Shown: positions 1 through 64,000 of the stretch, one piece after another
Layout of the letters: each line of letters starts with the position of its first letter
Position numbering within the stretch: position 1 is the stretch's first letter
Source of the DNA: Aureimonas ureilytica DSM 18598 = NBRC 106430
GTDB lineage: Bacteria > Pseudomonadota > Alphaproteobacteria > Rhizobiales > Rhizobiaceae
Length of the DNA stretch: 64,000 bases
Assembly: GCF_000382705.1 (NCBI RefSeq)
Contig: NZ_ARQE01000007.1
Location: forward strand, 186,433-250,432
Direction: 5' to 3'
The notes under the pieces: generated by a model
Seen by the model: only the letters and a program-made list of their open reading frames with translations
What the model was told of the DNA's origin: nothing
The model's database searches: none
Position numbers and translations under genes: made by a program

Positions 1-1119
1 GCCTGCTTCTGGTACGGCGCGCAGACGGCGGCCGCGTCCGGCGCCATCGTGGCGCTCCTGATCCGCAACGACGCGCTTCTCCAGTTCCACCAGTCGAGCC
101 ACATGCTCGGCCATTCGACGCTGGAGGTCATCTCCTATGTCGTGATCTGGGGCCTGCAGCTCCTCATCATCCAGAACGGCATGGAAACGGTGCGCCGGTT
201 CCAGGACTGGGCCGGCCCGGCGGTCTGGGTCATGATGCTGCTTCTCGCCGTCTATCTCGTGGTGAAGTCGGGCGGCTTCTCGTTCCACCACACGATCCCG
301 ATGGATGTGCTTCTGGAGAAGACCAAGGATGCGGGCGTGCCCGGCCTTCCCGGCTCGCCGGCGGCGCTGGCCGCCGTCGCGGCGATCTGGGTCACCTATT
401 TCTCGGCGCTCTATCTGAACTTCTGCGACTTCTCGCGCTACTGCCCGAGCGAGCGCTCCCTGACGGTCGGCAATCTCTGGGGCCTGCCGGTCAATCTCAT
501 CCTGTTCTCGCTGGTGGCCGGCGTCACCACGATCGCCGCCTTCAACGTCTATGGCGAGGTGCTGCTGCATCCCGACCAGATCTCGGCCAAGTTCGACAGC
601 TGGGTTCTGGCGCTGCTGGCCGCCATCACCTTCGCGGTGGCGACGCTCGGCATCAATGTCGTCGCGAATTTCGTCTCGCCCGCCTTCGACTTCGCCAATG
701 TCTTTCCCCGGCATATCGACTTCAAGAAGGGCGGCTACATCGCGGCGCTGATCGCGCTCGTGCTCTATCCCTTCGCGCCCTGGGAAGGCGGCGCGGCGCA
801 TTTCGTCAACATGATCGGCAACACGATGGGCCCGATCTTCGGCGTGATGATGGTGGACTATTACCTGATCCGCAGGGGCCGGGTGGATGTCGCGGCCCTG
901 TATCGCGAACACGGCGAGTTCCGCTTCGGCAATGGCTGGCACACCAACGCGCTCGTCGCGGCCGGGATCGGCATCGTGTTTTCCTCGATCCTGCCGGGCC
1001 TGACCTCGCTCATGCCCTCCTGGTGGGGCGTCTATGGCTGGTTCTTCGGCGTCGCCATCGCCGGCACGATCTACTACGCCCTGCGCGCTTCGCAGAAGAG
1101 CGCGGCCGTTCCGGCCTGA
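1..1119 (+). CDS. NCS1 family nucleobase/allantoin:cation symporter, 5'-truncated
   Basis: This is the C-terminal part of an inner-membrane permease of the NCS1 (cytosine/purine/uracil/allantoin/hydantoin) family. The frame is open from the window edge, so the start lies upstream. Family signatures visible are an early FWYGAQT stretch (compare WFGIQT in relatives), the LNFCDFSRY motif followed by GNLWGLPVN, and DYYLIRRGRVDV near the end, separated by many hydrophobic segments. The same motifs recur in the second NCS1 permease near the right end of the window (59.3-60.8 kb), but the two proteins are clearly different in sequence. The substrate cannot be told from this fragment; uracil, hydantoin, allantoin or cytosine are all possible. 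A strong terminator follows 20 bp after the stop. Confidence 0.9.
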   Translation, partial: ACFWYGAQTAAASGAIVALLIRNDALLQFHQSSHMLGHSTLEVISYVVIWGLQLLIIQNGMETVRRFQDWAGPAVWVMMLLLAVYLVVKSGGFSFHHTIPMDVLLEKTKDAGVPGLPGSPAALAAVAAIWVTYFSALYLNFCDFSRYCPSERSLTVGNLWGLPVNLILFSLVAGVTTIAAFNVYGEVLLHPDQISAKFDSWVLALLAAITFAVATLGINVVANFVSPAFDFANVFPRHIDFKKGGYIAALIALVLYPFAPWEGGAAHFVNMIGNTMGPIFGVMMVDYYLIRRGRVDVAALYREHGEFRFGNGWHTNALVAAGIGIVFSSILPGLTSLMPSWWGVYGWFFGVAIAGTIYYALRASQKSAAVPA

Positions 1120-1140
1120 CGCATGGGGGTCTGCCGGAAA

Positions 1141-1168
1141 GGGCGGCGTGGAAGCGCCGCCCTTTTTT
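1141..1168 (+). terminator. Rho-independent terminator after the NCS1 permease
   Basis: An 8-bp perfect stem (GGGCGGCG at 1141-1148, CGCCGCCC at 1155-1162) with a six-base loop is followed directly by six T residues. The AAA just before the stem can extend pairing into the T run. Confidence 0.93.
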
Positions 1169-1439
1169 CATCCTGCCCCGGTTGCGCCGGTTCCCCGATG
1201 TTTCCCCGTGCTGGATCGGCCGGATCGACCGGCTCGAAGAATCCAGCCTTGCCAGCCTTTCTCACCCATAAGGTTCGCCGGGCCGGAGGCATGGACTCCG
1301 CCCGATGTTGCAAGGCCCGCGCGCCGGCTCGACATTCGCGCGCGGCGACCTATGCTCGCGAACACTTAAGCCGACTTGAACCTTGCTTAAACGCCTCGAA
1401 GCGACTACCACGCCGTCTCGATTCTTCGAGGAACTACAG

Positions 1440-1853
1440 ATGTCAGAAACCAGTCACGCCGAGGCGCTCGAGCAGACCGTGGAGATCGTTTCCGCCTATG
1501 TCAGCAACAGCCATGTTCCGCGTGAGGATCTGGTGCGGTTGATCGGCGACGTGTTCGCCGCTCTGAAAGGCGTCGGCGCGGCGAAGGTGGAGGAAGCGGC
1601 GCCCGCGCAGCCGCTCGTGCCCGCCGTGCCCATCAAGAAGTCCATCACGCCCGACCACATCATCTGCCTGGAAGACGGCAAGAGCTTCAAGTCGCTGAAG
1701 CGCCATCTCTACACCAAATACGGGCTGACGCCGGAGGAATACCGCGCCAAGTGGGGCCTGCCGAGCGACTATCCGATGGTCGCCGCCAACTACGCCGCCA
1801 AGCGCTCGGAGCTCGCCAAGAGCATCGGCCTCGGCCGCAAGGGCATCGACTGA
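1440..1853 (+). CDS. mucR: MucR/Ros family zinc-finger transcriptional regulator
   Basis: The 137-residue product has the length and layout of MucR/Ros regulators, which bind AT-rich DNA and control exopolysaccharide, motility and cell-cycle genes in Hyphomicrobiales. The N-terminal half is the helical oligomerisation part. The DNA-binding core is CLEDGKSFKSLKRHL followed by GLTPEEYRAKWGLPSDYPM, close to the family consensus. The finger keeps Cys, Asp and the first His, but the usual final His is missing: the residues after RHL are YTKY. The start at 1440 is preferred over an in-frame start at 1383 because it gives the family N-terminus (MSETSH) and has GAGGAA about 8 bases upstream. The gene stands alone between a terminator and a long non-coding stretch. 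Confidence 0.93.
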   Translation: MSETSHAEALEQTVEIVSAYVSNSHVPREDLVRLIGDVFAALKGVGAAKVEEAAPAQPLVPAVPIKKSITPDHIICLEDGKSFKSLKRHLYTKYGLTPEEYRAKWGLPSDYPMVAANYAAKRSELAKSIGLGRKGID

Positions 1854-2536
1854 CCCGGGCGCAAGGTCGCCGGGGATGATCGGAGGCCGGTGACGGCGGT
1901 CGCCTTGCCGCGCCTGCCCTGCGACGGGATCGGGCGCGTCTGCGGCAAACGCCGAAGCGTAGCGCTCGACCCGCTCGGTTGTGGCGGAAGTGTTTGACGC
2001 TGGGAGGCCGTTCAAAGGCACGATCGGAATCGTCCGACGGGCCCTGTGCGCTCGGCTTCATCCCTGCCCCTGCCCCTGCCCCTTGCCCGGCCGCTGGCAT
2101 GGATGGCCTTCGACGCGGCGCAGATGCAAAGAGCCCCTCGCCTCTCGTTGCTTGAAGCGCCCGATAGTGTCTGCGGGACGGGCGCAGCCTCGGGTTGAGC
2201 GGACATTGGCCAAGGCCGCAGTCTCGGAAAAGCGCAAGTCGGTTTCGCCCCAGTAGCGGTCGCATGAAACGCGCCGGCTCGTCCCGCCTTGCGCCCTCCC
2301 CTCCCCTCTTCGCTTTTTTCCACACCATCCGCCGCGCCCGCCGCCGCTCGCCGCGCGCCGCGCGAACACGCCCCGGCACGCGCTCAACTCACTCCCGCCT
2401 TGCCTCGGCAGGCCCGCTCGGCTGTTGCAAGTTTGGAACGGTTCCAGAACAAAATATTTGCTGACAAATTCGTGAAGGATTAAGAGGGCGACACGGGCCG
2501 CCGCCCGTTCCGTCGCACTCCATCGGGGGACCGACC
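1854..2536. other. 683-bp intergenic region between mucR and efeU
   Basis: No convincing gene is seen. A short run of CCCTGC units lies near 2061-2085, which looks like a low-complexity repeat. The last 110 bases become AT-rich and hold the Irr-like palindrome and the probable efe promoter. A possible -35 (TTGCAA, 2425-2430) sits directly upstream of the palindrome, but the -10 is not clear. Confidence 0.6.
2432..2448 (+). promoter_or_regulatory. Irr-like iron box (ICE motif) upstream of efeUOBM
   Basis: The sequence TTTGGAACGGTTCCAGA contains a perfect palindrome, TGGAAC-G-GTTCCA, and closely resembles the Irr-binding ICE box of rhizobia (TTTAGAA-type half sites facing TTC-containing half sites). 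It lies 89 bp before the efeU start in the only AT-rich part of the intergenic region. Irr control of an iron-uptake operon is the inference; binding is not shown. Confidence 0.6.
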
Positions 2537-3379
2537 ATGCTCGTCCCGTTTCTCATCATGCTCCGCGAGGGGCTGGAAGCTGCCTTGATCGTCGGGATCG
2601 TAGCCGGCTATCTGACGCGCAGCGGGCGCGCCGCCTGGATGCCCGCCGTGTGGATCGGCATTTTCCTGGCCGCCGCCCTCGCGCTTTTCGTCGGGGCCGG
2701 CCTGCAATTGGCCAGCGCCGAGTTTCCCCAGCGCACGCAGGAACTGTTCGAGGCCGGGGTCGGCTTCGTGGCGGTCGCGATTCTCACCTCCATGGTGCTC
2801 TGGATGCGCAAGGCCGCCCGCTCGCTGAAGGCCGAGTTGCAGACCTCGGTGGATGCCGCGCTGACCGGCTCCAGCGCCCGGGGCTTGGCGCTCGTCGGTC
2901 TCGTCTTCTTCGCCGTGGCGCGCGAGGGTCTGGAATCGGTGTTCTTTCTTCTGGCGATCTTCCAGCAGAGCCCCGGCGCGGCCGGGCCGCTCGGCGCGCT
3001 TCTCGGCCTTCTCGTCTCGGCGCTGCTCGGCTACGGCATCTATCGCGGCGGCGTGCGGCTCGACCTTGCGCGCTTCTTCCGCTGGACCGGCGTCTTCATC
3101 CTCTTCGTCGCGGCGGGGCTTCTGGCCGGCGCGCTGCGCCATCTGCACGAGGCCGGCGTCTGGAACGCGATGCAGGGCGTCGCTTTCGATCTCTCCCCGA
3201 TCCTGCCCGAGGACGGTCTCGTCGGCAGCGTGCTCGCCGGCCTTTTCGGCTACATGGCGAGCCCCCGGGTCGGCGAACTTCTGGCCTATGTCCTCTATCT
3301 CGCCGTCGCGCTCACCCTCTTCCTGCGTCCCGCCGCGCCCCGTTCCGCCGGCGCGCGCCCGGCCGCCGCGCTGCGCTGA
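2537..3379 (+). CDS. efeU: FTR1 family iron permease EfeU
   Basis: This 280-residue membrane protein is the iron permease of the EfeUOB system, related to the yeast Ftr1 iron channel. It has about seven hydrophobic segments and both copies of the hallmark REGLE iron-binding motif: LREGLEAALIVG at the N-terminus and AREGLESVFF near residue 132. The start follows a GGGGGA ribosome-binding site. It is the first gene of a tight four-gene operon (9 bp to efeO), behind an Irr-like site. Known EfeUOB systems take up ferrous iron, often under acidic or low-iron conditions. Confidence 0.96.
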   Translation: MLVPFLIMLREGLEAALIVGIVAGYLTRSGRAAWMPAVWIGIFLAAALALFVGAGLQLASAEFPQRTQELFEAGVGFVAVAILTSMVLWMRKAARSLKAELQTSVDAALTGSSARGLALVGLVFFAVAREGLESVFFLLAIFQQSPGAAGPLGALLGLLVSALLGYGIYRGGVRLDLARFFRWTGVFILFVAAGLLAGALRHLHEAGVWNAMQGVAFDLSPILPEDGLVGSVLAGLFGYMASPRVGELLAYVLYLAVALTLFLRPAAPRSAGARPAAALR

Positions 3380-3388
3380 GAGCCCCCG

Positions 3389-4597
3389 ATGACCGACCAG
3401 CACCCCTCCCCGCCGCCTTCGCCGCCCGCCGGCTCCAACCGCGTCCTCTGGTGGGGCGCGGCGGGCTCGGGGCTCCTGATGCTCGCGGGCCTTGGCGCCT
3501 TCGCCTATGCCTCGCAGGTCGCCGCCGGGCGCTCGGCCGGCGCGGACATCGTCACCGTGACGCTCGCCGACAAGGTGTGCCAGCCGAACGAGATCCGCGT
3601 TCCCGCCGGCGCGACGAGCTTTCGCATCGTCAACCAGACCGACCGCGCGGTGGAATGGGAAATCCTCGACGGCGTGATGGTGGTGGAAGAGCGCGAGAAC
3701 ATCGCGCCTGGCCTGTCGCAGACGCTGACGACGCGCCTCAAGCCCGGCACCTACGCGATCACCTGCGGCCTCCTGTCCAATCCGCGCGGCCAGCTCGTGG
3801 TGACGCCCGCCTCCGACAATGCCGCGCCCGAGCGCCCGGCCCTTCTCGCCTTTGTCGGCCCGCTCGCCGAATATCAGGTCTATCTCGCGCTCGAAGCGCG
3901 CGACTTCACGCGCAAGGCCGAGGCGCTCGGTGAGGCCATCCGCGCGGGCGACCTCGCCAAGGCCAAGGCGCTCTATGGCGAGGCCCGCGCCCCCTATCTG
4001 CACCTCGCTCCCGTCGCGGGTCGCATGGCCGATCTCGCCAACACGATCGACCCGCTCGCGACCTATCTCGAAAAGCGCGAGGCCGATCCCGCCTTCACCG
4101 GCTTCCACCGGATCGAATACGGGCTCTTTGCCCGCTCCAGCCTCGACGGGCTCGCCCCCGTGGCGCAGAAGTTCGAAGCCGATGCCGAAACGCTTCGCGC
4201 GCGGCTGCGCACGGTGAAGCTCGCGCCGGACGATCTCGCCAATGGCGCCGCGCGCAGTCTCCGCGCGCTCGCCGACACGACGGCGGGTGGCGGCACGGAG
4301 CTTTACGCCCGCACCGACCTCGCCGATTTCGAAGCGGTTCTGGCCGGCGCCGCGAAGATCGCGACGCTCCTGAAGCCCGTCGCCGAGGAGGCCGCGCCGC
4401 AACCCTTCGCGAGTGTCGACGCGCGCCTGTCCGCGCTCCGAGCCAGACTCGCGGCGCTGGAAGGACCGAGCGGCTTTCCCGCCTTCGACACGCTGGGCGC
4501 TGCGCAGCGCGAGGCGCTGGCGAGCGACGCCCGCGCGCTGGCCGAGAGTTTCGACCAATTGAACACGGCCCTTGGAACGGCTGGAGACAACGCATGA
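3389..4597 (+). CDS. efeO: Iron uptake system protein EfeO (cupredoxin plus M75 domain)
   Basis: This 402-residue periplasmic protein pairs with EfeU. An N-terminal transmembrane/signal segment (about residues 27-45) is followed by a cupredoxin-like domain (about 50-135, with the two Cys in DKVCQPNEI and AITCGLL). An M75 peptidase-like (imelysin) domain then runs to the C-terminus. The M75 metal motif HxxE is present as FHRIEYGLF, with H240 and E243. The stop overlaps the efeB start by four bases (ATGA), indicating translational coupling. Its role in the family is to bind iron and deliver it to the permease. Confidence 0.95.
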   Translation: MTDQHPSPPPSPPAGSNRVLWWGAAGSGLLMLAGLGAFAYASQVAAGRSAGADIVTVTLADKVCQPNEIRVPAGATSFRIVNQTDRAVEWEILDGVMVVEERENIAPGLSQTLTTRLKPGTYAITCGLLSNPRGQLVVTPASDNAAPERPALLAFVGPLAEYQVYLALEARDFTRKAEALGEAIRAGDLAKAKALYGEARAPYLHLAPVAGRMADLANTIDPLATYLEKREADPAFTGFHRIEYGLFARSSLDGLAPVAQKFEADAETLRARLRTVKLAPDDLANGAARSLRALADTTAGGGTELYARTDLADFEAVLAGAAKIATLLKPVAEEAAPQPFASVDARLSALRARLAALEGPSGFPAFDTLGAAQREALASDARALAESFDQLNTALGTAGDNA

Positions 4598-5901
4598 CCG
4601 ACAGCAAGTCGAAGGGTTTCTTCACCAACCGGCGCCAGCTTCTGGCCGGCCTTGCGGGCGGCGCGGCGGCGGCCGCCGCCGCGACCGGCCTGCGCCCCGC
4701 CTCGGCGGAACAGCGCCCGGAAGCGCAGGTAGCCGACGCGCCGCAGAGCCTTGCCGCGCGCGACAGCCAGCCCTTTCACGGGCTGCATCAAAGCGGCATC
4801 GTCACCCCGCGCCCGGCCGCCGGCATGGTGGTCGCCTTCGACACGCTGGCCGACAATCCGGACGAGGTCGAGCGTCTGTTCCGCACGCTGACCGAGCGGT
4901 TCCGCTTTCTCATGGCGGGCGGGCCGGTGCCGGAGCTCGACCCCAAATTGCCGCCCGCCGATTCCGGCATTCTCGGCCCCGTGGTCGCGCCCGACAATCT
5001 CACCATGACCCTGTCGCTCGGCGAGAGCTTCTTTGCCAACCGGCCCTGGCTCACGGATCTGAAGCCCCGGCATCTCCAGCGCATGATCGCCTTTCGCAAC
5101 GACGCGCTCGACCCGGACCTCTGCCACGGCGATCTCACGATCCAGATCTGCGCCAACACGCCGGACGCCACGATCCACGCGCTGCGCGACGTCATCAAGG
5201 CGCTGCCCGATCTCCTCCTCGTGCGCTGGAAGCAGGAAGGCACGGTGCCGATCACCTCGCCGAGCCCGGACGGCACGCATGAGAGCGCGCGCAATTTCCT
5301 CGGCTTCCGCGACGGTTCGGCCAATCCGAATTCGCAGGATGCGGGTCTCATGGACGAACTCGTCTGGGTGAACGCCGCCCATGAGGAGCCGGACTGGGCC
5401 AAGGCCGGCTCCTATCAGGCGGTGCGCCTCATCCGCAATTTCGTGGAGCGCTGGGACCGCACGCCGCTCGGCGAGCAGGAGGCGATCTTCGGACGGCGCA
5501 AGGCGAGCGGCGCGCCGCTCGGCGGCGGGCGCACCGAAGCCGACCTGCCGGACTACGCCGCCGATCCGGCGGGCGCCGTCACGCCGCTCACCGCCCATAT
5601 CCGCCTCGCCAATCCGCGCCGCCCGGACACGCAGAAGAACCGCATCCTGCGCCGGCCCTTCAACTATTCCAACGGCGTGACGCGCAACGGCCAGCTCGAC
5701 CAGGGCCTCCTCTTCATCAGCTATCAGGCCGATCTCGACGCCGGCTTCATCGCCGTCCAGCGCCGCCTCGATGGCGAGCCGCTGGAGGAATACATCAAGC
5801 CGGTCGGCGGCGGCTATTTCTTCACCCTGCCGGGCGTTCGCGACGAGGCCGATTTTCTCGGCGGCTCGCTCCTGCGCGCGGCGGCCGATCTCAAAGCCTG
5901 A
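4594..5901 (+). CDS. efeB: Deferrochelatase/peroxidase EfeB (Dyp-type, Tat-exported)
   Basis: This 435-residue haem-containing Dyp-type peroxidase is the third component of EfeUOB. The N-terminus carries a twin-arginine signal (TNRRQLLAGLAGG, RR at residues 13-14) ending near an ASA cleavage motif. The Dyp hallmark GFRDG occurs near residue 237 (GFRDGSANP), with a downstream His in TAHIRLANPR as candidate haem ligand. Length and domain order match the family. It overlaps efeO by four bases. In known systems EfeB oxidises ferrous iron or helps recover iron from haem in the periplasm. Confidence 0.95.
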   Translation: MTDSKSKGFFTNRRQLLAGLAGGAAAAAAATGLRPASAEQRPEAQVADAPQSLAARDSQPFHGLHQSGIVTPRPAAGMVVAFDTLADNPDEVERLFRTLTERFRFLMAGGPVPELDPKLPPADSGILGPVVAPDNLTMTLSLGESFFANRPWLTDLKPRHLQRMIAFRNDALDPDLCHGDLTIQICANTPDATIHALRDVIKALPDLLLVRWKQEGTVPITSPSPDGTHESARNFLGFRDGSANPNSQDAGLMDELVWVNAAHEEPDWAKAGSYQAVRLIRNFVERWDRTPLGEQEAIFGRRKASGAPLGGGRTEADLPDYAADPAGAVTPLTAHIRLANPRRPDTQKNRILRRPFNYSNGVTRNGQLDQGLLFISYQADLDAGFIAVQRRLDGEPLEEYIKPVGGGYFFTLPGVRDEADFLGGSLLRAAADLKA

Positions 5902-5913
5902 CGGAGACATCTC

Positions 5914-6735
5914 ATGACGAAGACCCTTCTCGCCGGCGCGGCGTTCGCAGCGCTTCTCGCCGCTCCCTCGCTGGCGCTCGCCAAGGTCTCGCCCCTCGAC
6001 CTCGTGCAGCCGGTCGCCGAGTACAAGATCTATGTCTCGGAGAAGCTGGAGACGCTGACGAAGGACACGAAGGCCTTCACCGACGCCATTAAGGCCGGCG
6101 ATGTCGAGAAGGCCAAATCGCTGTTTGCGCCGACGCGCATGAGCTACGAGGCCGTGGAGCCGATCGCCGAGCTCTTCTCCGATCTCGACGCCTCGATCGA
6201 CTCGCGCGCCGACGACCACGAGAAGCGCGAGGAAGACCCGGGCTTCACCGGCTTCCACCGGCTCGAATACGGGCTCTTTGCCAAGAACTCGACGGAAGGC
6301 CTCGCGCCCATCGCCGACAAGCTGATGGCCGACGTGACCGATCTCGAAAAGCGCATCGCCGACCTCGCCCTGCCGCCCGAGAAGGTGGTGGGCGGCGCGG
6401 CCGTCCTGATGGAAGAGGTCGCCGCGACCAAGATTTCCGGCGAGGAGGATCGCTACAGCGGCACCGACCTCTGGGACTTCAAGGCCAATTTCGACGGCTC
6501 CAAGACGATCTTCGATCTCGTGCGCCCGCTGATCGAGAAGGACGACGCCGGTTTCGTCGCCAAGGTCGACAAGAGCTTCGCGACGGTGGACACGACGCTC
6601 GCCAAGTATCGCAAGGGCGAGGGTTACGAGAATTACGAGAAGCTGACGGACGGCGATCGCAAGATTCTCGCCGCCAATGTCAACACGCTGGCCGAAGACC
6701 TCTCCACCCTGCGCGGCAAGCTCGGGCTGAACTGA
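5914..6735 (+). CDS. efeM: EfeM/EfeO-like M75 domain protein (imelysin family), exported
   Basis: This 273-residue protein has a cleavable signal peptide (residues 1-23, ending ALALA) and a single M75 domain without the cupredoxin domain found in EfeO. Its HxxE motif is FHRLEYGLF (H115, E118), embedded in a segment nearly identical to the one in EfeO. The gene starts 12 bp after efeB and belongs to the same operon. Cupredoxin-less EfeO forms, called EfeM, usually replace EfeO in other bacteria; having both in one operon is less common. A role as a second periplasmic iron-binding component is likely. Confidence 0.88.
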   Translation: MTKTLLAGAAFAALLAAPSLALAKVSPLDLVQPVAEYKIYVSEKLETLTKDTKAFTDAIKAGDVEKAKSLFAPTRMSYEAVEPIAELFSDLDASIDSRADDHEKREEDPGFTGFHRLEYGLFAKNSTEGLAPIADKLMADVTDLEKRIADLALPPEKVVGGAAVLMEEVAATKISGEEDRYSGTDLWDFKANFDGSKTIFDLVRPLIEKDDAGFVAKVDKSFATVDTTLAKYRKGEGYENYEKLTDGDRKILAANVNTLAEDLSTLRGKLGLN

Positions 6736-6853
6736 CCGGGAGCGCGCAAGGCGAAGACGCTTGGGGGAAGGGGCGGGCGACGTCCCTCCCCTGCCCCGCC
6801 GGTGTCTCGCTTGCAGCGCGCGGCGAGCGCTGCGCCGATTTTGCCCTCGCCCG

Positions 6854-7240
6854 TCACGCCCCCGCGCGGCGGGCGGCCTGCGTCCGCCCGCCATAGCCCC
6901 AGCTCTCTGCTTCGACCTCGCGGACGACCACATAGGTGGCGAGCGGCAACTCCCCCGCCGCGCCTGTGGCAAGCAGTGCGTGGGCCTGTTCCACGAAGCG
7001 CGCCTTTTCCTCGACGCTGTTCGTGCCCGCCGTGATCGTCGCTTCCAGATGCGCCGCCGGATCGACCGGCGCGCCGCCGACGCTCCAGGCGCCTTCGGGC
7101 GCGCCTTCGATCAGCACCGCCGTCAGACCGGCGCGTTTGCCGAGGCAGGTGGCCATGAGCGCCGTGACCTCGGCCTGCATTTGCCGCGTCTGTTCGATCG
7201 AGCGCGGCGCGTCGGCAAGGCGAATGTGGACGAAAGGCAT
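6854..7240 (-). CDS. 4-oxalocrotonate tautomerase family protein
   Basis: This 128-residue protein begins MPFVHIRL, leaving Pro at position 1 after Met removal, which is the catalytic base of the tautomerase superfamily. At about twice the length of single-domain 4-OT it fits the longer tautomerase subfamily with two beta-alpha-beta halves (second half around ATYVVVREVEAESWGYGG). The start is supported by GGAGGAG about 9 bases upstream. The gene is divergent from the LysR regulator at 7337, which is its likely controller. The natural substrate is not evident. Confidence 0.8.
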   Translation of the reverse strand: MPFVHIRLADAPRSIEQTRQMQAEVTALMATCLGKRAGLTAVLIEGAPEGAWSVGGAPVDPAAHLEATITAGTNSVEEKARFVEQAHALLATGAAGELPLATYVVVREVEAESWGYGGRTQAARRAGA

Positions 7241-7336
7241 CGGGTTTTTCTCCTCCAGGTTGACCCGGCGAGCATGGACCGTCATGCTCGCTGAAGAAAA
7301 TCGCGTCTTTCCAAAGCGAGGATTGTGGAATCCTGC

Positions 7337-8212
7337 ATGGTTGCGCCCAAGCGAAACCTCGATATGGACGTGCTGCGCACCTTCGTGGCCGGGCTCGATC
7401 TCGGGAATTTCGCGCGCGCGGCCGAACAGCTCGGCCGCTCGCCTTCGGCGGTCAGCCTGCAACTGCGCAAGCTGGAGGATCAGATCGGCCAGCCGCTTCT
7501 GCGCAAGCAGGGGCGCGGACTGGTGCTGACGGAAGCGGGCGAGCGCCTCGCTTCCTATGCGCGCCGCATTCTCGTTCTCAACGACGAGGCGTGCCTGGCG
7601 CTCGGCGCCCTCACCCGCTTCGAGGGCTGGGTGCGCGTCGGCGTGCCCCAGGATTTTGCCGAAACCTGGCTGCCCGACCTCCTCGCCGGTTTCGAGCGCG
7701 CCCATCCGCGCGTTCGCATCGAGGCGCGGGCCGATCGCGGCGCGGCCATGGCCGACGCGGTGGCGGTCGGCGATCTCGACCTCGCGCTGACCTGGGGGCG
7801 GCTTGGCCGAGTGGAGAGCGAGATCGTCGGGCAGCGCAATCTCCTCTGGATCGGCAACGACCAGTTCCGCCGCGATCCGGACGCGCCGCTGCCGCTCGTG
7901 CTCCTGGACACGCCCTGCGCCTTTCGCGCCGCCGCCATCGCGGCGCTGGACCGGGCGGGCATCGCCTGGCGGGCGAGCTTTGCCACCACGAGTCTCGCTG
8001 GCGTCTGGGCCGCCGTGCGCGCCGGGCTCGGCGTCACCCTGCGCACCAGCGACGCCCTGCCCGCCCCCTTGCGCGCGCTGGCGCCCGAGGACCACGGCCT
8101 GCCGCCGCCCGGCACGCTCGATCTCGCCTTGCATCGCCCTTTGAGCTCATCGAGCGACGCGGTGTCGGGCTTCTGCGATCTCCTCGTCGCGGCGGCCCGG
8201 AAAGTCTCCTAG
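7337..8212 (+). CDS. LysR family transcriptional regulator
   Basis: This 291-residue protein has the LysR winged helix-turn-helix at the N-terminus (LRTFVAGLDLGNFARAAEQL, then SPSAVSLQLRKLEDQIGQPLL) and a C-terminal LysR substrate-binding domain. The ATG at 7337 gives a usual short lead before the helix-turn-helix; a GTG at 7325 and an ATG at 7364 are alternatives. It is divergent from the tautomerase gene with a 96-bp spacer, the classical arrangement for a LysR gene and its target. Confidence 0.9.
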   Translation: MVAPKRNLDMDVLRTFVAGLDLGNFARAAEQLGRSPSAVSLQLRKLEDQIGQPLLRKQGRGLVLTEAGERLASYARRILVLNDEACLALGALTRFEGWVRVGVPQDFAETWLPDLLAGFERAHPRVRIEARADRGAAMADAVAVGDLDLALTWGRLGRVESEIVGQRNLLWIGNDQFRRDPDAPLPLVLLDTPCAFRAAAIAALDRAGIAWRASFATTSLAGVWAAVRAGLGVTLRTSDALPAPLRALAPEDHGLPPPGTLDLALHRPLSSSSDAVSGFCDLLVAAARKVS

Positions 8213-8480
8213 ACGGAAAGAGGGAACCCGCGGCGTCGGAGGATCAGGTTTTCCGGCATCTCCGGGCGAACCGCGCGGCTTGCCCTACTGCGAGGACCAT
8301 CGCGAAATCCCAACCGTGCCGCCGACACCGACCGCGTTTCGCTTCCAGTGAGCGGAACGAACATCGCCCGAGCATCCTTCGCCCGGAGACCCGTCTTTGG
8401 CTCTCGAACCCAAAGCGGGCGACACCGCCCGCCCCGCCTCGACGCTGGAGGCCTCGTTCGAAGCCCCCGCCCCCTGCCTC

Positions 8481-9497
8481 TCACATCCGGTCGTGTCGCC
8501 CGATCCGTTTCATCGCGCCGCGCGCGACCGCGCCCGCCAAGAGCAGCCCGGCCAGCGCGCCGGCTTTCAGGAGATCGACCTGCGAGCGCGTCACGAATTC
8601 ATGGCGTGTGGGAATGACGCGGTCGCGGCTCGGCCCGTCGATGCGCGCCGAGCCTGGCGCGGGCGTATCGAGATTGCCCTCGCGCGGCGGCATGGGCGCG
8701 CCCTGCTGCGCATCCTTCATGCCCGCCGCCTTCCGATCGGCAAAGCCCGGCGCGATGGCCTGCGCCAGCGCCATCATCAGGGTGGAGCGCCCGACCCAGA
8801 TTTCGCGCTCGCCGCTGCCGACGGCCGAGAAGGCGGCCTCGGCGCAGAGGCGCGGATCGAAGAGCGGATCGGGAATGACCTGCGCATGGCCCGTGCGATT
8901 GCGCGCCCAGGTCGGCTGGGGCGTGTTGACGCCCGGCAGATAGACGACGCTCAGGCGGATGGGCGAGCCTTCGGCGATGAGTTCGGCGCGCAGCGAATCC
9001 GTGAAGCCGCCGACCGCCGCCTTGGCCCCGCAATAGGCGGCCTGAAGCGGCGCCGCGCGGAAGGCGAGGCCGGATGATATCTGGATGATCGCCCCGCGAC
9101 CGCGCCGGCGCTCCTGCGCCTTCATCACGCGCAGCGCCGCGAGCGTCCCGTAGATTTGCGAGAAATAGGTGGTCGCCGTCACGCGCTGATATTCCTGCGC
9201 CGTGATCTCGTGCGCCGGGGCGACCACGGTGGACATGGCATTGTTGACCCAGGCGTCGATCCCGCCGAACTCGGCCTGAACGCGATCGGCCGCCGCGTCG
9301 ACGGCTTTGGCGTCGGCGACGTCGCAGGGGATGGCGAGAACCGGAACGCCATAGGCTTCGAGTTGCCGTGCCGCCTCCTGCAGCCGCGCCTCGCCGCGCG
9401 CGAGAATAGCGACCTGCCATCGCGCCCGCGCGAAGCGCTCGGCAATGGCGAGCCCGATCCCGGCGCTGGCACCCGTCATGACGACTGTCTTCATCAT
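8481..9497 (-). CDS. SDR family oxidoreductase with C-terminal hydrophobic tail
   Basis: This short-chain dehydrogenase of about 338 residues has the Rossmann motif TGASAGIG at the N-terminus, NNA in the next strand region, a catalytic Ser in QISSGLA and YCGAK as the YxxxK motif. After the roughly 240-residue SDR core it extends by about 90 residues, including a hydrophobic stretch (LLKAGALAGLLLAGAVA) near the C-terminus that could anchor it to the membrane. The start at 9497 is chosen because AAGGAG lies 8 bases upstream; an ATG at 9503 would be too close. The substrate is unknown. The gene is divergent from the replication locus. Confidence 0.88.
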   Translation of the reverse strand: MMKTVVMTGASAGIGLAIAERFARARWQVAILARGEARLQEAARQLEAYGVPVLAIPCDVADAKAVDAAADRVQAEFGGIDAWVNNAMSTVVAPAHEITAQEYQRVTATTYFSQIYGTLAALRVMKAQERRRGRGAIIQISSGLAFRAAPLQAAYCGAKAAVGGFTDSLRAELIAEGSPIRLSVVYLPGVNTPQPTWARNRTGHAQVIPDPLFDPRLCAEAAFSAVGSGEREIWVGRSTLMMALAQAIAPGFADRKAAGMKDAQQGAPMPPREGNLDTPAPGSARIDGPSRDRVIPTRHEFVTRSQVDLLKAGALAGLLLAGAVARGAMKRIGRHDRM

Positions 9498-9565
9498 CCG
9501 CATTCTCCTTCTGGCCTTCGGAAATGCGCGAGGGGTGATCGGGTTGCCGGGTCGGAACGCGACGA

Positions 9566-9581
9566 GTTGTCAGATGACAAC
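9566..9581. repeat. parS-like centromere palindrome, copy 1
   Basis: GTTGTCAGATGACAAC has seven-base inverted arms around a two-base centre and fits the GTT-N10-AAC layout of repABC parS sites. It is the exact reverse complement of the copy inside repB at 11264-11279. It should be bound by RepB for partition. Confidence 0.75.
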
Positions 9582-9945
9582 GAGCAAAGACGGGAGAAGG
9601 GAGGTGAGACGGGTCGCACACAAGGCTGCAGGTGGCGACTCGGCGCGGAAGCTATTAAGATTTGAGAAACCCGCCCGTGGGCGCGAGTCGTCTTGCGACT
9701 CACCGGGGCGTCAGCGCGGCACGAGCGACGCCGCGTTTTCCCGCAGCGCATGGATTGGTTCGCTCTCGCGCGGCGCGAGGGGGCGGGCCAGTCTCCATTC
9801 TGCCAAGTCCTTGATTTCACGGGAGGGCAGGGGGTTCGGCAGCCTTTCGAACGCGCTGATTTGCGCTTCGAACCACGCGACTGCCGAAGCTTTCGTGGAC
9901 TTGTCAAGGGGTGCTTGCGACTCGGACGGAATCATGAGCAAATGC

Positions 9946-9985
9946 CAGACGGAATTTATCCGTCTGACGCCATTAGTCCGTCTGA
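9946..9985. promoter_or_regulatory. Candidate RepA operator: repeated CCGTCTG units before repA
   Basis: CAGACGG (9946-9952) and CCGTCTG (9960-9966) form a perfect inverted repeat with a seven-base AT-rich centre. A further direct copy, CCGTCTGA, follows at 9978-9985, 18 bp after the previous one. The cluster ends 14 bp before the repA start. RepA autorepression through an upstream palindrome is established for repABC operons; that this is the operator is inferred from position and symmetry. Confidence 0.5.
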
Positions 9986-9999
9986 GGTTAGAGAGACAC

Positions 10000-11208
10000 A
10001 TGAAAGCCGCCCGGCCCCAGCCTGCGCCGCCGACCAATGCGACGCAGCGAATCACACAGCATGCCGAGCTGCTTTCGGCGCAGCTTCGCTCCATGCGCGA
10101 CGCGATGTTTCCGCCGACAGCGCAGAAGAGTTTGCGGAGTTTTTCCTCCGGTGAAGTCGCGCGGATCGTAGGTGTTTCAGACGGTTACCTGCGTCAACTG
10201 TCCCTCGATGGGTTAGGACCTGTCCCCACTTTATCCTCGGGGGGTCGGCGCTCCTATACACTCGGTCAGATGAACGAGCTGCGCACCTTCCTTTCCCAAC
10301 ATCGACCCAAGGAGGCCCTGGCCTTCGTCCCCCGCCGGCGCGCGGGCGAAAAGCTGCAGGTCCTGGCCGTCGCCAATTTCAAGGGCGGCTCGGCCAAGAC
10401 CACGACCTCGCTCTATCTGGCGCAATATCTGGCGCTGCAGGGCTATCGCGTGCTCGCCATCGATCTCGACCCGCAGGCGTCGCTTTCGGCCATGTTCGGT
10501 TACCAGCCTGAATTCGACATCGGCGCGAACGAAACGCTTTATGGCGCGATCCGCTATGACGACGAGCGCCGACCTTTGCGCGAGGTGATCCGCCCGACCT
10601 ATTTCGAGGGCATCCACCTCGTGCCCGGCAATCTCGAGCTGATGGAGTTCGAGCACGAGACGCCGCGCGCCATGATGCGCGGCGACCGGGGGCGGGACAT
10701 CTTCTTCCGTCGCGTCTCGGGCGTCATCGCGGAGGTCGAGGCCGATTACGATATCGTCGTCATCGACTGCCCGCCGCAGCTCGGCTTCCTGACGGTCGGC
10801 GCGTTGAACGCCGCGACGGCGCTTCTCGTCACCATCCATCCGCAGATGGTGGACGTCGCCTCGATGAGCCAGTTTCTGCTGATGACGGCCGATCTCATGA
10901 GCGTCGTGGAGGATGCCGGCGGCAAGCTCGATCTCGATTTCGTGCGCTATGTCGTGACGCGCCATGATCCGAACGACGTGCCGGAAGCGCAGATCGTCGC
11001 GCTTCTGCGCGGCCTGTTCCGCGAGGACGTGCTGGCTGCGACAGCCTGGAAGTCGACCGCCATCGCCAATGCCGGGCTCACCAAGCAGTCGCTCTACGAG
11101 CTCGATCGCGGCGCGGTGGGCCGGGCCGCCTATGACCGCGCGCTGGAAAGCGTCAATGCCGTCAACGCGGAAGTGGAATCCTTGGTGCAGGGGGCCTGGG
11201 GACGATGA
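10000..11208 (+). CDS. repA: RepA, ParA-type partition ATPase of a repABC locus
   Basis: This 402-residue protein is the ParA-like ATPase that segregates the replicon and represses its own operon. The N-terminal DNA-binding part contains SFSSGEVARIVGVSDGYLRQ, a helix-turn-helix region typical of repABC RepA. The deviant Walker A is KGGSAKT (residues 128-134), followed by DLDPQASLSAMFG and the Walker B DIVVIDCPPQLG. Length and motif order are those of canonical RepA. The start at 10000 was chosen because it gives the family N-terminus and follows GAGAGA. It overlaps repB by four bases (ATGA). Confidence 0.95.
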   Translation: MKAARPQPAPPTNATQRITQHAELLSAQLRSMRDAMFPPTAQKSLRSFSSGEVARIVGVSDGYLRQLSLDGLGPVPTLSSGGRRSYTLGQMNELRTFLSQHRPKEALAFVPRRRAGEKLQVLAVANFKGGSAKTTTSLYLAQYLALQGYRVLAIDLDPQASLSAMFGYQPEFDIGANETLYGAIRYDDERRPLREVIRPTYFEGIHLVPGNLELMEFEHETPRAMMRGDRGRDIFFRRVSGVIAEVEADYDIVVIDCPPQLGFLTVGALNAATALLVTIHPQMVDVASMSQFLLMTADLMSVVEDAGGKLDLDFVRYVVTRHDPNDVPEAQIVALLRGLFREDVLAATAWKSTAIANAGLTKQSLYELDRGAVGRAAYDRALESVNAVNAEVESLVQGAWGR

Positions 11209-12227
11209 ACAAGCGCTCCAAATCGATCGCCTCGATCTTCGCCACGCGGCCGGAAGCGGAAGAGTTGTCATCTGACAACGCCGCTCGGCCGCCTCGCGTT
11301 TCGTCCGGCTCGGTGCGCTCCATGAAGGAGAGCTTCAGCCAGATCGAGCGCGAGAACGAGACGCTGCGCCAGAGCCTGTCGGAGGGCGCGCGCATCGTCG
11401 AGGTCGATCCGTTCCTGGTCGATCCCTCGCCCTATGCGGACCGCTTCAATGACGAGGACGATCCGACGTCCTTCGACGCGCTGGTGGCCTCGATCGCGGA
11501 GAACGGGCAGGAAGTGCCGGTTCTCCTGCGCACCCATCCGCAAGACCCCGCGCGGTTCCAGACCGCCTTCGGCCATCGCCGCCTGCGCGCGGCGCGGGCG
11601 CTCGGTCGCCCCGTGCGCGCCGTCGTCAGAGAAATGGACGACGAGGCGCTGGCGCTGGCGCAGGGCATCGAGAACTCGGCGCGCCAGGACCTGACCTTCA
11701 TCGAGCGTGCCGTCTTCGCCGCGCGGCTGGAGGATGCCGGGCAGAACCGGCAGGTGATCGGCCGGGCGCTGAATGTCGACAAGGCCGAGGTCTCCAAGCT
11801 GATCGCGACGGCGCGCGCCGTGCCGGATGCGCTCGCACGGCATATCGGCCGCGCGCCGAAGGTGGGGCGCACGCGCTGGCAGGCGCTGGTGGAAGCGCTG
11901 AAAGGCGAGGGGGCCTTGGAGCGGGTCGAGGCGCATTGTCATACCGCGCCCACCGGTCTCACCTCCGACGAGCGCTTCACGGCGGTTCTCGCCGCAGCCA
12001 AGCGCGCGCCGACAGCTGCGCCCCCCGCCCCGGCGGAGCGGCCGATCCTCGCCCGGTCCGGTCGGCGGGTGGCGACGCTGACGCGCAGCGAGCGGGATGC
12101 CAGGCTGGTGATCGATCGCGAGGCCGGCACCGGCTTTGCCGATTTCCTGGCCGAGCGCCTGCCCGATCTCTTCGACGCCTATGAGCGCGAACGGGGCTCC
12201 GACCCCTCGCGGGGCGGTTCGTCATGA
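11205..12227 (+). CDS. repB: RepB, ParB-type centromere-binding protein of a repABC locus
   Basis: This 340-residue protein binds parS and partners with RepA. The N-terminus (MNKRSKSIASIFA) is the usual RepA-contacting region. The ParB nuclease-like domain follows, with its conserved GHRRLRAARALGRPVRA stretch and the ENSARQDLTFIERA box, and then a helix-turn-helix around NRQVIGRALNVDKAEVSKL. Length is typical. One parS-like palindrome lies inside its own coding sequence near the 5' end. The next gene starts 306 bp downstream, a gap that holds the antisense RNA. Confidence 0.95.
   Translation: MNKRSKSIASIFATRPEAEELSSDNAARPPRVSSGSVRSMKESFSQIERENETLRQSLSEGARIVEVDPFLVDPSPYADRFNDEDDPTSFDALVASIAENGQEVPVLLRTHPQDPARFQTAFGHRRLRAARALGRPVRAVVREMDDEALALAQGIENSARQDLTFIERAVFAARLEDAGQNRQVIGRALNVDKAEVSKLIATARAVPDALARHIGRAPKVGRTRWQALVEALKGEGALERVEAHCHTAPTGLTSDERFTAVLAAAKRAPTAAPPAPAERPILARSGRRVATLTRSERDARLVIDREAGTGFADFLAERLPDLFDAYERERGSDPSRGGSS
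11264..11279. repeat. parS-like centromere palindrome, copy 2 (inside repB)
   Basis: GTTGTCATCTGACAAC is the exact reverse complement of the copy at 9566-9581. It lies within codons 20-25 of repB. The pair brackets repA. Confidence 0.75.
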
Positions 12228-12390
12228 GCGCGGCGCTGACCAAGCGGGGAGGGCGCCCGCGCGGCGACCGGACCGCTCGCGGTCGGCGCCCCTTGTCGCG
12301 CGCGGTGTTCCGCGCGCTGTCTCATTCGGCCGGTTGCGCGTCTCGCGCCCGGCCGCAGCCGATCATCAACGAGGAGACGCCATAGGCAAA

Positions 12391-12443
12391 GAAAAAGGCC
12401 CCGAAGCGGGAGCCGCCGGAGCCTTCATCTGTATTCGTCGCTG
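12391..12443 (-). ncRNA. Antisense counter-transcribed RNA (repABC incompatibility RNA)
   Basis: The sequence shows a minus-strand promoter at 12450-12478 and, about 50 bases downstream, a terminator hairpin. The hairpin is AAGGCTCCG (12417-12425 on the minus strand) pairing with CGGGGCCTT (12395-12403) with one G-U pair, plus an inner GCGG/CCGC stem and a U run. The predicted RNA is about 53 nt, matching the size and position of ctRNAs that repress repC translation in repABC plasmids. The start point is estimated from the -10 box. Confidence 0.75.
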
Positions 12444-12449
12444 TTTGCA

Positions 12450-12478
12450 GGTTTAGCTCTCCCAGACCCCATCGTCAA
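12450..12478 (-). promoter_or_regulatory. Promoter of the antisense RNA
   Basis: On the minus strand, TTGACG (12473-12478) and TAAACC (12450-12455) are separated by 17 bases. The -35 is strong and the -10 is weaker. Confidence 0.65.
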
Positions 12479-12533
12479 GTGACATCGCGGCTTCCCGCCA
12501 CGGCCTCGCTTTGCCTCGCGCAAGGGAGACGCC

Positions 12534-13376
12534 ATGACGGAAGAACATTCCCGCACGCCCTGGAGCGTGCGCGGACCGATCCTCGCGCCTGATGGCGGGA
12601 GTGACGGAGCGAGAGCCTATGGCCTGGAGGCTGCGCTCGTCGAGGCGCCGCACCCGGACTTCCTGGCGCGTGCGGCGATCTGGCGCGAGCATCGCGCCGG
12701 CTTGATCTCGCTTGCCGAGGCGCGGCGTCGCTCCAGCCTGATCGGCGCGGAGCCGGTGGCCCGCCAAGCCTCCTCGCGCCCCCAGGCGCCCGCTCTGCCG
12801 AAAGCGCCGCGCCCGCGCGCGCTTGCCCGCCACAAGCGCCCCGCGCCGCAGGAGAGCCGCCAATACGCGCAGTCCATGGCGACGACAGCCGCGCGCGACG
12901 ATCGACTGACGCCCAATGCCAAGGCCTTCCTGCAGGTTCTTCGCGCGCGCTGCGGCAAGGGCCGCCAGACCACGATCACCAAGGGCACGGCCGCCAACAT
13001 CATGGCGCGCTCGCCCCGCACCATCCGTCGCTATCTCGCCGACCTCGTGCGCTTCGGCTATATCGAGCTGCGCATCCGCGTGAACGGGCGGGGGCTGCAT
13101 CTCGGCCTCACCGTCACGCTCACCGATCTCGTCACGCCCTTCTACGAGGACATGCGTCAGCTCGGCCGCTGGCTGGCGGAGGTGCCGGAGGCGGGCGCGC
13201 GTCGCTTCGCGGGGCTGTTCGATCCCGCTAGAGCTGGGGTGACATCGGCGACACCCAGAAACCAAGTTCCAATGAATCTTTCCTTGAAGAGCTGCGATCA
13301 TCCGGTGATCGACGCGTTCAAGGGGCTCAAGAAGCTCTGGAGGGAAGGAAGGGCAAGCGCCGTGCCGGTTCTCTGA
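12534..13376 (+). CDS. Putative replication initiator (winged helix) in the repC position
   Basis: This 280-residue protein occupies the place of repC but lacks the recognisable RepC sequence and is well short of the usual 400 or more residues. The N-terminal 120 residues look variable and basic. A conserved-looking core spans about residues 120-215: LTPNAKAFLQVLRARCGKGR, then a helix-turn-helix around GTAANIMARSPRTIRRYLADL, VRFGYIELRIRVNGRGLHLG, and LTDLVTPFYEDM. This resembles winged-helix proteins of alphaproteobacterial plasmids. The start has AAGGGAG upstream. Its position behind repAB and a ctRNA suggests it starts replication. That is inference, and it could instead be a regulator with the true initiator elsewhere. 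Confidence 0.6.
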   Translation: MTEEHSRTPWSVRGPILAPDGGSDGARAYGLEAALVEAPHPDFLARAAIWREHRAGLISLAEARRRSSLIGAEPVARQASSRPQAPALPKAPRPRALARHKRPAPQESRQYAQSMATTAARDDRLTPNAKAFLQVLRARCGKGRQTTITKGTAANIMARSPRTIRRYLADLVRFGYIELRIRVNGRGLHLGLTVTLTDLVTPFYEDMRQLGRWLAEVPEAGARRFAGLFDPARAGVTSATPRNQVPMNLSLKSCDHPVIDAFKGLKKLWREGRASAVPVL

Positions 13377-13534
13377 ACTCCCCGCGTCCCTGTCGGGCGC
13401 TGCAAAGCCGAGCAGGCGTCCTCTTTCTCCGGAGAGAGCGCGGAGTCACGCCCTGTCGAAACAGGGTGCCAAGCTTCGATCGCTGGGCCTATGCTGACTG
13501 ACGAGATCCAATACGTCGAGACGGGAGACAGGGC

Positions 13535-14236
13535 ATGAGCGAGAAGACAGCGATCGTCACGGCCGGGGGCAGCGGCATGGGCGCGGCGGCGGCGCGGCGT
13601 CTGGCCGAGGACGGCTACAAGATCGCGATCCTCTCGTCCTCGGGCAAGGGCGAAGCGCTGGCGGAGGAACTCGGGGGCTTCGGCGTCACCGGCTCGAACC
13701 AGTCGGTGGACGATCTCCAGCGCCTCGTGGACGGGGTGATGGAGCGCTGGGGCCGGGTGGATGTTCTCGTCAACAGCGCCGGACACGGGCCGCGCGCGCC
13801 GATCACCGAGATCACGGACGAGGACTGGCACAAGGGGCTCGATGTCTATCTCCTGAACGTCGTGCGCCCGACCCGGCTCGTCGCGCCGATCATGCGGGCG
13901 CAGCAGAGCGGCGCGATCGTCAATGTCTCGACCGCCTGGGCCTTCGAGCCGAGCGCGCAGTTTCCGACCTCGGCCGTGTTCCGCGCGGGGCTTGCCGCCT
14001 ACACGAAACTTTTCGCCGACGCTCACGCCGCCGAGGGCATTCGCATGAACAATGTCCTGCCCGGCTGGATCGACAGTCTGCCCGCGACCGAGGAGCGTCG
14101 GCAGGGCGTGCCCATGGGCCGCTATGGCCGGGCGGAGGAAGTCGCCGCGACGATCAGCTTCCTCGCCTCGGACGGCGCGGGCTACATCACCGGCCAGAAC
14201 ATCCGCGTCGATGGCGGCCTGATGCGGTCGGTCTGA
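13535..14236 (+). CDS. SDR family protein lacking the YxxxK catalytic pair
   Basis: This 233-residue protein has an SDR Rossmann fold: TAGGSGMGAAAA at the N-terminus, VLVNSAG in the middle, a Ser in VNVSTAWAF, and a C-terminal GQNIRVDGG. At the place of the catalytic Tyr and Lys (YxxxK, followed by A in classical SDRs) the sequence reads TSAVFRAGLAAYTK, so Tyr is replaced by Ser and Lys by Arg. The protein may be a divergent or non-catalytic SDR. The start follows GGGAGA. The next gene begins 4 bp after the stop, so the two are likely co-transcribed. Confidence 0.85.
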   Translation: MSEKTAIVTAGGSGMGAAAARRLAEDGYKIAILSSSGKGEALAEELGGFGVTGSNQSVDDLQRLVDGVMERWGRVDVLVNSAGHGPRAPITEITDEDWHKGLDVYLLNVVRPTRLVAPIMRAQQSGAIVNVSTAWAFEPSAQFPTSAVFRAGLAAYTKLFADAHAAEGIRMNNVLPGWIDSLPATEERRQGVPMGRYGRAEEVAATISFLASDGAGYITGQNIRVDGGLMRSV

Positions 14237-14240
14237 GCGG

Positions 14241-15146
14241 ATGCGCGCAGGCACACTTGCCGAGACGAAACCCCGAGCGCGACGCGCAAGGGTGGCCTTC
14301 GCCCTTCTGATCGCCGTCGCTCTGAGCGGTCTCCTGCCGATGTCGAAGGCGTTGGCCGATCCCGCCGGGGACGAGCGCTATCTCCAGCTGGAAGGCGCGG
14401 AGCGCGCCTATCGGGAGATGTCGGGTTTCGCCTCCATGCGATGGCCGGTCCTGGAGGTGGAGGACACGCCGGAGGGAGACGCCCTGCGCACGCGCGGGCA
14501 GGCTTTGGCGGACGAGGTGTTCTCGCCGGAGCGCGCGATGGCGGCGTTTCGCGCGGCTCTCGCGTCGTGGCCGGGCGAGGTGCCCGGGGACATCGCCGAG
14601 ATCACCGGGCGAATGCGGGCGCTGGAAGCGCAGGATGCCGCGCGCGACCCCGCCGAACGGGTCGCCGATGCCGCCGCCGCAGAGGCGCGCTACGAGGCGC
14701 GGCCCGATCGTGCTCGCATCGACGCGGTGAGCGAGGCCATGGCGCGGCCGGACCTCGCGGGCGAATTGGCCGTGACGGGCCTGCGCGTCAAATGGATCTA
14801 CGAGCCGCTTCTCGCCGGCAGCGACACGCAGTTGCGCGCCATGAGCGAGCAGGAGATCGAGGCGGGCATTGCGGACCTTCTCCAGCGCAGCCGCACGCTG
14901 GAAGGCTATGAGGGCGCGCCGCCGCTGCGACGGGAGCTCATGCGCGAGACGAGCCGCCAGGCGATCCGCTCCCTCCTGTCGCGGCTGCCGGAAGCCGATG
15001 TCGCGACGCTCGCGGCCTTCTATGCGAGCGACGTGGCCCGCGCCAAACGCGAGGCGCTGCTCGCGAGCTATCGGACGCGGAGCGACGAGGACGCGGCGCG
15101 CTTCATGCGCATCTTGATCGAGGAGGCGCGGGCGAAGGCGCCGTGA
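14241..15146 (+). CDS. Exported protein of unknown function (DUF2059-like C-terminus)
   Basis: This 301-residue protein has a basic N-terminus followed by a hydrophobic segment (about residues 21-40, ending SKALA), which reads as a signal peptide. The remainder is alpha-helical and charged with no catalytic motif recognised. The last 100 residues (LLSRLPEADVATLAAFYASDVARAK) resemble the helical DUF2059 type found in periplasmic proteins, but this is a weak impression. It starts 4 bp after the SDR gene and is probably in the same operon. Confidence 0.7.
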   Translation: MRAGTLAETKPRARRARVAFALLIAVALSGLLPMSKALADPAGDERYLQLEGAERAYREMSGFASMRWPVLEVEDTPEGDALRTRGQALADEVFSPERAMAAFRAALASWPGEVPGDIAEITGRMRALEAQDAARDPAERVADAAAAEARYEARPDRARIDAVSEAMARPDLAGELAVTGLRVKWIYEPLLAGSDTQLRAMSEQEIEAGIADLLQRSRTLEGYEGAPPLRRELMRETSRQAIRSLLSRLPEADVATLAAFYASDVARAKREALLASYRTRSDEDAARFMRILIEEARAKAP

Positions 15147-15639
15147 CGCGGCGGCGGGGGCGGTCTTCGGACGGGCCGAGACGCTGGGGCCAAGTCTGCT
15201 TTTCCTGGTTTCGGGGAGTCCGATGTCGCTGCCGGGCGGAAGGGATGGTCCTGCGTCCTGCTCCTTGGCGCGAAACACCGAGCGTGGGCGATGATCGGAA
15301 CCGAGGCCGGACATTCGCGACAGTCTTCGGGGCGGGCATGGCTCACCCGCAGCGGCGAGACCCGATCCATCGACGCCGCCGGTTCAAGGGACGCGGTTCG
15401 GACTGTGACTGTCGGCAGGGCGCAGAGCGAGGGTGTTGTCGAACCGAGCCCCAGGACGAAGAGCGGCGCTGCGCCCTGGCCGCTGGCTCCGGGGCAGATG
15501 GTCGGACACGCCGCGCCGCTCGCTGACGCTGTAGAAGGCGAAGCCGGGGAGGAAGCCGACGCCCGCAATCCACGCGTCCACCGGCTCACCACCCCGTCGC
15601 CTCAGCCAACGACGCCCAACACGACTCGGCCGACCGCTC
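15147..15639. other. Intergenic region, 493 bp, no gene seen
   Basis: Open frames here have no recognisable protein character and poor starts. The region lies between a plus-strand operon and the minus-strand mmsB. No repeat, RNA or clear terminator was identified. Confidence 0.5.
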
Positions 15640-16539
15640 TCAACCCACCGCCGTCCCGCCCTCGCGCAACCGCCGGATGATCGCCGAGAAATCCGCCTCG
15701 CCGCCGCCCGCGTCCACGAAAGCCTCGTAGATCGCATGGGCGTGCTGGCCGAGCGGGGTCGTGGCGCCGCTCGCCTGGGCGGCGTCGCGGGCGAGGCCGA
15801 GGTCCTTCAGCATGAGGCTTGCCGCAAAGCCCGGGCGGTAGTCGTTGTTGGCGGGCGAGGCGGGGACGGGGCCGGGAACCGGGCAATAGCTCGTCAGCGA
15901 CCAGCATTGGCCGGACGAGGTCGAGGCGACGTCGAACAGCGCCTGGGCCGACAGGCCGAGCCGTTCGGCGAGAACGAAGGCCTCCGCCACCGCGATCATC
16001 GAAACGCCGAGGATCATGTTGTTGCAGATCTTGGCGGCCTGACCCGCGCCCGCCGCCCCGCAATGGACGATGCGCGCCCCCATCGCCTCGAGAAGCGGCC
16101 GGGCGCGGGCGAAGGCCTCCGGCTCGCCGCCCGCCATGAAGGTGAGCGTCCCGGCATCCGCCCCTTTGGTGCCGCCCGAGACGGGCGCGTCGAGCGAAGC
16201 GAAGCCCGCGTCCCGCGCGAGATCGTGCGCCGCACTGGCGCTCACCGTGTCGATCGTGGAGCAGTCGATCAGGAGCGTGCCGGGCTTGAGTTGCGGCAGC
16301 GCCTCCCGCCAGACCGAGAGAACATGCTTGCCGGCGGGCAGCATGGTCAGCATCACCTCGGCGTCCCGCAGCGCGTCCTCCAGCGAGCCGGCGACCGCGA
16401 GCCCGTCGGATTGCGCTTCCGCGCGCGCCGCGTCCGACAGGTCGAACGCGGTGACGGGATGGCCGGCGGCGTGGAGATTGCGCGCCATGGGGCGGCCCAT
16501 GTGACCAAGGCCGATGAAGGCGACGCGGTGAGGGCTCAT
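15640..16539 (-). CDS. mmsB: 3-hydroxyisobutyrate dehydrogenase
   Basis: This 299-residue protein is a beta-hydroxyacid dehydrogenase that oxidises 3-hydroxyisobutyrate to methylmalonate semialdehyde with NAD in valine catabolism. Seen are the Rossmann motif VAFIGLGHMGRPMARNL, the substrate motif DAPVSGGTKGADAGTL, the catalytic Lys in GAGQAAKICNNMILG, and the C-terminal KDLGLARDAAQ typical of MmsB. AAGGAG lies 6 bases before the start. It stands apart from the liv operon downstream but points the same way, which would fit branched-chain amino acid use. Confidence 0.9.
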   Translation of the reverse strand: MSPHRVAFIGLGHMGRPMARNLHAAGHPVTAFDLSDAARAEAQSDGLAVAGSLEDALRDAEVMLTMLPAGKHVLSVWREALPQLKPGTLLIDCSTIDTVSASAAHDLARDAGFASLDAPVSGGTKGADAGTLTFMAGGEPEAFARARPLLEAMGARIVHCGAAGAGQAAKICNNMILGVSMIAVAEAFVLAERLGLSAQALFDVASTSSGQCWSLTSYCPVPGPVPASPANNDYRPGFAASLMLKDLGLARDAAQASGATTPLGQHAHAIYEAFVDAGGGEADFSAIIRRLREGGTAVG

Positions 16540-16739
16540 GGGAACTCCTTCGGGCTGAACGATATCAATGGGTTGGGCCGCTTTTCTCGAGCGGCGTCGG
16601 AAAGGGGAGGGGGCTTTTGCCCGCGCCGAGCCTGATCATCGAACAGAGGTTCGCCGGGCAGGCTCCAGCTCCTTGTTTCTCGCATTGTCCAAGTGCGAAA
16701 GCCGGCTCGGCCTTCGCTGGAAAGGCTCCAGAGGCCCCG

Positions 16740-18338
16740 TCAGCGCCAGGCGGCGCGGATCATCTCGGCGGCTTTTTCCGCGATCATCAGCGTCGGCGAA
16801 TTGGTGTTGCCGGAAACGATGGCGGGCATGATCGAGGCGTCGGCGACGCGAAGGCGCTTCACGCCGCGCACCCGGAGTTCGGGATCGACCACGGAGCCCT
16901 CGTCCGCGCCCATGCGGCAGGTGCCGGCGGGGTGGAAGATCGTGGTGCCGATGGCGCCGGCGGCCTCGACCAGCGCGGCCTCGTCCTCGAAGCCCGGCCC
17001 CGGCTTGAACTCTTCCGGGCGATAGGGGGCGAGCGCGGGCTGCGCGACGATGCGGCGCGTCAGGCGGATCGCGTCGGCGGCGACGCGCCGGTCGGTCTCG
17101 GTCGAGAGATAGTTCGGCCGGATCGCCGGGGGGCCGCCCGGTTCCTTCCCGCGCAGATGCACGCTGCCCCGGCTTTCGGGCCGCAGGTTGCAGACGCTGG
17201 CGGTGAAGGCGGGGAAGGGATGCACCCCCTCGCCGAAGCGCTCGAGGCTCAGCGGCTGGACGTGATATTGCAGATTGGCCGTCTCGAAGGACGGGTCGGA
17301 GCGCGTGAAGACGCCGAGCTGGCTCGGCGCCATGGACATCGGCCCGGAACGCTTCAGCGCATATTCGAGCGCGATCGAGGCCTTGCCGACCAGCGAGCTT
17401 GCCCGCTCGTTGAGGGTGCGGATGCCGCTGACCTTATAGGCGCAGCGCAGTTGCAGATGGTCCTGCAGGTTCTCGCCGACCTCGCGCCGCTCCAGCACCA
17501 CGGGCACGCCGGCCTCCGCCAGGATTTCGCCCCGCCCGACGCCGGAGAGTTCGAGGAGATGCGGCGAGCCGACCGCGCCCGCGGCGAGCACGACTTCGCG
17601 CCGACAGGCGACGTCCAGCGTCTCGCCCCCCGCTTCGAAACAGACGCCCCGCACTTCGCCCTCGGTGATCAGGAGGCGGCGGACATGCGCGCCGGTGACG
17701 ATCGTGAGATTGGCGCGATGCCGGGCCGGGCGCAGAAACGCCTTCACCGCGTTCCAGCGCACGCCGCGCCGCTGGTTCACCTTGAAATAGGAGGAGCCCT
17801 CGTTGTCGCCCCGGTTGAAATCCTCGGTGCGCGGAATGCCGGCCTGTTCGGCGGCGGTGCGGAAGGCGTCGAGAATATCCCAATGGAGGCGCGCCGGCTC
17901 CACCCGCCATTCGCCGCCGACGCCGTGCATCTCGTCGGCCCCGGCGAAATAGTCTTCCGAGCGCTTGAAGAGCGGCAGAACGTCGTCCCAGCCCCAGCCG
18001 GTGCAGCCCATCTGCCGCCACAGATCGTAGTCGCGCGCCTGTCCGCGCATGTAGATCATGCCGTTGATCGAGGAGCAGCCGCCGAGCACCTTGCCGCGCG
18101 GATAGGCCAGACTCCGTCCGTTCAGGCCCGGCTCGGCCTCGGTCTGGAAGCACCAGTCGGTGCGCGGATTGCCGATGCAGAAGAGATAGCCGACGGGAAT
18201 GTGGACCCAAGCGTAATTGTCCCGCCCGCCGGCTTCGAGAAGGAGGACGCTGGCGGAAGGGTCGGCCGAGAGGCGGTTGGCGAGGGCGCAGCCCGCCGTG
18301 CCGCCGCCGACGACGATATAGTCGAAGTCGCGTTCCAT
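16740..18338 (-). CDS. GMC family FAD-dependent alcohol/choline dehydrogenase-like oxidoreductase
   Basis: This protein of about 532 residues has the FAD-binding GGGTAGCALANRLS motif at the N-terminus, the GMC signature GKVLGGCSSINGMIY, a second signature GAVGSPHLLELSGVG, and the catalytic His region FHPAGTCRMG with a final NTNSPTLMIAEKAA. The start MERDFDYIVV at 18338 is preferred because it sits 5 bp after livM and gives the standard N-terminus. It is the last gene of the liv operon, so the imported compound may be, or be converted to, an alcohol that this enzyme oxidises. The substrate is not predictable. Confidence 0.92.
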   Translation of the reverse strand: MERDFDYIVVGGGTAGCALANRLSADPSASVLLLEAGGRDNYAWVHIPVGYLFCIGNPRTDWCFQTEAEPGLNGRSLAYPRGKVLGGCSSINGMIYMRGQARDYDLWRQMGCTGWGWDDVLPLFKRSEDYFAGADEMHGVGGEWRVEPARLHWDILDAFRTAAEQAGIPRTEDFNRGDNEGSSYFKVNQRRGVRWNAVKAFLRPARHRANLTIVTGAHVRRLLITEGEVRGVCFEAGGETLDVACRREVVLAAGAVGSPHLLELSGVGRGEILAEAGVPVVLERREVGENLQDHLQLRCAYKVSGIRTLNERASSLVGKASIALEYALKRSGPMSMAPSQLGVFTRSDPSFETANLQYHVQPLSLERFGEGVHPFPAFTASVCNLRPESRGSVHLRGKEPGGPPAIRPNYLSTETDRRVAADAIRLTRRIVAQPALAPYRPEEFKPGPGFEDEAALVEAAGAIGTTIFHPAGTCRMGADEGSVVDPELRVRGVKRLRVADASIMPAIVSGNTNSPTLMIAEKAAEMIRAAWR

Positions 18339-18342
18339 CGGA

Positions 18343-19329
18343 TCACGCGCCGCCCGCGCCGAGCCGCCGCCCGAGACGCGAGGCCAGAAGCTCGCCGACA
18401 AGGCCGCGCCGGAACAGGAGAACGCAGACCATGAAGATGACGCCGGTGATGACCGTCACCGGAAAGGCCGAGGTCGCCAGACTGTTCTGGATCGCGACCA
18501 CGAGGCCGGCGCCGACCACGGGGCCGAGCATGGTGCCGATGCCGCCCAGCAGCGTCATCAGGATGACCTCGCCGGACATCTGCCAGGTGACGTCGGTCAG
18601 CGTCGCGAACTGGAAGACGATGGCCTTCAGCCCGCCCGCGACGCCCGCCAGCGCCGCCGACATGACGAAGGCCGAGAGCTTGTAGGCCCCGACCGAATAG
18701 CCGAGCGAGATGGCGCGTTGCTCGTTCTCGCGGATCGAGCGCAGGATCGTGCCGAAGGGCGAATGAACGATGCGGTGGATGGCGAAGAGCGCCAGGAGGA
18801 AGGTGCCGAGCACGAAGAAATACATCGCCAGCGGCTGCGAGAGATCAATGATCCCGAAGAGATAGCCGCGCGGCACGCCCTGCAAGCCGTCCTCGCCACC
18901 GGTGAACGGGGCCTGGAGGCAGAAGAAGAACACCATCTGCGACAGCGCCAGCGTGATCATGGCGAAGTAGATGCCCTGCCGGCGGATCGCCAGCGCCCCG
19001 ATGGCAAGGCCGAGCCCCGCCGCCGCCAGCGCGCCGAGAAGGACGCCGAGTTCGGGCGAGAGGCCCCATTCCTTGACGCTGTAGGCGGTCACATAGGCCG
19101 CGCCGCCGAAAAAGGCGGCATGGCCGAAGGACAGAAGGCCCGTATAGCCGAGAAGCAGGTTGAAGGCGGCGGCGAACAGGGCGAAGCACAGGATCTTCAT
19201 CAGGAAGATCGGGTAGAAGAAGAAGGGCGCGGCGGCGAGAAGCGCGACGCCGAGGACGATCAGCGCGAGGCGCAGCGCACCGGCGCCGGAGCGCGCCTGC
19301 GTTTCGGAGGTCATGGACAGGCTCGTCAT
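18343..19329 (-). CDS. livM: Branched-chain amino acid-type ABC transporter permease LivM
   Basis: This 328-residue inner-membrane permease of the HAAT class has multiple hydrophobic segments. It carries the conserved GYTGLLSFGHAAFFGGAAYV motif of LivM and GGIGTMLGPVVGA near the C-terminus. It overlaps the livH stop by four bases (ATGA). The substrate of this family ranges from branched-chain amino acids to urea, amides and aromatic acids, so the name marks family, not substrate. Confidence 0.93.
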   Translation of the reverse strand: MTSLSMTSETQARSGAGALRLALIVLGVALLAAAPFFFYPIFLMKILCFALFAAAFNLLLGYTGLLSFGHAAFFGGAAYVTAYSVKEWGLSPELGVLLGALAAAGLGLAIGALAIRRQGIYFAMITLALSQMVFFFCLQAPFTGGEDGLQGVPRGYLFGIIDLSQPLAMYFFVLGTFLLALFAIHRIVHSPFGTILRSIRENEQRAISLGYSVGAYKLSAFVMSAALAGVAGGLKAIVFQFATLTDVTWQMSGEVILMTLLGGIGTMLGPVVGAGLVVAIQNSLATSAFPVTVITGVIFMVCVLLFRRGLVGELLASRLGRRLGAGGA

Positions 19330-20213
19330 GCGACCCTCCCGAACAGTCCGGCCGGGCGGATCAGAAGAACCACGGCCATGATGACGAAGACGACGATGCT
19401 GGAGGCTTCCGGGTAGAAGACCTTGGTGAGACCCTCGCAGAGGCCGAGGAGATAGCCGGTGGCGATCGCCCCGCCGATCGAGCCCATGCCCCCGATCACC
19501 ACCACGGCGAAGACGACGATGATGATGTTGCTGCCCATGAGCGGGCTCACCTGATAGATCGGCGCCGCCAGAATGCCGGCCAGGCCCGCCAGCGCCGCGC
19601 CGAACCCGTAGGTCAGCATCAGGAGCAGCGGCACGTTGATGCCGAAGGCGCGCACGAGCTGCGGGTTTTCGGTGGCGGCTCGAAGATAGGCGCCGAGCCG
19701 CGTGCGCTCGATCAAGGCCCAGGTCGACAGGCAGACGAGAAGCGAGGCGACGACGATGAAGCCGCGATAGTTCGGCAGGAACATGAAGCCGAGATTGGTG
19801 CCGCCGGCGAGCTGCGCGGGCGGGGCGTAGGGCTGGCCCGAGGCGCCGTACTGGTAGCGGAACAGGCCCTCGATCACGAGCGCGAGGCCGAAGGTGAAGA
19901 GAAGGCCGTAGAGCGGGTCGAGATCGTAGAGCCGGCGCAAGGCGACGCGCTCCACCACGATGCCCACCAGACCGACCGCGAGCGGCGCGAGGATCAGCGC
20001 CGGCCAGAAGCCGATGCCGGCCTTGGCCAGCAGCAGATAGCCGACGAACGCGCCGAGCATGTATTGCGCGCCATGGGCGAAGTTGATGATGCGCAGGAGG
20101 CCGAAGATCACGGCCAGCCCGAGGCTCAGCATGGCGTAGAAGGAGCCGTTGATGAGCCCCACCAGAAGCTGGCCGAGAAAGGCCTGGATGGGAACGCCGA
20201 AAATCATCGTCAT
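19326..20213 (-). CDS. livH: Branched-chain amino acid-type ABC transporter permease LivH
   Basis: This 295-residue permease partner of LivM has the conserved NGSFYAMLSLGLAVIFGLLR segment, NFAHGAQYMLGAF, and GGMGSIGGAIATGYLLG near the C-terminus. About eight hydrophobic segments are visible. It sits between livF and livM in a tightly packed operon, 5 bp after livF. Confidence 0.93.
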   Translation of the reverse strand: MTMIFGVPIQAFLGQLLVGLINGSFYAMLSLGLAVIFGLLRIINFAHGAQYMLGAFVGYLLLAKAGIGFWPALILAPLAVGLVGIVVERVALRRLYDLDPLYGLLFTFGLALVIEGLFRYQYGASGQPYAPPAQLAGGTNLGFMFLPNYRGFIVVASLLVCLSTWALIERTRLGAYLRAATENPQLVRAFGINVPLLLMLTYGFGAALAGLAGILAAPIYQVSPLMGSNIIIVVFAVVVIGGMGSIGGAIATGYLLGLCEGLTKVFYPEASSIVVFVIMAVVLLIRPAGLFGRVA

Positions 20214-20218
20214 GGCCG

Positions 20219-20968
20219 TCAGACCCCCAGCGTTTCGGTCATCTGCGCCATGCGGCGCGGCAGTTCCTCGACCGGGAACCCGTCGAGCACCCGCCCGTGA
20301 TCCATCAGGTAGAAGCGGTCGGCGACCTTGGCCGCGAAGCGGAAATTCTGCTCCACGAGGAGCACGGTCATGCCACGCGCCTTCAGCATCTGGAGGATTT
20401 CGCCGATGCGCTGGACGATGACGGGCGCGAGCCCCTCGGTCGGCTCGTCGAGGAGGAGGAGCTTGACGCCCGAGCGCAGGATGCGAGCGATGGCGAGCAT
20501 CTGCTGCTCGCCGCCCGACAGGCGCGTGCCGCCGCTCTGCCGCCGCTCCTTGAGATTGGGAAACAGCGTGTAGATTTCCTCGACGCTCATGCCGCCCGGC
20601 GCCACGATGGGCGGCAGGAGAAGGTTCTCCTCGACGGACAGTGTCGCGAAGATGCCGCGCTCTTCCGGCACGAAGCCGATGCCGAGGCCCGCGACGCGAT
20701 GCAGCGGCACGGCGAGGAGATCGCGGCCGGCAAAGCGCAGCGTGCCCTCGCGCTTGGGCAGAAGGCCCATGATGGCGCGCAGCGTCGTGGTCTTGCCGAC
20801 GCCGTTGCGCCCGAGCAGCGTGACGGTCTCGCCGGGGAAGATGTCGAGATCGACGCCGTGCAGCGCCTGGCTTTCGCCATACCAGCCCTTCAGGCCGCGC
20901 AGCGTCAGAAGCGGCTCCACGCCGGGCGCCTTCAAGGGCCGCGTGGACATGTCCGGGCGCTCAAGCAT
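20219..20968 (-). CDS. livF: ABC transporter ATP-binding protein LivF
   Basis: This 249-residue ATPase shows Walker A GRNGVGKTT, the signature LSGGEQQMLAIARIL, Walker B LLLLDEPTEGLAP and VEQNFRFA. LPKREGTLRFAGRDL and FVPEERGIF are typical of LivF. It overlaps the livG stop by eight bases. Confidence 0.93.
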   Translation of the reverse strand: MLERPDMSTRPLKAPGVEPLLTLRGLKGWYGESQALHGVDLDIFPGETVTLLGRNGVGKTTTLRAIMGLLPKREGTLRFAGRDLLAVPLHRVAGLGIGFVPEERGIFATLSVEENLLLPPIVAPGGMSVEEIYTLFPNLKERRQSGGTRLSGGEQQMLAIARILRSGVKLLLLDEPTEGLAPVIVQRIGEILQMLKARGMTVLLVEQNFRFAAKVADRFYLMDHGRVLDGFPVEELPRRMAQMTETLGV

Positions 20969-21800
20969 GGTCGGTCCCCATATAGGCCGTGCGCACCCGC
21001 TCGTCCGAGGACACGGTGCGATAGTCGCCCGCCGCCAGGATCTCGCCGCGCTGGAGCACGGTGACGCGGTCGCAGAGATCGGCCACGACCTTCAGATTGT
21101 GCTCCACCATCAGAACCGCGTGCCGACGGGCGACGTCGCGGATGATCGCGGCGATCACCTCGACATCCTCGTGCCCCATCCCGGCCATGGGCTCGTCGAG
21201 AAGCAGGACCTTGGGCTCCAGCGCCAGCGTGGTCGCGATCTCCAGCACGCGCTTGCGCCCGTAGGAAAGGCTGGCGGCCGGGCGGTCGCGCGCCTCGGCA
21301 AGGCCCACCGCCTCGATCAGCTCCATGGCGCGCCCGTCGAGCCGTTTCAGACTGTCCAGCGAGCGCCAGAACTGGACGGCGAGGCCATTCTGCCGCTGCA
21401 GGGCGACACGCACGTTTTCCAGAACCGTGAGATGGGGAAAGGTCGCCGAGATCTGGAAGGAGCGCACGAGCCCGAGCCGCGCCACTTTCGCGGGCGGCGT
21501 GCGGGTGATGTCCTCGCCGAGCAGCGTGATCTGCCCGGAGGTCGGCTGCAGGAACTTGGTGAGAAGGTTGAAGACCGTGGTCTTGCCGGCGCCGTTCGGC
21601 CCGATCAGCGCGTGGACCTCGGCATGGGCGATGTCGAGATCGACGTCGCGCACGGCGGTGAAACCGCCGAAATCGCGCCGCAGGCCCCGGCAGGCGAGAA
21701 CCGTGTCGCCTTTCGCGGGCGACCCGGCAGGGCTGGAGGAGAGGGGGCCGCCCGCGGTCAGCGGGCGGGGCGCGGCCTGTCTTGGCTCAGCGGCGCTCAT
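20961..21800 (-). CDS. livG: ABC transporter ATP-binding protein LivG
   Basis: This ATPase of about 279 residues shows Walker A GPNGAGKTT, LASLSYGRKRVLEIATTLAL in place of the classical signature (normal for LivG), Walker B LLLDEPMAGMG and VEHNLKVV. The ATG at 21800 is chosen as start. A TTG at 21821 would overlap the livK stop by four bases and cannot be excluded. The N-terminal 40 residues before the ABC core are low-complexity. Confidence 0.92.
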   Translation of the reverse strand: MSAAEPRQAAPRPLTAGGPLSSSPAGSPAKGDTVLACRGLRRDFGGFTAVRDVDLDIAHAEVHALIGPNGAGKTTVFNLLTKFLQPTSGQITLLGEDITRTPPAKVARLGLVRSFQISATFPHLTVLENVRVALQRQNGLAVQFWRSLDSLKRLDGRAMELIEAVGLAEARDRPAASLSYGRKRVLEIATTLALEPKVLLLDEPMAGMGHEDVEVIAAIIRDVARRHAVLMVEHNLKVVADLCDRVTVLQRGEILAAGDYRTVSSDERVRTAYMGTDHA

Positions 21801-21817
21801 CGCGGGCGACCCGGCGC

Positions 21818-23053
21818 TCAAGGCTTGACCAGCGGGCAGTTGCTCTTGGCCGGGTCCATATAGGCCGTGTCGCCCGGCACGGTCGCCAGAACCTTGAAAT
21901 AGTCCCAGGGCTTGGTGCTCTCGGAAGGCTTCTTCACCTCCAGAAGATACATGTCGTAGATCATGCGCCCGTTGGCGGCGACCTTGCCGCCCCGGCCGAA
22001 CACGTCATCCACGGGCATCTCGTGCAGCGCCGCCGAAACGGGCTCGGTCGCGTCGGTCTTGGCCTTGTCCACGGCCTTCAGATACTGGAGCACGGCCGAA
22101 TAGGTGCCGGCCTGGATCATGTTGGGCATGCGCTGCGTGCGCTCGAAGAACTTCTGGGAGAAGGCGCGCGATTCGTCGTCGCGGTCCCAGTAGAAGCCTT
22201 CCGTCAGCGTCAGGCCCTGCGCCGCTTCCAGCCCGAGCCCGTGGACCTCGGCCAGCGTGAAGAGAAGCGCGGCGAGGCGCTGGCCGCCGGCCACGATGCC
22301 GAACTCGGCCGCCTGCTTCACCGCGTTCGCCGTGTCGAGGCCGGCATTGGCGAGGCCGATCACCTTGGCGCCGGAGGACTGCGCCTGGAGGAGGAAGGAG
22401 GAATAGTCGGTGTTGGACAGGGGATGGCGCACCGAGCCGAGCACCTTGCCGCCGCTGGCCTTCACGAAATTCGAGGTCTGCTCCTCCAGCGAATAGCCGA
22501 AGGCGTAGTCGGCGGTGAGGAAGAACCACGAGTCGCCGCCCTGTTTCACCAGCGCGCCGCCGGTGCCGACCGCGAGCGCGTGCGTGTCATAGGCCCAGTG
22601 GAAGCCGTAGGGGCTGCAGGCCTTGCCGGTGAGATCGGAGGTCGCCGCGCCGGTGACGATGTCGATCTTCTTCTTCTCCTTGGACAGGCCCTGCACGGCC
22701 AGCGCGACGGAGGAGGTGGTCAGCTCCATGATCGCGTCCACCTTTTCGGTGTCGTACCATTGGCGCGCGATGTTGGAGGCGATGTCGGGCTTGTTCTGAT
22801 GGTCGGCGGTGATGACCTCGATCTTCTTGCCGAGCACCGTGCCGCCGAAATCCTCGACGGCCATCTTGGCGGCCTCGAAGCTCCAGCGCCCGCCGAAATC
22901 GGCATAGACGCCCGACTGGTCGTTCAGAATGCCGATCTTGACGATGTCGTCGGAGACCTCCTGCGCCCGCGCGGGCAGGGCGCTCGCCGCCGCCAGAAGC
23001 GCGGCGCAGGAGCCCGCCAGAACGCTCGTCTTGAACTTGCCGGAAACCGTCAT
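21818..23053 (-). CDS. ABC transporter periplasmic substrate-binding protein (HAAT/LivK-like)
   Basis: This 411-residue protein has a signal peptide (residues 1-30, ending ALPARAQ) and a Peripla_BP_6-type fold: VKIGILNDQSGVYADFGG at the mature N-terminus, then ADHQNKPDIASNIARQW and SLEEQTSNFVKASGGKVLG. The start at 23053 has GGGAGGGA a few bases upstream. It is the first gene of the five-gene transporter operon. The C-terminus (KSNCPLVKP) resembles relatives often annotated for short amides, urea or aromatic compounds, so leucine should not be assumed. Confidence 0.92.
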   Translation of the reverse strand: MTVSGKFKTSVLAGSCAALLAAASALPARAQEVSDDIVKIGILNDQSGVYADFGGRWSFEAAKMAVEDFGGTVLGKKIEVITADHQNKPDIASNIARQWYDTEKVDAIMELTTSSVALAVQGLSKEKKKIDIVTGAATSDLTGKACSPYGFHWAYDTHALAVGTGGALVKQGGDSWFFLTADYAFGYSLEEQTSNFVKASGGKVLGSVRHPLSNTDYSSFLLQAQSSGAKVIGLANAGLDTANAVKQAAEFGIVAGGQRLAALLFTLAEVHGLGLEAAQGLTLTEGFYWDRDDESRAFSQKFFERTQRMPNMIQAGTYSAVLQYLKAVDKAKTDATEPVSAALHEMPVDDVFGRGGKVAANGRMIYDMYLLEVKKPSESTKPWDYFKVLATVPGDTAYMDPAKSNCPLVKP

Positions 23054-23301
23054 CGTCCCTCCCTTTCGTCGGATCGCCCGATCGCATGGTCTCGAAAAGG
23101 GGAAGAAGCACCGGCGCGACGGGGCAGCCCGCCCGCGCGGCGCGCGGGGGCGATGGCGGCTTTCGCCCTCCGGCCCGGATCGTCCTCCCCGCCCTTGCGC
23201 CCGTCTTGCCGCGCGCGTCAAAGGCCGTCCCGCTCCTCACCCTCCCAGGCGGCGGCGGGAATGGGGGAAGGCTAACACCAGATTTCCTGCTCAAGAATGG
23301 T

Positions 23302-23330
23302 CATTTTCGTGCAGCCATTGTACGAAAATG
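23302..23330. promoter_or_regulatory. LysR-type operator, perfect inverted repeat with T-N11-A core
   Basis: CATTTTCGT (23302-23310) and ACGAAAATG (23322-23330) are perfect nine-base inverted arms separated by exactly 11 bases, giving the T-N11-A layout of LysR binding sites. It lies between the divergent liv operon and the LysR gene, 21 bp before the LysR start. Confidence 0.8.
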
Positions 23331-23351
23331 CAAAGGGAGGAACTGTCAGCC

Positions 23352-24266
23352 ATGCGGTTCGACTGGGACGATCTGCGCTATTTCCTGGCGGTCGCGCGCA
23401 CCGGCCAATTGTCCGCCGCCGCCCGCCGGCTGCGCAGCAATCACGTCACCGTGTCGCGCCGCATCGACCGCCTTGAACAGTCGCTCTCCATGCGCCTCTT
23501 CGAGCGCTCGCCGCGCGGCTACACGCTGACGGTGCTGGGCGAGCGGCTCGTGTCGCATGCCGAGCGCATGGAAGGCGAGGTGGAGCGCTTCGGCGAGGCG
23601 CTGCCCGATCCGGCCGAATGGGCGCGGGGCGTGGCGCGCCTGTCGACGCCGGAGGGCTTCGGGAATTTCTTCCTGGCCGAGCGCCTGCCGGGTTTCGCGC
23701 GCGCCCATCCCGGCCTTCTCGTGGAATTCGTGACGATCCAGCAGATCGTTTCCCTGTCGCGGCGCGAGGCGGACCTGTCGGTGACGCTGAGCGCACCAAG
23801 CGCCGGCCCCTATCGCAGCGAGCCGGTCGCGACCTATCGCCTGTTTCTCTACGCTTCGCGCGACTATCTCGCCCGGCACGGGCCGATCCGCTCGCGCGCC
23901 GACATCGCCGCCCATCCGCTGGTCGGCTATGTCGAGGACATGATCTTCACGCCCGGCCTCGACTATCTCCCGGAAATCCTGCCGGGGATGCGGGCGGGCT
24001 ACCAGAGCTCCAGCATCCAGGCGCAGCTCGGCGCGGTTCTGGCGGGCTTCGGCGTCGGCATCCTCCCCTTCTTCCTCGCCTCGCGCCATGCCGATCTCGT
24101 GCCGCTCTTCCCCGAGGCCGCGCATCTGGAGCGTACCTACTGGATGAGCATCCACGAAGACCTCGCGCCCGCCCCGCGCCTCCGGCTCCTGGCCGATTTC
24201 ATCCGCCGCGAGGCCGAGAGTTTCGGGCCGATGTTTCGAGGCGAGCCGCTGCTCGGACGGGGCTGA
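23352..24266 (+). CDS. LysR family transcriptional regulator, divergent from the liv operon
   Basis: This 304-residue protein has an N-terminal LysR helix-turn-helix (WDDLRYFLAVARTGQLSAAA, then SNHVTVSRRIDRLEQSLSMRLF) and a C-terminal effector domain ending near residue 290. The start has GGGAGGAA 11 bases upstream. A perfect T-N11-A dyad sits directly before the gene, so it probably controls itself and the liv-GMC operon on the opposite strand. The effector is likely the transported compound (inference). Confidence 0.93.
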   Translation: MRFDWDDLRYFLAVARTGQLSAAARRLRSNHVTVSRRIDRLEQSLSMRLFERSPRGYTLTVLGERLVSHAERMEGEVERFGEALPDPAEWARGVARLSTPEGFGNFFLAERLPGFARAHPGLLVEFVTIQQIVSLSRREADLSVTLSAPSAGPYRSEPVATYRLFLYASRDYLARHGPIRSRADIAAHPLVGYVEDMIFTPGLDYLPEILPGMRAGYQSSSIQAQLGAVLAGFGVGILPFFLASRHADLVPLFPEAAHLERTYWMSIHEDLAPAPRLRLLADFIRREAESFGPMFRGEPLLGRG

Positions 24267-24313
24267 AGGGCGCACGGCGGCTCGGCCGCGAGACCGCCGC
24301 GCGTCTTGCGATG

Positions 24314-24342
24314 TGATAGCATTCGCCTTAGCTTGATGGCAT
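24314..24342. repeat. Direct repeat upstream of fitAB, possible operator
   Basis: TGATAGCAT (24314-24322) is repeated as TGATGGCAT (24334-24342), start-to-start distance 20 bp, about two helical turns. It ends 27 bp before the antitoxin start. Autoregulation by FitA-type ribbon-helix-helix proteins is known; the site assignment is inferred. Confidence 0.35.
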
Positions 24343-24369
24343 CGCCATCCGAGTGTCCGAGCCGCCATC

Positions 24370-24624
24370 ATGCCCGCCGTCACCATCCGCAACCTGTCCC
24401 AGGAAACCCATCGCGCGCTGAAGGTGCGGGCGGCCCGGCACGGGCGCAGCGCCGAGGCCGAGATGCGCGACATTCTGGAGCGCGCCGTGCGGCCGCCCGA
24501 GCGCCCGCGCCTCGGCACGCTCCTCTCCGATCTCGGCCGCCGCGCCGGGCTTTCCAATGCCGATTTCGAGGCGCTTGAAGAAGCGCGAGCGCGCGCGCCC
24601 GCCGAGCCGCATTCCTTCGGTTGA
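24370..24624 (+). CDS. fitA: FitA-like ribbon-helix-helix antitoxin
   Basis: This 84-residue protein has an N-terminal ribbon-helix-helix typical of FitA/VapB antitoxins: AVTIRNLSQETHRALKVRAARHGRSAEAEMRDIL. A C-terminal tail (residues 45-84) would wrap around the toxin. The gene lies 9 bp before the PIN toxin. The family blocks the toxin and represses the operon. Confidence 0.88.
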   Translation: MPAVTIRNLSQETHRALKVRAARHGRSAEAEMRDILERAVRPPERPRLGTLLSDLGRRAGLSNADFEALEEARARAPAEPHSFG

Positions 24625-24633
24625 CACTCCCGC

Positions 24634-25056
24634 ATGATCCTTCTCGACACGAATGTCGTCAGCGAGGCGATGAAGCCCGAGCCGGACCGAGCCCTTCTCG
24701 CCTGGCTCGACGCGCAGGCGGCCGAGACCCTCTTTCTGTCCAGCGTGACGGTGGCCGATCTTCGCTTCGGCGTCGCCGCGCTCCCCGCCGGGCGGCGGCG
24801 GGACGGGCTCGGCCAGGCGGTGGAGGGGCTTCTCGCCCTGTTCGAAGGGCGCACGCTCGCCTTCGACGCGGCCGCCGCGCGCCGCCATGGCGACCTCGCC
24901 ATGGCGGCGCGCCGGGCAGGCCGGGGCTTTCCAACGCCGGACGGCTATATCGCGGCGATCGCCGCCGCCGCCGGCTTCGCCGTCGCGACACGCGACCGCA
25001 GCGCCTTCGAGGCGGCAGGGCTCACCGTGATCGACCCCTGGGCTTATCACGGCTGA
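24634..25056 (+). CDS. fitB: FitB/VapC PIN-domain ribonuclease toxin
   Basis: This 140-residue PIN-domain protein starts MILLDTNVVSE, with the first catalytic Asp at residue 5. Downstream acidic positions are found in SSVTVADLRFGVA, TPDGYIAAIA and VATRDRSAF. Together with the preceding antitoxin it forms a type II toxin-antitoxin pair, in which the toxin cleaves RNA. Its place on a secondary replicon fits a stabilising role. Confidence 0.9.
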   Translation: MILLDTNVVSEAMKPEPDRALLAWLDAQAAETLFLSSVTVADLRFGVAALPAGRRRDGLGQAVEGLLALFEGRTLAFDAAAARRHGDLAMAARRAGRGFPTPDGYIAAIAAAAGFAVATRDRSAFEAAGLTVIDPWAYHG

Positions 25057-25071
25057 CGGCGGACCCGGCGC

Positions 25072-25539
25072 TCAAAGCTCCAGAACCATGTCCCAGCGCT
25101 CGAGCCCCGGCCCGTATCCGTCCGGCGTGACGCTCACCACCTGAAATCCGAACCGCGCGTAGAAGCCCTGCGTGTGCTGGCTCGTGTCGAGCCGGACGCG
25201 ACGAAGCCCCGGCGTCGCGCGGGCCGCCGCGAGCCGCGCCTCGGTCAGTCTGGCGCCGAGGCCTTGGCCCTGTAGAGCGCGATCCACCATGCCCCAGCAC
25301 AGATGCGCTTCCTCGCCGGTCTCGATCAGGAAACCGCCGCAGGCGACGATGCGATTGTCGCGCAGGAGCACCCGATAGGGCGAGACGAGCGCGGTGCCGC
25401 CGAGAAACCGCTCGAAGTCGCCGCGCTCGCCGGGCGCGAAGAAGCGCGGCACATTGCCGTCGAACAGCGCGAGACAGGCGTCCCGATCGGCGAGCGCATA
25501 GGCGCGCGCGAGGATGGGGGCGGAGAAGGGCGAGGACAT
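25072..25539 (-). CDS. GNAT family N-acetyltransferase
   Basis: This 155-residue protein has the GNAT acetyl-CoA loop LQGQGLGARLTEARLAAA near residue 90 and a C-terminal HTQGFYARFGFQVV segment with the common FY.R.GF motif. The ATG at 25539 is chosen because it starts just before the conserved fold; longer in-frame extensions look non-coding. It converges on the fitB gene with a 15-bp gap. The acceptor substrate is unknown. Confidence 0.85.
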   Translation of the reverse strand: MSSPFSAPILARAYALADRDACLALFDGNVPRFFAPGERGDFERFLGGTALVSPYRVLLRDNRIVACGGFLIETGEEAHLCWGMVDRALQGQGLGARLTEARLAAARATPGLRRVRLDTSQHTQGFYARFGFQVVSVTPDGYGPGLERWDMVLEL

Positions 25540-25783
25540 CGGCCGGACATGCCATGCCGCGCACTTGCCGGCAACCGGAGGCGCAGCCAGGGGGCCGACC
25601 CGGTCCGCCCGGGTGTCATAGGTCGTTCGGTTCGAAACACCCGGCGAAATCGCCCTATGCCGGTCAGTGCTCATTCGAGCGTGACGAGGGCCTGGCTTTG
25701 TCGATGCGGCGCTCGCCACGAGGCGTCGGAAGCGCATGTCCCCGCCGTGCGAACGAGGTCACGATCCGTCAGGGAGCCTCGCG

Positions 25784-26458
25784 TTAGTCCCCATTGCGGC
25801 GGATACCAACGGGCTTCCAGTATTGCGGGTTTTGAACGAAATATTTGAAAAGCGTAGGAGGTGAAGCGAACTTTGCGTCGAGCTTCGGGAAGTCGGCGCT
25901 GCTCTCCAGCAAGTTCAGTTGATATGCGAGGAGACACATTTCCGGGCACGTCACGTTGCTGGGAGCGAGGTCGGGCCGGCTTCGATACTTCAACAACCGG
26001 CCCTGAGCGCCCTTGCCGAAATTGCAAGGCCCGAACAGAAGACCGAGGCCTCTTTTCGTGATGCCGCCAGCACCAAAGCTCGAATAGCCGACCTTGCTGT
26101 AGAGGCTCCAGCTTTCTGCCAATTTCGCGGCGCTCAATGCCACGTCGGGGTCGTGAAACCTGAAGACGATACTGGTGTTATCGTCCATGATCATATCGAT
26201 ATACCGAATGCCGCCGCCCGCGCCCCCCTTCTTGTCGAGTACGGCGTCCAGTTTGCAGTAGACGTTCGATGCCACCATGTTCACATGGCCGATCATCACG
26301 TTTTCTTTGTAATGAAAGAAGATGTCTCCAGCTTTGCGGTCTTCGTACTTGTAATCCGGCAATCCAGCGGGGAGGATGGTCTGCGAAGCCTGCCCAAGCA
26401 TCTCCTTGTTGGGCGTCGTCTTGTCGTAGACGGGGACCAGAATCTTGTTGAGGCCCAT
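25784..26458 (-). CDS. Orphan protein, probable permuted NlpC/P60-like (papain-fold) hydrolase
   Basis: This 224-residue protein has no signal peptide. Its motif order matches permuted NlpC/P60 (YiiX/LRAT-like) enzymes. GDIFFHY (44-50) is followed by His58 in IGHVNMV, then much later by Cys171 in VTCPEMCLLAYQL, and SPPTLFKYF near the C-terminus. In that family His precedes Cys and a PxxL segment follows. The call rests on motif resemblance only. The coding sequence is visibly less GC-rich than its neighbours and has no operon partners, which suggests recent acquisition. It might act on peptides, lipids or cell wall. Confidence in the gene is high, in the function moderate. Confidence 0.6.
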   Translation of the reverse strand: MGLNKILVPVYDKTTPNKEMLGQASQTILPAGLPDYKYEDRKAGDIFFHYKENVMIGHVNMVASNVYCKLDAVLDKKGGAGGGIRYIDMIMDDNTSIVFRFHDPDVALSAAKLAESWSLYSKVGYSSFGAGGITKRGLGLLFGPCNFGKGAQGRLLKYRSRPDLAPSNVTCPEMCLLAYQLNLLESSADFPKLDAKFASPPTLFKYFVQNPQYWKPVGIRRNGD

Positions 26459-26712
26459 GGCAGGTCATCCTGTTCGTTCCGCGCGTCATCTGCCGACGAC
26501 GATGAAGTAAGAACTGTCGAGACAATTCGGCAGACTTTATGGAAAGGCCTAAGTCACCGCCGATCGGAGTTCAAAAAGAATCGGACGAACGAAACGGAAC
26601 GTCGCATGTTTGGGATGTTTCGTTGCCGAATGGACCGGGGTCGCCGCCCCGCCCGCCGTCGCGGCGAAGGCGTCGCCGGCAGAGCCTTGCTGGCCTGGCT
26701 CCTTCGAACGGC

Positions 26713-27816
26713 TCAACTCGCCCGGCGCAGCCTATCGGCGTCCGCGTCGTAGACCCGGCCGAAGCGGTTGGCGAGGAATTCGGCAAGGGCGATCTCCTCC
26801 TGGCGCACAAAGCCGCTCGTGCGGATGCGCCCCTCCGCCAGGAGGTCGAGCACGGTCGCGATGCCCGCTGCCGTGGTGATCTGGATGGCGCTCATGCGCC
26901 GGCCCGCCACGATTCCGGCATAGACCTTGCTCGCATGGGTTTCCTGCAGATAGCGCCCCTCGCGCCAGCCGCAGACCGTGACGAAGATCACCACGACGTC
27001 CTGCATCGTCGCCGGCAGGGCGTGTTCCAGAAGGTCCTTCAACACGTCGCGCCGGTTGCGCAGGTCGAGATCGTTGAGAAGCGCCTTCACGATGGCCTGA
27101 TGGCCGGGATAGCGGATCGTCCGGTAGTTCAGCGTCCGCACCCGGCCTTCCAGCGTGCGGGCGAGCGTGCCGAGGCCGCCCGACGTGTTGAAGGCCTCGT
27201 AGGCGACGCCGTCGAGCGAGAATTCCTCGCGCTCCTCGAGGGCCGGCACCGACACGAGCCGGCCTTCCACCACCGCCTCGCAGGGCTCGATATATTCGTT
27301 GATGAGCCCGTCCGTGCTCCAGGTCAGATTGTAGTTCAAGGCGTTGGACGGATATTGCGGCAGCGCGCCGACGCGCATGCGCACGCTGTCGAACGTGTCG
27401 AAGCGCTCGGTGAGATCGTGGGCGACGATCGAGATGAAGCCCGGCGCGAGGCCGCATTGCGGAATGAAGGCGGTGTCGGCGCCTTCCGCCAGCGCCTCGA
27501 CCTGCCGCGTCGTGGCGACATCCTCGGTGAGGTCGAGATAATGGACGCCCGCCGCCCGCGCGGCCTTCGCGATCCGCCCCGTCCCGTGGAAGGGCGCGGC
27601 CGAGAGAACGGCGAAGCGCCCCTCGAGCGCCGCTTGCAGGGCCGCCTCGTCGGCAATGTCGAGCAGCAGCGCCGAGACGGAGGGATGGGGCGCGAGCTCC
27701 GCCAGTTGCTCGGCGCGGCGGTCGGCCACCGTCACGCGGTAGCTGCCGCTGTCGGCCAGCAGGAGGGCGATGGCTCCGCCGATCTTGCCGGCCCCGATGA
27801 TCACGACGTCCTTCAT
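26713..27816 (-). CDS. Saccharopine dehydrogenase-like oxidoreductase
   Basis: This 367-residue protein has the N-terminal NAD(P)-binding motif IIGAGKIGGAIALLLADSG and the saccharopine dehydrogenase family layout (HYLDLTEDV, then PQCGLAPGFISIVAHDL, and a C-terminal catalytic/dimer domain). Homologues take part in lysine catabolism or reductive amination steps. It is divergent from an Lrp/AsnC regulator with a 129-bp gap, which supports an amino-acid role. Which reaction it performs is not shown. Confidence 0.88.
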   Translation of the reverse strand: MKDVVIIGAGKIGGAIALLLADSGSYRVTVADRRAEQLAELAPHPSVSALLLDIADEAALQAALEGRFAVLSAAPFHGTGRIAKAARAAGVHYLDLTEDVATTRQVEALAEGADTAFIPQCGLAPGFISIVAHDLTERFDTFDSVRMRVGALPQYPSNALNYNLTWSTDGLINEYIEPCEAVVEGRLVSVPALEEREEFSLDGVAYEAFNTSGGLGTLARTLEGRVRTLNYRTIRYPGHQAIVKALLNDLDLRNRRDVLKDLLEHALPATMQDVVVIFVTVCGWREGRYLQETHASKVYAGIVAGRRMSAIQITTAAGIATVLDLLAEGRIRTSGFVRQEEIALAEFLANRFGRVYDADADRLRRAS

Positions 27817-27945
27817 GCTCGTCTCTCCGCGCTCGCTTGCATGAGGCGAGGATAAGGCGGGGCTTGCCGGATGGAAGCGGGGATTTGCGCGGATCGTACG
27901 GCGTGATTAGACAATACGACGAATGGATTGGACGGATCGCCCGGA

Positions 27946-28377
27946 ATGGACCTCACCGAGAAGGATCGCGCGCTGCTGGCGCTTCTGGCCGAAGACGCGC
28001 GCATGCCCGTCGCGACCCTCGCTCGCCGCCTGTCCCTGTCGCGCACCACGGCGCAGGCGCGGCTGGAGCGGCTGGAGCGGAGCGGCATCATCGCGGGCTA
28101 TGGCGTGCGCCTGTCGGACGCTTACGAATCCAGCCTCGTGCGCGCCCATATCCTCATCACCATCGCGCCAAAATCGCTGGCTGCCGTCACCGCCTCGATC
28201 GGCCGCGTCCAGGCGGTCACGGCGCTGCATTCGGTGAGCGGCGCCTTCGACCTGATCGCCCTGATCGCCGCGCCCTCGATCGGCGAACTCGACCGGCTTC
28301 TCGACGAGATCGGCGCGATCGAGGGCGTCGAGCGCACCCAGTCCTCGATCATCCTGTCGACGCGCTTCAGCCGCTGA
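27946..28377 (+). CDS. Lrp/AsnC family transcriptional regulator
   Basis: This 143-residue protein has an N-terminal helix-turn-helix (LTEKDRALLALLAEDARMPVA, then SRTTAQARLERLERSGIIAGY) and a C-terminal RAM effector domain (VQAVTALHSVSGAFDLIALI). The ATG at 27946 gives the usual MDLTEKD N-terminus; a TTG 18 bp upstream is possible. It probably controls the divergent saccharopine dehydrogenase-like gene in response to an amino acid. Confidence 0.92.
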   Translation: MDLTEKDRALLALLAEDARMPVATLARRLSLSRTTAQARLERLERSGIIAGYGVRLSDAYESSLVRAHILITIAPKSLAAVTASIGRVQAVTALHSVSGAFDLIALIAAPSIGELDRLLDEIGAIEGVERTQSSIILSTRFSR

Positions 28378-28692
28378 GCCAAGCCAGACGTGACGCCAGG
28401 GCCCGTCGTGCGGATCGGGCTGCCGTCGCGGTGAAGCCGGCATGTTCGCTTCGACCCGCACGGTCGGGGAGGGGCCAGCGCCGACAGGCCGGACGAGGAC
28501 GGGTTCTCGCTTCGGGCCATGCCCATGGCGCGGACGCACGCCTGCGCCACCTCGCCCGCCCGAGCCGCATGACGGGCGGTAACACCCCGATCGCAGTCGG
28601 TTCCCAGGGCCGCGTGAAAATACCCCAAAACTCGATTGACACCTATTGAGTTATCGATAACATCAGCCGCACTCGATGATTGGGAGGTTGTC
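28378..28692. other. 315-bp intergenic region with the CUT2 operon promoter
   Basis: Most of it is GC-rich and shows no gene. The last 60 bases are AT-rich and carry a good -35 (TTGACA, 28636-28641) and the first GntR-type operator, which lies in the spacer and -10 zone. Confidence 0.55.
28649..28662. promoter_or_regulatory. GntR-type operator, site 1
   Basis: AGTTATCGATAACA contains the perfect palindrome GTTATCGATAAC and fits the TGTTA-N4-TAACA operator of the LacI-family regulators GntR/IdnR with one mismatch. It lies 31 bp before the sugar ABC ATPase start and just downstream of a TTGACA box, so binding would block RNA polymerase. Confidence 0.75.
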
Positions 28693-30198
28693 GTGAGCGA
28701 GCTTCGATTTGAGGACGTCGCCAAGCGGTTCGGCGGCACGCAGGCATTGAAGGGCGTCAGCTTTTCCGTGCGCTCGGGCGAGGTCGTGGCGCTGCTCGGC
28801 GAGAACGGGGCGGGCAAGTCCACCGTCATCAAGATCCTCGGGGGCATCCACAAGGCGGATGCCGGGCGGATCGCCATCGACGGCACGCCCTACAGCCACG
28901 AGGCCCGGGGCACCGCGGGCGCCAGGCGCGCGGTCGCCTTCGTCCATCAGGATCTCGGCCTCATCGAATGGATGACGATCGCCGAGAACGTCGCCCTCGC
29001 CAACGGCTATCCCCGGCGCGGCGGGGGAAAGCGCGGGCTCGTGGACTGGGAGCGCGTGCGGGGGCAGGCCGTGGAGGCGCTGGCGCGGCTCGGCTGCGAC
29101 TTCGACCCCGACACGCGCGTCGCCTCCCTGTCACGCACGGAAAAGTCTCTGGTAGCGATCGCACGCGCGCTCGCCACCGATTGCGCATTCCTGGTTCTCG
29201 ATGAGCCGACGGCGAGCCTTCCCGCCGACGAGGTGGAGAAGCTGATGCAGGCGGTGCGCCGGCTCGCGGCCGGGGGCGTCGGCGTCATCTACGTCTCGCA
29301 CCGGCTGGACGAGATCTTCCGCGTCGCCGACCGGGCCGTGGTCCTGCGCGACGGCGCGCTGGCGGGGGAGGGGCGGATCGCCGACCTCACGTCCAAAGAC
29401 CTCATCGCCCAGATCGTCGGTACCGGCTCGCTGAAGCTCTACGAGAAGCGGCCGGCGCCCGAAAACGCCAAGGCCCGCGTCACGGTGCGCGGCCTGACGA
29501 CGGCCGGGGCCGGGCCGGTCGGTTTCGACATCCGCGAGGGCGAGATCCTCGGCCTCGTCGGCTTGCGCGGCGCGGGTCAGGAGGCGGTCGGCCGCGCGCT
29601 CTTCGGGGCGCAGGCGCATGGCGGCGCGGTCACGATCGACGGCGCGGCGCCGGACCTTTCCTCCATGCGCGCGGCGCTCCGGAGCGGCATCGGCCTCGTC
29701 GCGCGCGACCGGGCGGAGGAGTCGGTCGCCGCCGCGCTTTCGGTGCGCGAGAACGCCTTCCTCAATCCCGGCGCCTTCGGCCGCAGGCTCCTGTCCGTCC
29801 GCTCGCCGGGGCGCGAGCGAGAGGAAGCGCGCGAGCTCGGACGCCGCATCGGCCTTCGCCCCAACGACCCGGACCTTGCCATCGAGGGCCTGTCGGGCGG
29901 CAACCAGCAGAAGGTCATCGTCGGCCGCTGGCTGGAGACCGGCCGCCGGCTCCTGATCCTCGAGGACCCGACGGCGGGCGTCGATGTCGGCGCCAAGGCC
30001 GAGATCTATCGCCTCGTGGAAGCCGCCGTCGCGGCCGGCCTCGCCGTCCTCGTCGTCTCCACCGACTTCGAGGAAGTGGCGACGCTCTGCCACCGCGCCC
30101 TCGTCTTCAACCGCGGCACGATCATCGCGGAACTCTCCGGCGACGCGGTGACGACCGAGCGCGTGATCGCCGCCGCCAGCGCCTCCGAAGCCGCCTGA
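28693..30198 (+). CDS. CUT2-type sugar ABC transporter ATP-binding protein (RbsA-like, two ABC domains)
   Basis: This protein of about 501 residues has two fused ATPase domains. The first has Walker A GENGAGKST and Walker B FLVLDEPTAS. The second has the degenerate P-loop GLRGAGQEAV and the signature GLSGGNQQKV, as in RbsA/XylG/MglA. The start is the GTG at 28693 behind TGGGAGG. It heads an operon with a permease and a binding protein, controlled by a GntR-type operator. The likely substrate is a sugar or sugar acid of the idonate/gluconate route (inference). Confidence 0.92.
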   Translation: MSELRFEDVAKRFGGTQALKGVSFSVRSGEVVALLGENGAGKSTVIKILGGIHKADAGRIAIDGTPYSHEARGTAGARRAVAFVHQDLGLIEWMTIAENVALANGYPRRGGGKRGLVDWERVRGQAVEALARLGCDFDPDTRVASLSRTEKSLVAIARALATDCAFLVLDEPTASLPADEVEKLMQAVRRLAAGGVGVIYVSHRLDEIFRVADRAVVLRDGALAGEGRIADLTSKDLIAQIVGTGSLKLYEKRPAPENAKARVTVRGLTTAGAGPVGFDIREGEILGLVGLRGAGQEAVGRALFGAQAHGGAVTIDGAAPDLSSMRAALRSGIGLVARDRAEESVAAALSVRENAFLNPGAFGRRLLSVRSPGREREEARELGRRIGLRPNDPDLAIEGLSGGNQQKVIVGRWLETGRRLLILEDPTAGVDVGAKAEIYRLVEAAVAAGLAVLVVSTDFEEVATLCHRALVFNRGTIIAELSGDAVTTERVIAAASASEAA

Positions 30199-30244
30199 CC
30201 CCTTCACCGCCCCGCCTTTTCGGCGCGCTCGGGAGACCGTCCCC

Positions 30245-31261
30245 ATGAACTCCATCAAGTCCAATGCGCTGGAGCCGACGCGCGCGGAGATGCGCGGCCT
30301 GTCGCGCTCGCAGGGCGCCCTGCGCCTCCTGCCGGTCTACGGCCTGCCGATCCTGACGCTGGCGCTGATCCTGCTCTTTGCGATCCTCCTGCCGCGCACC
30401 TTCCCGACGCTTCTCAACCTGCGCTCGATCGTCTCGGACAAGTCGATCATCGCGCTTCTGGCGCTCGCCGCCATGATCCCGATGACGGCCGGCAAGATCG
30501 ACCTGACCGTCGGCTACGGCATCGTGCTCTGGCATATCCTGGCGATCTCGCTGCAGACGGCCTTCGGCATTCCTTGGGTCGTCGCGGTGCTGATCGTGCT
30601 GGCGCTGGGAGCCCTGGTCGGCCTCCTCAACGGCCTCCTCGTCGAGGTCGCGCAGATCGACAGTTTCATCGCGACGCTCGGCATGGGCACCGTGCTCTAT
30701 GCGCTGGCGCTCTGGTACACCGGCGGGCGGCAGGTCGTGGCGCCCTTGCCGGAGGGCTTCCTCGCGCTGAACGGGACGATGGTCTTCGGCCTGCCCATCG
30801 GCGGCTTCTATGTGCTGGGCCTCGCCGTCTTCCTCTGGCTCGTCCTCGAATACACGCCCGTCGGCCGCTATCTCTACGCCATCGGCGCCAACCCCAAGGC
30901 CGCCGCCCTCAACGGCATCCCGGTGCGCCGCTTCACCATGGCGACTTTCGTCGCCTCCGGCTTCCTCACGGCGCTGACCGGCGTGCTCCTCGCCTCCAAG
31001 CTGCGCATCGGGCAGGCGAGCGTCGGCCTCGAATATCTCCTGCCGGCGCTGGTCGGCGCCTTTCTCGGCTCGACCACGATCAAGCCCGGCCGCGTCAATG
31101 TCTGGGGCACGGTGGTCGGCGTGATCGTTCTGGCGGTCGGCATTTCCGGCATCCAGCAGTTCGGCGGCTCCTTCTATGTCGAGCCCCTCTTCAACGGCAT
31201 GACGCTCCTCGTCGCCATCGGCATCGCCGCCTACGCCCAGCGCCGGCGCGGCGCGAAATGA
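30245..31261 (+). CDS. CUT2-type sugar ABC transporter permease (RbsC-like)
   Basis: This 338-residue inner-membrane protein has about nine hydrophobic segments. It carries the family-conserved ALAAMIPMTAGKIDLTVGYG, the GLLNGLLVEVAQIDSFIATLG region and the YAIGANPKAAALNGIPVRR loop. It follows the ATPase gene by 46 bp and precedes the binding protein. Confidence 0.92.
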   Translation: MNSIKSNALEPTRAEMRGLSRSQGALRLLPVYGLPILTLALILLFAILLPRTFPTLLNLRSIVSDKSIIALLALAAMIPMTAGKIDLTVGYGIVLWHILAISLQTAFGIPWVVAVLIVLALGALVGLLNGLLVEVAQIDSFIATLGMGTVLYALALWYTGGRQVVAPLPEGFLALNGTMVFGLPIGGFYVLGLAVFLWLVLEYTPVGRYLYAIGANPKAAALNGIPVRRFTMATFVASGFLTALTGVLLASKLRIGQASVGLEYLLPALVGAFLGSTTIKPGRVNVWGTVVGVIVLAVGISGIQQFGGSFYVEPLFNGMTLLVAIGIAAYAQRRRGAK

Positions 31262-31322
31262 CGCCATTCGCCCGCCGGGAGGAAACGGGCGGGCCGCCAT
31301 CACCCCAAGGGAGGAACCCCAC

Positions 31323-32423
31323 ATGAAGACGCTTCTCTCCGCCTTGCTGCTCGGCGGCGCCCTTCTCGTCGCCGCCGCGCCCGGCGCCCGGGCCGACGCG
31401 ATGGCGGACGCCCAGGCGACCGTGGACAAATACGCCTCGCGCGTCACGACCTGGGACGGGCCGACATCAGGCCCGAAGATCGCGGCCGACAAGACGATCG
31501 TGGTTCTGGCCGGCGACATGAAGAACGGCGGCATTCTCGGCGTCGTCTCGGGCATCGAGGAAGCGGCCAAGGCCGCCGGCTGGACGGTCCGCACGATCGA
31601 CGGCGCGGGCTCGATCTCGGGCCGCACGGCGGCCGTCGGCCAGGGCATCGCCCTCAACCCCGACGGGATCGTCGTCGCCGGCTTCGACGCGGTGGAGCAG
31701 CAGGCGGGCCTCGAGCAGGCGAAGAACGCCAAGATTCCGATCGTCGCCTGGCACACGGCGCCCGAGGTCGGCCCCGTCGCCTCGGCCGGCGTCTTCGCCA
31801 ATGTGACGACCGACCCGATGCAGGTCGCCAAGGCCGCCGCCGACTGGGCCTATGTCGATGCGAAGGGCAAGCCGGGCGTCGTGATCTTCACCGACTCGAC
31901 CTACGCGGTCGCCATCGCCAAGGCCGACGCGATGAAGGCGGAGATCGAAAAGCTCGGCGGCACGGTTGTGGAATATGTCGACACGCCCATCGCCGAGACC
32001 TCGACGCGCATGCCGCAGCTCACCACCTCGCTCCTCCAGCGCCATGGCGAGGCTTGGACGCACTCGCTCGCGATCAACGATCTCTATTTCGACTTCATGG
32101 GCCCCTCGCTGGCGGCCGCCGGCATCGCGGGCGACGGCAAGCCGGTGAACGTCGCGGCGGGCGACGGCTCGGAATCGGCCTACCAGCGCATTCGCTCCGG
32201 CCAGTTCCAGGCCGTCACAGTCGCCGAGCCCTTGAAGCTCCAGGGCTGGCAGCTGGTGGACGAGTTGAACCGCGCCTTCGCGGGCGAAAAATGGTCCGGC
32301 TACGTCTCGCCGCTCCACATCGTCACCAAGGCGAACATCGAGTTCGACGGCGGACCGACCAACGCCTTCGACCCCGAGAACGGCTATCGCGACGCCTACA
32401 AGACCATCTGGGGCGTGAAGTAA
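31323..32423 (+). CDS. Periplasmic sugar-binding protein of the CUT2 ABC transporter
   Basis: This 366-residue protein has a signal peptide (residues 1-24, ending PGARA) and a Peripla_BP_4-type fold (TIVVLAGDMKNGGILGVVSG near residue 59, GIALNPDGIVVAGFD, KAAADWAYVDAKG). AGGGAGG precedes the start. A strong hairpin follows the stop, as often found behind binding-protein genes to raise their mRNA level. The ligand is unknown; location suggests a sugar acid or its lactone. Confidence 0.92.
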   Translation: MKTLLSALLLGGALLVAAAPGARADAMADAQATVDKYASRVTTWDGPTSGPKIAADKTIVVLAGDMKNGGILGVVSGIEEAAKAAGWTVRTIDGAGSISGRTAAVGQGIALNPDGIVVAGFDAVEQQAGLEQAKNAKIPIVAWHTAPEVGPVASAGVFANVTTDPMQVAKAAADWAYVDAKGKPGVVIFTDSTYAVAIAKADAMKAEIEKLGGTVVEYVDTPIAETSTRMPQLTTSLLQRHGEAWTHSLAINDLYFDFMGPSLAAAGIAGDGKPVNVAAGDGSESAYQRIRSGQFQAVTVAEPLKLQGWQLVDELNRAFAGEKWSGYVSPLHIVTKANIEFDGGPTNAFDPENGYRDAYKTIWGVK

Positions 32424-32434
32424 CACGGCCACCC

Positions 32435-32460
32435 GCCCGGCGCGCACGCTCGCGCCGGGC
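32435..32460 (+). terminator. Intercistronic hairpin after the sugar-binding protein gene
   Basis: GCCCGGCGCG (32435-32444) and CGCGCCGGGC (32451-32460) form a perfect 10-bp stem with a six-base loop, followed by TTCTCC. It may stop part of the transcripts or protect the upstream mRNA from 3' decay. Confidence 0.7.
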
Positions 32461-32492
32461 TTCTCCTCGACCCAACCGATCGGAATGCTCTC

Positions 32493-32831
32493 ATGTTCAT
32501 CCGCTGCGCCTTCTTTCGCGGCCGCGCCAAGCCCGGCCGCGAGGCCGAATTCACCGCTTACGTCCGCGAAAAGCTCGTGCCGCTCTGGACGCGCTTTCCC
32601 GGCATCGAGGAAGTGCGGGTCCTGCGCCAGGAGGAGGCCGATGTTTCGGACCCGCATTTCGAGATGGTGCTGCAGGTCCGCTATCCCTCGCGCGAGGCGA
32701 TCGAGACGGCGCTCGCCTCCGACGTGCGCTATGAATCCCGCGAGGTGACGAAGGGCCTGCTGGAGCTCTACGAGGGCGACATCTTCCACACCGTCTTCCG
32801 CGCCGACGATTACGCCCTGCCGACGGACTGA
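32493..32831 (+). CDS. Small dimeric alpha-beta-barrel-like protein A
   Basis: This 112-residue protein (MFIRCAFFRGRAKPGREAEF at the start, GIEEVRVLRQEE in the middle, FHTVFRADDY at the end) has the strand-helix-strand pattern and length of Dabb/EthD or L-rhamnose mutarotase-type barrels. It shares length and pattern with the protein at 34894-35220, for example the KLVPLWTRFPG/ELMPVWQAMPG segments. It lies between the sugar importer and the lactonase gene. A sugar-acid epimerase, mutarotase or degradation role is possible but unproven. Confidence 0.75.
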   Translation: MFIRCAFFRGRAKPGREAEFTAYVREKLVPLWTRFPGIEEVRVLRQEEADVSDPHFEMVLQVRYPSREAIETALASDVRYESREVTKGLLELYEGDIFHTVFRADDYALPTD

Positions 32832-32837
32832 ACGCCG

Positions 32838-33752
32838 ATGAGCGAGACCTACATCGTCCACGACGACCGCTTCCGCGCCCTCTTCATCGGCCATGCCAGG
32901 CTGGAGAGGTTGTGGACCGGCGGGCGCTGGGTGGAAGGGCCGGTGCATGTGCCATCAGCCAAATCCGTCCTCTGGTCGGACATTCCGAACGACCGGGTGA
33001 TGCGCTTCGACGAGTGCGACGGCTCGGTCTCGGTCTTCGAGAGCCCCTGCGGCTATCAAAACGGCCATACGCTGGACTTGGCAGGCCGCGTCGTCGCCTG
33101 CGAGCATGGCGGGCGGCGCGTCTCGCGGCTGGGTCATGACGGCGTCTGGCGCAGCCTCGTCTCGCATGTAGGAACCAAGCGCCTCAATTCGCCGAACGAC
33201 GTCGTGGTGAAGCGCGACGGCACGGTCTGGTTCTCCGACCCGACCTACGGCATCGACAGCCATTACGAGGGCCATCGCGCCCCGTCCGAGATCGGCGCCT
33301 CCAACGTCTACCGGCTCGACCCCGAAACGGGCGAGGCGACGGCCGTCGTCACCGACATGCTGAAGCCCAACGGGCTCTGCTTCTCGCCGGACGAGACGAT
33401 CCTCTATGTCTCCGAGACGGGCCGCACGCACGATCCGGCCTGCGAGCCGGCGATCCGGGCCTATCCGGTTCGGGACGGGCGGACGCTGGGGGAGGGGCGT
33501 CTCTTCGCGCGCTCGCCGAGCGGCTTCTTCGACGGGTTCCGCTGCGACACGGCGGGCAATATCTGGGCCTCCAACGCCGACGCGGTCTGCGTCTATGCAC
33601 CGGATGGCACACATATCGGCTCGATCCCGGTGGAGGAGATGGTCTCCAATCTCTGCTTCGGCGGCGCGAAGAAGAACCGCCTCTACATCACCGCGCAGAC
33701 CTCGCTCTACGCGATCTATGTCAACGCGCATGGGGACGGCTGGCGGGATTGA
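32838..33752 (+). CDS. SMP-30/gluconolactonase family lactonase
   Basis: This 304-residue protein is a six-bladed beta-propeller lactonase of the SMP-30 family. The metal-binding acidic residue is expected in GRWVEGPVHV near residue 37. RLNSPNDVVVKRDGTVWFSD and CFSPDETILYVSET hold further conserved metal and active-site residues. It starts 6 bp after the barrel protein. It probably opens a sugar lactone to the acid (gluconate, idonate or gulonate) before oxidation by IdnD/IdnO. Confidence 0.9.
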   Translation: MSETYIVHDDRFRALFIGHARLERLWTGGRWVEGPVHVPSAKSVLWSDIPNDRVMRFDECDGSVSVFESPCGYQNGHTLDLAGRVVACEHGGRRVSRLGHDGVWRSLVSHVGTKRLNSPNDVVVKRDGTVWFSDPTYGIDSHYEGHRAPSEIGASNVYRLDPETGEATAVVTDMLKPNGLCFSPDETILYVSETGRTHDPACEPAIRAYPVRDGRTLGEGRLFARSPSGFFDGFRCDTAGNIWASNADAVCVYAPDGTHIGSIPVEEMVSNLCFGGAKKNRLYITAQTSLYAIYVNAHGDGWRD

Positions 33753-33796
33753 GCCGCCGGCGAAGCAAACAAGCCCTTTCCAAATCCACTCACATT

Positions 33797-33810
33797 TGTT
33801 ACCGATAACA
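33797..33810. promoter_or_regulatory. GntR-type operator, site 2
   Basis: TGTTACCGATAACA fits TGTTA-N4-TAACA exactly. It lies 44 bp upstream of the idnD start in the short AT-rich gap after the lactonase gene, implying a second promoter here. Confidence 0.8.
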
Positions 33811-33854
33811 GTGACGACGCGGCCCGGGAGAGTCGCACCAAGGAGACCGAACCC

Positions 33855-34892
33855 ATGCGCGCCGCCGTGATCCATGCCGCCAAGGACCTGCGCCTCGACG
33901 AGCGCCCCGAGCCGACGCTTGGGCCCGGCGACGTTCTCGTGCGCTTCGGGGCGGGCGGCATCTGCGGCTCGGACCTGTCCTACTGGGGCAAGGGGCGCGT
34001 CGGCGACTTCGCGTTGCGCGAACCCCTCGTGCTCGGCCACGAGGTGGCGGGCGAGATTGAGGCGCTGGGCGAGGGGGTCTCGGGCCTCGCGATCGGCCAG
34101 CGCGTCGCGATCAACCCGAGCCGACCCTGCCTCCATTGCGACTACTGCCGCGCCGGGCGCTCCAATCTCTGCCGCAACATGCGCTTCTTCGGCTCGGCGG
34201 CGATGTTTCCGCATGTGCAGGGCGGCTTTGCCGAGCGCTTCACCTGCCGCGCCGACCAGGCGGTGCCGGTGCCGCCCGACATGCCGCTCGCCAAGGCCGC
34301 GCTCGCCGAACCGCTCTCGGTCGCGATCCACGGCCTCACCCGCGCGGGCGATCTCTTGGGCAAGCGCGTTCTCATCACCGGCGCGGGGCCGATCGGCATG
34401 CTCCTGACGCTCGCCGTGCGCCATGCCGGCGCGAGCTTCGTGGCGGTCACCGACCTCGTGGACGAGCCGCTGGCGCTGGCGGCCCGAGCGGGTGCGGACG
34501 AGACGATCAACGTCGCGACCGCCCCGGAGCGGCTCGTCGCGTTCGAGGCCAACAAGGGCTCCTTCGACGTCGGCTTCGAGGCGACGGGCGCGCCGCCCGC
34601 GCTCGCCTCCCTGGTGCGCGCGATCCGTCCGGGCGGGCGCATCGTGCAGCTCGGCATGATGCCGCCGGGCGAGGTCGGTGTTCTCGTCAACGTCCTGATG
34701 GCGCAGGAGATCGACCTCGTCGGCGCCTTCCGCTTCTGCGAGGAGTTCCACACCGCCGTCGACTGGCTGGCGAACGACCGGATCGACGTGAAGCCGGTCA
34801 TGTCCGCCGAGATGCCGATGAGCGAGCTCGGCCCCGCCTTCGAGATGGCGGCCGACCGCAAACGCGCCATCAAGGTGCATCTGCATTTTTGA
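33855..34892 (+). CDS. idnD: L-idonate 5-dehydrogenase
   Basis: This 345-residue zinc-dependent medium-chain dehydrogenase oxidises L-idonate to 5-keto-D-gluconate. Catalytic zinc residues are seen in GICGSDLSYW and LVLGHEVAGEI; four structural-zinc Cys occur in PCLHCDYCRAGRSNLC. The nucleotide-binding motif is GAGPIGM. The AMFPHVQGGFAERFTC segment is typical of IdnD. It is followed by another barrel protein, the regulator gene and gnd. The pairing with idnO at 39550 supports the idonate assignment over sorbitol dehydrogenase. Confidence 0.88.
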   Translation: MRAAVIHAAKDLRLDERPEPTLGPGDVLVRFGAGGICGSDLSYWGKGRVGDFALREPLVLGHEVAGEIEALGEGVSGLAIGQRVAINPSRPCLHCDYCRAGRSNLCRNMRFFGSAAMFPHVQGGFAERFTCRADQAVPVPPDMPLAKAALAEPLSVAIHGLTRAGDLLGKRVLITGAGPIGMLLTLAVRHAGASFVAVTDLVDEPLALAARAGADETINVATAPERLVAFEANKGSFDVGFEATGAPPALASLVRAIRPGGRIVQLGMMPPGEVGVLVNVLMAQEIDLVGAFRFCEEFHTAVDWLANDRIDVKPVMSAEMPMSELGPAFEMAADRKRAIKVHLHF

Positions 34893-34893
34893 C

Positions 34894-35220
34894 ATGACCA
34901 TCCACACGCGCAGCGCCCTCTTCGAGGGCACGATCCGCCCCGGCTGCGAGGAGGCCTTCTACGGCCTCGTCATGGCCGAGCTGATGCCGGTCTGGCAGGC
35001 GATGCCGGGGGCGCTCGCCGTGCGCGTATTGCGCACCGAGCGGCGCGAGGACGGGGCGCCCGCGCTCGTTCTGGTGCAGGAGATCGACTATCCCTCGGCC
35101 GAGGCCGTGGCGGAAGCCGAGGTCTCGCCGGTGCGGGCGCGCGGGGCGCCGGTCATGGAAAAGCTCATGACGCTCTTCGACGGAACGCTCCGCCATATCG
35201 TCTACCGCCGCCTCGCCTGA
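34894..35220 (+). CDS. Small dimeric alpha-beta-barrel-like protein B
   Basis: This 108-residue protein (MTIHTRSALFEGTIRPGCEE at the start, LRHIVYRRLA at the end) is similar in length and pattern to the protein at 32493-32831. The gene starts one base after the idnD stop, so it is co-translated with idnD. No catalytic motif is recognised. Two such proteins in adjacent GntR-controlled units suggest a job in handling the sugar acid, perhaps anomer or lactone interconversion (inference). Confidence 0.75.
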   Translation: MTIHTRSALFEGTIRPGCEEAFYGLVMAELMPVWQAMPGALAVRVLRTERREDGAPALVLVQEIDYPSAEAVAEAEVSPVRARGAPVMEKLMTLFDGTLRHIVYRRLA

Positions 35221-35253
35221 GGCGGCCCGGCCGATCCTTGAAAGAGAACGACG

Positions 35254-36327
35254 ATGGCCCGACAGAAGAAGGCCGGCCTGCCTGCCGAGGCCCCGACCAA
35301 GCCCACGATGCGGGACGTCTCGAAGCTTGCCGGCGTCTCCACCATGACGGTGAGCCGGGTGCTGGCCGACCCCTCGATCGTCGCGCCCGAGACGCGCGAG
35401 CGCGTCATGCGGGCGGTGGACCAGCTCGGCTATGTCCCGGATCTCGTCGCCGGCTCGCTCTCCTCGCGCCGCACCAACTTCGTCGGGCTGATCCTGCCGA
35501 CGCTGACCAATTCCAACTTCGCCGACACCGCGCAGGGTCTCGCGGAAGCCTTGGGGGCGAGCTACCAGCTCCTCATCGGCTACACGCTTTATCAGGCGGG
35601 CGAGGAGGAGCGGCTGGTGCGCTCGCTTCTGGCGCGCCGTCCGCAGGGCATCGTCGTCGCCGGCACGCTGCACACCGCCTCGACGCGGCGGATGCTGATG
35701 AATGCCGGCATCCCGGTCATCGAAATCTGGGACGCGCCCTCGGCCCCGCTCGACCGCGCCGTCGGCTTCTCCAATTTCGAGGCGGGCCGCGCCGCCGCGC
35801 GCCATCTCCTCTCGTTGGGGCTCCGGCGCATCGCCGCCATCGGCTCGGAGGCGGAAGGGGACGTGCGCGACGCGCGCGGCGAGGCGCGCCTGCAGGGCTT
35901 TGCCGCCGTCCTCAAGGAGGAGGGCGTCGAGACCGGCGTCATCCTGCGCCACGGCGCGGCGCCCGTCTCCTACGCCCACGGCGCGGCGGCGATGAAGCTG
36001 CTTCTCGCCGAAAGGCCGGATGTCGAGGGCGTCTTCGCCGTGTCGGACGGTTCGGCCTTCGGCGCGCTGATGGAGTGCCGAAGGCAGGGGATCGACGTGC
36101 CCGGCCGCCTCAGCCTCATGGGCTTCGGCGATTTCGAGCTCGGCCGTGAATGCGAGCCGGCGATCTCCACCATCCGCGTCGATGCCAAGGGCATCGGCAC
36201 CAAGGCGGGCGAACTCCTGCGCGAGCTCTTCGACGGCCGGGGTGCGGACCTCCCACCCTCGATCGATCTCGGCATCGAGGTCGTGCCGCGCGGCACCACC
36301 GCCGCGCCGCGTCGCCACGCCCCCTGA
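35254..36327 (+). CDS. gntR: LacI family regulator of gluconate/idonate genes (GntR/IdnR-like)
   Basis: This 357-residue repressor has an N-terminal LacI helix-turn-helix ([20 protein letters not shown]) with hinge helix region [18 protein letters not shown]. The sugar-binding domain contains [18 protein letters not shown], close to the VGF.NFEA stretch of enterobacterial GntR. Three operators of the GntR type in this window support the name. It lies within the idnD operon, so it is likely autoregulated through site 2. The inducer is probably gluconate or a relative. Confidence 0.88.
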
Positions 36328-36354
36328 ACTCCACAGTTTTCGAGAGAGACCATC

Positions 36355-37239
36355 ATGAGCCAAACGCGCATCGGCGTCGTCGGAGTGGGCGTCATGGGGA
36401 GCGCCATCGCGGGCCGCTTCCTGGAGACGGGGCACAGGGTCACGCTCCGGGATCGCGACCCCGAGAAGACCGCGCCGCTGGCGGCCAGGGGCGCGGGTGT
36501 CGCGGCCGGCATGGGAGACCTCGTGGCTTCGAGCGACGTCGTCATCCTCAGCCTCAACACGGCCGAGATCGTCGAGGCCGTGGTGTTCGGCGAGGACGGG
36601 CTGGCCGCCCATGTGCGGCCGGACCTTCTTCTGATCGACATGTCCTCGACCGACCCGAAGGCCACCGCCGAGATGGCGGCGCGCCTGCGCGCCGAGACGG
36701 GCATGGGCTGGGTGGACGCGCCGCTGTCCGGCGGCGCGCCGGCGGCAACGCAAGGCCGGCTGACCCTGATGATGGGCGGCGAGGAAGGGGAAGTCGAGCG
36801 CGCGAAGGGCGTCCTCTCGGCGGTCGCGGCCAACATGACCCATATGGGGCCATCAGGCGCGGGGCAGACGACGAAGCTCATCAATCAGGTGCTCTGCGCC
36901 TGCAATTTCATGGCCGTGGCCGAAGCCACGCGCCTCGCGCTCGATGCCGGCGTCGATGCCGAGCGCATCCCCGCGGCGCTGGCCGGCGGGCGCGCCGACA
37001 GCCGCATCCTGCAGGAATTCATGGGCAAGATGGCCCGTTTCGACCTGACACCGACCGGGCGGATCGACAACATGCTGAAGGATCTCGAGGCGACGCAGCG
37101 CTTCTCGATGGGCCTGCGCACGCCGATGCCGCTCACCAACCTCATCGCCGACCTCCACCGCATGATGGTCGCTGCCGGCATCGGCCACGAGGACAGCGCG
37201 GCCTATATGAAACTCTTCGATTTCGGAAAGGCGCAGTGA
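36355..37239 (+). CDS. NAD(P)-dependent beta-hydroxyacid dehydrogenase
   Basis: This 294-residue member of the 3-hydroxyisobutyrate/tartronate semialdehyde reductase family has the Rossmann motif [20 protein letters not shown], the substrate motif [20 protein letters not shown], and the catalytic Lys in [16 protein letters not shown]. It belongs to the idnD-gntR-gnd operon. The exact acid is unknown; an aldonate or semialdehyde of the pathway is likely. The stop overlaps the next start (TGATG). Confidence 0.88.
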
Positions 37240-38000
37240 TGGAACAGAACCCCCCAAGACGCGGCGTCGCGATCGTCACGGGCGCGGGCAGCGGCATCGG
37301 GCGCGCCTCGGCGCTGGCTCTGGCAAGCGAGGGCTGGCGCGTCGTCCTGGCCGGTCGGCGGCGCGAGGCGCTGGAGGAAACGGCGGCGCTGGCGGGCGGG
37401 ACTGAGACGCTGGTCGTGCCGACCGACGTGACCGTGGAAGGCGATGTCGCCGCCCTGTTCGACGGGGCCGTCGCGCACTTCGGCCGCGTCGATTTCGTCT
37501 TCAACAATGCCGGCACCAACACATCCGCCGTGCCGATGGACGAATTGCCCGTGTCCGAATGGACGCGCGTCGTCTCGGCCAATCTGACCGGCGTGTTCCT
37601 GTGCATGCGCGAGGCCTTCCGCGTCATGAAGCGGCAGGAGCCGGGGGGCGGGCGCATCGTCAACAACGGCTCGATCTCCTCGCAGGTGCCTCGGCCCTAT
37701 TCGGCGCCCTATACCGCCACCAAGCATGGCGTGACGGGTCTCACCAAGTCAGGCTCGCTCGACGGGCGCGCCCATAACATCGCGGTCGGCCAGATCGACA
37801 TCGGCAATGTCGCCTCCGACATGACGAGCCGCATGGGGGGAGGCGTGCTCCAGGCCCATGGCGGCATCGCGCCCGAGCCCGTCATGGCGATGGAGAATGT
37901 CGCGCGCAGCATCGTCCTCATGGCCTCGCTGCCGCCGGAAGCCAATGTCTTCCAGATGACGGTGATGGCGTCCGACATGCCCTTCGTCGGGCGCGGCTGA
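37239..38000 (+). CDS. SDR family oxidoreductase in the idonate operon
   Basis: This 253-residue classical SDR has [15 protein letters not shown] near the N-terminus, FNNAGTN, the catalytic Ser in NNGSISSQ, and [13 protein letters not shown] as YxxxK. It overlaps the preceding dehydrogenase by one base. The substrate is probably a sugar acid or keto acid; it is distinct from IdnO further downstream. Confidence 0.9.
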
Positions 38001-38034
38001 CCTTTTTCCCAACACAACAGACTGGAGCTTCGCC

Positions 38035-39462
38035 ATGAGCGAGCGCACCGCCGATCTCGGCGTTCTGGGCATGGGCACGATGGGCGCGAGCCTCGCGCTG
38101 AACTTCGCCGACAATGGCGGCTTCACGGTCGCTCTTGGCAATCGCACGGTGGAAAAGGCCTATGGCGTACGGGACGAGAACCCGGAGCTGGCCGCCCGCC
38201 TCGTGCCGACGGACTCGATCGAGCATTTCGTCTCCACCCTCAAGAGCCCGCGCGTCGTCGTCCTGATGGTGAATGCCGGAAAGCCGGTGGACGACCAGAT
38301 GGCGCTCGTCCTGCCGCATCTCGAACTGGGCGACATCCTGATCGACGCCGGCAATGCCGATTTCAACGACACGGTGCGCCGCGAGGCACAAGTGAAGCCG
38401 ACCGGCATCCATTTCGTGGGCATGGGCGTGTCGGGCGGCGAGGTCGGCGCGCGCCACGGGCCGTCCATCATGGTGGGCGGCGACAAGGCGGTCTGGGAGC
38501 GGCTGAAACCCCTCCTGGAGCCGATCTCCGCCAAGTTCGACAACACGCCCTGCGTCGACTGGCTGGGGCCGGACGGCGCGGGCCATTTCGTCAAGACCAT
38601 CCACAACGGCATCGAATATGCCGACATGCAGATGATCGCCGAAATCTACGGCATCCTGCGCGATGCGGTCGGCCTCCAGCCGCAAGAGATGGCCGACATC
38701 TTCGCCGACTGGAACCGGCGCGATCTCCAGTCCTACCTGATCGAGATTTCCGCGCTCGTGCTGGCCGAGCGCGACCCGGACACGGGCGGGGCGCTGGTCG
38801 ATCTCATCGTAGACGAGGCCGGCCAGAAGGGGACGGGACGCTGGTCCGTCATCGAGGCGCAGAAGCTCGGCATCGGCGCGACCACGCTCGAAGCCGCCGT
38901 TTCGGCGCGCGGCGTCTCCTCGCGCCGGCAGGAACGGGCCGAGGCCGCGCGTATCTTCGGCAACGTGACCACGGCGCGCGCCGAGTTCCACGCCGACCAT
39001 GACGGGCTGGCCGAGCTGGAACACGCGCTGGTGACGGCCAAGATCATCGCCTATGCGCAGGGCTATGCGACGCTCGCCGAGGCCTCCAGAGAATTCTCCT
39101 GGAACCTGCCGCTCGGCGAAATCGCGCGCATCTGGCGGGCCGGCTGCATCATCCGCTCGCGCTTCCTCGACGACATCACGCGCGCCTACGAGGCCGGGGA
39201 CGTCGTCAATCTCCTGCACGCGCCGAGCTTCACCGCGCGTATCGAGGCGGGGCAGGAGTCGCTGCGGCGCACCGTCGCCAAGGCGGCGCTGGCGGGCATT
39301 CCGGTGCCCGCGCTCTCGGCCGCGCTCGCCTATTTCGACGACTACCGCCGGGCGCGCGGCACCACCAACCTGACGCAGGGCCAGCGCGATCTCTTCGGCG
39401 CGCACACGTTCCGCCGGCTCGATCGCGAGGGCGTCTTCCACCACCGCTGGCCGCAGGCCTGA
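38035..39462 (+). CDS. gnd: 6-phosphogluconate dehydrogenase, decarboxylating
   Basis: This 475-residue protein converts 6-phosphogluconate to ribulose-5-phosphate with CO2 release. It has the Rossmann motif LGVLGMGTMGASLALNFADN, the GVSGGEVGARHGPSIM motif, the catalytic Lys-His-Asn block FVKTIHNGIEYADMQM and GQKGTG. The C-terminal RRLDREGVFHHRW carries the substrate Arg and His from the neighbouring subunit. Length is that of the long dimeric form. It ends the idnD operon and supplies the last step of the gluconate route. Confidence 0.94.
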   Translation: MSERTADLGVLGMGTMGASLALNFADNGGFTVALGNRTVEKAYGVRDENPELAARLVPTDSIEHFVSTLKSPRVVVLMVNAGKPVDDQMALVLPHLELGDILIDAGNADFNDTVRREAQVKPTGIHFVGMGVSGGEVGARHGPSIMVGGDKAVWERLKPLLEPISAKFDNTPCVDWLGPDGAGHFVKTIHNGIEYADMQMIAEIYGILRDAVGLQPQEMADIFADWNRRDLQSYLIEISALVLAERDPDTGGALVDLIVDEAGQKGTGRWSVIEAQKLGIGATTLEAAVSARGVSSRRQERAEAARIFGNVTTARAEFHADHDGLAELEHALVTAKIIAYAQGYATLAEASREFSWNLPLGEIARIWRAGCIIRSRFLDDITRAYEAGDVVNLLHAPSFTARIEAGQESLRRTVAKAALAGIPVPALSAALAYFDDYRRARGTTNLTQGQRDLFGAHTFRRLDREGVFHHRWPQA

Positions 39463-39503
39463 CACCCCCGTGCGCGATCACGCTCGCGTGAATCGACTTG
39501 CGG

Positions 39504-39517
39504 TGTTATCGGTATCA
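39504..39517. promoter_or_regulatory. GntR-type operator, site 3
   Basis: TGTTATCGGTATCA fits TGTTA-N4-TAACA with one mismatch. It lies 32 bp before the idnO start, in an 87-bp gap. Confidence 0.75.
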
Positions 39518-39549
39518 TGTAAGCTGACAGTGTAGGGGAAGGGGGAATC

Positions 39550-40317
39550 ATGTCCCTGAAGCTTTTCGATCTCACGGGCCGCACGGCCCTCGTCACCGGC
39601 TCGGGCCAAGGCATTGGCTATTCGCTGGCCGAAGGGCTCGGACGCGCCGGGGCGCGTGTCGTGCTCAACGGGCGCGACGCGGCCAAGCTCGACGCGGCGG
39701 CCGAGCGCCTGCGCTCCGAGGGCATCGTGGTCGAGACAGCCGCCTTCGATGTGACCGATCACGCCGCCGTCGAGGCCGGGGTCGATCGCATCGAGGCCGA
39801 GATCGGGCCGATCGACATTCTCGTCAACAATGCCGGCATCCAGCGCCGCGCGCCGCTGGAGGACTATCCGGCCGAGACGTGGTCCGAGATCATGCGGGCC
39901 AATGTCGATTCGGTCTTCTTCGTCGGACAGGCGGTGGCGAAACACATGATCGCCCGCAAGCGCGGCCGGATCATCAACATCGCCAGCCTTCAGGCGCAGG
40001 CCGCGCGCTATTCCATCGCGCCCTACACCGCCACCAAGGGCGCGGTGCTCAACCTCACCAAGGGCATGTGCACCGACTGGGCGCGCCACGGGCTGCAGAT
40101 CAACGCGATCGGCCCCGGCTATTTCGAAACGCCGCTGAACCAGGCGCTGGTGGACGATCCGAAGTTCACCGAATGGCTCAAGATCCGCACGCCGACGGGC
40201 CGCTGGGGCAAGGTCGAGGAGTTGCAGGGCGCCTGCATCTTCCTCGCCTCCGACGCCGCCACCTTCGTCAACGGGCAGATCGTCTATGTCGATGGCGGGG
40301 TGCTCGCCACGCTGTGA
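39550..40317 (+). CDS. idnO: Gluconate 5-dehydrogenase (5-keto-D-gluconate reductase)
   Basis: This 255-residue SDR interconverts 5-keto-D-gluconate and D-gluconate. Motifs are TGSGQGIGYSLAEGLG, the diagnostic ILVNNAGIQRRAPLEDYP, Ser in NIASLQAQ, YTATKGAVLNLTKGMC as YxxxK and VNGQIVYVDGG. These follow E. coli IdnO closely (NNAGIQRR, SKGAVKMLTRGMC). It has its own GntR operator and is followed by a terminator. Confidence 0.93.
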   Translation: MSLKLFDLTGRTALVTGSGQGIGYSLAEGLGRAGARVVLNGRDAAKLDAAAERLRSEGIVVETAAFDVTDHAAVEAGVDRIEAEIGPIDILVNNAGIQRRAPLEDYPAETWSEIMRANVDSVFFVGQAVAKHMIARKRGRIINIASLQAQAARYSIAPYTATKGAVLNLTKGMCTDWARHGLQINAIGPGYFETPLNQALVDDPKFTEWLKIRTPTGRWGKVEELQGACIFLASDAATFVNGQIVYVDGGVLATL

Positions 40318-40323
40318 CCGTTC

Positions 40324-40370
40324 ATGCGCCCGGCCGCTGGGAGGCCGCCCGGGCGCATCCGATCCTTTTT
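40324..40370 (+). terminator. Terminator after idnO
   Basis: ATGCGCCCGG (40324-40333) and CCGGGCGCAT (40349-40358) form a perfect 10-bp stem with further pairing in the loop. TTTTT follows at 40366-40370. It separates idnO from the next transporter operon, perhaps incompletely. Confidence 0.75.
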
Positions 40371-40393
40371 GAAATGCCATGGGAGGCATGGGT

Positions 40394-41212
40394 ATGACCA
40401 ACACGACACGACGCGCCGTGATGAAGGCCGCGTTCCTCGGATCGCTCACGGTTGCGACCGTGATGGCGGCGATGCCGGGTTCGGCCGAGGCCGTGACGCT
40501 CGCCGACATCCAGGGCCGCGGCACGGTCAAGATCGGCGTCCTCACGGGCGCTCCGCCCATGGGCATGATCGACGAGCGCGGCAATCCGAGCGGCTACGAC
40601 GTCGACGTCGCCAACCAGATCGGCCAGTACATGGGCCTGCCCGTCGAACTGGTCCCGCTGACGCCGCCGGCCCGCATTCCCGCGCTTCAGACGGGGCAGG
40701 TGGACTTCCTCGTCGCGACCCTCGCGCCGACGGGCGAGCGGGCGAAATCCGTCATGTTCACCTCGCCCTATTCGGCCTTCAACATGGTGATCGTGTCGGG
40801 CCCGAACGCCAAGTTCGAGAACCTCGACCAGCTCAAGGGCAAGCGCGTCGCGGTCAATCGCGGCTCCTCGCAGGAAACCGCGCTGCGCCGCGCCAATGTG
40901 GAAGGGCTGGAGATCGTCGTCTTCGAGGACGATTCAACCTCCGCGCAGGCTCTCGTCGCGGGGCAGGTGGACGCGACCGCGCTGCCCTCCACGGTCGCCC
41001 AGGGGCTTCTGCGGCAGGCTCCGCAGGCGGGCCTCCAGATCGGCTTCACCTTCTTCCGCCAGGGCAATTCCATGGCGGTGCAGCCGGGCGATTTCGAGCT
41101 GCTGCAATATCTCAACACCTCGATCTACCTGATGAAGGTCTCCGGCGAACTCGACAAGATCGCCGTGAAATGGACCGGCGACCCGCTGCCCCCGACGCTC
41201 CCGGCTTTCTGA
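40394..41212 (+). CDS. Polar-amino-acid-type ABC transporter substrate-binding protein
   Basis: This protein of about 272 residues has a signal sequence with an Arg pair (TRRAVMKAAFLGSLTVATV) ending near SAEA. The SBP_bac_3 fold follows: VKIGVLTGAPPMGMIDERGN, GYDVDVANQIGQYM, LKGKRVAVNRGSSQE. The start follows GGGAGG. It begins an operon that ends in a 2-hydroxyacid dehydrogenase and gluconokinase, so a sugar acid or amino sugar acid is as likely as an amino acid (inference). Confidence 0.9.
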   Translation: MTNTTRRAVMKAAFLGSLTVATVMAAMPGSAEAVTLADIQGRGTVKIGVLTGAPPMGMIDERGNPSGYDVDVANQIGQYMGLPVELVPLTPPARIPALQTGQVDFLVATLAPTGERAKSVMFTSPYSAFNMVIVSGPNAKFENLDQLKGKRVAVNRGSSQETALRRANVEGLEIVVFEDDSTSAQALVAGQVDATALPSTVAQGLLRQAPQAGLQIGFTFFRQGNSMAVQPGDFELLQYLNTSIYLMKVSGELDKIAVKWTGDPLPPTLPAF

Positions 41213-41219
41213 CCCGCTT

Positions 41220-41247
41220 GGACGCCGGTTGGTCCCAGCCGGCGTCC
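41220..41247 (+). terminator. Intercistronic hairpin after the binding-protein gene
   Basis: GGACGCCGG (41220-41228) and CCGGCGTCC (41239-41247) form a perfect nine-base stem with a ten-base loop. There is no T run, so mRNA stabilisation or partial termination is more likely than full termination. Confidence 0.6.
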
Positions 41248-41273
41248 TCCTTCCCAGCGCGGGGGTTTTCTCC

Positions 41274-41978
41274 ATGAATTACACGTTCCAGTTCGGCGTG
41301 CTGGCTCAGTACCAGAGCCAGCTTCTGGCGGGCCTGTGGCTCACCGTCCAGATTTCCGCCTTTGCCATCATCTGCGGCACCGCCTTCGGCATTCTCTTCG
41401 CCTCGCTGCGCTCGGTCGCCGGGCGGCCCGTTCGCATCCTGATCGACGCCTATGTCGAGCTGATCCGCAACACGCCCTTCCTGGTGCAGCTCTTCATCAT
41501 CTATTTCGGCTTGCCCGCCGGTGGGTTACGCGTCAGCGCCATCACGGCGGCGCTGATCGGGGTGACGATCAATCTCGCGGCCTATTCCACCGAGATCATC
41601 CGCGCCGGCATCGAGGCCGTCCATAAGAGCCAGATCGAGGCGGGCGAGGCGCTGGGCTTCACGCAAGTCCAGATCTTCCGCCATGTCATCCTCATCCCCG
41701 CGTTGCAGAAGGTCTATCCGGCCCTCTCGTCGCAATTCGTCCTGATGATGCTGGCGACCTCGATCTGCTCGGCCATTTCGGTGAACGAGCTGACGGCAGC
41801 GGCCTCCTTCGTCCAGTCGCAGAGCTATCGCTCCTTCGAAGTCTATCTCGCCGTGACCGCGCTCTATCTCGTGCTGGCGCTCATCCTGCGCGGCATCCTC
41901 GCGCTTGTCGGGCTCTGGCTCTTCGGTCGGCGAACGGCGCGGCGCGCGCTGAAATCCGTGGTGGAGGCATCGGCATGA
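41274..41978 (+). CDS. Polar-amino-acid-type ABC transporter permease 1
   Basis: This 234-residue membrane protein of the HisM/GlnP class has the N-terminal LWLTVQISAFAIICGTAFGI, the loop ELIRNTPFLVQLFIIYFGLP and the EAA motif IEAGEALGFTQVQIFRHVIL. The start at 41274 gives the standard length. It overlaps the second permease by four bases (ATGA). Confidence 0.92.
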   Translation: MNYTFQFGVLAQYQSQLLAGLWLTVQISAFAIICGTAFGILFASLRSVAGRPVRILIDAYVELIRNTPFLVQLFIIYFGLPAGGLRVSAITAALIGVTINLAAYSTEIIRAGIEAVHKSQIEAGEALGFTQVQIFRHVILIPALQKVYPALSSQFVLMMLATSICSAISVNELTAAASFVQSQSYRSFEVYLAVTALYLVLALILRGILALVGLWLFGRRTARRALKSVVEASA

Positions 41979-42622
41979 TCTTCCGCTCCTTCGGTCCGTC
42001 CGAATTCCTGTTCCTGATCGAATCCCTCCAGTGGACGCTGATCCTCACGGCTCTCGCGCTCGCCGGCGGCGGCTTCGTCGGCTTCTTCCTGGCGCTCGCC
42101 CGTGCCTCGACGCTCCCTTGGCTGCGCTTTCTGGCGGGGCTTTATATTCAGGTCATCCAGGGCATTCCCGTTCTGATGATCCTGTTCCTGTCCTTCTACG
42201 GACTGGCGCTGCTCGGCTTCCGCCTGCCGCCGCTGATTGCCGCCGGCATTTCGATGACGGTCTATGCCTCGGCTTACCTGGGCGAAATCTGGCGCGGTTC
42301 GATCCAATCCGTCGCCAAGCAGCAATGGGAAGCCTCCGAGTCGCTCGCCATGACGCGGGTTCAGCAATATCGCTATGTGATCCTGCCGCAGGCCGTGCGC
42401 CTGTCCCTGCCCTCCACGGTCGGCTTTGCCGTGCAGGTGGTCAAGAACACTTCGATCGCCTCGCTGATCGGCTTCGTGGAACTCGCCCGCGCCGGCCAGC
42501 TCGTCAACAACGCGACCTTCCAGCCCTTCCGGGTCTTCCTGGTGGTCGCCGCGCTTTACTTCATCGTCTGTTATCCGCTGTCGCTCCTGTCCCGGCGGCT
42601 GGAAAGGAGGTTCCATGCCTGA
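41975..42622 (+). CDS. Polar-amino-acid-type ABC transporter permease 2
   Basis: This 215-residue partner permease has LQWTLILTALALAGGGFVGF, the loop IQVIQGIPVLMILFLSFYGL and the EAA region QWEASESLAMTRVQQYRYVI. It overlaps the preceding gene by four bases and the ATPase gene by eight, so the three membrane components are translationally coupled. Confidence 0.92.
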   Translation: MIFRSFGPSEFLFLIESLQWTLILTALALAGGGFVGFFLALARASTLPWLRFLAGLYIQVIQGIPVLMILFLSFYGLALLGFRLPPLIAAGISMTVYASAYLGEIWRGSIQSVAKQQWEASESLAMTRVQQYRYVILPQAVRLSLPSTVGFAVQVVKNTSIASLIGFVELARAGQLVNNATFQPFRVFLVVAALYFIVCYPLSLLSRRLERRFHA

Positions 42623-43346
42623 GGTCGCCATTCGGGACGTGCGCAAGAGCTTCGGCGCGGTGGAGGTGCTGAAGGGCATCAATCTGGAGGTCGGGCGCGG
42701 CGAGGTCACGGCGCTGATCGGGCGCTCGGGCTCGGGCAAGTCCACGCTGCTCCGCTGCGTCAACGGGCTGGAAAAGATCAATGCCGGGTCGATCGAGATC
42801 GCCGGGCACAAGGTCGGCACCGACAAGGCGGCCTTGCGCGCGCTCCGCCGCGATGTCGGCATCGTCTTCCAGAGCTACAATCTCTTCCCGCATTTGAGCG
42901 TCGGTCAGAACATCATGCTCGCCCCGCGCATCGTGAAGGACGTGGCGAAAGGCGAAAGCCGCGCCACCGCCGAGGAGGTGCTGGCGCTTGTCGGCCTGTC
43001 CGAGAAGTTCGACGCCTACCCGGACGAGCTTTCGGGCGGCCAGCAGCAGCGCGTCGCCATCGCGCGCTCGCTCGCCATGCGCCCCAAGGTCATGCTCTTC
43101 GACGAGGTGACCTCGGCGCTGGACCCCGAACTCACCGGCGAGGTGCTGGCCGTCATGGAGCAGCTGGCGCGCGGCGGCATGACCATGCTTCTCGTCACGC
43201 ATGAGATGGGCTTTGCCCGGCGCGTCGCCAACACGACCGTCTTCATGCACCAGGGCCGCATCCACGAGGCCGGCCCCTCGCGCGAGCTTTTCGAGAACCC
43301 CAAGACCCCCGAGCTGGCGCAGTTCGTGCGCTCCGACGTGAAGTGA
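42615..43346 (+). CDS. Polar-amino-acid-type ABC transporter ATP-binding protein
   Basis: This 243-residue ATPase has Walker A GRSGSGKST, the signature LSGGQQQRVAIARSLA, Walker B VMLFDEVTSALDPE and VTHEMGFAR, the GlnQ/HisP pattern. Confidence 0.93.
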   Translation: MPEVAIRDVRKSFGAVEVLKGINLEVGRGEVTALIGRSGSGKSTLLRCVNGLEKINAGSIEIAGHKVGTDKAALRALRRDVGIVFQSYNLFPHLSVGQNIMLAPRIVKDVAKGESRATAEEVLALVGLSEKFDAYPDELSGGQQQRVAIARSLAMRPKVMLFDEVTSALDPELTGEVLAVMEQLARGGMTMLLVTHEMGFARRVANTTVFMHQGRIHEAGPSRELFENPKTPELAQFVRSDVK

Positions 43347-43354
43347 GCCCTCCC

Positions 43355-44290
43355 ATGACCGCCAACATCCTGCAACTCTGCCCGCTCATGCCCGCGCTGG
43401 AAAAGGCGCTGAGCGAGCGCTTCACCGTCCACCGCTTCTTCGAGGCCGCTGATCCCGACGCGTTCTTGGGCGAGCACGCCGAGCGCCTGCGCGGCGTCGT
43501 CACGGGCGGGCATATCGGCATTCCCACGGAGCTTGCCGCCCGGCTGCCGGCGCTCGAAATCGTCGCCATCAACGGCGTCGGCTTCGACAAGGTGGATCTT
43601 CTCGAGGCCAAGCGGCGCGGCGTGCGCGTGTCCAACACGCCCGATGTCCTGACCGAAGACGTGGCGGACCTCGCGATCGGCCTCATCATCTCGGCGCTGC
43701 GGCAGATCCCGCGCGGCGACGCGCATGTGCGCGCCGGGCGCTGGCCCTCAGGCGACTTGGCCCTCGGCTCCAAGGTCTCGCGCCGCCGCTACGGCATTTT
43801 CGGCTTCGGGCGCATCGGGCAGGCCATCGCGCGCCGGCTGGAGGGTTTCGACGCCGAACTCGCCTATGCCAGCCGCTCGCCCGTCGAGACGACGGTTCGC
43901 AACGCGGGAAGCTTGCATGAGCTGGCCGCCTGGAGCGACGTCCTCGTGATCGCCGCCTCCGCCTCGGCGGAGACGCGCAACATCGTCGACGCGCAGGTTT
44001 TCAATGCGCTCGGCCCCAAGGGCGTGCTCGTCAACGTCGCGCGCGGCTCGCTGGTGGACGAACCGGCGCTCCTCGACGCTCTCGAAACCGGCCGCATCGC
44101 GGGCGCCGCGCTCGACGTCTTCGCCGACGAGCCGCGCGTGCCGGAGCGCTTGCTTGCGCTGCCGAACGTCGTGCTGACGCCCCATATGGCGAGCGCCACG
44201 CACGAGACCCGCCAGGCCATGGCCGATCTCGTGCTCGCCAATCTCGACGCGCATTTCGCGGGCCGCGAGATGCCCAGCGCGCTCGTATGA
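43355..44290 (+). CDS. D-2-hydroxyacid dehydrogenase (2-ketogluconate/hydroxypyruvate reductase-like)
   Basis: This protein of about 311 residues belongs to the D-isomer 2-hydroxyacid dehydrogenase family. It shows YGIFGFGRIGQAIARRL (NAD(P) binding), VNVARGSLVDEPAL with the catalytic Arg, DVFADEPRVPE with Glu, and VVLTPHMASAT with His. The ATG at 43355 is chosen; a GTG at 43343 would overlap the ATPase stop. Its stop overlaps gntK by four bases. Context suggests reduction of 2-ketogluconate to gluconate, feeding gntK. Confidence 0.88.
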   Translation: MTANILQLCPLMPALEKALSERFTVHRFFEAADPDAFLGEHAERLRGVVTGGHIGIPTELAARLPALEIVAINGVGFDKVDLLEAKRRGVRVSNTPDVLTEDVADLAIGLIISALRQIPRGDAHVRAGRWPSGDLALGSKVSRRRYGIFGFGRIGQAIARRLEGFDAELAYASRSPVETTVRNAGSLHELAAWSDVLVIAASASAETRNIVDAQVFNALGPKGVLVNVARGSLVDEPALLDALETGRIAGAALDVFADEPRVPERLLALPNVVLTPHMASATHETRQAMADLVLANLDAHFAGREMPSALV

Positions 44291-44859
44291 GCGCGGCGGC
44301 GCTCGCAGCGGCGGAGATCGAAGTCGATCCCGCGCCGGTCGTGATCTTCATGGGCGTGTCCGGTTCGGGCAAGACGACGCTCGGCGAGGCGCTGGCGGCG
44401 CGGCACGGCTTCCGCTTCCTCGATGCCGACGATTTCCATCCGACCGAAAACGTCGCGAAGATGCGCTCGGGCGTGCCGCTCGACGATGCCGACCGCGCGC
44501 CCTGGCTCGAGCGCCTGTCCGAGCTCCTGGCCGCAGCGACGGCGCCGACCGTGCTCGCCTGCTCCGCCCTGAAGGCGCGCTATCGCACGCGGCTCGCGGC
44601 CGGCTGCGACCCGGCGCTGTTCGTTCATCTCGCGGGCTCGCGCGGCACGATCGGGGCGCGCCTGTCGGCGCGCAGCGATCACTACATGCCGCCCTCGCTG
44701 CTCCAGAGCCAGATGGAGGCGCTGGAAGCGCCCGGCGAGGAGGAGGGCGCCCTGACGCTCGACTGCGACCAACCCGTCGAGTCTCTCTGCGCGGCGGTGA
44801 TGTCGGCGCTCGCGAACCGTCGCCGGGCGTCGCAGCCCGCAGCACCGGCCTTGGCGTAG
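44287..44859 (+). CDS. gntK: Gluconokinase
   Basis: This 190-residue P-loop kinase phosphorylates D-gluconate to 6-phosphogluconate. It shows VIFMGVSGSGKTTLGEAL, the diagnostic FLDADDFHPTENVAKMRSG with substrate residues, PWLERLSELL and LACSALKARYR. YMPPSLLQSQMEALE is also typical of GntK. It overlaps the 2-hydroxyacid dehydrogenase by four bases and supplies the substrate of Gnd encoded 5 kb upstream. Confidence 0.95.
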   Translation: MSAAALAAAEIEVDPAPVVIFMGVSGSGKTTLGEALAARHGFRFLDADDFHPTENVAKMRSGVPLDDADRAPWLERLSELLAAATAPTVLACSALKARYRTRLAAGCDPALFVHLAGSRGTIGARLSARSDHYMPPSLLQSQMEALEAPGEEEGALTLDCDQPVESLCAAVMSALANRRRASQPAAPALA

Positions 44860-44890
44860 TCCGGCCTGTAAGCCTCGGGGGCGGTGGGCG

Positions 44891-46729
44891 TCAGATGTCC
44901 GCGACCGGGTTCGAACCGGCGTGGCTCCGGCGCGGTTCGGGCGCTCGTCCCCGCCAGCGCCGGCCCCTGAGGCTGGCGGCGGACACCGCGAAGACGGCGA
45001 GAAGCACGAGCGCCCCCGTGGGCACGAAGACGGCGAAGGGCGCGCGCTCGACATAGGGCAGGCCCTCGGCCAGCACGAGGCCCCATTCCGGCGCGGGGGG
45101 ACGGGCGCCGAGGCCGAGAAAGCCGAGCGCGGCGAGCGCCAGCGCGATGCCGGGCAGCCGCAGCATGGCATGGCGCAGGACCGGGCCGAACAGGGCCGGG
45201 ATCACGTAGCGGACCGTCGTGCGCACCGGGCCGACGCCGAGCAAGGGCGCGATGCGCACATGCGGCTGGGCGCGCGCCTCCTTCGACAGGGCCGCGACAT
45301 GGGCGGCGAGCGGCGCCCAGGCGGTCAGAAGGACGGCGAGCATCGCCCCGTTCTGGCTCGGCCCCGTGATCGCGGCGACGAAGAGCCCGGCGAGGATGGG
45401 CGGCGTCGCCTTGGTGATCTCGATCGGCCCCGCCATGAGGCGCGGCATGGAGCCGGCGAAAAGCGCGATCAGGAGGGCGAGACCGGCGGTGATCGAGGCC
45501 GTGACGATCGTGCTCGCGGCGCCGTGCGAGACGCGCGCCAGAAGATCGCGCCCCGTGCCGTCCGCCCCGAGCGGCAGGGCGAGGCTCGGCGCTTCGAGCC
45601 TCAGATGCGCCGAGGTGAAGGGGTCGCGCCCGAGACCGGCGAGGATCAGGACGGCCAGCAGCGCCAGCGCCAGCGCCGGAACGAGAAGCGCCGCCGGGCG
45701 CGAGACCGCCTCCGGGGCGGCGACGGGCAGCGAGCCGGTGCGCAGGGCGGGCCGCAGGAGATGGGCCGACAGGAGATTGGCGAGCGAGCCGAGCCCGACC
45801 GCGAGAAGAAGAAGGATGAGGATGCCGGTCTGGAGCGCGGGAAGGTCCTGCGCCGTCGCCGCGCCGAGCGTCGCGCGGCCGAGGCCCGGAATGGCGAAGA
45901 CCTGCTCCACCGCCACCGCGCCGCCCGTCAGCCCGATCAGCACCATGCCGACCTGCGGCAGGAGGCCCGGCAGGGTGCGCTGGACGACCGCGAGAAGAAT
46001 GCGCCCGCGCGAGAAGCCGGCGATGCTCCAGGTCGCGACCCAGCGCTCCGAGAAGGTCGCGGCGAGCCCGTCCGAGAACAGCCGTCCGAGAAGCCCGCCG
46101 GCGGGAAGGCCCATGGCGAGCGCGGGCAGGACGACATGGCGCCAGTCGGTCCAGCCATAGGGCGGGAACCAGCCGAGCCAGACCGCGAAGACCACGAGAA
46201 GCGAGGTCGCCAGAACGAATTCGGGGAGCGAGGTGAACACCGCGCCCGCCAGTCCCGAGCCGCGCCGTGCCTCTCCGCCGAGCCCCGCGCGGACCGTCGG
46301 CGCGCAGACGAGGGCGAGAACGAGGAGGACCACCGGCAGCGCGCAGGCCATCAGGACGAGCGACGTGCCGGTCGCCTCGATCATGCCGGGCAAAACCGGC
46401 GCGCCGGAAATCCAGGACGTGCCGGCATCGCCCCGCGCGAGGCCGGCGAACCAGGTGAGAAGCGCCTCCCACGGCCCGCGATCGAGGCCGAGCTGCGCCC
46501 GGATGGCCCCGAGCGCCTCGGCGGTGGCTTCCTGGTCGCCCGAGCGCGCGCGCAGGATCGAGAGCGCGGGGTCGCGCCCCGAAAGCCAGGGCAGGAGAGC
46601 GACGAGAACGAGGACGCCGAGAAGCGTCACCGCGCGCGACAGGGCGGGCAGGAACGGCGAGAAACGCCGCGCGAGCGCGCGCGACGTCCCGAGGATCGGT
46701 GTTGCAGTAGGAGGCACGGCGTCGGTCAT
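44891..46729 (-). CDS. Fused DppB-DppC-type ABC permease (peptide/nickel/opine class)
   Basis: This 612-residue protein joins two binding-protein-dependent permease domains normally made as separate chains. The first half (about 1-325) resembles DppB/NikB: QLGLDRGPWEALLTWFAG, then GGAVAVEQVFAIPGLGRATLG. The second half (about 335-612) resembles DppC/NikC: PLGADGTGRDLLARVSHGA, then ALAALGFLGLGARPPAPEWG. Many hydrophobic segments are seen. No frame break or sequence join suggests an artefact. It overlaps the binding-protein gene by four bases. Confidence 0.9.
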   Translation of the reverse strand: MTDAVPPTATPILGTSRALARRFSPFLPALSRAVTLLGVLVLVALLPWLSGRDPALSILRARSGDQEATAEALGAIRAQLGLDRGPWEALLTWFAGLARGDAGTSWISGAPVLPGMIEATGTSLVLMACALPVVLLVLALVCAPTVRAGLGGEARRGSGLAGAVFTSLPEFVLATSLLVVFAVWLGWFPPYGWTDWRHVVLPALAMGLPAGGLLGRLFSDGLAATFSERWVATWSIAGFSRGRILLAVVQRTLPGLLPQVGMVLIGLTGGAVAVEQVFAIPGLGRATLGAATAQDLPALQTGILILLLLAVGLGSLANLLSAHLLRPALRTGSLPVAAPEAVSRPAALLVPALALALLAVLILAGLGRDPFTSAHLRLEAPSLALPLGADGTGRDLLARVSHGAASTIVTASITAGLALLIALFAGSMPRLMAGPIEITKATPPILAGLFVAAITGPSQNGAMLAVLLTAWAPLAAHVAALSKEARAQPHVRIAPLLGVGPVRTTVRYVIPALFGPVLRHAMLRLPGIALALAALGFLGLGARPPAPEWGLVLAEGLPYVERAPFAVFVPTGALVLLAVFAVSAASLRGRRWRGRAPEPRRSHAGSNPVADI

Positions 46730-48240
46730 TGCGCCTTTGCGGCGATCGCGGTCGCGGGCCGGACGAGTTCGCGCTCGCGCGGATCGCGCGCGGCCGCCGA
46801 AACGCCGGCCTGCTCACCCTGAATGACGCGCTCGTGCAGCATGGGAACGGCGGCGCCGGTGGCGAGGATCGCGGCTTCCGCCTCGATGATCGCCGTCTGG
46901 CGCTCGGGGCCGGCGGGCAGCGCGCTGGCGCGGGCGAGCGTGGCGTCCACATCGGCGTTGCAGAGCTGCGCGATGTTGAACGAGCCGGCGCAGGAGAAGT
47001 CGCTGACCATGTAGGAGACCGGATCGCCGGAATCGAGCACGGTGGCGCGCGACAGGATGAAGGCGTCGAACCGGCCCGCGAGGGCGTCGGCCTCGATCTG
47101 GTGATACTGGCGCACGTCCTGGCGCACGCGGAAGCCGGCCGCCGTCAGCTGCTGTTCGAGGAGGACGGCGACCTCGGGCAGCTCGGCCCGGTCGGTGAAG
47201 GTCGCGAGCACGATCTCCGCGCCGCCCGCGTCGCCTTGCGGCGCGCTCGCCTCCGGCTTGCCGCGCAGCCCGGCCGCCCATGGCAGGGCCGGTCCGAGAA
47301 GGCCGCTCGCGACGTCGGCGCGGCCCTCGTAGACGATCCGCACCAGGGCGGCGCGGTCCACGGCCCCGGCCGCGAGCCGGCGCAGCCGCGCGTCGGCGAA
47401 GGGGCCGCGCTTGGTGTTGAGATAGAGCGTGTTGGTGCGGGGCATCGGCACTTCGTGGATCAGGGCCGGGTCGATCAGCGCCGCCTGCGACACCGGGATC
47501 GCTTCCACGATGTCGGCGACGCCGGTGCGCAGCGCCGCCGCGCGCGCCGTCCCGTCCGAGACGTAGTCGGCGTCGATCCCCGAAAGCCGGGCGGGCTCGC
47601 CCCAATAGCCGTCGAACCGGTCGAGCCGGGCGCTGGTCGTGCCGTTGATCTCCTTCAGGACGAAGGGTCCGGTGCCGGCCTCGATCGGGCTGACGCGCCC
47701 GTCCGCGCGGTAGGCGCGCTCGGCGAGGATCGCGAGCTGCGGGCTCGACAGGCGGTTGGGGATCAGCGGATCGACGGCGGCGCTGCGCACGATGACGCCG
47801 CCGTCGCCGTCCGCCGTGATCTCGAGCTCGACGCCGTCGAGAATGCGGGGCTTGGGCGCGGCCTTGGTGGCCGCCACCAGCGAGGCGACGACGCGCTCGG
47901 GCGTGAGCTGGCTGCCGTCGTGGAACAGGACTCCCTCGCGGATCGCGAAGCGCCAGGTGCGGTCGTCGCGGCGCTCCCAGCCGGTGGCGAGAAGCGGCTG
48001 GGGCGTGCCGTCGGCGTCGAGCCGCACCAGCGTTTCCGCCGCGCTCCAGCGCGACAGCTTGAACGCGTCGTCGGAAAGCGGCGACAGGCCGGAGCGCGGC
48101 GGCTGGAGCATGGCGAGGCGCGCGCGGGGCGCCGTGGCGGCCTCCTGCGCCAGGGCGGCGCCCGGCAGCGCGAGGGCGCCGGCCCCGAGCGACAGCGCGG
48201 TGGCGAGGCGAAGGAGAAGCGAGGTCGTCGGATGGGCCAT
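46726..48240 (-). CDS. Periplasmic binding protein of the peptide/nickel ABC transporter class (SBP_bac_5)
   Basis: This protein of about 504 residues has a signal peptide (residues 1-33, ending GAALAQ) and the SBP_bac_5 fold: LVRLDADGTPQPLLATGWER, WRFAIREGVLFHDGSQLTPE, then TLYLNTKRGPFADARLRR. The start at 48240 has TGGAGG upstream. Located between the permease and two ATPase genes. Metal, metallophore, peptide or opine are possible ligands; the divergent His-rich ArsR regulator favours a metal or metal complex. Confidence 0.9.
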   Translation of the reverse strand: MAHPTTSLLLRLATALSLGAGALALPGAALAQEAATAPRARLAMLQPPRSGLSPLSDDAFKLSRWSAAETLVRLDADGTPQPLLATGWERRDDRTWRFAIREGVLFHDGSQLTPERVVASLVAATKAAPKPRILDGVELEITADGDGGVIVRSAAVDPLIPNRLSSPQLAILAERAYRADGRVSPIEAGTGPFVLKEINGTTSARLDRFDGYWGEPARLSGIDADYVSDGTARAAALRTGVADIVEAIPVSQAALIDPALIHEVPMPRTNTLYLNTKRGPFADARLRRLAAGAVDRAALVRIVYEGRADVASGLLGPALPWAAGLRGKPEASAPQGDAGGAEIVLATFTDRAELPEVAVLLEQQLTAAGFRVRQDVRQYHQIEADALAGRFDAFILSRATVLDSGDPVSYMVSDFSCAGSFNIAQLCNADVDATLARASALPAGPERQTAIIEAEAAILATGAAVPMLHERVIQGEQAGVSAAARDPRERELVRPATAIAAKAQ

Positions 48241-48295
48241 GGCGGGTCCTCCAGGAAACGGGTCGGTCGAAGAAGGGAAAAAGAAGCGGTCGGCG

Positions 48296-49114
48296 TCAGC
48301 CGGGGCGGGAATGGGCAAGGCGCGCGGCCTCGACCAGGGCGCGGGTGCTCGGATGCCGGGGCGCGGCGACGAGCTCGCCGGTCGGGCGATCCTCGACGAT
48401 CCGCCCCTCGCTCATGACGAGGATGCGCTCGCACAGACGCGCGACGGAGGCGAGATCGTGCGACACGACGAGAAGCGCGGTGCCGCGCGCCTTCGACAGG
48501 CGCAGGAGGACGTCCGACACCTGCCGGCGGATCGGCAGGTCGAGCCCGCTCACCGGCTCGTCCGCGACGAGGAGGGCGGGGCGCGTCGCGATGGCCCGGG
48601 CGATCGCCACGCGCTGCGCCTGACCGCCGGAAAGCTCGGCGCGCCGCCGCTCGTGGAACTCCGGGCCGAGCCCGACCGAGGCCAGCGCCTCGGCGGCGCG
48701 CGAGCGGCAGTCGCAATCGACATCCAGCCGGTGCAGGGGTTCGCGGACCTGCGCGAGGACGCTCATGCGCGGGTCGAGCGAGGCGGCGGGGTCCTGCGGG
48801 ATGTACTGGACCTGTCGGCGATACCAGCGCAGCGCCGCCGGGCCCGCCGGTTTCACCGGCTGGCACTGGCACAGGATATGGCCGCAATCGGGCTCCTCGA
48901 TCGCGAGCAGCGTGCGCAGGAGCGTCGTCTTGCCGGCGCCCGACGCGCCGATCAGCGCCACGCGCTCGCCCGGATGGATGGCGAGGTCGATGTCGGCAAG
49001 CACCGGACGGCGCCGGGCGCGTCGCCAGAAGGCCGGCGCCGGCTCGACATAGCTGCGGGCGAGACCCTGGACGGACAGGAGCGAGCCGTCCGCGTTGAGG
49101 CTGGGACCGGTCAT
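48296..49114 (-). CDS. ABC transporter ATP-binding protein 2 (DppF/NikE class)
   Basis: This 272-residue ATPase has Walker A GASGAGKTT, the signature LSGGQAQRVAIARAIA, Walker B ALLVADEPVSGLD and VSHDLASVA. The order permease-binding protein-ATPase 2-ATPase 1, read backwards on the minus strand, makes it the second gene of the operon. It begins 3 bp after ATPase 1. Confidence 0.92.
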   Translation of the reverse strand: MTGPSLNADGSLLSVQGLARSYVEPAPAFWRRARRRPVLADIDLAIHPGERVALIGASGAGKTTLLRTLLAIEEPDCGHILCQCQPVKPAGPAALRWYRRQVQYIPQDPAASLDPRMSVLAQVREPLHRLDVDCDCRSRAAEALASVGLGPEFHERRRAELSGGQAQRVAIARAIATRPALLVADEPVSGLDLPIRRQVSDVLLRLSKARGTALLVVSHDLASVARLCERILVMSEGRIVEDRPTGELVAAPRHPSTRALVEAARLAHSRPG

Positions 49115-49117
49115 CGC

Positions 49118-49906
49118 TCAGGCCGCGTCGGGCAGCCGGTCGGCCTCGAAACAGGCCACCAGTTCGCGGGTGAAGGGATGGGCGGGGCGCGCCAGAATGG
49201 CCTCGATCGGGCCATCCTCGACGATCCGCCCTTCGGCGAGAACCAGAACGCGTTCGCAGGTCATGGATGCGGCCGACAGATCGTGGGTGACGAGAAGCAG
49301 CGCCGGCCCCGCCTCGCCGCCGGTCCGCTCGCGCAGCACGCCGAGCACCTTGCCCTGCGTGACGAGATCGAGCGCGGTGGTCGGTTCGTCGGCGACGACG
49401 AGCGGCGTGCGGCAGGCGAGCGCGACGGCGATGCAGACGCGCTGGCGCTGGCCGCCCGAGATTTCGGCCGGGCTCGTCCTCAGGAAGGCGTCGGTCGCCG
49501 GCAGATCGACAGCGCGCAGGAGATCGAGCGCGGCTTGCCGCGCCTCGGGCTTCGAAAGGCCGGCATGGCGGCGCAGCGGCTCGGCGAGCTGGACGCCGAT
49601 CGAAACGAGCGGGTTCAGCGCCGAGGCCGAGTCCTGCGACACGAGAGCGACGCGCGCCTCGCGCGGGCGCTGGGGCACGCGCAGGCCCGTCACGTCGCAT
49701 CCGGCGACCTCGATGCGGCCCGTGCAGCGCGCGTCCGGCGCGAGGAGCCCGACGATGGCCCCGGCCGTCAGCGACTTGCCCGAGCCCGAGGCGCCGAGGA
49801 GACAGACGCGCTCGCCCGCCCCGATCGCGAAGGACACGTTGCGAAGAATCCGCTGCCCGGAAAGGTCCAGGCACAGATCCCGAATGGAAAGAGGGCAAGA
49901 GGCCAC
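49118..49906 (-). CDS. ABC transporter ATP-binding protein 1 (DppD/NikD class)
   Basis: This 262-residue ATPase has Walker A GASGSGKSLT, the signature ISGGQRQRVCIAVALA, Walker B LVVADEPTTALD and VTHDLSAAS. It is the first gene of the five-component importer and is divergent from the ArsR gene with a 135-bp regulatory gap. Confidence 0.92.
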   Translation of the reverse strand: MASCPLSIRDLCLDLSGQRILRNVSFAIGAGERVCLLGASGSGKSLTAGAIVGLLAPDARCTGRIEVAGCDVTGLRVPQRPREARVALVSQDSASALNPLVSIGVQLAEPLRRHAGLSKPEARQAALDLLRAVDLPATDAFLRTSPAEISGGQRQRVCIAVALACRTPLVVADEPTTALDLVTQGKVLGVLRERTGGEAGPALLLVTHDLSAASMTCERVLVLAEGRIVEDGPIEAILARPAHPFTRELVACFEADRLPDAA

Positions 49907-49931
49907 GCAAAACGCTCCGTTCGGCGCCGCG

Positions 49932-49956
49932 ATAACCGATACGTTATATTATTACA
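49932..49956. promoter_or_regulatory. AT-rich dyads before the metal/peptide ABC operon, possible Zur-like site
   Basis: ATAAC (49932-49936) and GTTAT (49943-49947) form a small inverted repeat. The overlapping CGTTATATTATTACA (49942-49956) resembles the TGTTATA-TATAACA form of Zur boxes. It is the only AT-rich segment close to the ATPase 1 start. Which protein binds here is not known. Confidence 0.35.
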
Positions 49957-50011
49957 AGACCGATGCTGTGATTCGTTAGCTGTGCATTGACCCGGCCGCA
50001 ATGATCCATTA

Positions 50012-50029
50012 TTCTATCGATCTATAGAA
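50012..50029. promoter_or_regulatory. Perfect dyad before the ArsR gene, candidate ArsR operator
   Basis: TTCTAT (50012-50017) and ATAGAA (50024-50029) are perfect inverted arms with a six-base centre, ending 12 bp before the arsR-type start. Position next to both divergent promoters fits an ArsR family operator. Confidence 0.6.
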
Positions 50030-50041
50030 CATGAGGTGGCG

Positions 50042-50725
50042 ATGCAGGTGGATCAGGAACAATTGGAGCGAGGTGCCGAACTCCTGCGCTCCCTTTCCGA
50101 CCCGCAACGCCTGCGCACGCTTCTGATCCTGGCGACGGGCGAGCGAACGGTGACGGAGCTCGCGGCGCTCAGCGAGGAAAAGGTCGGGACGGTCTCGGCA
50201 CGGCTGAAGGTGCTCCATGCCGCCGCGCTCGTGTCCCGCCGCCGCACCGGCCAGTCGATCCATTACGGGCTCGCCGACAGCCATGTTCTTCAGATCATCC
50301 GCGCCGCCATCGACCATGCCAACGGGCTTGGCTGCGCCCATGACCACCCGCCAACCGAGGACGATTCCATGAGCCACGACCATCTGTCCCACGACGAGCA
50401 TCCGCACGAGCATGGCCCGACCTGCGGGCACATCGCGGTCAAGCACAAGGACCATGTGGACTATCTCCACGACGGCCATCTGCACCATCCGGACGGCGAC
50501 GGCGTGACCGAGCACGTGATCGAGGTGAGCGAGACCAACCCGTCGCGCTGCACGCCCGAGAACGGCCACGAAGGCCACGAGGCCGGCCATGTGCACGGCC
50601 CGGGCTGCGGCCACGAGGCCGTGCCGCACGGCGACCATATCGACTATCTCGTCAACGGCCGCCTCCACCACCAGCATGGCGACCATTGCGACGATCACGG
50701 CCCGCTGGAAATCGTGCGCGCCTGA
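50042..50725 (+). CDS. ArsR family regulator fused to a duplicated His-rich metal-binding tail
   Basis: This protein of about 227 residues has an ArsR winged helix (residues 8-90; SLSDPQRLRTLLIL, TVTELAALSEEKVGTVSARL). The usual ELCVCDL cysteine box is absent. The rest is extraordinarily His-rich and contains two copies of one unit. The first starts HGPTCGHIAVKHKDHVDYLH (residue 124) and the second HGPGCGHEAVPHGDHIDYLV (residue 185), each ending G-x-LHH. A Met at residue 110 could also start the tail separately. Zinc, nickel or cobalt sensing or storage is likely. Start at 50042 is chosen over a GTG at 50036. Confidence 0.9.
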   Translation: MQVDQEQLERGAELLRSLSDPQRLRTLLILATGERTVTELAALSEEKVGTVSARLKVLHAAALVSRRRTGQSIHYGLADSHVLQIIRAAIDHANGLGCAHDHPPTEDDSMSHDHLSHDEHPHEHGPTCGHIAVKHKDHVDYLHDGHLHHPDGDGVTEHVIEVSETNPSRCTPENGHEGHEAGHVHGPGCGHEAVPHGDHIDYLVNGRLHHQHGDHCDDHGPLEIVRA

Positions 50726-50764
50726 GAGCGTCCAACAAAACCTCCGGGGTATTGTTAGGCGCTC
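50726..50764. terminator. Imperfect long hairpin between convergent genes
   Basis: GAGCGTCCAACA (50726-50737) pairs with TGTTAGGCGCTC (50753-50764) with one wobble and one mismatch, and the loop can pair further. It begins directly after the ArsR stop and lies 70 bp from the end of the convergent glycerate kinase gene. Confidence 0.55.
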
Positions 50765-50833
50765 CAAGCCGGCCCTTCGACCCGCCGAACGCGGCGGCGC
50801 CCCGTGGCGCCGTCGTCTGCGCCTTCGGGCAGG

Positions 50834-52075
50834 CTAGAGACGCAGCAGGACTTGGAGGTCGGCGACATTCGTGCCGGTCGGCGGCATCAGGATGAGATCG
50901 CCGGAGGCCTTCAGGGCGTGATAGCTGTCGTTGCGGGCGAGCGCTTCGGTCGGATCGACGCCCGCCTCGCGCATCCGCGAGAGCGTCGCGCCGTCCACGA
51001 GGCCGCCGGCGGCATCGGTCGGCCCGTCGCGCCCGTCGGTTCCGCCCGACAGGAACACGAAGTCGCCGGGGAGGCCGCGCGCCCGCGCGAGCGCCGCGAC
51101 ACGCAGGCTGAGTTCCTGGTTGCGCCCGCCGAGCCCGTCGCCGGCGATCCGCACCGTGGTTTCGCCGCCGAAGAGAACCGCGCCGCCCGGCTGCGGCCAG
51201 TGCGCGAGCACCGTTTCCGCCGCATCCGACACGTCGCCGACGAGCGGCTCGGCGACCTGTTTCGCCCCGGCGCAGGCCCGCGCCATGGCCGCGAGCGACA
51301 GCGCGTTCGAGCCGATCAGCCGATTGTCCACGGGCGGCAGAGAGCGGGGCGGATGGGCGCGCTCCAGATGGCGGCGCACGGTGTCCGGCACCTTTTCCCA
51401 GAGGCCGAACCGGCGCAGAAGCGCGGCGGCGTCGGCTTCCGAGCCGAGCGGAGCGGCGGTCGGGCCGCTCGCGACGATGCCGAGATCGCCTTCCACCACG
51501 TCCGACAGGATGAGCGACAGGATGCCCGCCGGCGCGGCGGCGCGGGCGAGCCCGCCGCCCTTGAGGCGCGACAGCGACTGGCGCACGAGATTGGTTTCGC
51601 CGATCTCCGCCCCAGAGGCGAGAAGCAGGCGGTTGACGGCGATCTTGTCGGCGAGCGACACGCCCTCGACCGGCGCCGGCAGGAGCGCCGAAGCGCCGCC
51701 CGACACGAGCGCCAGCAGCCGGTCCTGCGGCCCGAGCGCCTGCGCGCGGCGCAGAACCTCGCGCGCCGCCGCCTCGCCCCGCTTGTCCGGGACGGGGTGG
51801 GAGGCGAAGTGAACGTCCGCGCCCGGAAGATCCACCGCAAGACCGTCCACGGTGACGATCAGCGTCTCGTCCGCGTCGATCACGGATAGCGCGGCCCTGG
51901 CCATCAAGGGCGCCGCCTTGCCGAAGGCGACGACCGAGACGCGCCCGCCCGGGCCGGGGGCCGGCAGCGGGGCCTCGCGCAGCGATCGCACAACGGAATG
52001 CGAGGGATCGGCGGCCTCGACGCCCGCGCGGAACAGGTCGAGGGCTCGCGCCCGCAATGCGTCATACCGGCTCAC
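50834..52075 (-). CDS. gckA: Glycerate 2-kinase (MOFRL family)
   Basis: This protein of about 413 residues phosphorylates D-glycerate to 2-phosphoglycerate. The N-terminal domain has SVVAFGKAAPLMARAA and LALVSGGASALLPAP, the C-terminal MOFRL domain GGETTVRIAGDGLGGRNQEL and FLSGGTDGRDGPTDAAGG. The start is GTG at 52075 (VSRYDAL) behind GGGAGG. It receives glycerate made by glyoxylate carboligase and GlxR encoded upstream. Older names for this family are hydroxypyruvate reductase or TtuD. Confidence 0.92.
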   Translation of the reverse strand: MSRYDALRARALDLFRAGVEAADPSHSVVRSLREAPLPAPGPGGRVSVVAFGKAAPLMARAALSVIDADETLIVTVDGLAVDLPGADVHFASHPVPDKRGEAAAREVLRRAQALGPQDRLLALVSGGASALLPAPVEGVSLADKIAVNRLLLASGAEIGETNLVRQSLSRLKGGGLARAAAPAGILSLILSDVVEGDLGIVASGPTAAPLGSEADAAALLRRFGLWEKVPDTVRRHLERAHPPRSLPPVDNRLIGSNALSLAAMARACAGAKQVAEPLVGDVSDAAETVLAHWPQPGGAVLFGGETTVRIAGDGLGGRNQELSLRVAALARARGLPGDFVFLSGGTDGRDGPTDAAGGLVDGATLSRMREAGVDPTEALARNDSYHALKASGDLILMPPTGTNVADLQVLLRL

Positions 52076-52128
52076 GGCATCCTCCCAGAACTCGTGACAG
52101 GCGCGAGCGTGCAGATTCGCGCCGGGCG

Positions 52129-52157
52129 AAGGGGCGCACGAATGGCGCGCCCCTTCA
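52129..52157. repeat. Hairpin between glcB and gckA
   Basis: GAAGGGGCGC (52129-52138) and GCGCCCCTTC (52148-52157) form a perfect 10-bp stem with a nine-base loop, 54 bp before the gckA start. There is no T run on either side. Confidence 0.5.
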
Positions 52158-52265
52158 AGCTGCAAGTGCCGGGGCCGAACTCTCGCGGGGTCGGCTGGCC
52201 GGGGCCTTCGCCGGTCAGAGCGTTGCGAAGGCCCGTTGCGGCGGGTCTCGTCTCGCTACGCGGCG

Positions 52266-52294
52266 AAAAACCTCGAACCCTCTCGGGTCCGAGG
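52266..52294 (-). terminator. Rho-independent terminator after glcB
   Basis: On the minus strand CCTCGGACCC (52294-52285) and GGGTTCGAGG (52280-52271) pair with one mismatch around a GAGA loop and are followed by TTTTT (52270-52266). It lies 16 bp beyond the glcB stop. Confidence 0.85.
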
Positions 52295-52309
52295 CTTCGG
52301 CATCGCCGC

Positions 52310-54487
52310 TCAGCCGCGCCGGCCGGCGGCCTTCTTCTCCAAGCGGCGGCGATGCAGGACGGGCTCGGTGTAGCCGTTCGGCTGTTCGCGGCCCTTCAAG
52401 ACGAGATCGAGCGCGGCCTGGAAGGCGATCGAGCCCTCGAAATCCGCCGCCATCGGTTCGTAGGCCGCATCGCCCGCGTTCTGCTGATCGACGACCGCCG
52501 CCATGCGCTGCATGGTCTCGACGACCTGGGCCTCGCTGACGACGCCGTGCAGCAGCCAGTTGGCGATGTGCTGCGAGGAGATGCGGCAGGTCGCGCGGTC
52601 CTCCATCAGGCCGACATCGTTGATGTCGGGCACCTTGGAGCAGCCGACGCCCTGGTCCACCCAGCGCACGACATAGCCGAGAATCCCCTGCGCATTGTTG
52701 TCGAGCTCGGCCTGCACGTCCTCCGGCGTCCAGTTCGGGCGCACGGCGACGGGAATGGTGAGGATGTCGGTGAGCTGCGTGCGCGGATGGCCTTCCAGCT
52801 TGCCCTGCACCTCGGCGACGTCCACCTCGTGATAGTGCGTCGCATGCAGCGTCGCGGCGGTCGGCGAAGGCACCCAGGCCGTGTTGGCGCCGGCCTTGGG
52901 GTGGCCGACCTTCTGCTCCAGCATGGCCGCCATCTTGTCGGGCATGGCCCACATGCCCTTGCCGATCTGGGCATGGCCCTTCAGGCCGCAGGCAAGGCCG
53001 GTGTCGACGTTGCGGTCCTCGTAGGCCTTGATCCAGGTGGAGGCCTTCATGTCCCCCTTGCGGATCATGGGTCCGAGTTCCATCGAGGTATGCATCTCGT
53101 CGCCGGTGCGGTCGAGGAAGCCGGTGTTGATGAAGACGACGCGCTTGCGGGCGCGGCGGATGCATTCCTTGAGGTTCACCGTGGTGCGGCGTTCCTCGTC
53201 CATGATGCCCATCTTGACCGTGTTGGGCTGAAGACCCAGCGCGGCTTCGACGCGGGCAAAGATCTCGTCGGCGAACTCGACCTCGTCCGGCCCGTGCATC
53301 TTGGGCTTCACGATGTAGACGGAGCCGGCGCGGCTGTTCCTCGGCCCTTCCGTCTTGCGGAGATCGTGCATCGCGATCAGCGTCGTGATCATCGCGTCGA
53401 GAATGCCTTCCGGCGCCTCGGAGCCGTCGGGCAGGAGCACGGCGGGGTTGGTCATGAGGTGGCCGACATTGCGCACCAGCATCAGCGAGCGGCCGGGCAG
53501 CGTCAGCGTCGAGCCGTCCGGCGCCGTGTAGTCCCGGTCGGGGTTGAGCCGGCGCGTCAGCGTCTTGCCGCCCTTCTCGAAGGTCTCGGCTAGGTCGCCC
53601 TTCATGAGGCCGAGCCAGTTGCGATAAACGGCGACCTTGTCCTCGGCATCCACGGCCGCGACGGAATCCTCGCAATCCTGGATCGTCGTGACGGCGCTCT
53701 CCAGGATCACGTCGGAGATCCCCGCGCGGTCGAGACGGCCGATCGGCGTCGAGGCGTCGATCACCAGTTCGGCGTGGAGGCCGTTGGTCTGGAGGAGGAT
53801 CGCGTCGGGCTTGTCCGCCGCGCCGCGAGTGCCCGCGAACTGCTCGGGCGAGGCAAGGCCGGTTTCGCCCGTCTCCAGCCGCACGGTGAGCGTGCCGCCC
53901 TCGACCGAAAAGCCCGTGGCGTCCGTCCACGACGCCCCGGCGAGGGGCGCGGAGCGGTCGAGAAAGGCGCGCGCCCAGGCGACGACCTTGGCGCCGCGCG
54001 TCGGATTGTAGCCGCCGCCGCGCGTCGCGCCGTCTTCTTCGGAAATCGCGTCCGTGCCGTAGAGCGCATCATAGAGCGAGCCCCAACGGGCGTTCGCCGC
54101 GTTCAGGGCGAAGCGGGCATTGAGCACGGGCACGACGAGCTGCGGCCCGCCGATGGCGGCGATCTCCGGATCGACATTCGCCGTCTCGACGCAAAACGCC
54201 TCGCCCTCCGGGACGACATAGCCGATCTCGCGTAGGAAGCGTTCGGCTTCCGCGCCGTCCACCGCCTGGCCGCGATGCGCCCGGCACCAGGCGTCGATTT
54301 GCGCCTGCATGTCGTCGCGCACCGCCAGAAGCGCGCGGTTGCGCGGCGTCAGATCGGTGAGGATCGCGGCGAGCGCGCGCCAGAAGACCGCGGCCTCGAC
54401 GCCCGTGCCGGGCAGGGCCTCGGTTTCGATGAAATCGCGCAGCTCGCGCGCGATCGTCAGTTGTTCGATTTTGACCACCTCGGTCAT
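52310..54487 (-). CDS. glcB: Malate synthase G
   Basis: This protein of about 725 residues condenses glyoxylate with acetyl-CoA to malate. Length fits the G isoform. Recognised blocks are [60 protein letters not shown] and [16 protein letters not shown]. The start [10 protein letters not shown] at 54487 is the family N-terminus. It is downstream of glxR on the same strand and gives the second outlet for glyoxylate besides carboligation. Confidence 0.95.
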
Positions 54488-54554
54488 CGTCCGTCTTCCC
54501 ATGGTTGAACGGAACGGCCTGCCTTGCGCTCGGCCGGTCCGGCATATGCGGATG

Positions 54555-54576
54555 CGAAGCGGCCGGGGCCGCTTCG
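54555..54576. repeat. Hairpin between glxR and glcB
   Basis: CGAAGCGGC (54555-54563) and GCCGCTTCG (54568-54576) form a nine-base perfect stem with a four-base loop in the gap between the two genes. No T run is present; an mRNA-processing or attenuation role is possible. Confidence 0.5.
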
Positions 54577-54592
54577 GCGTGGCTCGGCTTCG

Positions 54593-55474
54593 TCAGCCGA
54601 TCTCGTGGGCGGCCATCCCCTCCAGGGCCTTGATGACCGCCGAATGGTCCCAGCCCTTGCCGCCCTGCGCGGCGCAGGCGGAAAAGAGCTGCTGCGTCGC
54701 CGCCGTGTTGGGGAGCGGCACGCCGAGCGCGCGCCCGTTCTCGAGCGCGAGGTTCAGGTCCTTCTGATGCAGCTCGATGCGAAAGCCCGGCGCGAAGCTG
54801 CGCTTCACCATGCGCTCGCCATGCACTTCCAGAACGCGGGACGTGGCAAAGCCGCCCATCAGCGCCTCGCGCACCCGCGCCGGGTCGGCGCCCGCGCGGG
54901 AGGCAAAGAGCAGCGCCTCGGCGACGGCCTCGATGTTGAGCGCGACGATGATCTGGTTGGCGACCTTGGTGGTCTGCCCCGCGCCGTTCTCGCCGACGAG
55001 CGTGATGGTCTTGCCCATCGCCTCGAAAAGCGGGCGGGCGCGCTCGAAGGCGCTGTCCGGGCCGCCGACCATGATCGTGAGGCTCGCGGCCTTGGCGCCG
55101 ACCTCGCCGCCCGAGACGGGCGCGTCGAGATAGTCGCAGCCGAGCGCCCGGATGCGCTCGGCGAAAGTCTTCGTCGCGATCGGCGAGATCGAGCTCATGT
55201 CGATCACGAGCTTGCCGGGCGACAGCCCCTCGGCAACGCCGCCCTCGCCGAAGAGAACCGCTTCGACATCGGGCGTGTCGGGCAGCATGGTGACGACGAT
55301 CTCGGCGCCCTCCGCGACCTCCCGCGCGCTGGCGCAGGCCTTGCCGCCGGCGTCCACGAGGTCGGCGGGCACCTGCCGTCCGCTTTTGAGAAGGAGCGTG
55401 TGACCCGCCTTCAGGAGATGGGCGGCCATGGGGCGCCCCATCGTGCCGAGGCCGATGAATCCGATCGTCGTCAT
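54593..55474 (-). CDS. glxR: 2-hydroxy-3-oxopropionate (tartronate semialdehyde) reductase
   Basis: This 293-residue beta-hydroxyacid dehydrogenase reduces tartronate semialdehyde to D-glycerate. It shows TIGFIGLGTMGRPMAAHLLK, DAPVSGGEVGAKAASLTIM, the catalytic Lys in NGAGQTTKVANQIIVALN, and RIELHQKDLNLALENGRALG typical of GlxR/GarR. It overlaps hyi by four bases (ATGA), and the gcl-hyi-glxR order matches known glyoxylate operons. Confidence 0.93.
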   Translation of the reverse strand: MTTIGFIGLGTMGRPMAAHLLKAGHTLLLKSGRQVPADLVDAGGKACASAREVAEGAEIVVTMLPDTPDVEAVLFGEGGVAEGLSPGKLVIDMSSISPIATKTFAERIRALGCDYLDAPVSGGEVGAKAASLTIMVGGPDSAFERARPLFEAMGKTITLVGENGAGQTTKVANQIIVALNIEAVAEALLFASRAGADPARVREALMGGFATSRVLEVHGERMVKRSFAPGFRIELHQKDLNLALENGRALGVPLPNTAATQQLFSACAAQGGKGWDHSAVIKALEGMAAHEIG

Positions 55475-56280
55475 GCGCTTTTCCTCCGGGATGGCTGGGC
55501 TTGGGTTCTCGCCTGTTCGAACCAGCCGAGCCCCTCCGTGGTGCGGCCGGCGGGCTTGTATTCGCAGCCCACCCAGCCCGCGTAGCCGAGCCGGTCGAGG
55601 TGATCGAACAGGAAGGGATAGTTGATCTCGCCGGTGCCCGGTTCGTGGCGGCCGGGCGTGTCGGCGATCTGGATATGGGCGATGCGGGAGAGATGCGCCT
55701 GGAGCGTCGGGGCGAGATCGCCCTCCATGATCTGCATGTGGTAGATGTCGTATTGCAGGAAGAGATTGTCCGACCCGACCTCGTCCATGAGGGCGAGGGC
55801 CTGAACCGTGCCGTTCAGGTAGAAGCCCGGAATGTCGCGCGTGTTGATCGGCTCGATCAGAAGGCGGAGGCCCGCGCGCTTCAGCTCCGCGGCGGCATGG
55901 GCGAGGTTTTCGACCAAGGTTTCGCGCAGGCGCGCCGGGTCGGCACCCTCCGGGGCGACGCCGACGAGGCAGTTGACCTGGCCGCAGCCGAGCGCGGCGG
56001 CATAGTCGATCGCCTGCGCGACGCCGGCCCGGAACTCGGAGCGGCGGTCGGGCAGGATCGCAAGGCCCCGCTCGCCCTTGGCCCAGTCGCCCGCCGGCAT
56101 GTTGTGGAGCACCTGCGTCAGGCCGTTGTCGGCCAGGCGCCTCGCGATCTCCTCCTTGGCGAAGGCATAGGGAAACAGGAACTCGACGCCCTCGAAGCCC
56201 GCGCGGCGCGCGTGCGCGAAGCGGTCGAGAAAGTCGTGTTCGTTGAACAGCATCGTGAGATTGGCGCAGAATTTCGGCAC
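55471..56280 (-). CDS. hyi: Hydroxypyruvate isomerase
   Basis: This protein of about 269 residues has a TIM-barrel fold of the xylose isomerase-like type and interconverts hydroxypyruvate and tartronate semialdehyde. It shows the N-terminal KFCANLTMLFNEHDFLDRF, the diagnostic LIEPINTRDIPGFYLN with a metal Glu, and QYDIYHMQIMEGDL. The GTG start at 56280 is supported by AGGAG 8 bases upstream and by the family N-terminus. Confidence 0.92.
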   Translation of the reverse strand: MPKFCANLTMLFNEHDFLDRFAHARRAGFEGVEFLFPYAFAKEEIARRLADNGLTQVLHNMPAGDWAKGERGLAILPDRRSEFRAGVAQAIDYAAALGCGQVNCLVGVAPEGADPARLRETLVENLAHAAAELKRAGLRLLIEPINTRDIPGFYLNGTVQALALMDEVGSDNLFLQYDIYHMQIMEGDLAPTLQAHLSRIAHIQIADTPGRHEPGTGEINYPFLFDHLDRLGYAGWVGCEYKPAGRTTEGLGWFEQARTQAQPSRRKSA

Positions 56281-56313
56281 GCGGGGTCTCCTGAGGGGTC
56301 GGAGGGGCGAGTG

Positions 56314-56333
56314 GCCCGGCACGGATGCCGGGC
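56314..56333. repeat. Hairpin between gcl and hyi
   Basis: GCCCGGC (56314-56320) and GCCGGGC (56327-56333) form a perfect seven-base stem with a six-base loop. It lies in the 64-bp gap and may adjust expression of hyi and glxR relative to gcl. Confidence 0.5.
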
Positions 56334-56344
56334 GGCCTTGTCGG

Positions 56345-58135
<1,791 letters not shown>

Positions 58136-58154
58136 GTTGACCTCCCATCGCTTG

Positions 58155-58166
58155 GTGAGGCCTCAC
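58155..58166. promoter_or_regulatory. Perfect palindrome upstream of gcl
   Basis: GTGAGGCCTCAC is a perfect 12-bp palindrome starting 20 bp upstream of the gcl start codon. A second symmetric element, ATTCC-N5-GGAAT with T-N11-A spacing, lies at 58216-58230 in the end of the LysR gene. Either could be a regulator site; no binding protein is known. Confidence 0.4.
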
Positions 58167-58213
58167 TGTGCGGTCCCGGCGGCACGGGCAGAAGTGCGAC
58201 GCGCCGATTTGAT

Positions 58214-59167
58214 TTATTCCTGCCTGGAATGACCGGACGGGGAATGGCCGGACGGGGAGGCGCGCTCGCTGCTCCACCACTCGCCCTGGAAATGGCGCGC
58301 CAGATGGTCGATCAGCGCGCGCACCTTGCGCGGCACGAGCCGGGGCGAGGGGAAGACGGCGGTGAGCGTCTGTTCGGGCAGCGCGTGGCCGGGCATGACG
58401 CGCACGAGTTCGCCCGATGCCAGCGCGTCCTCGGCGACGTAACGCGGCAGGATGGCGACGCCGAGCCCCGAGCGCGCCGCCGAGAGAAGCGCCGGCAGGT
58501 TGTTGGAGCGGAAGAAGCCGCTGACGGCGCGGGGCTCGTCCTCGCCCCCTTCGCCGCGCAGCCGCCAGACCGCGTCGCCATGGACGCTCGAATAGGTGAT
58601 GCAGTCGTGGTCGACGAGGTCGGCCGGGGCGGCTGGCGCGCCGCGCCGCGCGAGATAGGCGGGGGCGGCCACCATGACCCAGGGGTTGACGCCGAGATGC
58701 CGCACGCCGAGCGAGGAATCCTCGAGCCGCCCCATGCGCAGGGCGACGTCGATGCCCCGCGCGATCAGATCGACATAGGCATCCTCGCAGACGAGCTCGA
58801 TCCGCAGGCGCGGATTGGCGCGCATGAAGGGCACGAGCATCGGCCCGACCACGGCCTCGCCGAGCGCCACGGAGGTCGACAGCCGCAAGGAGCCTTCGAG
58901 ATGGGCGTCCTGCCGCCGCACGAGATCGTCCGCCCCGTCGATCAGCTCCAGGATCGCCTTGCACTTCTCGTAATAGGCGAGGCCGAGTTCGCTCGGATGC
59001 GCGCCGCGCGTGTTGCGGTTGATCAGCCGCGCGCCGACATGCGCCTCCAGCCAGGCGACGTTCTTGGTGACGGTGGATTGCGACAGATCGAGGCTGTCGG
59101 CGGTTCGCGAGAAGCTGCCGAGTTCCACGACGCGCGCGAAGATGCGCAGGCTCGCGAGTTGATCCAA
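58214..59167 (-). CDS. LysR family transcriptional regulator of the glyoxylate operon
   Basis: This protein of about 317 residues has a LysR helix-turn-helix (LDQLASLRIFARVVELGSFS, then DLSQSTVTKNVAWLEAHVGARL) and an effector domain of the CrgA-like type. No ATG fits; a TTG at 59167 with GGAGG 7 bases upstream gives the normal N-terminus. It lies 78 bp upstream of gcl on the same strand, so control of gcl-hyi-glxR is likely. Confidence 0.88.
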   Translation of the reverse strand: MDQLASLRIFARVVELGSFSRTADSLDLSQSTVTKNVAWLEAHVGARLINRNTRGAHPSELGLAYYEKCKAILELIDGADDLVRRQDAHLEGSLRLSTSVALGEAVVGPMLVPFMRANPRLRIELVCEDAYVDLIARGIDVALRMGRLEDSSLGVRHLGVNPWVMVAAPAYLARRGAPAAPADLVDHDCITYSSVHGDAVWRLRGEGGEDEPRAVSGFFRSNNLPALLSAARSGLGVAILPRYVAEDALASGELVRVMPGHALPEQTLTAVFPSPRLVPRKVRALIDHLARHFQGEWWSSERASPSGHSPSGHSRQE

Positions 59168-59242
59168 GAAGAGGCCTCCTGCCGTGCGGGCGCGGAACCG
59201 GCGCGCATCCGACCTCAGCCGAGCGCACCGCATGAAACGAGA

Positions 59243-59264
59243 GAAAGGGCCCGGAGGCCCTTTC
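59243..59264 (-). terminator. Hairpin terminator after the second NCS1 permease
   Basis: GAAAGGGCC (59243-59251) and GGCCCTTTC (59256-59264) form a perfect nine-base stem with a four-base loop. On the minus strand it is followed by TCTCGTTTC. It lies 39 bp beyond the stop of the permease gene. Confidence 0.75.
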
Positions 59265-59303
59265 GTGTCGGCTCGAAGGAGCGGCCGATCCGGCCGCCCG
59301 GGT

Positions 59304-60818
59304 TCAGTGGCGGACCGCCACCGCGATGGCCTCGCCGTCCTGATCCACATAGCTCCCGTTCTTCGGGGCGATCGCATAGTAGAAGAGGGCGCCGAGCCCG
59401 GCCGCGATGAACCAGGAGAAGTGCGACAGCGGTGCCAGCGCCGGCAGGAAGGCGAAGAGGAGCGAGATGATGGCGGAGGGAACCAGCGCCTGAATGGCCT
59501 TGGGGTTCACGCCGTTACGGTAGAAATAGGGGCCGTTCGGGTCCGCCGAGTAGAGGGCGGGCACGTCGATGCGCTGGCGGCGGATCAGCCAGTAGTCGGC
59601 CATCACGATGCCGAACAGGGGGCCGAGCAGGGCGCCGAGGCCGCCGAGGAAGTAGAGGATGACGATCGGCGAATTGTAGAGGTTCCAGGGCAGGATCACG
59701 AAGCCGATGACGCCGCTCACCACGACCGCGCGGCGGAAGCTCAGGTATTTCGGCATGAGATTGGCGAGCGCGAAGGCCGGCGCGACGAAATTCGCCATGA
59801 GATTGACGGCGATCGTCAGGATCAAGAGCGACAGGCTCGCCAGGACGAGGAACAGGGTGTTCGGAATGCTCTGCACGATGTCGGTCGGGCTCTGGATCAG
59901 GCGCCCGTCGATCGACAGCTGGCCGCCGGCGAGGATCACCACCATCACGCCGAAGAAGAGCATGTTGATCGGGATGCCCCAGAAATTGCCGACCGAGATC
60001 GCCCGACGCGAGGTCGCGCCGCGCGTGAAGTCGCAGAAGTTGAGGACGAAGGTTCCGTAGATCGCGACCCAGAGCGAGGCGCCGCCCAGAATCTGCAGCC
60101 ACATCGTGCCGCCGGTGACGGCGTTGGGCGGGGTCAGCTGCAATTGGCCGCCCGAGCGGTAGAGCACCCAGGCCGCGAGCGCCAGGAAGGTGAAGAGGAT
60201 CACCGGCCCGGCGAAGGCCTCGTAGCGGCGGATGCTTTCCATGCCGTAGCAGGCGATGACGACCTGAACGACCCAGAGGATGGAGAAGCTGATCCAGCCG
60301 AGCACGGAAAGGCCGAGCACCATCTGGTCGGCCAGCGGCGCGAGGCCGGGGGCGAGCGCGATCAGGAGAACGTCGAGCACCATGGAGGCGAGATAGGTCT
60401 GGATGCCGAACCAGACGATCGCGACGCCGCCACGGATCAGCGAGGGAATCTGCGCCCCGCGCACGCCGAAGCTGATGCGGCTCATCACCGGGAAGGGTAC
60501 GCCCGTCTTCAGGCCCATATAGCCCGACAGGTTGAGGAGCAGGAACAGGAAGACGCTGCCGAGCAGCATGACGAGCAGGATCTGCCACGCGCCGAGCCCG
60601 AGCGCGAAGAGGCCGATGGCGAAGGCGTAATTGCCCAGACTATGGGTGTCGTTCGCCCAGAGCGCGAAGATATTGTAGGTGTTCCAGGTCCTCCCGACCC
60701 GTTTCGTCGGCGCGAGATCGGCGTTGTAGAGCGTGGGGGAGACCCCCGGCGGCATGCGGTTTTCGAGAGCGCCGACGAGGCTGCGATCCCCGTCGATCTC
60801 GTAGATGGTTTCGTTCAT
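59304..60818 (-). CDS. NCS1 family permease, probably allantoin or related ureide/nucleobase
   Basis: This protein of about 504 residues is a 12-segment inner-membrane symporter. Family motifs are NADLAPTKRVGRTWNTYNIF, WANDTHSLGNY, VWFGIQTYLAS, LNFCDFTRG with GNFWGIPIN, and DYWLIRRQRIDVPALY. The gene is flanked by allantoin-racemase and glyoxylate genes, which makes allantoin or a hydantoin the best guess. A GTG one codon upstream (60821) is an alternative start; GGAGG precedes both. Confidence 0.92.
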   Translation of the reverse strand: MNETIYEIDGDRSLVGALENRMPPGVSPTLYNADLAPTKRVGRTWNTYNIFALWANDTHSLGNYAFAIGLFALGLGAWQILLVMLLGSVFLFLLLNLSGYMGLKTGVPFPVMSRISFGVRGAQIPSLIRGGVAIVWFGIQTYLASMVLDVLLIALAPGLAPLADQMVLGLSVLGWISFSILWVVQVVIACYGMESIRRYEAFAGPVILFTFLALAAWVLYRSGGQLQLTPPNAVTGGTMWLQILGGASLWVAIYGTFVLNFCDFTRGATSRRAISVGNFWGIPINMLFFGVMVVILAGGQLSIDGRLIQSPTDIVQSIPNTLFLVLASLSLLILTIAVNLMANFVAPAFALANLMPKYLSFRRAVVVSGVIGFVILPWNLYNSPIVILYFLGGLGALLGPLFGIVMADYWLIRRQRIDVPALYSADPNGPYFYRNGVNPKAIQALVPSAIISLLFAFLPALAPLSHFSWFIAAGLGALFYYAIAPKNGSYVDQDGEAIAVAVRH

Positions 60819-60821
60819 CAC

Positions 60822-61126
60822 AGGCTTACCTCCCGTTTTGCCTGAAGAGCCGGCCGTCCCGTCGCCCTGGCGTGAGGGTTCGAGCTTTCGAACCTCTACG
60901 CCGGCGCGAGCCGTGACCGCCGGTGAGCGTCCTCCAGCGGATGCGGGACGCTCGGTTGTTTTCCTTTGTCGGTTTCGACGATGTCCAACACCACCTCGGC
61001 AATAGACGCTTCGCCTTCATGCGATTGACTGAAGTATTTTTCTGGAAACGATTTATACTATATTTCGTTTGACTTCCGTTTGCAATGAGTATTATCGAAA
61101 TACATCCAACACGAGGGGAGGACGCC
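60822..61126. promoter_or_regulatory. Divergent promoter region of the NCS1 permease and racemase genes
   Basis: The 305-bp gap has no gene. Its right half is strikingly AT-rich for this genome. It holds an inverted repeat AAACGA (61046-61051) and TCGTTT (61065-61070) around TATACTATA. A possible racemase promoter follows (TTGACT at 61069-61074 and TATTAT at 61090-61095, with a short 15-base spacer). A GntR/FadR-type or IclR-type operator is possible. Confidence 0.45.
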
Positions 61127-61807
61127 ATGAGGGAATTTCGGATCGCGCTCGTCAACGCCAACACGACGCAGGCGATGACCGATCGAATGGTGCGCATGGC
61201 GCAGGCGCTCGCCCCGGCGGGCGTCACGATCGAGGGCCACACGGCGCCCGAAGGCGCGCCCTATATCTCGACGCCGGAAGCCGCCGCGCGCGCGGGCGAG
61301 ATCGTCGCCGGCATGGCCGAGCGCTTCGCCGCCGGCGACACGCCCGACGCCGTCATGATCTCCTGCTTCGGCGATCCCGGCCTCTTCGAAGCGCGTGAAA
61401 TCCTTTCCGTCCCCGTGCTCGGCATGGCCGATGCCTCCTGCCACGTCGCGGCCCAGCTCGGCCAGCGCTTCGCCATCGTCACCGGCGGGCGCGCCTGGGG
61501 CCCGATGCTGGAGACCTTCGTGGAGCGGATCGGCCTTGCCTCCCGCTTTGCCGGCGTGCGCACGCTGGAACTCACCGGAGACATGATCGCGGCCGACCCG
61601 GAAGGGGCGGAAAACGTCGTTCTCGAAGAGGTCCGCCAGGCCCATGCGGCCGGCGCGGACGTGGTGATCCTCGGCGGCGCGGGTCTCGTCGGATTTGCCG
61701 AAAAGCTCGCCCCGCGCGCGCCGGTCACGCTTCTGGATTCCCTCGCCTGCGTCGTCTCGCAGGCCTGCGCCCTCACCCAGTTCGGCCTCGCACCGCGCCG
61801 GGGCTAG
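61127..61807 (+). CDS. hpxA: Asp/Glu/hydantoin racemase family, probable allantoin racemase
   Basis: This protein of about 226 residues has the two catalytic Cys of the family: VMISCFGDPGLF and LLDSLACVVSQA. The N-terminus IALVNANTTQAMTDRM is typical of hydantoin/allantoin racemases. The start at 61127 follows AGGGGAGG; an ATG 42 bp upstream lacks a good site. It is divergent from the NCS1 permease and convergent with the allantoin operon, so interconversion of allantoin enantiomers is the likely role. Confidence 0.85.
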   Translation: MREFRIALVNANTTQAMTDRMVRMAQALAPAGVTIEGHTAPEGAPYISTPEAAARAGEIVAGMAERFAAGDTPDAVMISCFGDPGLFEAREILSVPVLGMADASCHVAAQLGQRFAIVTGGRAWGPMLETFVERIGLASRFAGVRTLELTGDMIAADPEGAENVVLEEVRQAHAAGADVVILGGAGLVGFAEKLAPRAPVTLLDSLACVVSQACALTQFGLAPRRG

Positions 61808-61819
61808 GCGCGACTCGCC

Positions 61820-61856
61820 GGCGGCTTCCCGCGCGATCGAACAAAGGGAAGCCGCC
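61820..61856. terminator. Bidirectional hairpin between hpxA and allA
   Basis: GGCGGCTTCCC (61820-61830) and GGGAAGCCGCC (61846-61856) form a perfect 11-bp stem with a 15-base loop between two convergent genes. No long T run is present. Confidence 0.7.
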
Positions 61857-61863
61857 GCGCGCA

Positions 61864-62391
61864 TCATGCCGCCCGGCTCGCGGTCGGGGGCAGGCGGATC
61901 GTCCAGGGCTCGGGAAGGGGAAACTCCTCCAGATTGACGCCGGCGCCGCCGCGATCCACCACGAGGAAATCCTGCGGCCCGCTGATCGGCGTCAGAACGC
62001 CGTGCCAGACATTGCGGCGATAGTTCACGCCCTGGCCGGGCGCGGTGAGGAAGGCCTGCGGCTCGCCCGGCCGGCCTCCCTCGTCCGGGCAGACGATGAC
62101 GAGAAAGGGCCGCGCATCCAGCGGCATGAAGGCCTGGCTGCCGAGCGGATGGCGCTCCACGAGATCGAGCCGCAGCGGCAACGCGTAGGGCGTGCCCCGG
62201 AAGATCGAGAGGATGGCGCGCCCGTCCTCGCCCCCTTCTTCACCCGACGTTTCGACGCGGGCAAGCTCGTGGAAGCGCTCGCAGCGCCCCCTATTGATCG
62301 GGTAGTGATGCGCCCAATCGGTGTCCAGGACCTCGCCGAACGGGGCGAAGGCGGCGCGGGTCAGCGGGTGGGCGACGATCTCCCGGCTCAT
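61864..62391 (-). CDS. allA: Ureidoglycolate lyase
   Basis: This 175-residue protein of the AllA fold splits ureidoglycolate into glyoxylate and urea. It shows REIVAHPLTRAAFAPFGEVL at the start, the LVERHPLGSQAFMPLDARPF metal-site region, GQGVNYRRNVWHGVLTPI, and FLVVDR near the end. It overlaps allE by four bases. The glyoxylate produced can enter the gcl/glcB routes encoded to the left. Confidence 0.93.
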   Translation of the reverse strand: MSREIVAHPLTRAAFAPFGEVLDTDWAHHYPINRGRCERFHELARVETSGEEGGEDGRAILSIFRGTPYALPLRLDLVERHPLGSQAFMPLDARPFLVIVCPDEGGRPGEPQAFLTAPGQGVNYRRNVWHGVLTPISGPQDFLVVDRGGAGVNLEEFPLPEPWTIRLPPTASRAA

Positions 62392-63236
62392 CGCCGGGCG
62401 CCCGGCTTGAGCGCCGCGTGGCGGTTCACGTCCTTGTAGAGAAGATAGCGGAACGGGCCGGGGCCGCCCGCATAGCAGGCCTGCGGACAGAAGGCGCGCA
62501 ACCACATGAAGTCGCCGGCTTCCACCTCCACCCAATCCTGGTTCAGGTGATAGACCGCCTTGCCTTCCAGCACGTAGAGCCCGTGCTCCATCACATGCGT
62601 TTCGGCAAAGGGGATGACCCCGCCCGGCTGCAGCGTGACGATGGTGACATGCATGTCGTGGCGCAGATCGTTCGGATCGACGAAGCGCGTCGTCGCCCAG
62701 GCGCCCTCGGTGTCCGGCATCGGGCTCGGCGCGATGTCGTTTTCGTTGAGGAAGAGCGGGTCGGGCTTGTCGAGGCCCGGCACCGGCTCGTAGGCCTTGC
62801 GCACCCAATGAAAGCGCGCGGCGCCTTGCGTCTCGTTGCGCAGCGTCCAGCCGCTGCCCGCCGGCAGATAGGCATAGCCGCCGGGCGTCAGCCGGTGCGC
62901 CGCGCCGTCCAGCGTGACGCTCACCTCGCCCTCCACCACGAAGAGGACGCCTTCGGCTTCCTCGTCGCTTTCGGGGTGCTGCGACCCGCCGCCCGGCTGC
63001 ACCTCCATGATATATTGCGAGAAGGTCTCGGCGAAACCCGACAGGGGCCGCGCCAGAACCCAGAGCCGCGTCTTCTCCCAATGCGGCAGGAAGCTCGTCA
63101 CGATGTCGCTCATCGTGCCCTTGGGGATGACGGCGTAACTCTCCGTGAACACCGCGCGGTCGGTGAGAAGCTGCGTCTGCGGCGGCAGGCCGCCCTTCGG
63201 CGCGTAATAGGACCGGGTCTTGGGGGGCTGGCTCAT
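62388..63236 (-). CDS. allE: (S)-ureidoglycine aminohydrolase
   Basis: This 282-residue bicupin releases ammonia from ureidoglycine to give ureidoglycolate. It shows YYAPKGGLPPQTQLLTDRAV at the N-terminus, two cupin motifs (QPGGGSQHPESDEEAEGVLF with EGEV, and LQPGGVIPFAETHVMEHGLYVLEG in two parts), and VEVEAGDFMWLRAFCPQACY. It overlaps both neighbours by four bases (ATGA), so puuE-allE-allA are translationally coupled. Confidence 0.94.
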   Translation of the reverse strand: MSQPPKTRSYYAPKGGLPPQTQLLTDRAVFTESYAVIPKGTMSDIVTSFLPHWEKTRLWVLARPLSGFAETFSQYIMEVQPGGGSQHPESDEEAEGVLFVVEGEVSVTLDGAAHRLTPGGYAYLPAGSGWTLRNETQGAARFHWVRKAYEPVPGLDKPDPLFLNENDIAPSPMPDTEGAWATTRFVDPNDLRHDMHVTIVTLQPGGVIPFAETHVMEHGLYVLEGKAVYHLNQDWVEVEAGDFMWLRAFCPQACYAGGPGPFRYLLYKDVNRHAALKPGARR

Positions 63237-64000
63237 GCTCCGAACTTCTCCTCAATGCGCTTCCGCACGATCCGCTCGACTTCCCCGCAAGCGCGCTCGA
63301 GGGCCGCGTCGTCTCCGTCCGCCGACACGGTCTCGAAGGAGCCGAGCACATCGCGGCGCTGCTCCGGGCTCATGGAGCGGAAGGCGCGCACCATCGCGTT
63401 GTGCAGACCCTCGGCGCTGTCATGGGCGGGGCCGAGTTCCAACTCGCAGGTGCGCGCCGCGACGGTGGGCGAGGCGCCGAACAACGCGCCGAACTCGCGC
63501 GTGAAGTCTTCGCGCGACAGGCGCGAGGGGCGGAGCGCCGGTGCTCGGTAGGGATGAACGGTCCGCCAATGCTCGGCGATGTCGATCCGGCGGGCCAGCC
63601 AGACCTTGTCGTGGCTTTTGACGTAATCCACGAAGCGCTTCAGCGCGGCGAAGCGGCCGGGGCGTCCGATCAGGCGGCAATGAAGACCGATCGTCATCAT
63701 GGAGGGCCGGCCCTCCTCGCCTTCGGCATATTGAACGTCGAAGGCGTCCTTCAGATAGGAGAAGAACTGGTCGCCCGAGTTGAAGCCCTGGGGCGTCGCG
63801 AAGCGCATGTCGTTCGCGTCCAGCGTATAGGGCAGCACGAGCTGCGGATCGATCGGGCGGCCGTGCCCGTCATGGTCGAGCCAATAGGGCAGCTCGTCGT
63901 CATAGGTGTCGGAGATCCAGGTGAAGCCCTTGTCCTCCGCCGCGAGCTTCACGGAATGGACCGAGGTGCGGCCGAGATAGAGCCCGGTCGGGCGCTCGCC
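63233..64000 (-). CDS. puuE: Allantoinase PuuE with degenerate UraD-like tail, 5'-truncated by the window
   Basis: The frame stays open to the window edge, giving 256 residues of a longer protein. The first part matches the polysaccharide-deacetylase-type allantoinase PuuE (RPTGLYLGRTS, GFTWISDTYDDELPYW, LPYTLDANDMRF, MMTIGLHCRLIGRPGRFAAL, DKVWLARRIDIAEHW). The last 95 or so residues resemble the start (LSREDFTREFGALFG, AHDSAEGLHNAMVRAF) and end (RACGEVERIVRKRIEE) of OHCU decarboxylase UraD. The middle of that domain with its HPDLA active site is missing. The tail is therefore unlikely to be catalytic. Confidence 0.88.
   Translation of the reverse strand, partial: GERPTGLYLGRTSVHSVKLAAEDKGFTWISDTYDDELPYWLDHDGHGRPIDPQLVLPYTLDANDMRFATPQGFNSGDQFFSYLKDAFDVQYAEGEEGRPSMMTIGLHCRLIGRPGRFAALKRFVDYVKSHDKVWLARRIDIAEHWRTVHPYRAPALRPSRLSREDFTREFGALFGASPTVAARTCELELGPAHDSAEGLHNAMVRAFRSMSPEQRRDVLGSFETVSADGDDAALERACGEVERIVRKRIEEKFGA

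Follow-up and report, generated by a model that had tools for sequence, protein, structure and literature searches.

Gene Organization of the Locus

The window analyzed here is a stretch of 64,000 nucleotides on contig C7 of Aureimonas ureilytica, and it contains a repA-repB pair followed by a gene that occupies the position of repC and encodes a different protein. The following features were assigned (positions in the window).

9566–9581, no strand: parS-like palindrome GTTGTCAGATGACAAC upstream of repA, an exact match
10000–11208, plus strand: repA, repABC-type partition ATPase (TIGR03453, E 2e-186, above the cut-off)
11205–12227, plus strand: repB, repABC-type centromere-binding protein (TIGR03454, E 2.8e-99, above the cut-off; PF07506, E 9e-18)
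11264–11279, no strand: parS-like palindrome GTTGTCATCTGACAAC within the 5' end of repB, a site that pAU20b has as well
12386–12444, minus strand: antisense ctRNA gene, a hairpin-terminator followed by a T run (RF00489 and model R1; fold z −3.08), with a predicted transcript 5' end
12450–12478, minus strand: promoter-like site of the ctRNA, with −35 TTGACG (12478–12473) and a poor −10, TAAACC or CTAAAC (12450–12456)
12473–12533, plus strand: conserved leader (alignments, leader HMM) with the ribosome-binding site AAGGGAG (12522–12528)
12534–13376, plus strand: HTH gene in the repC position, encoding a 280-residue putative replication initiator (38-member alignment A4; PHROGs)
12903–13064, plus strand: winged-helix core, residues 124–177 (sub-threshold HTH_36; modelled helices and strands with 10-residue pLDDT means of about 49–69)
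13230–13274, no strand: DNA block conserved at synonymous sites (4-fold-site identity), a candidate initiator site or origin core
13250–13349, no strand: AT-rich dip (GC 0.52) at the 3' end of the HTH gene, a candidate melting region

A preliminary description of this DNA had considered RepA, RepB, the parS sites and the antisense RNA to be all of canonical repABC type. This is accurate for RepA, whose profile scan was begun at base 10003 and omitted the first residue, and for RepB, and it is slightly generous for the parS sites and for the ctRNA, which scores below the gathering cut-off of RF00489. The perfect-armed palindrome GTTGTCA-NN-TGACAAC (GTTGTCANNTGACAAC) is found exactly twice in the window, at 9566 and 11264, with 0.03 occurrences expected (up to two mismatches). 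In a palindrome scan these two were also the only perfect-armed GTT-N10-AAC palindromes on contig C7, and the same scan found two in pAU20b at matching places. The stricter parS consensus is GTTNNNNGCNNNNAAC, with a GC centre, and it does not occur in the window.

The Third Gene Encodes a Putative Initiator

In the Pfam scan, the 280-residue protein matched HTH_36 only, near the threshold (22.6 bits, cut-off 25), and the NCBIfam scan returned nothing for it. HTH_36 matches were found in 22 of the 38 family members at E ≤ 0.1, with a best value of 5e-8. With PHROGs, 37 of the 38 members were called replication-initiation-like (phrog_270) at modest E-values: 9.3e-5 for the window protein, over about 70 residues of the winged-helix region, and 1.4e-7 for the best member, with the rest of the protein unmatched. 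As controls, RepC proteins matched phrog_270 weakly (3/3) and other HTH proteins did not (0/4). The structure prediction that the preliminary description had proposed was made with AlphaFold (6 input rows for the HTH protein, 4 for RepC); helices and strands were modelled at the winged-helix core, the model as a whole was weak (mean pLDDT 49), and Foldseek returned nothing for it at E ≤ 0.001. The best PDB matches of the model, MarR-type regulators with E-values of 0.06 and above, were discarded as evidence, and a PDB search with the protein sequence gave no useful match. The HTH protein alignment and tree omit L130, which has a stop in the stretch taken, and L143, which has a broken frame.

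The preliminary description had also proposed a search for a true repC elsewhere on the replicon. No RepC, Rep_3, DnaA or RPA was found on C7, which answers the point for these four initiator families on a contig that is not a closed molecule, and the genome has a single RP-C (PF03428) gene, which sits on another contig, C8. Among six complete circular plasmids with HTH homologs, RepC, Rep_3 and the DnaA C-terminal domain were each absent (0/6), and RPA was found on one, pAU20e. The small contig C22 has no known initiator among 12 scanned proteins other than the HTH gene product (13 of 17 selected open frames covered). Because pAU20e has RPA, pAU20g carries a primase/polymerase gene and C15 has two HTH genes, some HTH copies may be spare. 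Across 21 genomes of the genus, repA was found at 14 loci (E ≤ 1e-60), of which five adjoin RepC, eight adjoin the HTH gene (four in tandem, four divergent), one adjoins neither, and none adjoins both.

An accessory role for the HTH protein, in regulating partition or copy number beside an unrecognized initiator elsewhere on the replicon, is unlikely. The weak HTH_36 match, the RPA of pAU20e and the limits of the search (four families, an unclosed C7) would fit such a role. Arguing for an initiator instead are the 13 of 14 repA loci with either RepC or the HTH gene and never both, the ctRNA control, which is of the kind used for initiators, the PHROGs matches, which none of the four control HTH proteins shared, and C22, as far as its 12 scanned proteins go.

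The HTH Protein Compared With RepC

The claim that the gene at 12534–13376 encodes no recognizable RepC is borne out. The HMM search proposed for the 280-residue protein gave no match to PF03428 or PF11800 in the Pfam scan, and hhalign of the HTH family with RepC gave a probability of 15% over 28 columns. An extremely shortened, fast-evolving RepC is a second alternative, and it is quite improbable: RepC can be as short as 306 residues in Phaeobacter, both proteins are of the winged-helix kind, share the 28-column local profile match and match phrog_270, but PF03428 gives 101.7 bits for the equally short Phaeobacter protein and no match for the HTH protein, and the alignment reveals conserved parts of the HTH family's own beyond the winged helix.

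The Antisense RNA and Its Leader

RF00489 matches the minus strand at 12386–12428 with 31.7 bits (E 2.9e-5 in 401 bases). The Rfam gathering score is 50, and the window ctRNA is therefore missing from the gathering scan of the whole window. Our covariance model of the HTH-type RNA (R1) was built from 23 rows including the copy of the window (L121), and with this copy among its training rows it scores the window at 75 bits (E 1.4e-17 in 516,615 bases). On the RepC-type loci of the genus, R1 gives 13–17 bits in four of five cases and no match in the fifth (L183). Within this genus the Rfam model fails to separate the two types, with 28–33 bits for the HTH type and 27–29 bits for the RepC type where listed. 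Since RF00489 scores both alike, the HTH-type and repABC-type ctRNAs are related, and at this deeper level, judged by the model scores, one antisense design serves two initiator families.

A TTGAC −35 element lies upstream of the ctRNA in 32 of 41 loci. The outer arm of the ctRNA hairpin is paired (at least 6 of 7 positions) in all 33 loci checked; its right arm is constant and shows no two-sided changes, so that covariation lends it no support. The leader HMM gives E 1e-15 to 1e-18 for HTH loci versus about 1 for repABC leaders, the latter nevertheless at the right place. The S-element (RF00490) was found neither in the window at 12200–12600 (E up to 10) nor among the HTH loci scanned; as just three of nine scanned RepC-type loci have it, its absence says little.

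A Probable Mobile Cassette in Place of repC

Of 41 loci, 36 have the same ctRNA upstream of the HTH gene; a pattern search detected it in 33 and the covariance model in three more. The set of 41 excludes the partial or weak L111, L120 and L135–L138 as well as duplicates, and the later L158–L169, which include a third G043 copy, were not added. Upstream of the cassette lie repB in 11 loci, a CopG-like gene in 22 and a divergent repA without CopG-like match in three; in the other five (L003, L011, L115, L119, L134) neither ctRNA nor upstream regulator was found. On the replicons searched, R1 matches adjoin HTH genes, except for one extra copy in Jiella and some weak matches. By this conserved order, the ctRNA, the leader and the putative initiator gene are one mobile cassette, whatever lies upstream.

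In the RepB tree (30 rows, L130 kept), the 11 tandem repAB-plus-cassette loci fall in three places. A single clade for all 11 was rejected (p-AU 8.4e-70), and so was one clade for the two main groups (p-AU 5.5e-7); part of the tree has long branches or unstarred support. The three placements point to repeated replacement of repC. In L107 and L130, a second, repABC-type ctRNA lies right after repB and before the cassette (RF00489, 35.1 and 39.4 bits), and RepC has no match in the L107 draft genome. These second ctRNAs are likely relics of an initiator swap. The swap behind repAB that the preliminary description suggested thus agrees with the RepB topology, with the mutual exclusion of RepC and HTH gene at the 14 repA loci and with the relics in two relatives.

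The further suggestion, that the swap had retained the control RNA of the replaced gene, is not supported. The same ctRNA and leader precede HTH genes with no repB upstream, so the ctRNA is no leftover of a local repC, and its score of 75 bits on R1 stands far from the 13–17 bits, or no match, of the RepC-type loci of the genus. Exchange of the coding sequence alone, next to the ctRNA of a repC lost in this lineage, is already disfavoured and very improbable. In its favour, the ctRNA shows a relationship to RF00489, occupies the usual site and scores no lower with Rfam than its repABC counterparts in the genus, and repABC leaders at the right place are among the best non-HTH matches of the HTH leader model (E about 1). 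Against it, the same ctRNA precedes HTH genes without repAB, repABC ctRNAs of the genus score low or not at all on the HTH-type model, and two relatives have both kinds in succession.

A Candidate Origin Inside the HTH Gene

The identity at 4-fold sites reaches 0.86 at residues 236–247, compared with 0.48 on average (sd 0.10; pairs with L011 and L134 excluded). An inverted repeat occurs at this block in 24 of 41 loci, and the window's own copy is degenerate. In 33 of 39 loci, the GC minimum falls within the gene. The conserved block and the AT-rich dip at the 3' end would together form a candidate internal origin. No iteron-like array was found in 12200–13540, where the longest family is three imperfect 14-mers, and 9500–14000 has no site resembling a DnaA box when one mismatch is allowed. 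The AT dip and the synonymous constraint in the HTH gene can be compared with the p42d origin, which is placed within or close to an A+T-rich stretch of repC and has neither iterons nor DnaA boxes (PMC3155836).

Cumulative GC skew was tried as an origin locator and rejected, as the complete plasmids give no consistent pointer to the locus. In pAU20b the skew extremes are 112 and 136 kb away from the gene, in C7 32 and 63 kb, and in Jiella 41 kb both ways. Nearer extremes are of mixed sign (pAU20c, maximum at 10.5 kb; Maritalea, minimum at 5.5 kb; pAU20g, minimum at 0.8 kb), and the profiles of Maritalea and pAU20g are no stronger than block shuffles.

Proposed Function of the Locus

The locus probably represents the basic replicon of a large plasmid that belongs to the same class as pAU20b from Aureimonas sp. 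AU20, and it would combine repAB partition, an HTH initiator with an internal origin, ctRNA control and a mobile cassette that has replaced repC several times. This reading draws on gene content, cassette conservation, tree placement, relic ctRNAs and DNA-level constraint, all taken from sequence. The two parS sites would serve RepA and RepB in segregating the plasmid. The 280-residue winged-helix protein, and not RepC, most likely starts replication, from an origin predicted within the HTH gene at the conserved block and the AT-rich 3' end. The minus-strand antisense RNA of about 59 nt just upstream most likely limits initiator synthesis; its binding target would be the leader in the repA-repB-initiator messenger. 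The cassette, most often located behind a small CopG-like gene, seems to have moved behind repAB, in place of repC, on several occasions; RepA/RepB would then take over the repression exerted by the CopG-like protein, both repressions being presumed.

A wider account is put forward tentatively. The HTH proteins could be a plasmid-initiator family that the literature searched does not describe, carried as a ctRNA-leader-initiator cassette with internal origin, which displaced repC at least twice, and probably three times, in Aurantimonadaceae-like bacteria, the ctRNA being related to that of repC as one antisense design for two unrelated initiators. In several genomes, the initiator core may have been homogenised between co-resident plasmids while the ctRNA 5' tail stayed with the replicon and kept the plasmids compatible. 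The 5' tails are identical across three pAU20b-type, and across three pAU20c-type, replicons of different species. Tails were identical in 0 of 22 same-genome pairs versus 6 of 506 other pairs (permutation P 0.41, not significant), and mean tail similarity is higher within genomes than between them (P 0.994 in a test for lower); for these reasons the tail as compatibility determinant is only a suggestion.

The repABC genes form a major system of large plasmids in Alphaproteobacteria, with RepC regarded as their defining part. If RepC can be exchanged wholesale for an unrelated initiator with the partition genes kept, replicons of this kind escape plasmid typing based on repC, and partition and replication would be open to study as separable modules. 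Module fusion has been considered a possible source of new repABC plasmids (PMC2783167). The relatives form a series from repABC, over repAB with old and new ctRNA, to repAB with the new ctRNA alone; it resembles a set of preserved intermediates in the replacement of an initiator, and it makes this idea directly testable.

Relation to Known Replicons

A replicon type of repAB and HTH cassette was not found described in the literature searched, which holds few of the subscription papers. The closest systems are the repABC replicons (p42d of Rhizobium etli; pAU20a and C8), which share RepA, RepB, parS, an antisense RNA located after repB and before the third gene, and an initiator gene in last place with an AT-rich candidate origin inside it. 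Here, in contrast, the third gene encodes a protein other than RepC, the ctRNA represents a subtype under the Rfam cut-off, and the HTH loci scanned lack the S-element, itself infrequent in RepC-type loci. According to one report, some plasmids replicate by RepC and ctRNA alone, and some repAB genes lie apart from repC (PMC2783167); in such modules without repAB the initiator is RepC, whereas here it would belong to another winged-helix family.

The phage replication initiation proteins of phrog_270 and HTH_36 resemble the HTH family in the winged-helix region and differ in the remainder, which is unmatched. RepQ, RepY and RepW of Rhodobacterales are likewise newly recognized initiators of alphaproteobacterial replicons, but they are IncQ-type, RepL-like and Rep_1 proteins of small plasmids without partitioning system (PMC9025767). 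The dual control of pMV158 by the CopG repressor and antisense RNAII (PMC4485353) has an unrelated initiator and is alike by description only: in most of the 22 loci with a CopG-like (RHH) gene, this gene is followed by an antisense RNA and then by the putative initiator.

The third gene of the locus

The window (G000:C7:186433-250432) belongs to the 272-kb contig C7 of a 5.09-Mb genome in 44 contigs. The repABC gene order is kept, with repA, repB and a ctRNA-like gene followed by a gene for a 280-aa protein (the HTH gene), and two parS-like palindromes lie nearby:

9566 and 11264, two parS-like palindromes
10000-11208, repA
11205-12227, repB
12386-12444, minus strand, ctRNA-like gene
12534-13376, HTH gene, 280 aa

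The preliminary description had stated that the third gene is not a recognisable RepC, and this is borne out: the protein has no match to RP-C (PF03428) in a profile search, and profile comparison of the HTH family with RepC gave a probability of 15% over 28 columns. The window protein matched HTH_36 below threshold, and this Pfam family was detected in 22 of 38 family members at E <= 0.1. The replication initiation family phrog_270 (PHROGs) was matched by 37/38 members, by none of four other HTH proteins used as controls and, weakly, by all three RepC controls. Short length alone does not conceal a RepC, because the short RepC of Phaeobacter pP18_f scored 101.7 bits with PF03428. This RepC (P. 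piscinae pP18_f, L153, 2299-3219) has 306 residues, a strong N-terminal match and a C-terminal match under the cut-off, and is annotated only as "helix-turn-helix protein".

A genome search found a single RepC, which lies on contig C8 beside a repA of its own. The 280-aa family has four members in the genome, one each on C7 and C22 and two on C15. The two initiator genes on the single 62-kb contig C15 (L032, L034) have different ctRNA tails, and C15 is possibly a fused or two-origin replicon.

The antisense RNA of the HTH gene

It had been proposed that the swap kept the control RNA of the old gene. This was not supported, as the alignment of regions upstream of HTH genes revealed near-identical ctRNA and leader also before HTH copies without repB nearby; judged by sequence, the antisense RNA goes with the new gene. 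The ctRNA core was found in 33 of 41 non-redundant loci by pattern and in three more by R1, a covariance model built here for the HTH-type ctRNA (36/41); R1 was trained on 23 of the 41 loci, which in part accounts for its high scores there. Upstream of the HTH gene stand a same-strand repB (11 loci), a CopG-like gene (22), a divergent repA without a CopG-like match (3) or no recognised gene (5), the last five being the same five that lack the ctRNA. A TTGAC -35 element is present in 32/41 loci, and the ctRNA fold beats all 200 shuffles (z -3.08). On C7, C15, C22 and the searched parts of C8, R1 found a copy at each of the four HTH genes and gave a weak match at the C8 repABC site. Among the six complete plasmids it matched pAU20b, c, e and g of Aureimonas sp. 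AU20 and, twice, Jiella; the Maritalea plasmid gave a weak match only, far from the HTH gene.

At L003, which lacks the ctRNA core, a minus-strand GC-rich hairpin followed by T residues was seen by eye in the same place, some 150 bases before the start of the HTH gene, and is perhaps a diverged antisense RNA. In Jiella pelagia unnamed2 (L010, 29060-29211), an extra ctRNA and leader precede a 175-aa frame without a Pfam match. By eye, the end of this frame looks similar to the CopG-like protein; the regulatory cassette seems to be duplicated, one before each of two genes.

With RepC-type loci of the genus, R1 gave 13-17 bits in four of five, placed exactly in the repB-repC gap, and no match in the fifth (L183); Bradyrhizobium scored 22.7 bits. 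With the Rfam model ctRNA_p42d, five RepC-type loci from other genera gave matches, four at 50-65 bits and L152 at 30; Salipiger (L151), the Phaeobacter locus with the short RepC, C8 and pAU20a had no match at E <= 0.05. HTH loci scored 28-33 bits (11 matches in 10/16 loci at E <= 0.05, one of them, at 35.1 bits, being a second, repABC-type ctRNA kept after repB), and the RepC loci of the genus 27-29 bits in 2/4. Since both kinds score similarly with the Rfam model within the genus, the HTH-type and repABC-type ctRNAs are, on these sequence scores, related; there the Rfam model does not separate the two types, whereas R1 does.

Probable replacement of repC behind repAB

The genus is represented by 21 genomes, 6 of which hold 14 repA loci at E <= 1e-60. 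RepC follows five of these loci, the HTH gene follows four in tandem and lies divergently at four, one locus has neither gene, and no locus has both; a sixth, weak RP-C match, in G011, is without repA at this threshold. In a RepB tree of 30 rows, several with long branches, the 11 tandem loci fall in three places: a group including C7 next to two of the genus's repABC loci (91/86, not starred), a group beside the C8 and pAU20a repABC loci (97/91), and a group together with loci of the divergent HTH type. A single RepB clade of all tandem loci was rejected (p-AU 8.4e-70), as was joining the two main tandem groups (p-AU 5.5e-7). RepC to HTH is the likelier direction of exchange, because plasmid records matching RepC are many (2,330) and those matching the HTH family few (6).

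The two outer members of the C7 group, L107 and L130, still carry a repABC-type ctRNA directly after repB (about -490 to -440 from the HTH start in L107, equal to L173:409-450; L130:2723-2768), some 350-400 bases before the HTH-type ctRNA. The stretch aligns to repABC gaps; for Bradyrhizobium the alignment covers 46 bases at 85-87% (E 5e-7 and 1e-10). L107 has an additional, weak match (E 0.011) extending toward the expected repC start; no RepC frame was seen after it, and no RP-C match was found in G010, the draft genome to which L107 belongs. The remaining gap of the window gave nothing better than E 0.2 against the tested repABC gaps. In both loci, the repABC-type ctRNA persists beside repB though no repC follows.

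Earlier work on repABC has proposed modular fusion and repC recombination and mentions that RepC plus ctRNA can suffice for replication (PMC2783167). In Alphaproteobacteria, further new types are RepQ, RepY and RepW (PMC9025767). No report of repAB combined with this HTH initiator was found in the open literature searched.

Candidate origin and proposed regulation

From the start codon to 300 bases past the stop, the lowest 100-bp GC falls within the HTH gene in 33 of 39 loci; in the window the minimum is 0.52 (13250-13349), the rest of the gene being mostly 0.65-0.75. A block overlapping this AT-rich dip contains the inverted repeat TGACA-n-TGTCA in 24/41 loci, degenerate in the window's own copy, and then a CCAAAAACCAAAC-like sequence. 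Agreement at 4-fold degenerate sites, computed from 595 divergent pairs, averaged 0.48 (sd 0.10) in sliding windows and reached 0.86 for residues 236-247 of the window protein; this conservation points to a DNA-level function of the block. The gene is a candidate site of the origin. Neither iterons nor DnaA boxes were found at the window locus, which in this and in the A+T-rich stretch of its third gene is like p42d. The p42d origin has neither iterons nor DnaA boxes and is located in or near A+T-rich DNA within repC (PMC3155836).

RepA and RepB would repress transcription of repA, repB and the initiator gene, by analogy with the repression stated for the repABC family in the literature. Pairing of the antisense RNA with the leader would reduce initiator synthesis and so set copy number, and at loci where the cassette of ctRNA, leader and HTH gene lacks repAB, repression may fall to the CopG-like gene.

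Distribution and possible exchange between plasmids

The HTH family was matched in 10/21 genomes of the genus (one partial) and, weak matches counted, in 20/394 of the taxonomic family and 9/397 of the order; the named matches come from Aureimonas, Jiella, Fulvimarina and Maritalea. On the six complete circular plasmids that have the family, profile searches found RPA once, on pAU20e, and no RepC, Rep_3 or DnaA C-terminal domain.

In several genomes, sisters in the HTH tree are genes of one genome on replicons with different partition genes: pAU20b and pAU20c (91/82), two of G023 (100/99) and two of G043 (100/100). These sister initiators on co-resident plasmids suggest gene conversion or exchange within the cell; the suggestion does not extend to the window's own genome, whose four HTH copies are not sisters of one another. 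The ctRNA tails of the pAU20b and pAU20c types are instead identical to those of the same replicon type in other species, a pattern not significant in a permutation test. The initiator genes of the locus pairs L112/L102, L109/L116 and L123/L139, on co-resident plasmids with different partition genes, are sisters in the tree.

A 19.6-kb IMG/VR contig classed as viral (L158) encodes ParA, two RHH genes, the ctRNA and the initiator; it resembles a small plasmid, because its CopG-like protein is identical to that of L110 in a genome of the genus.
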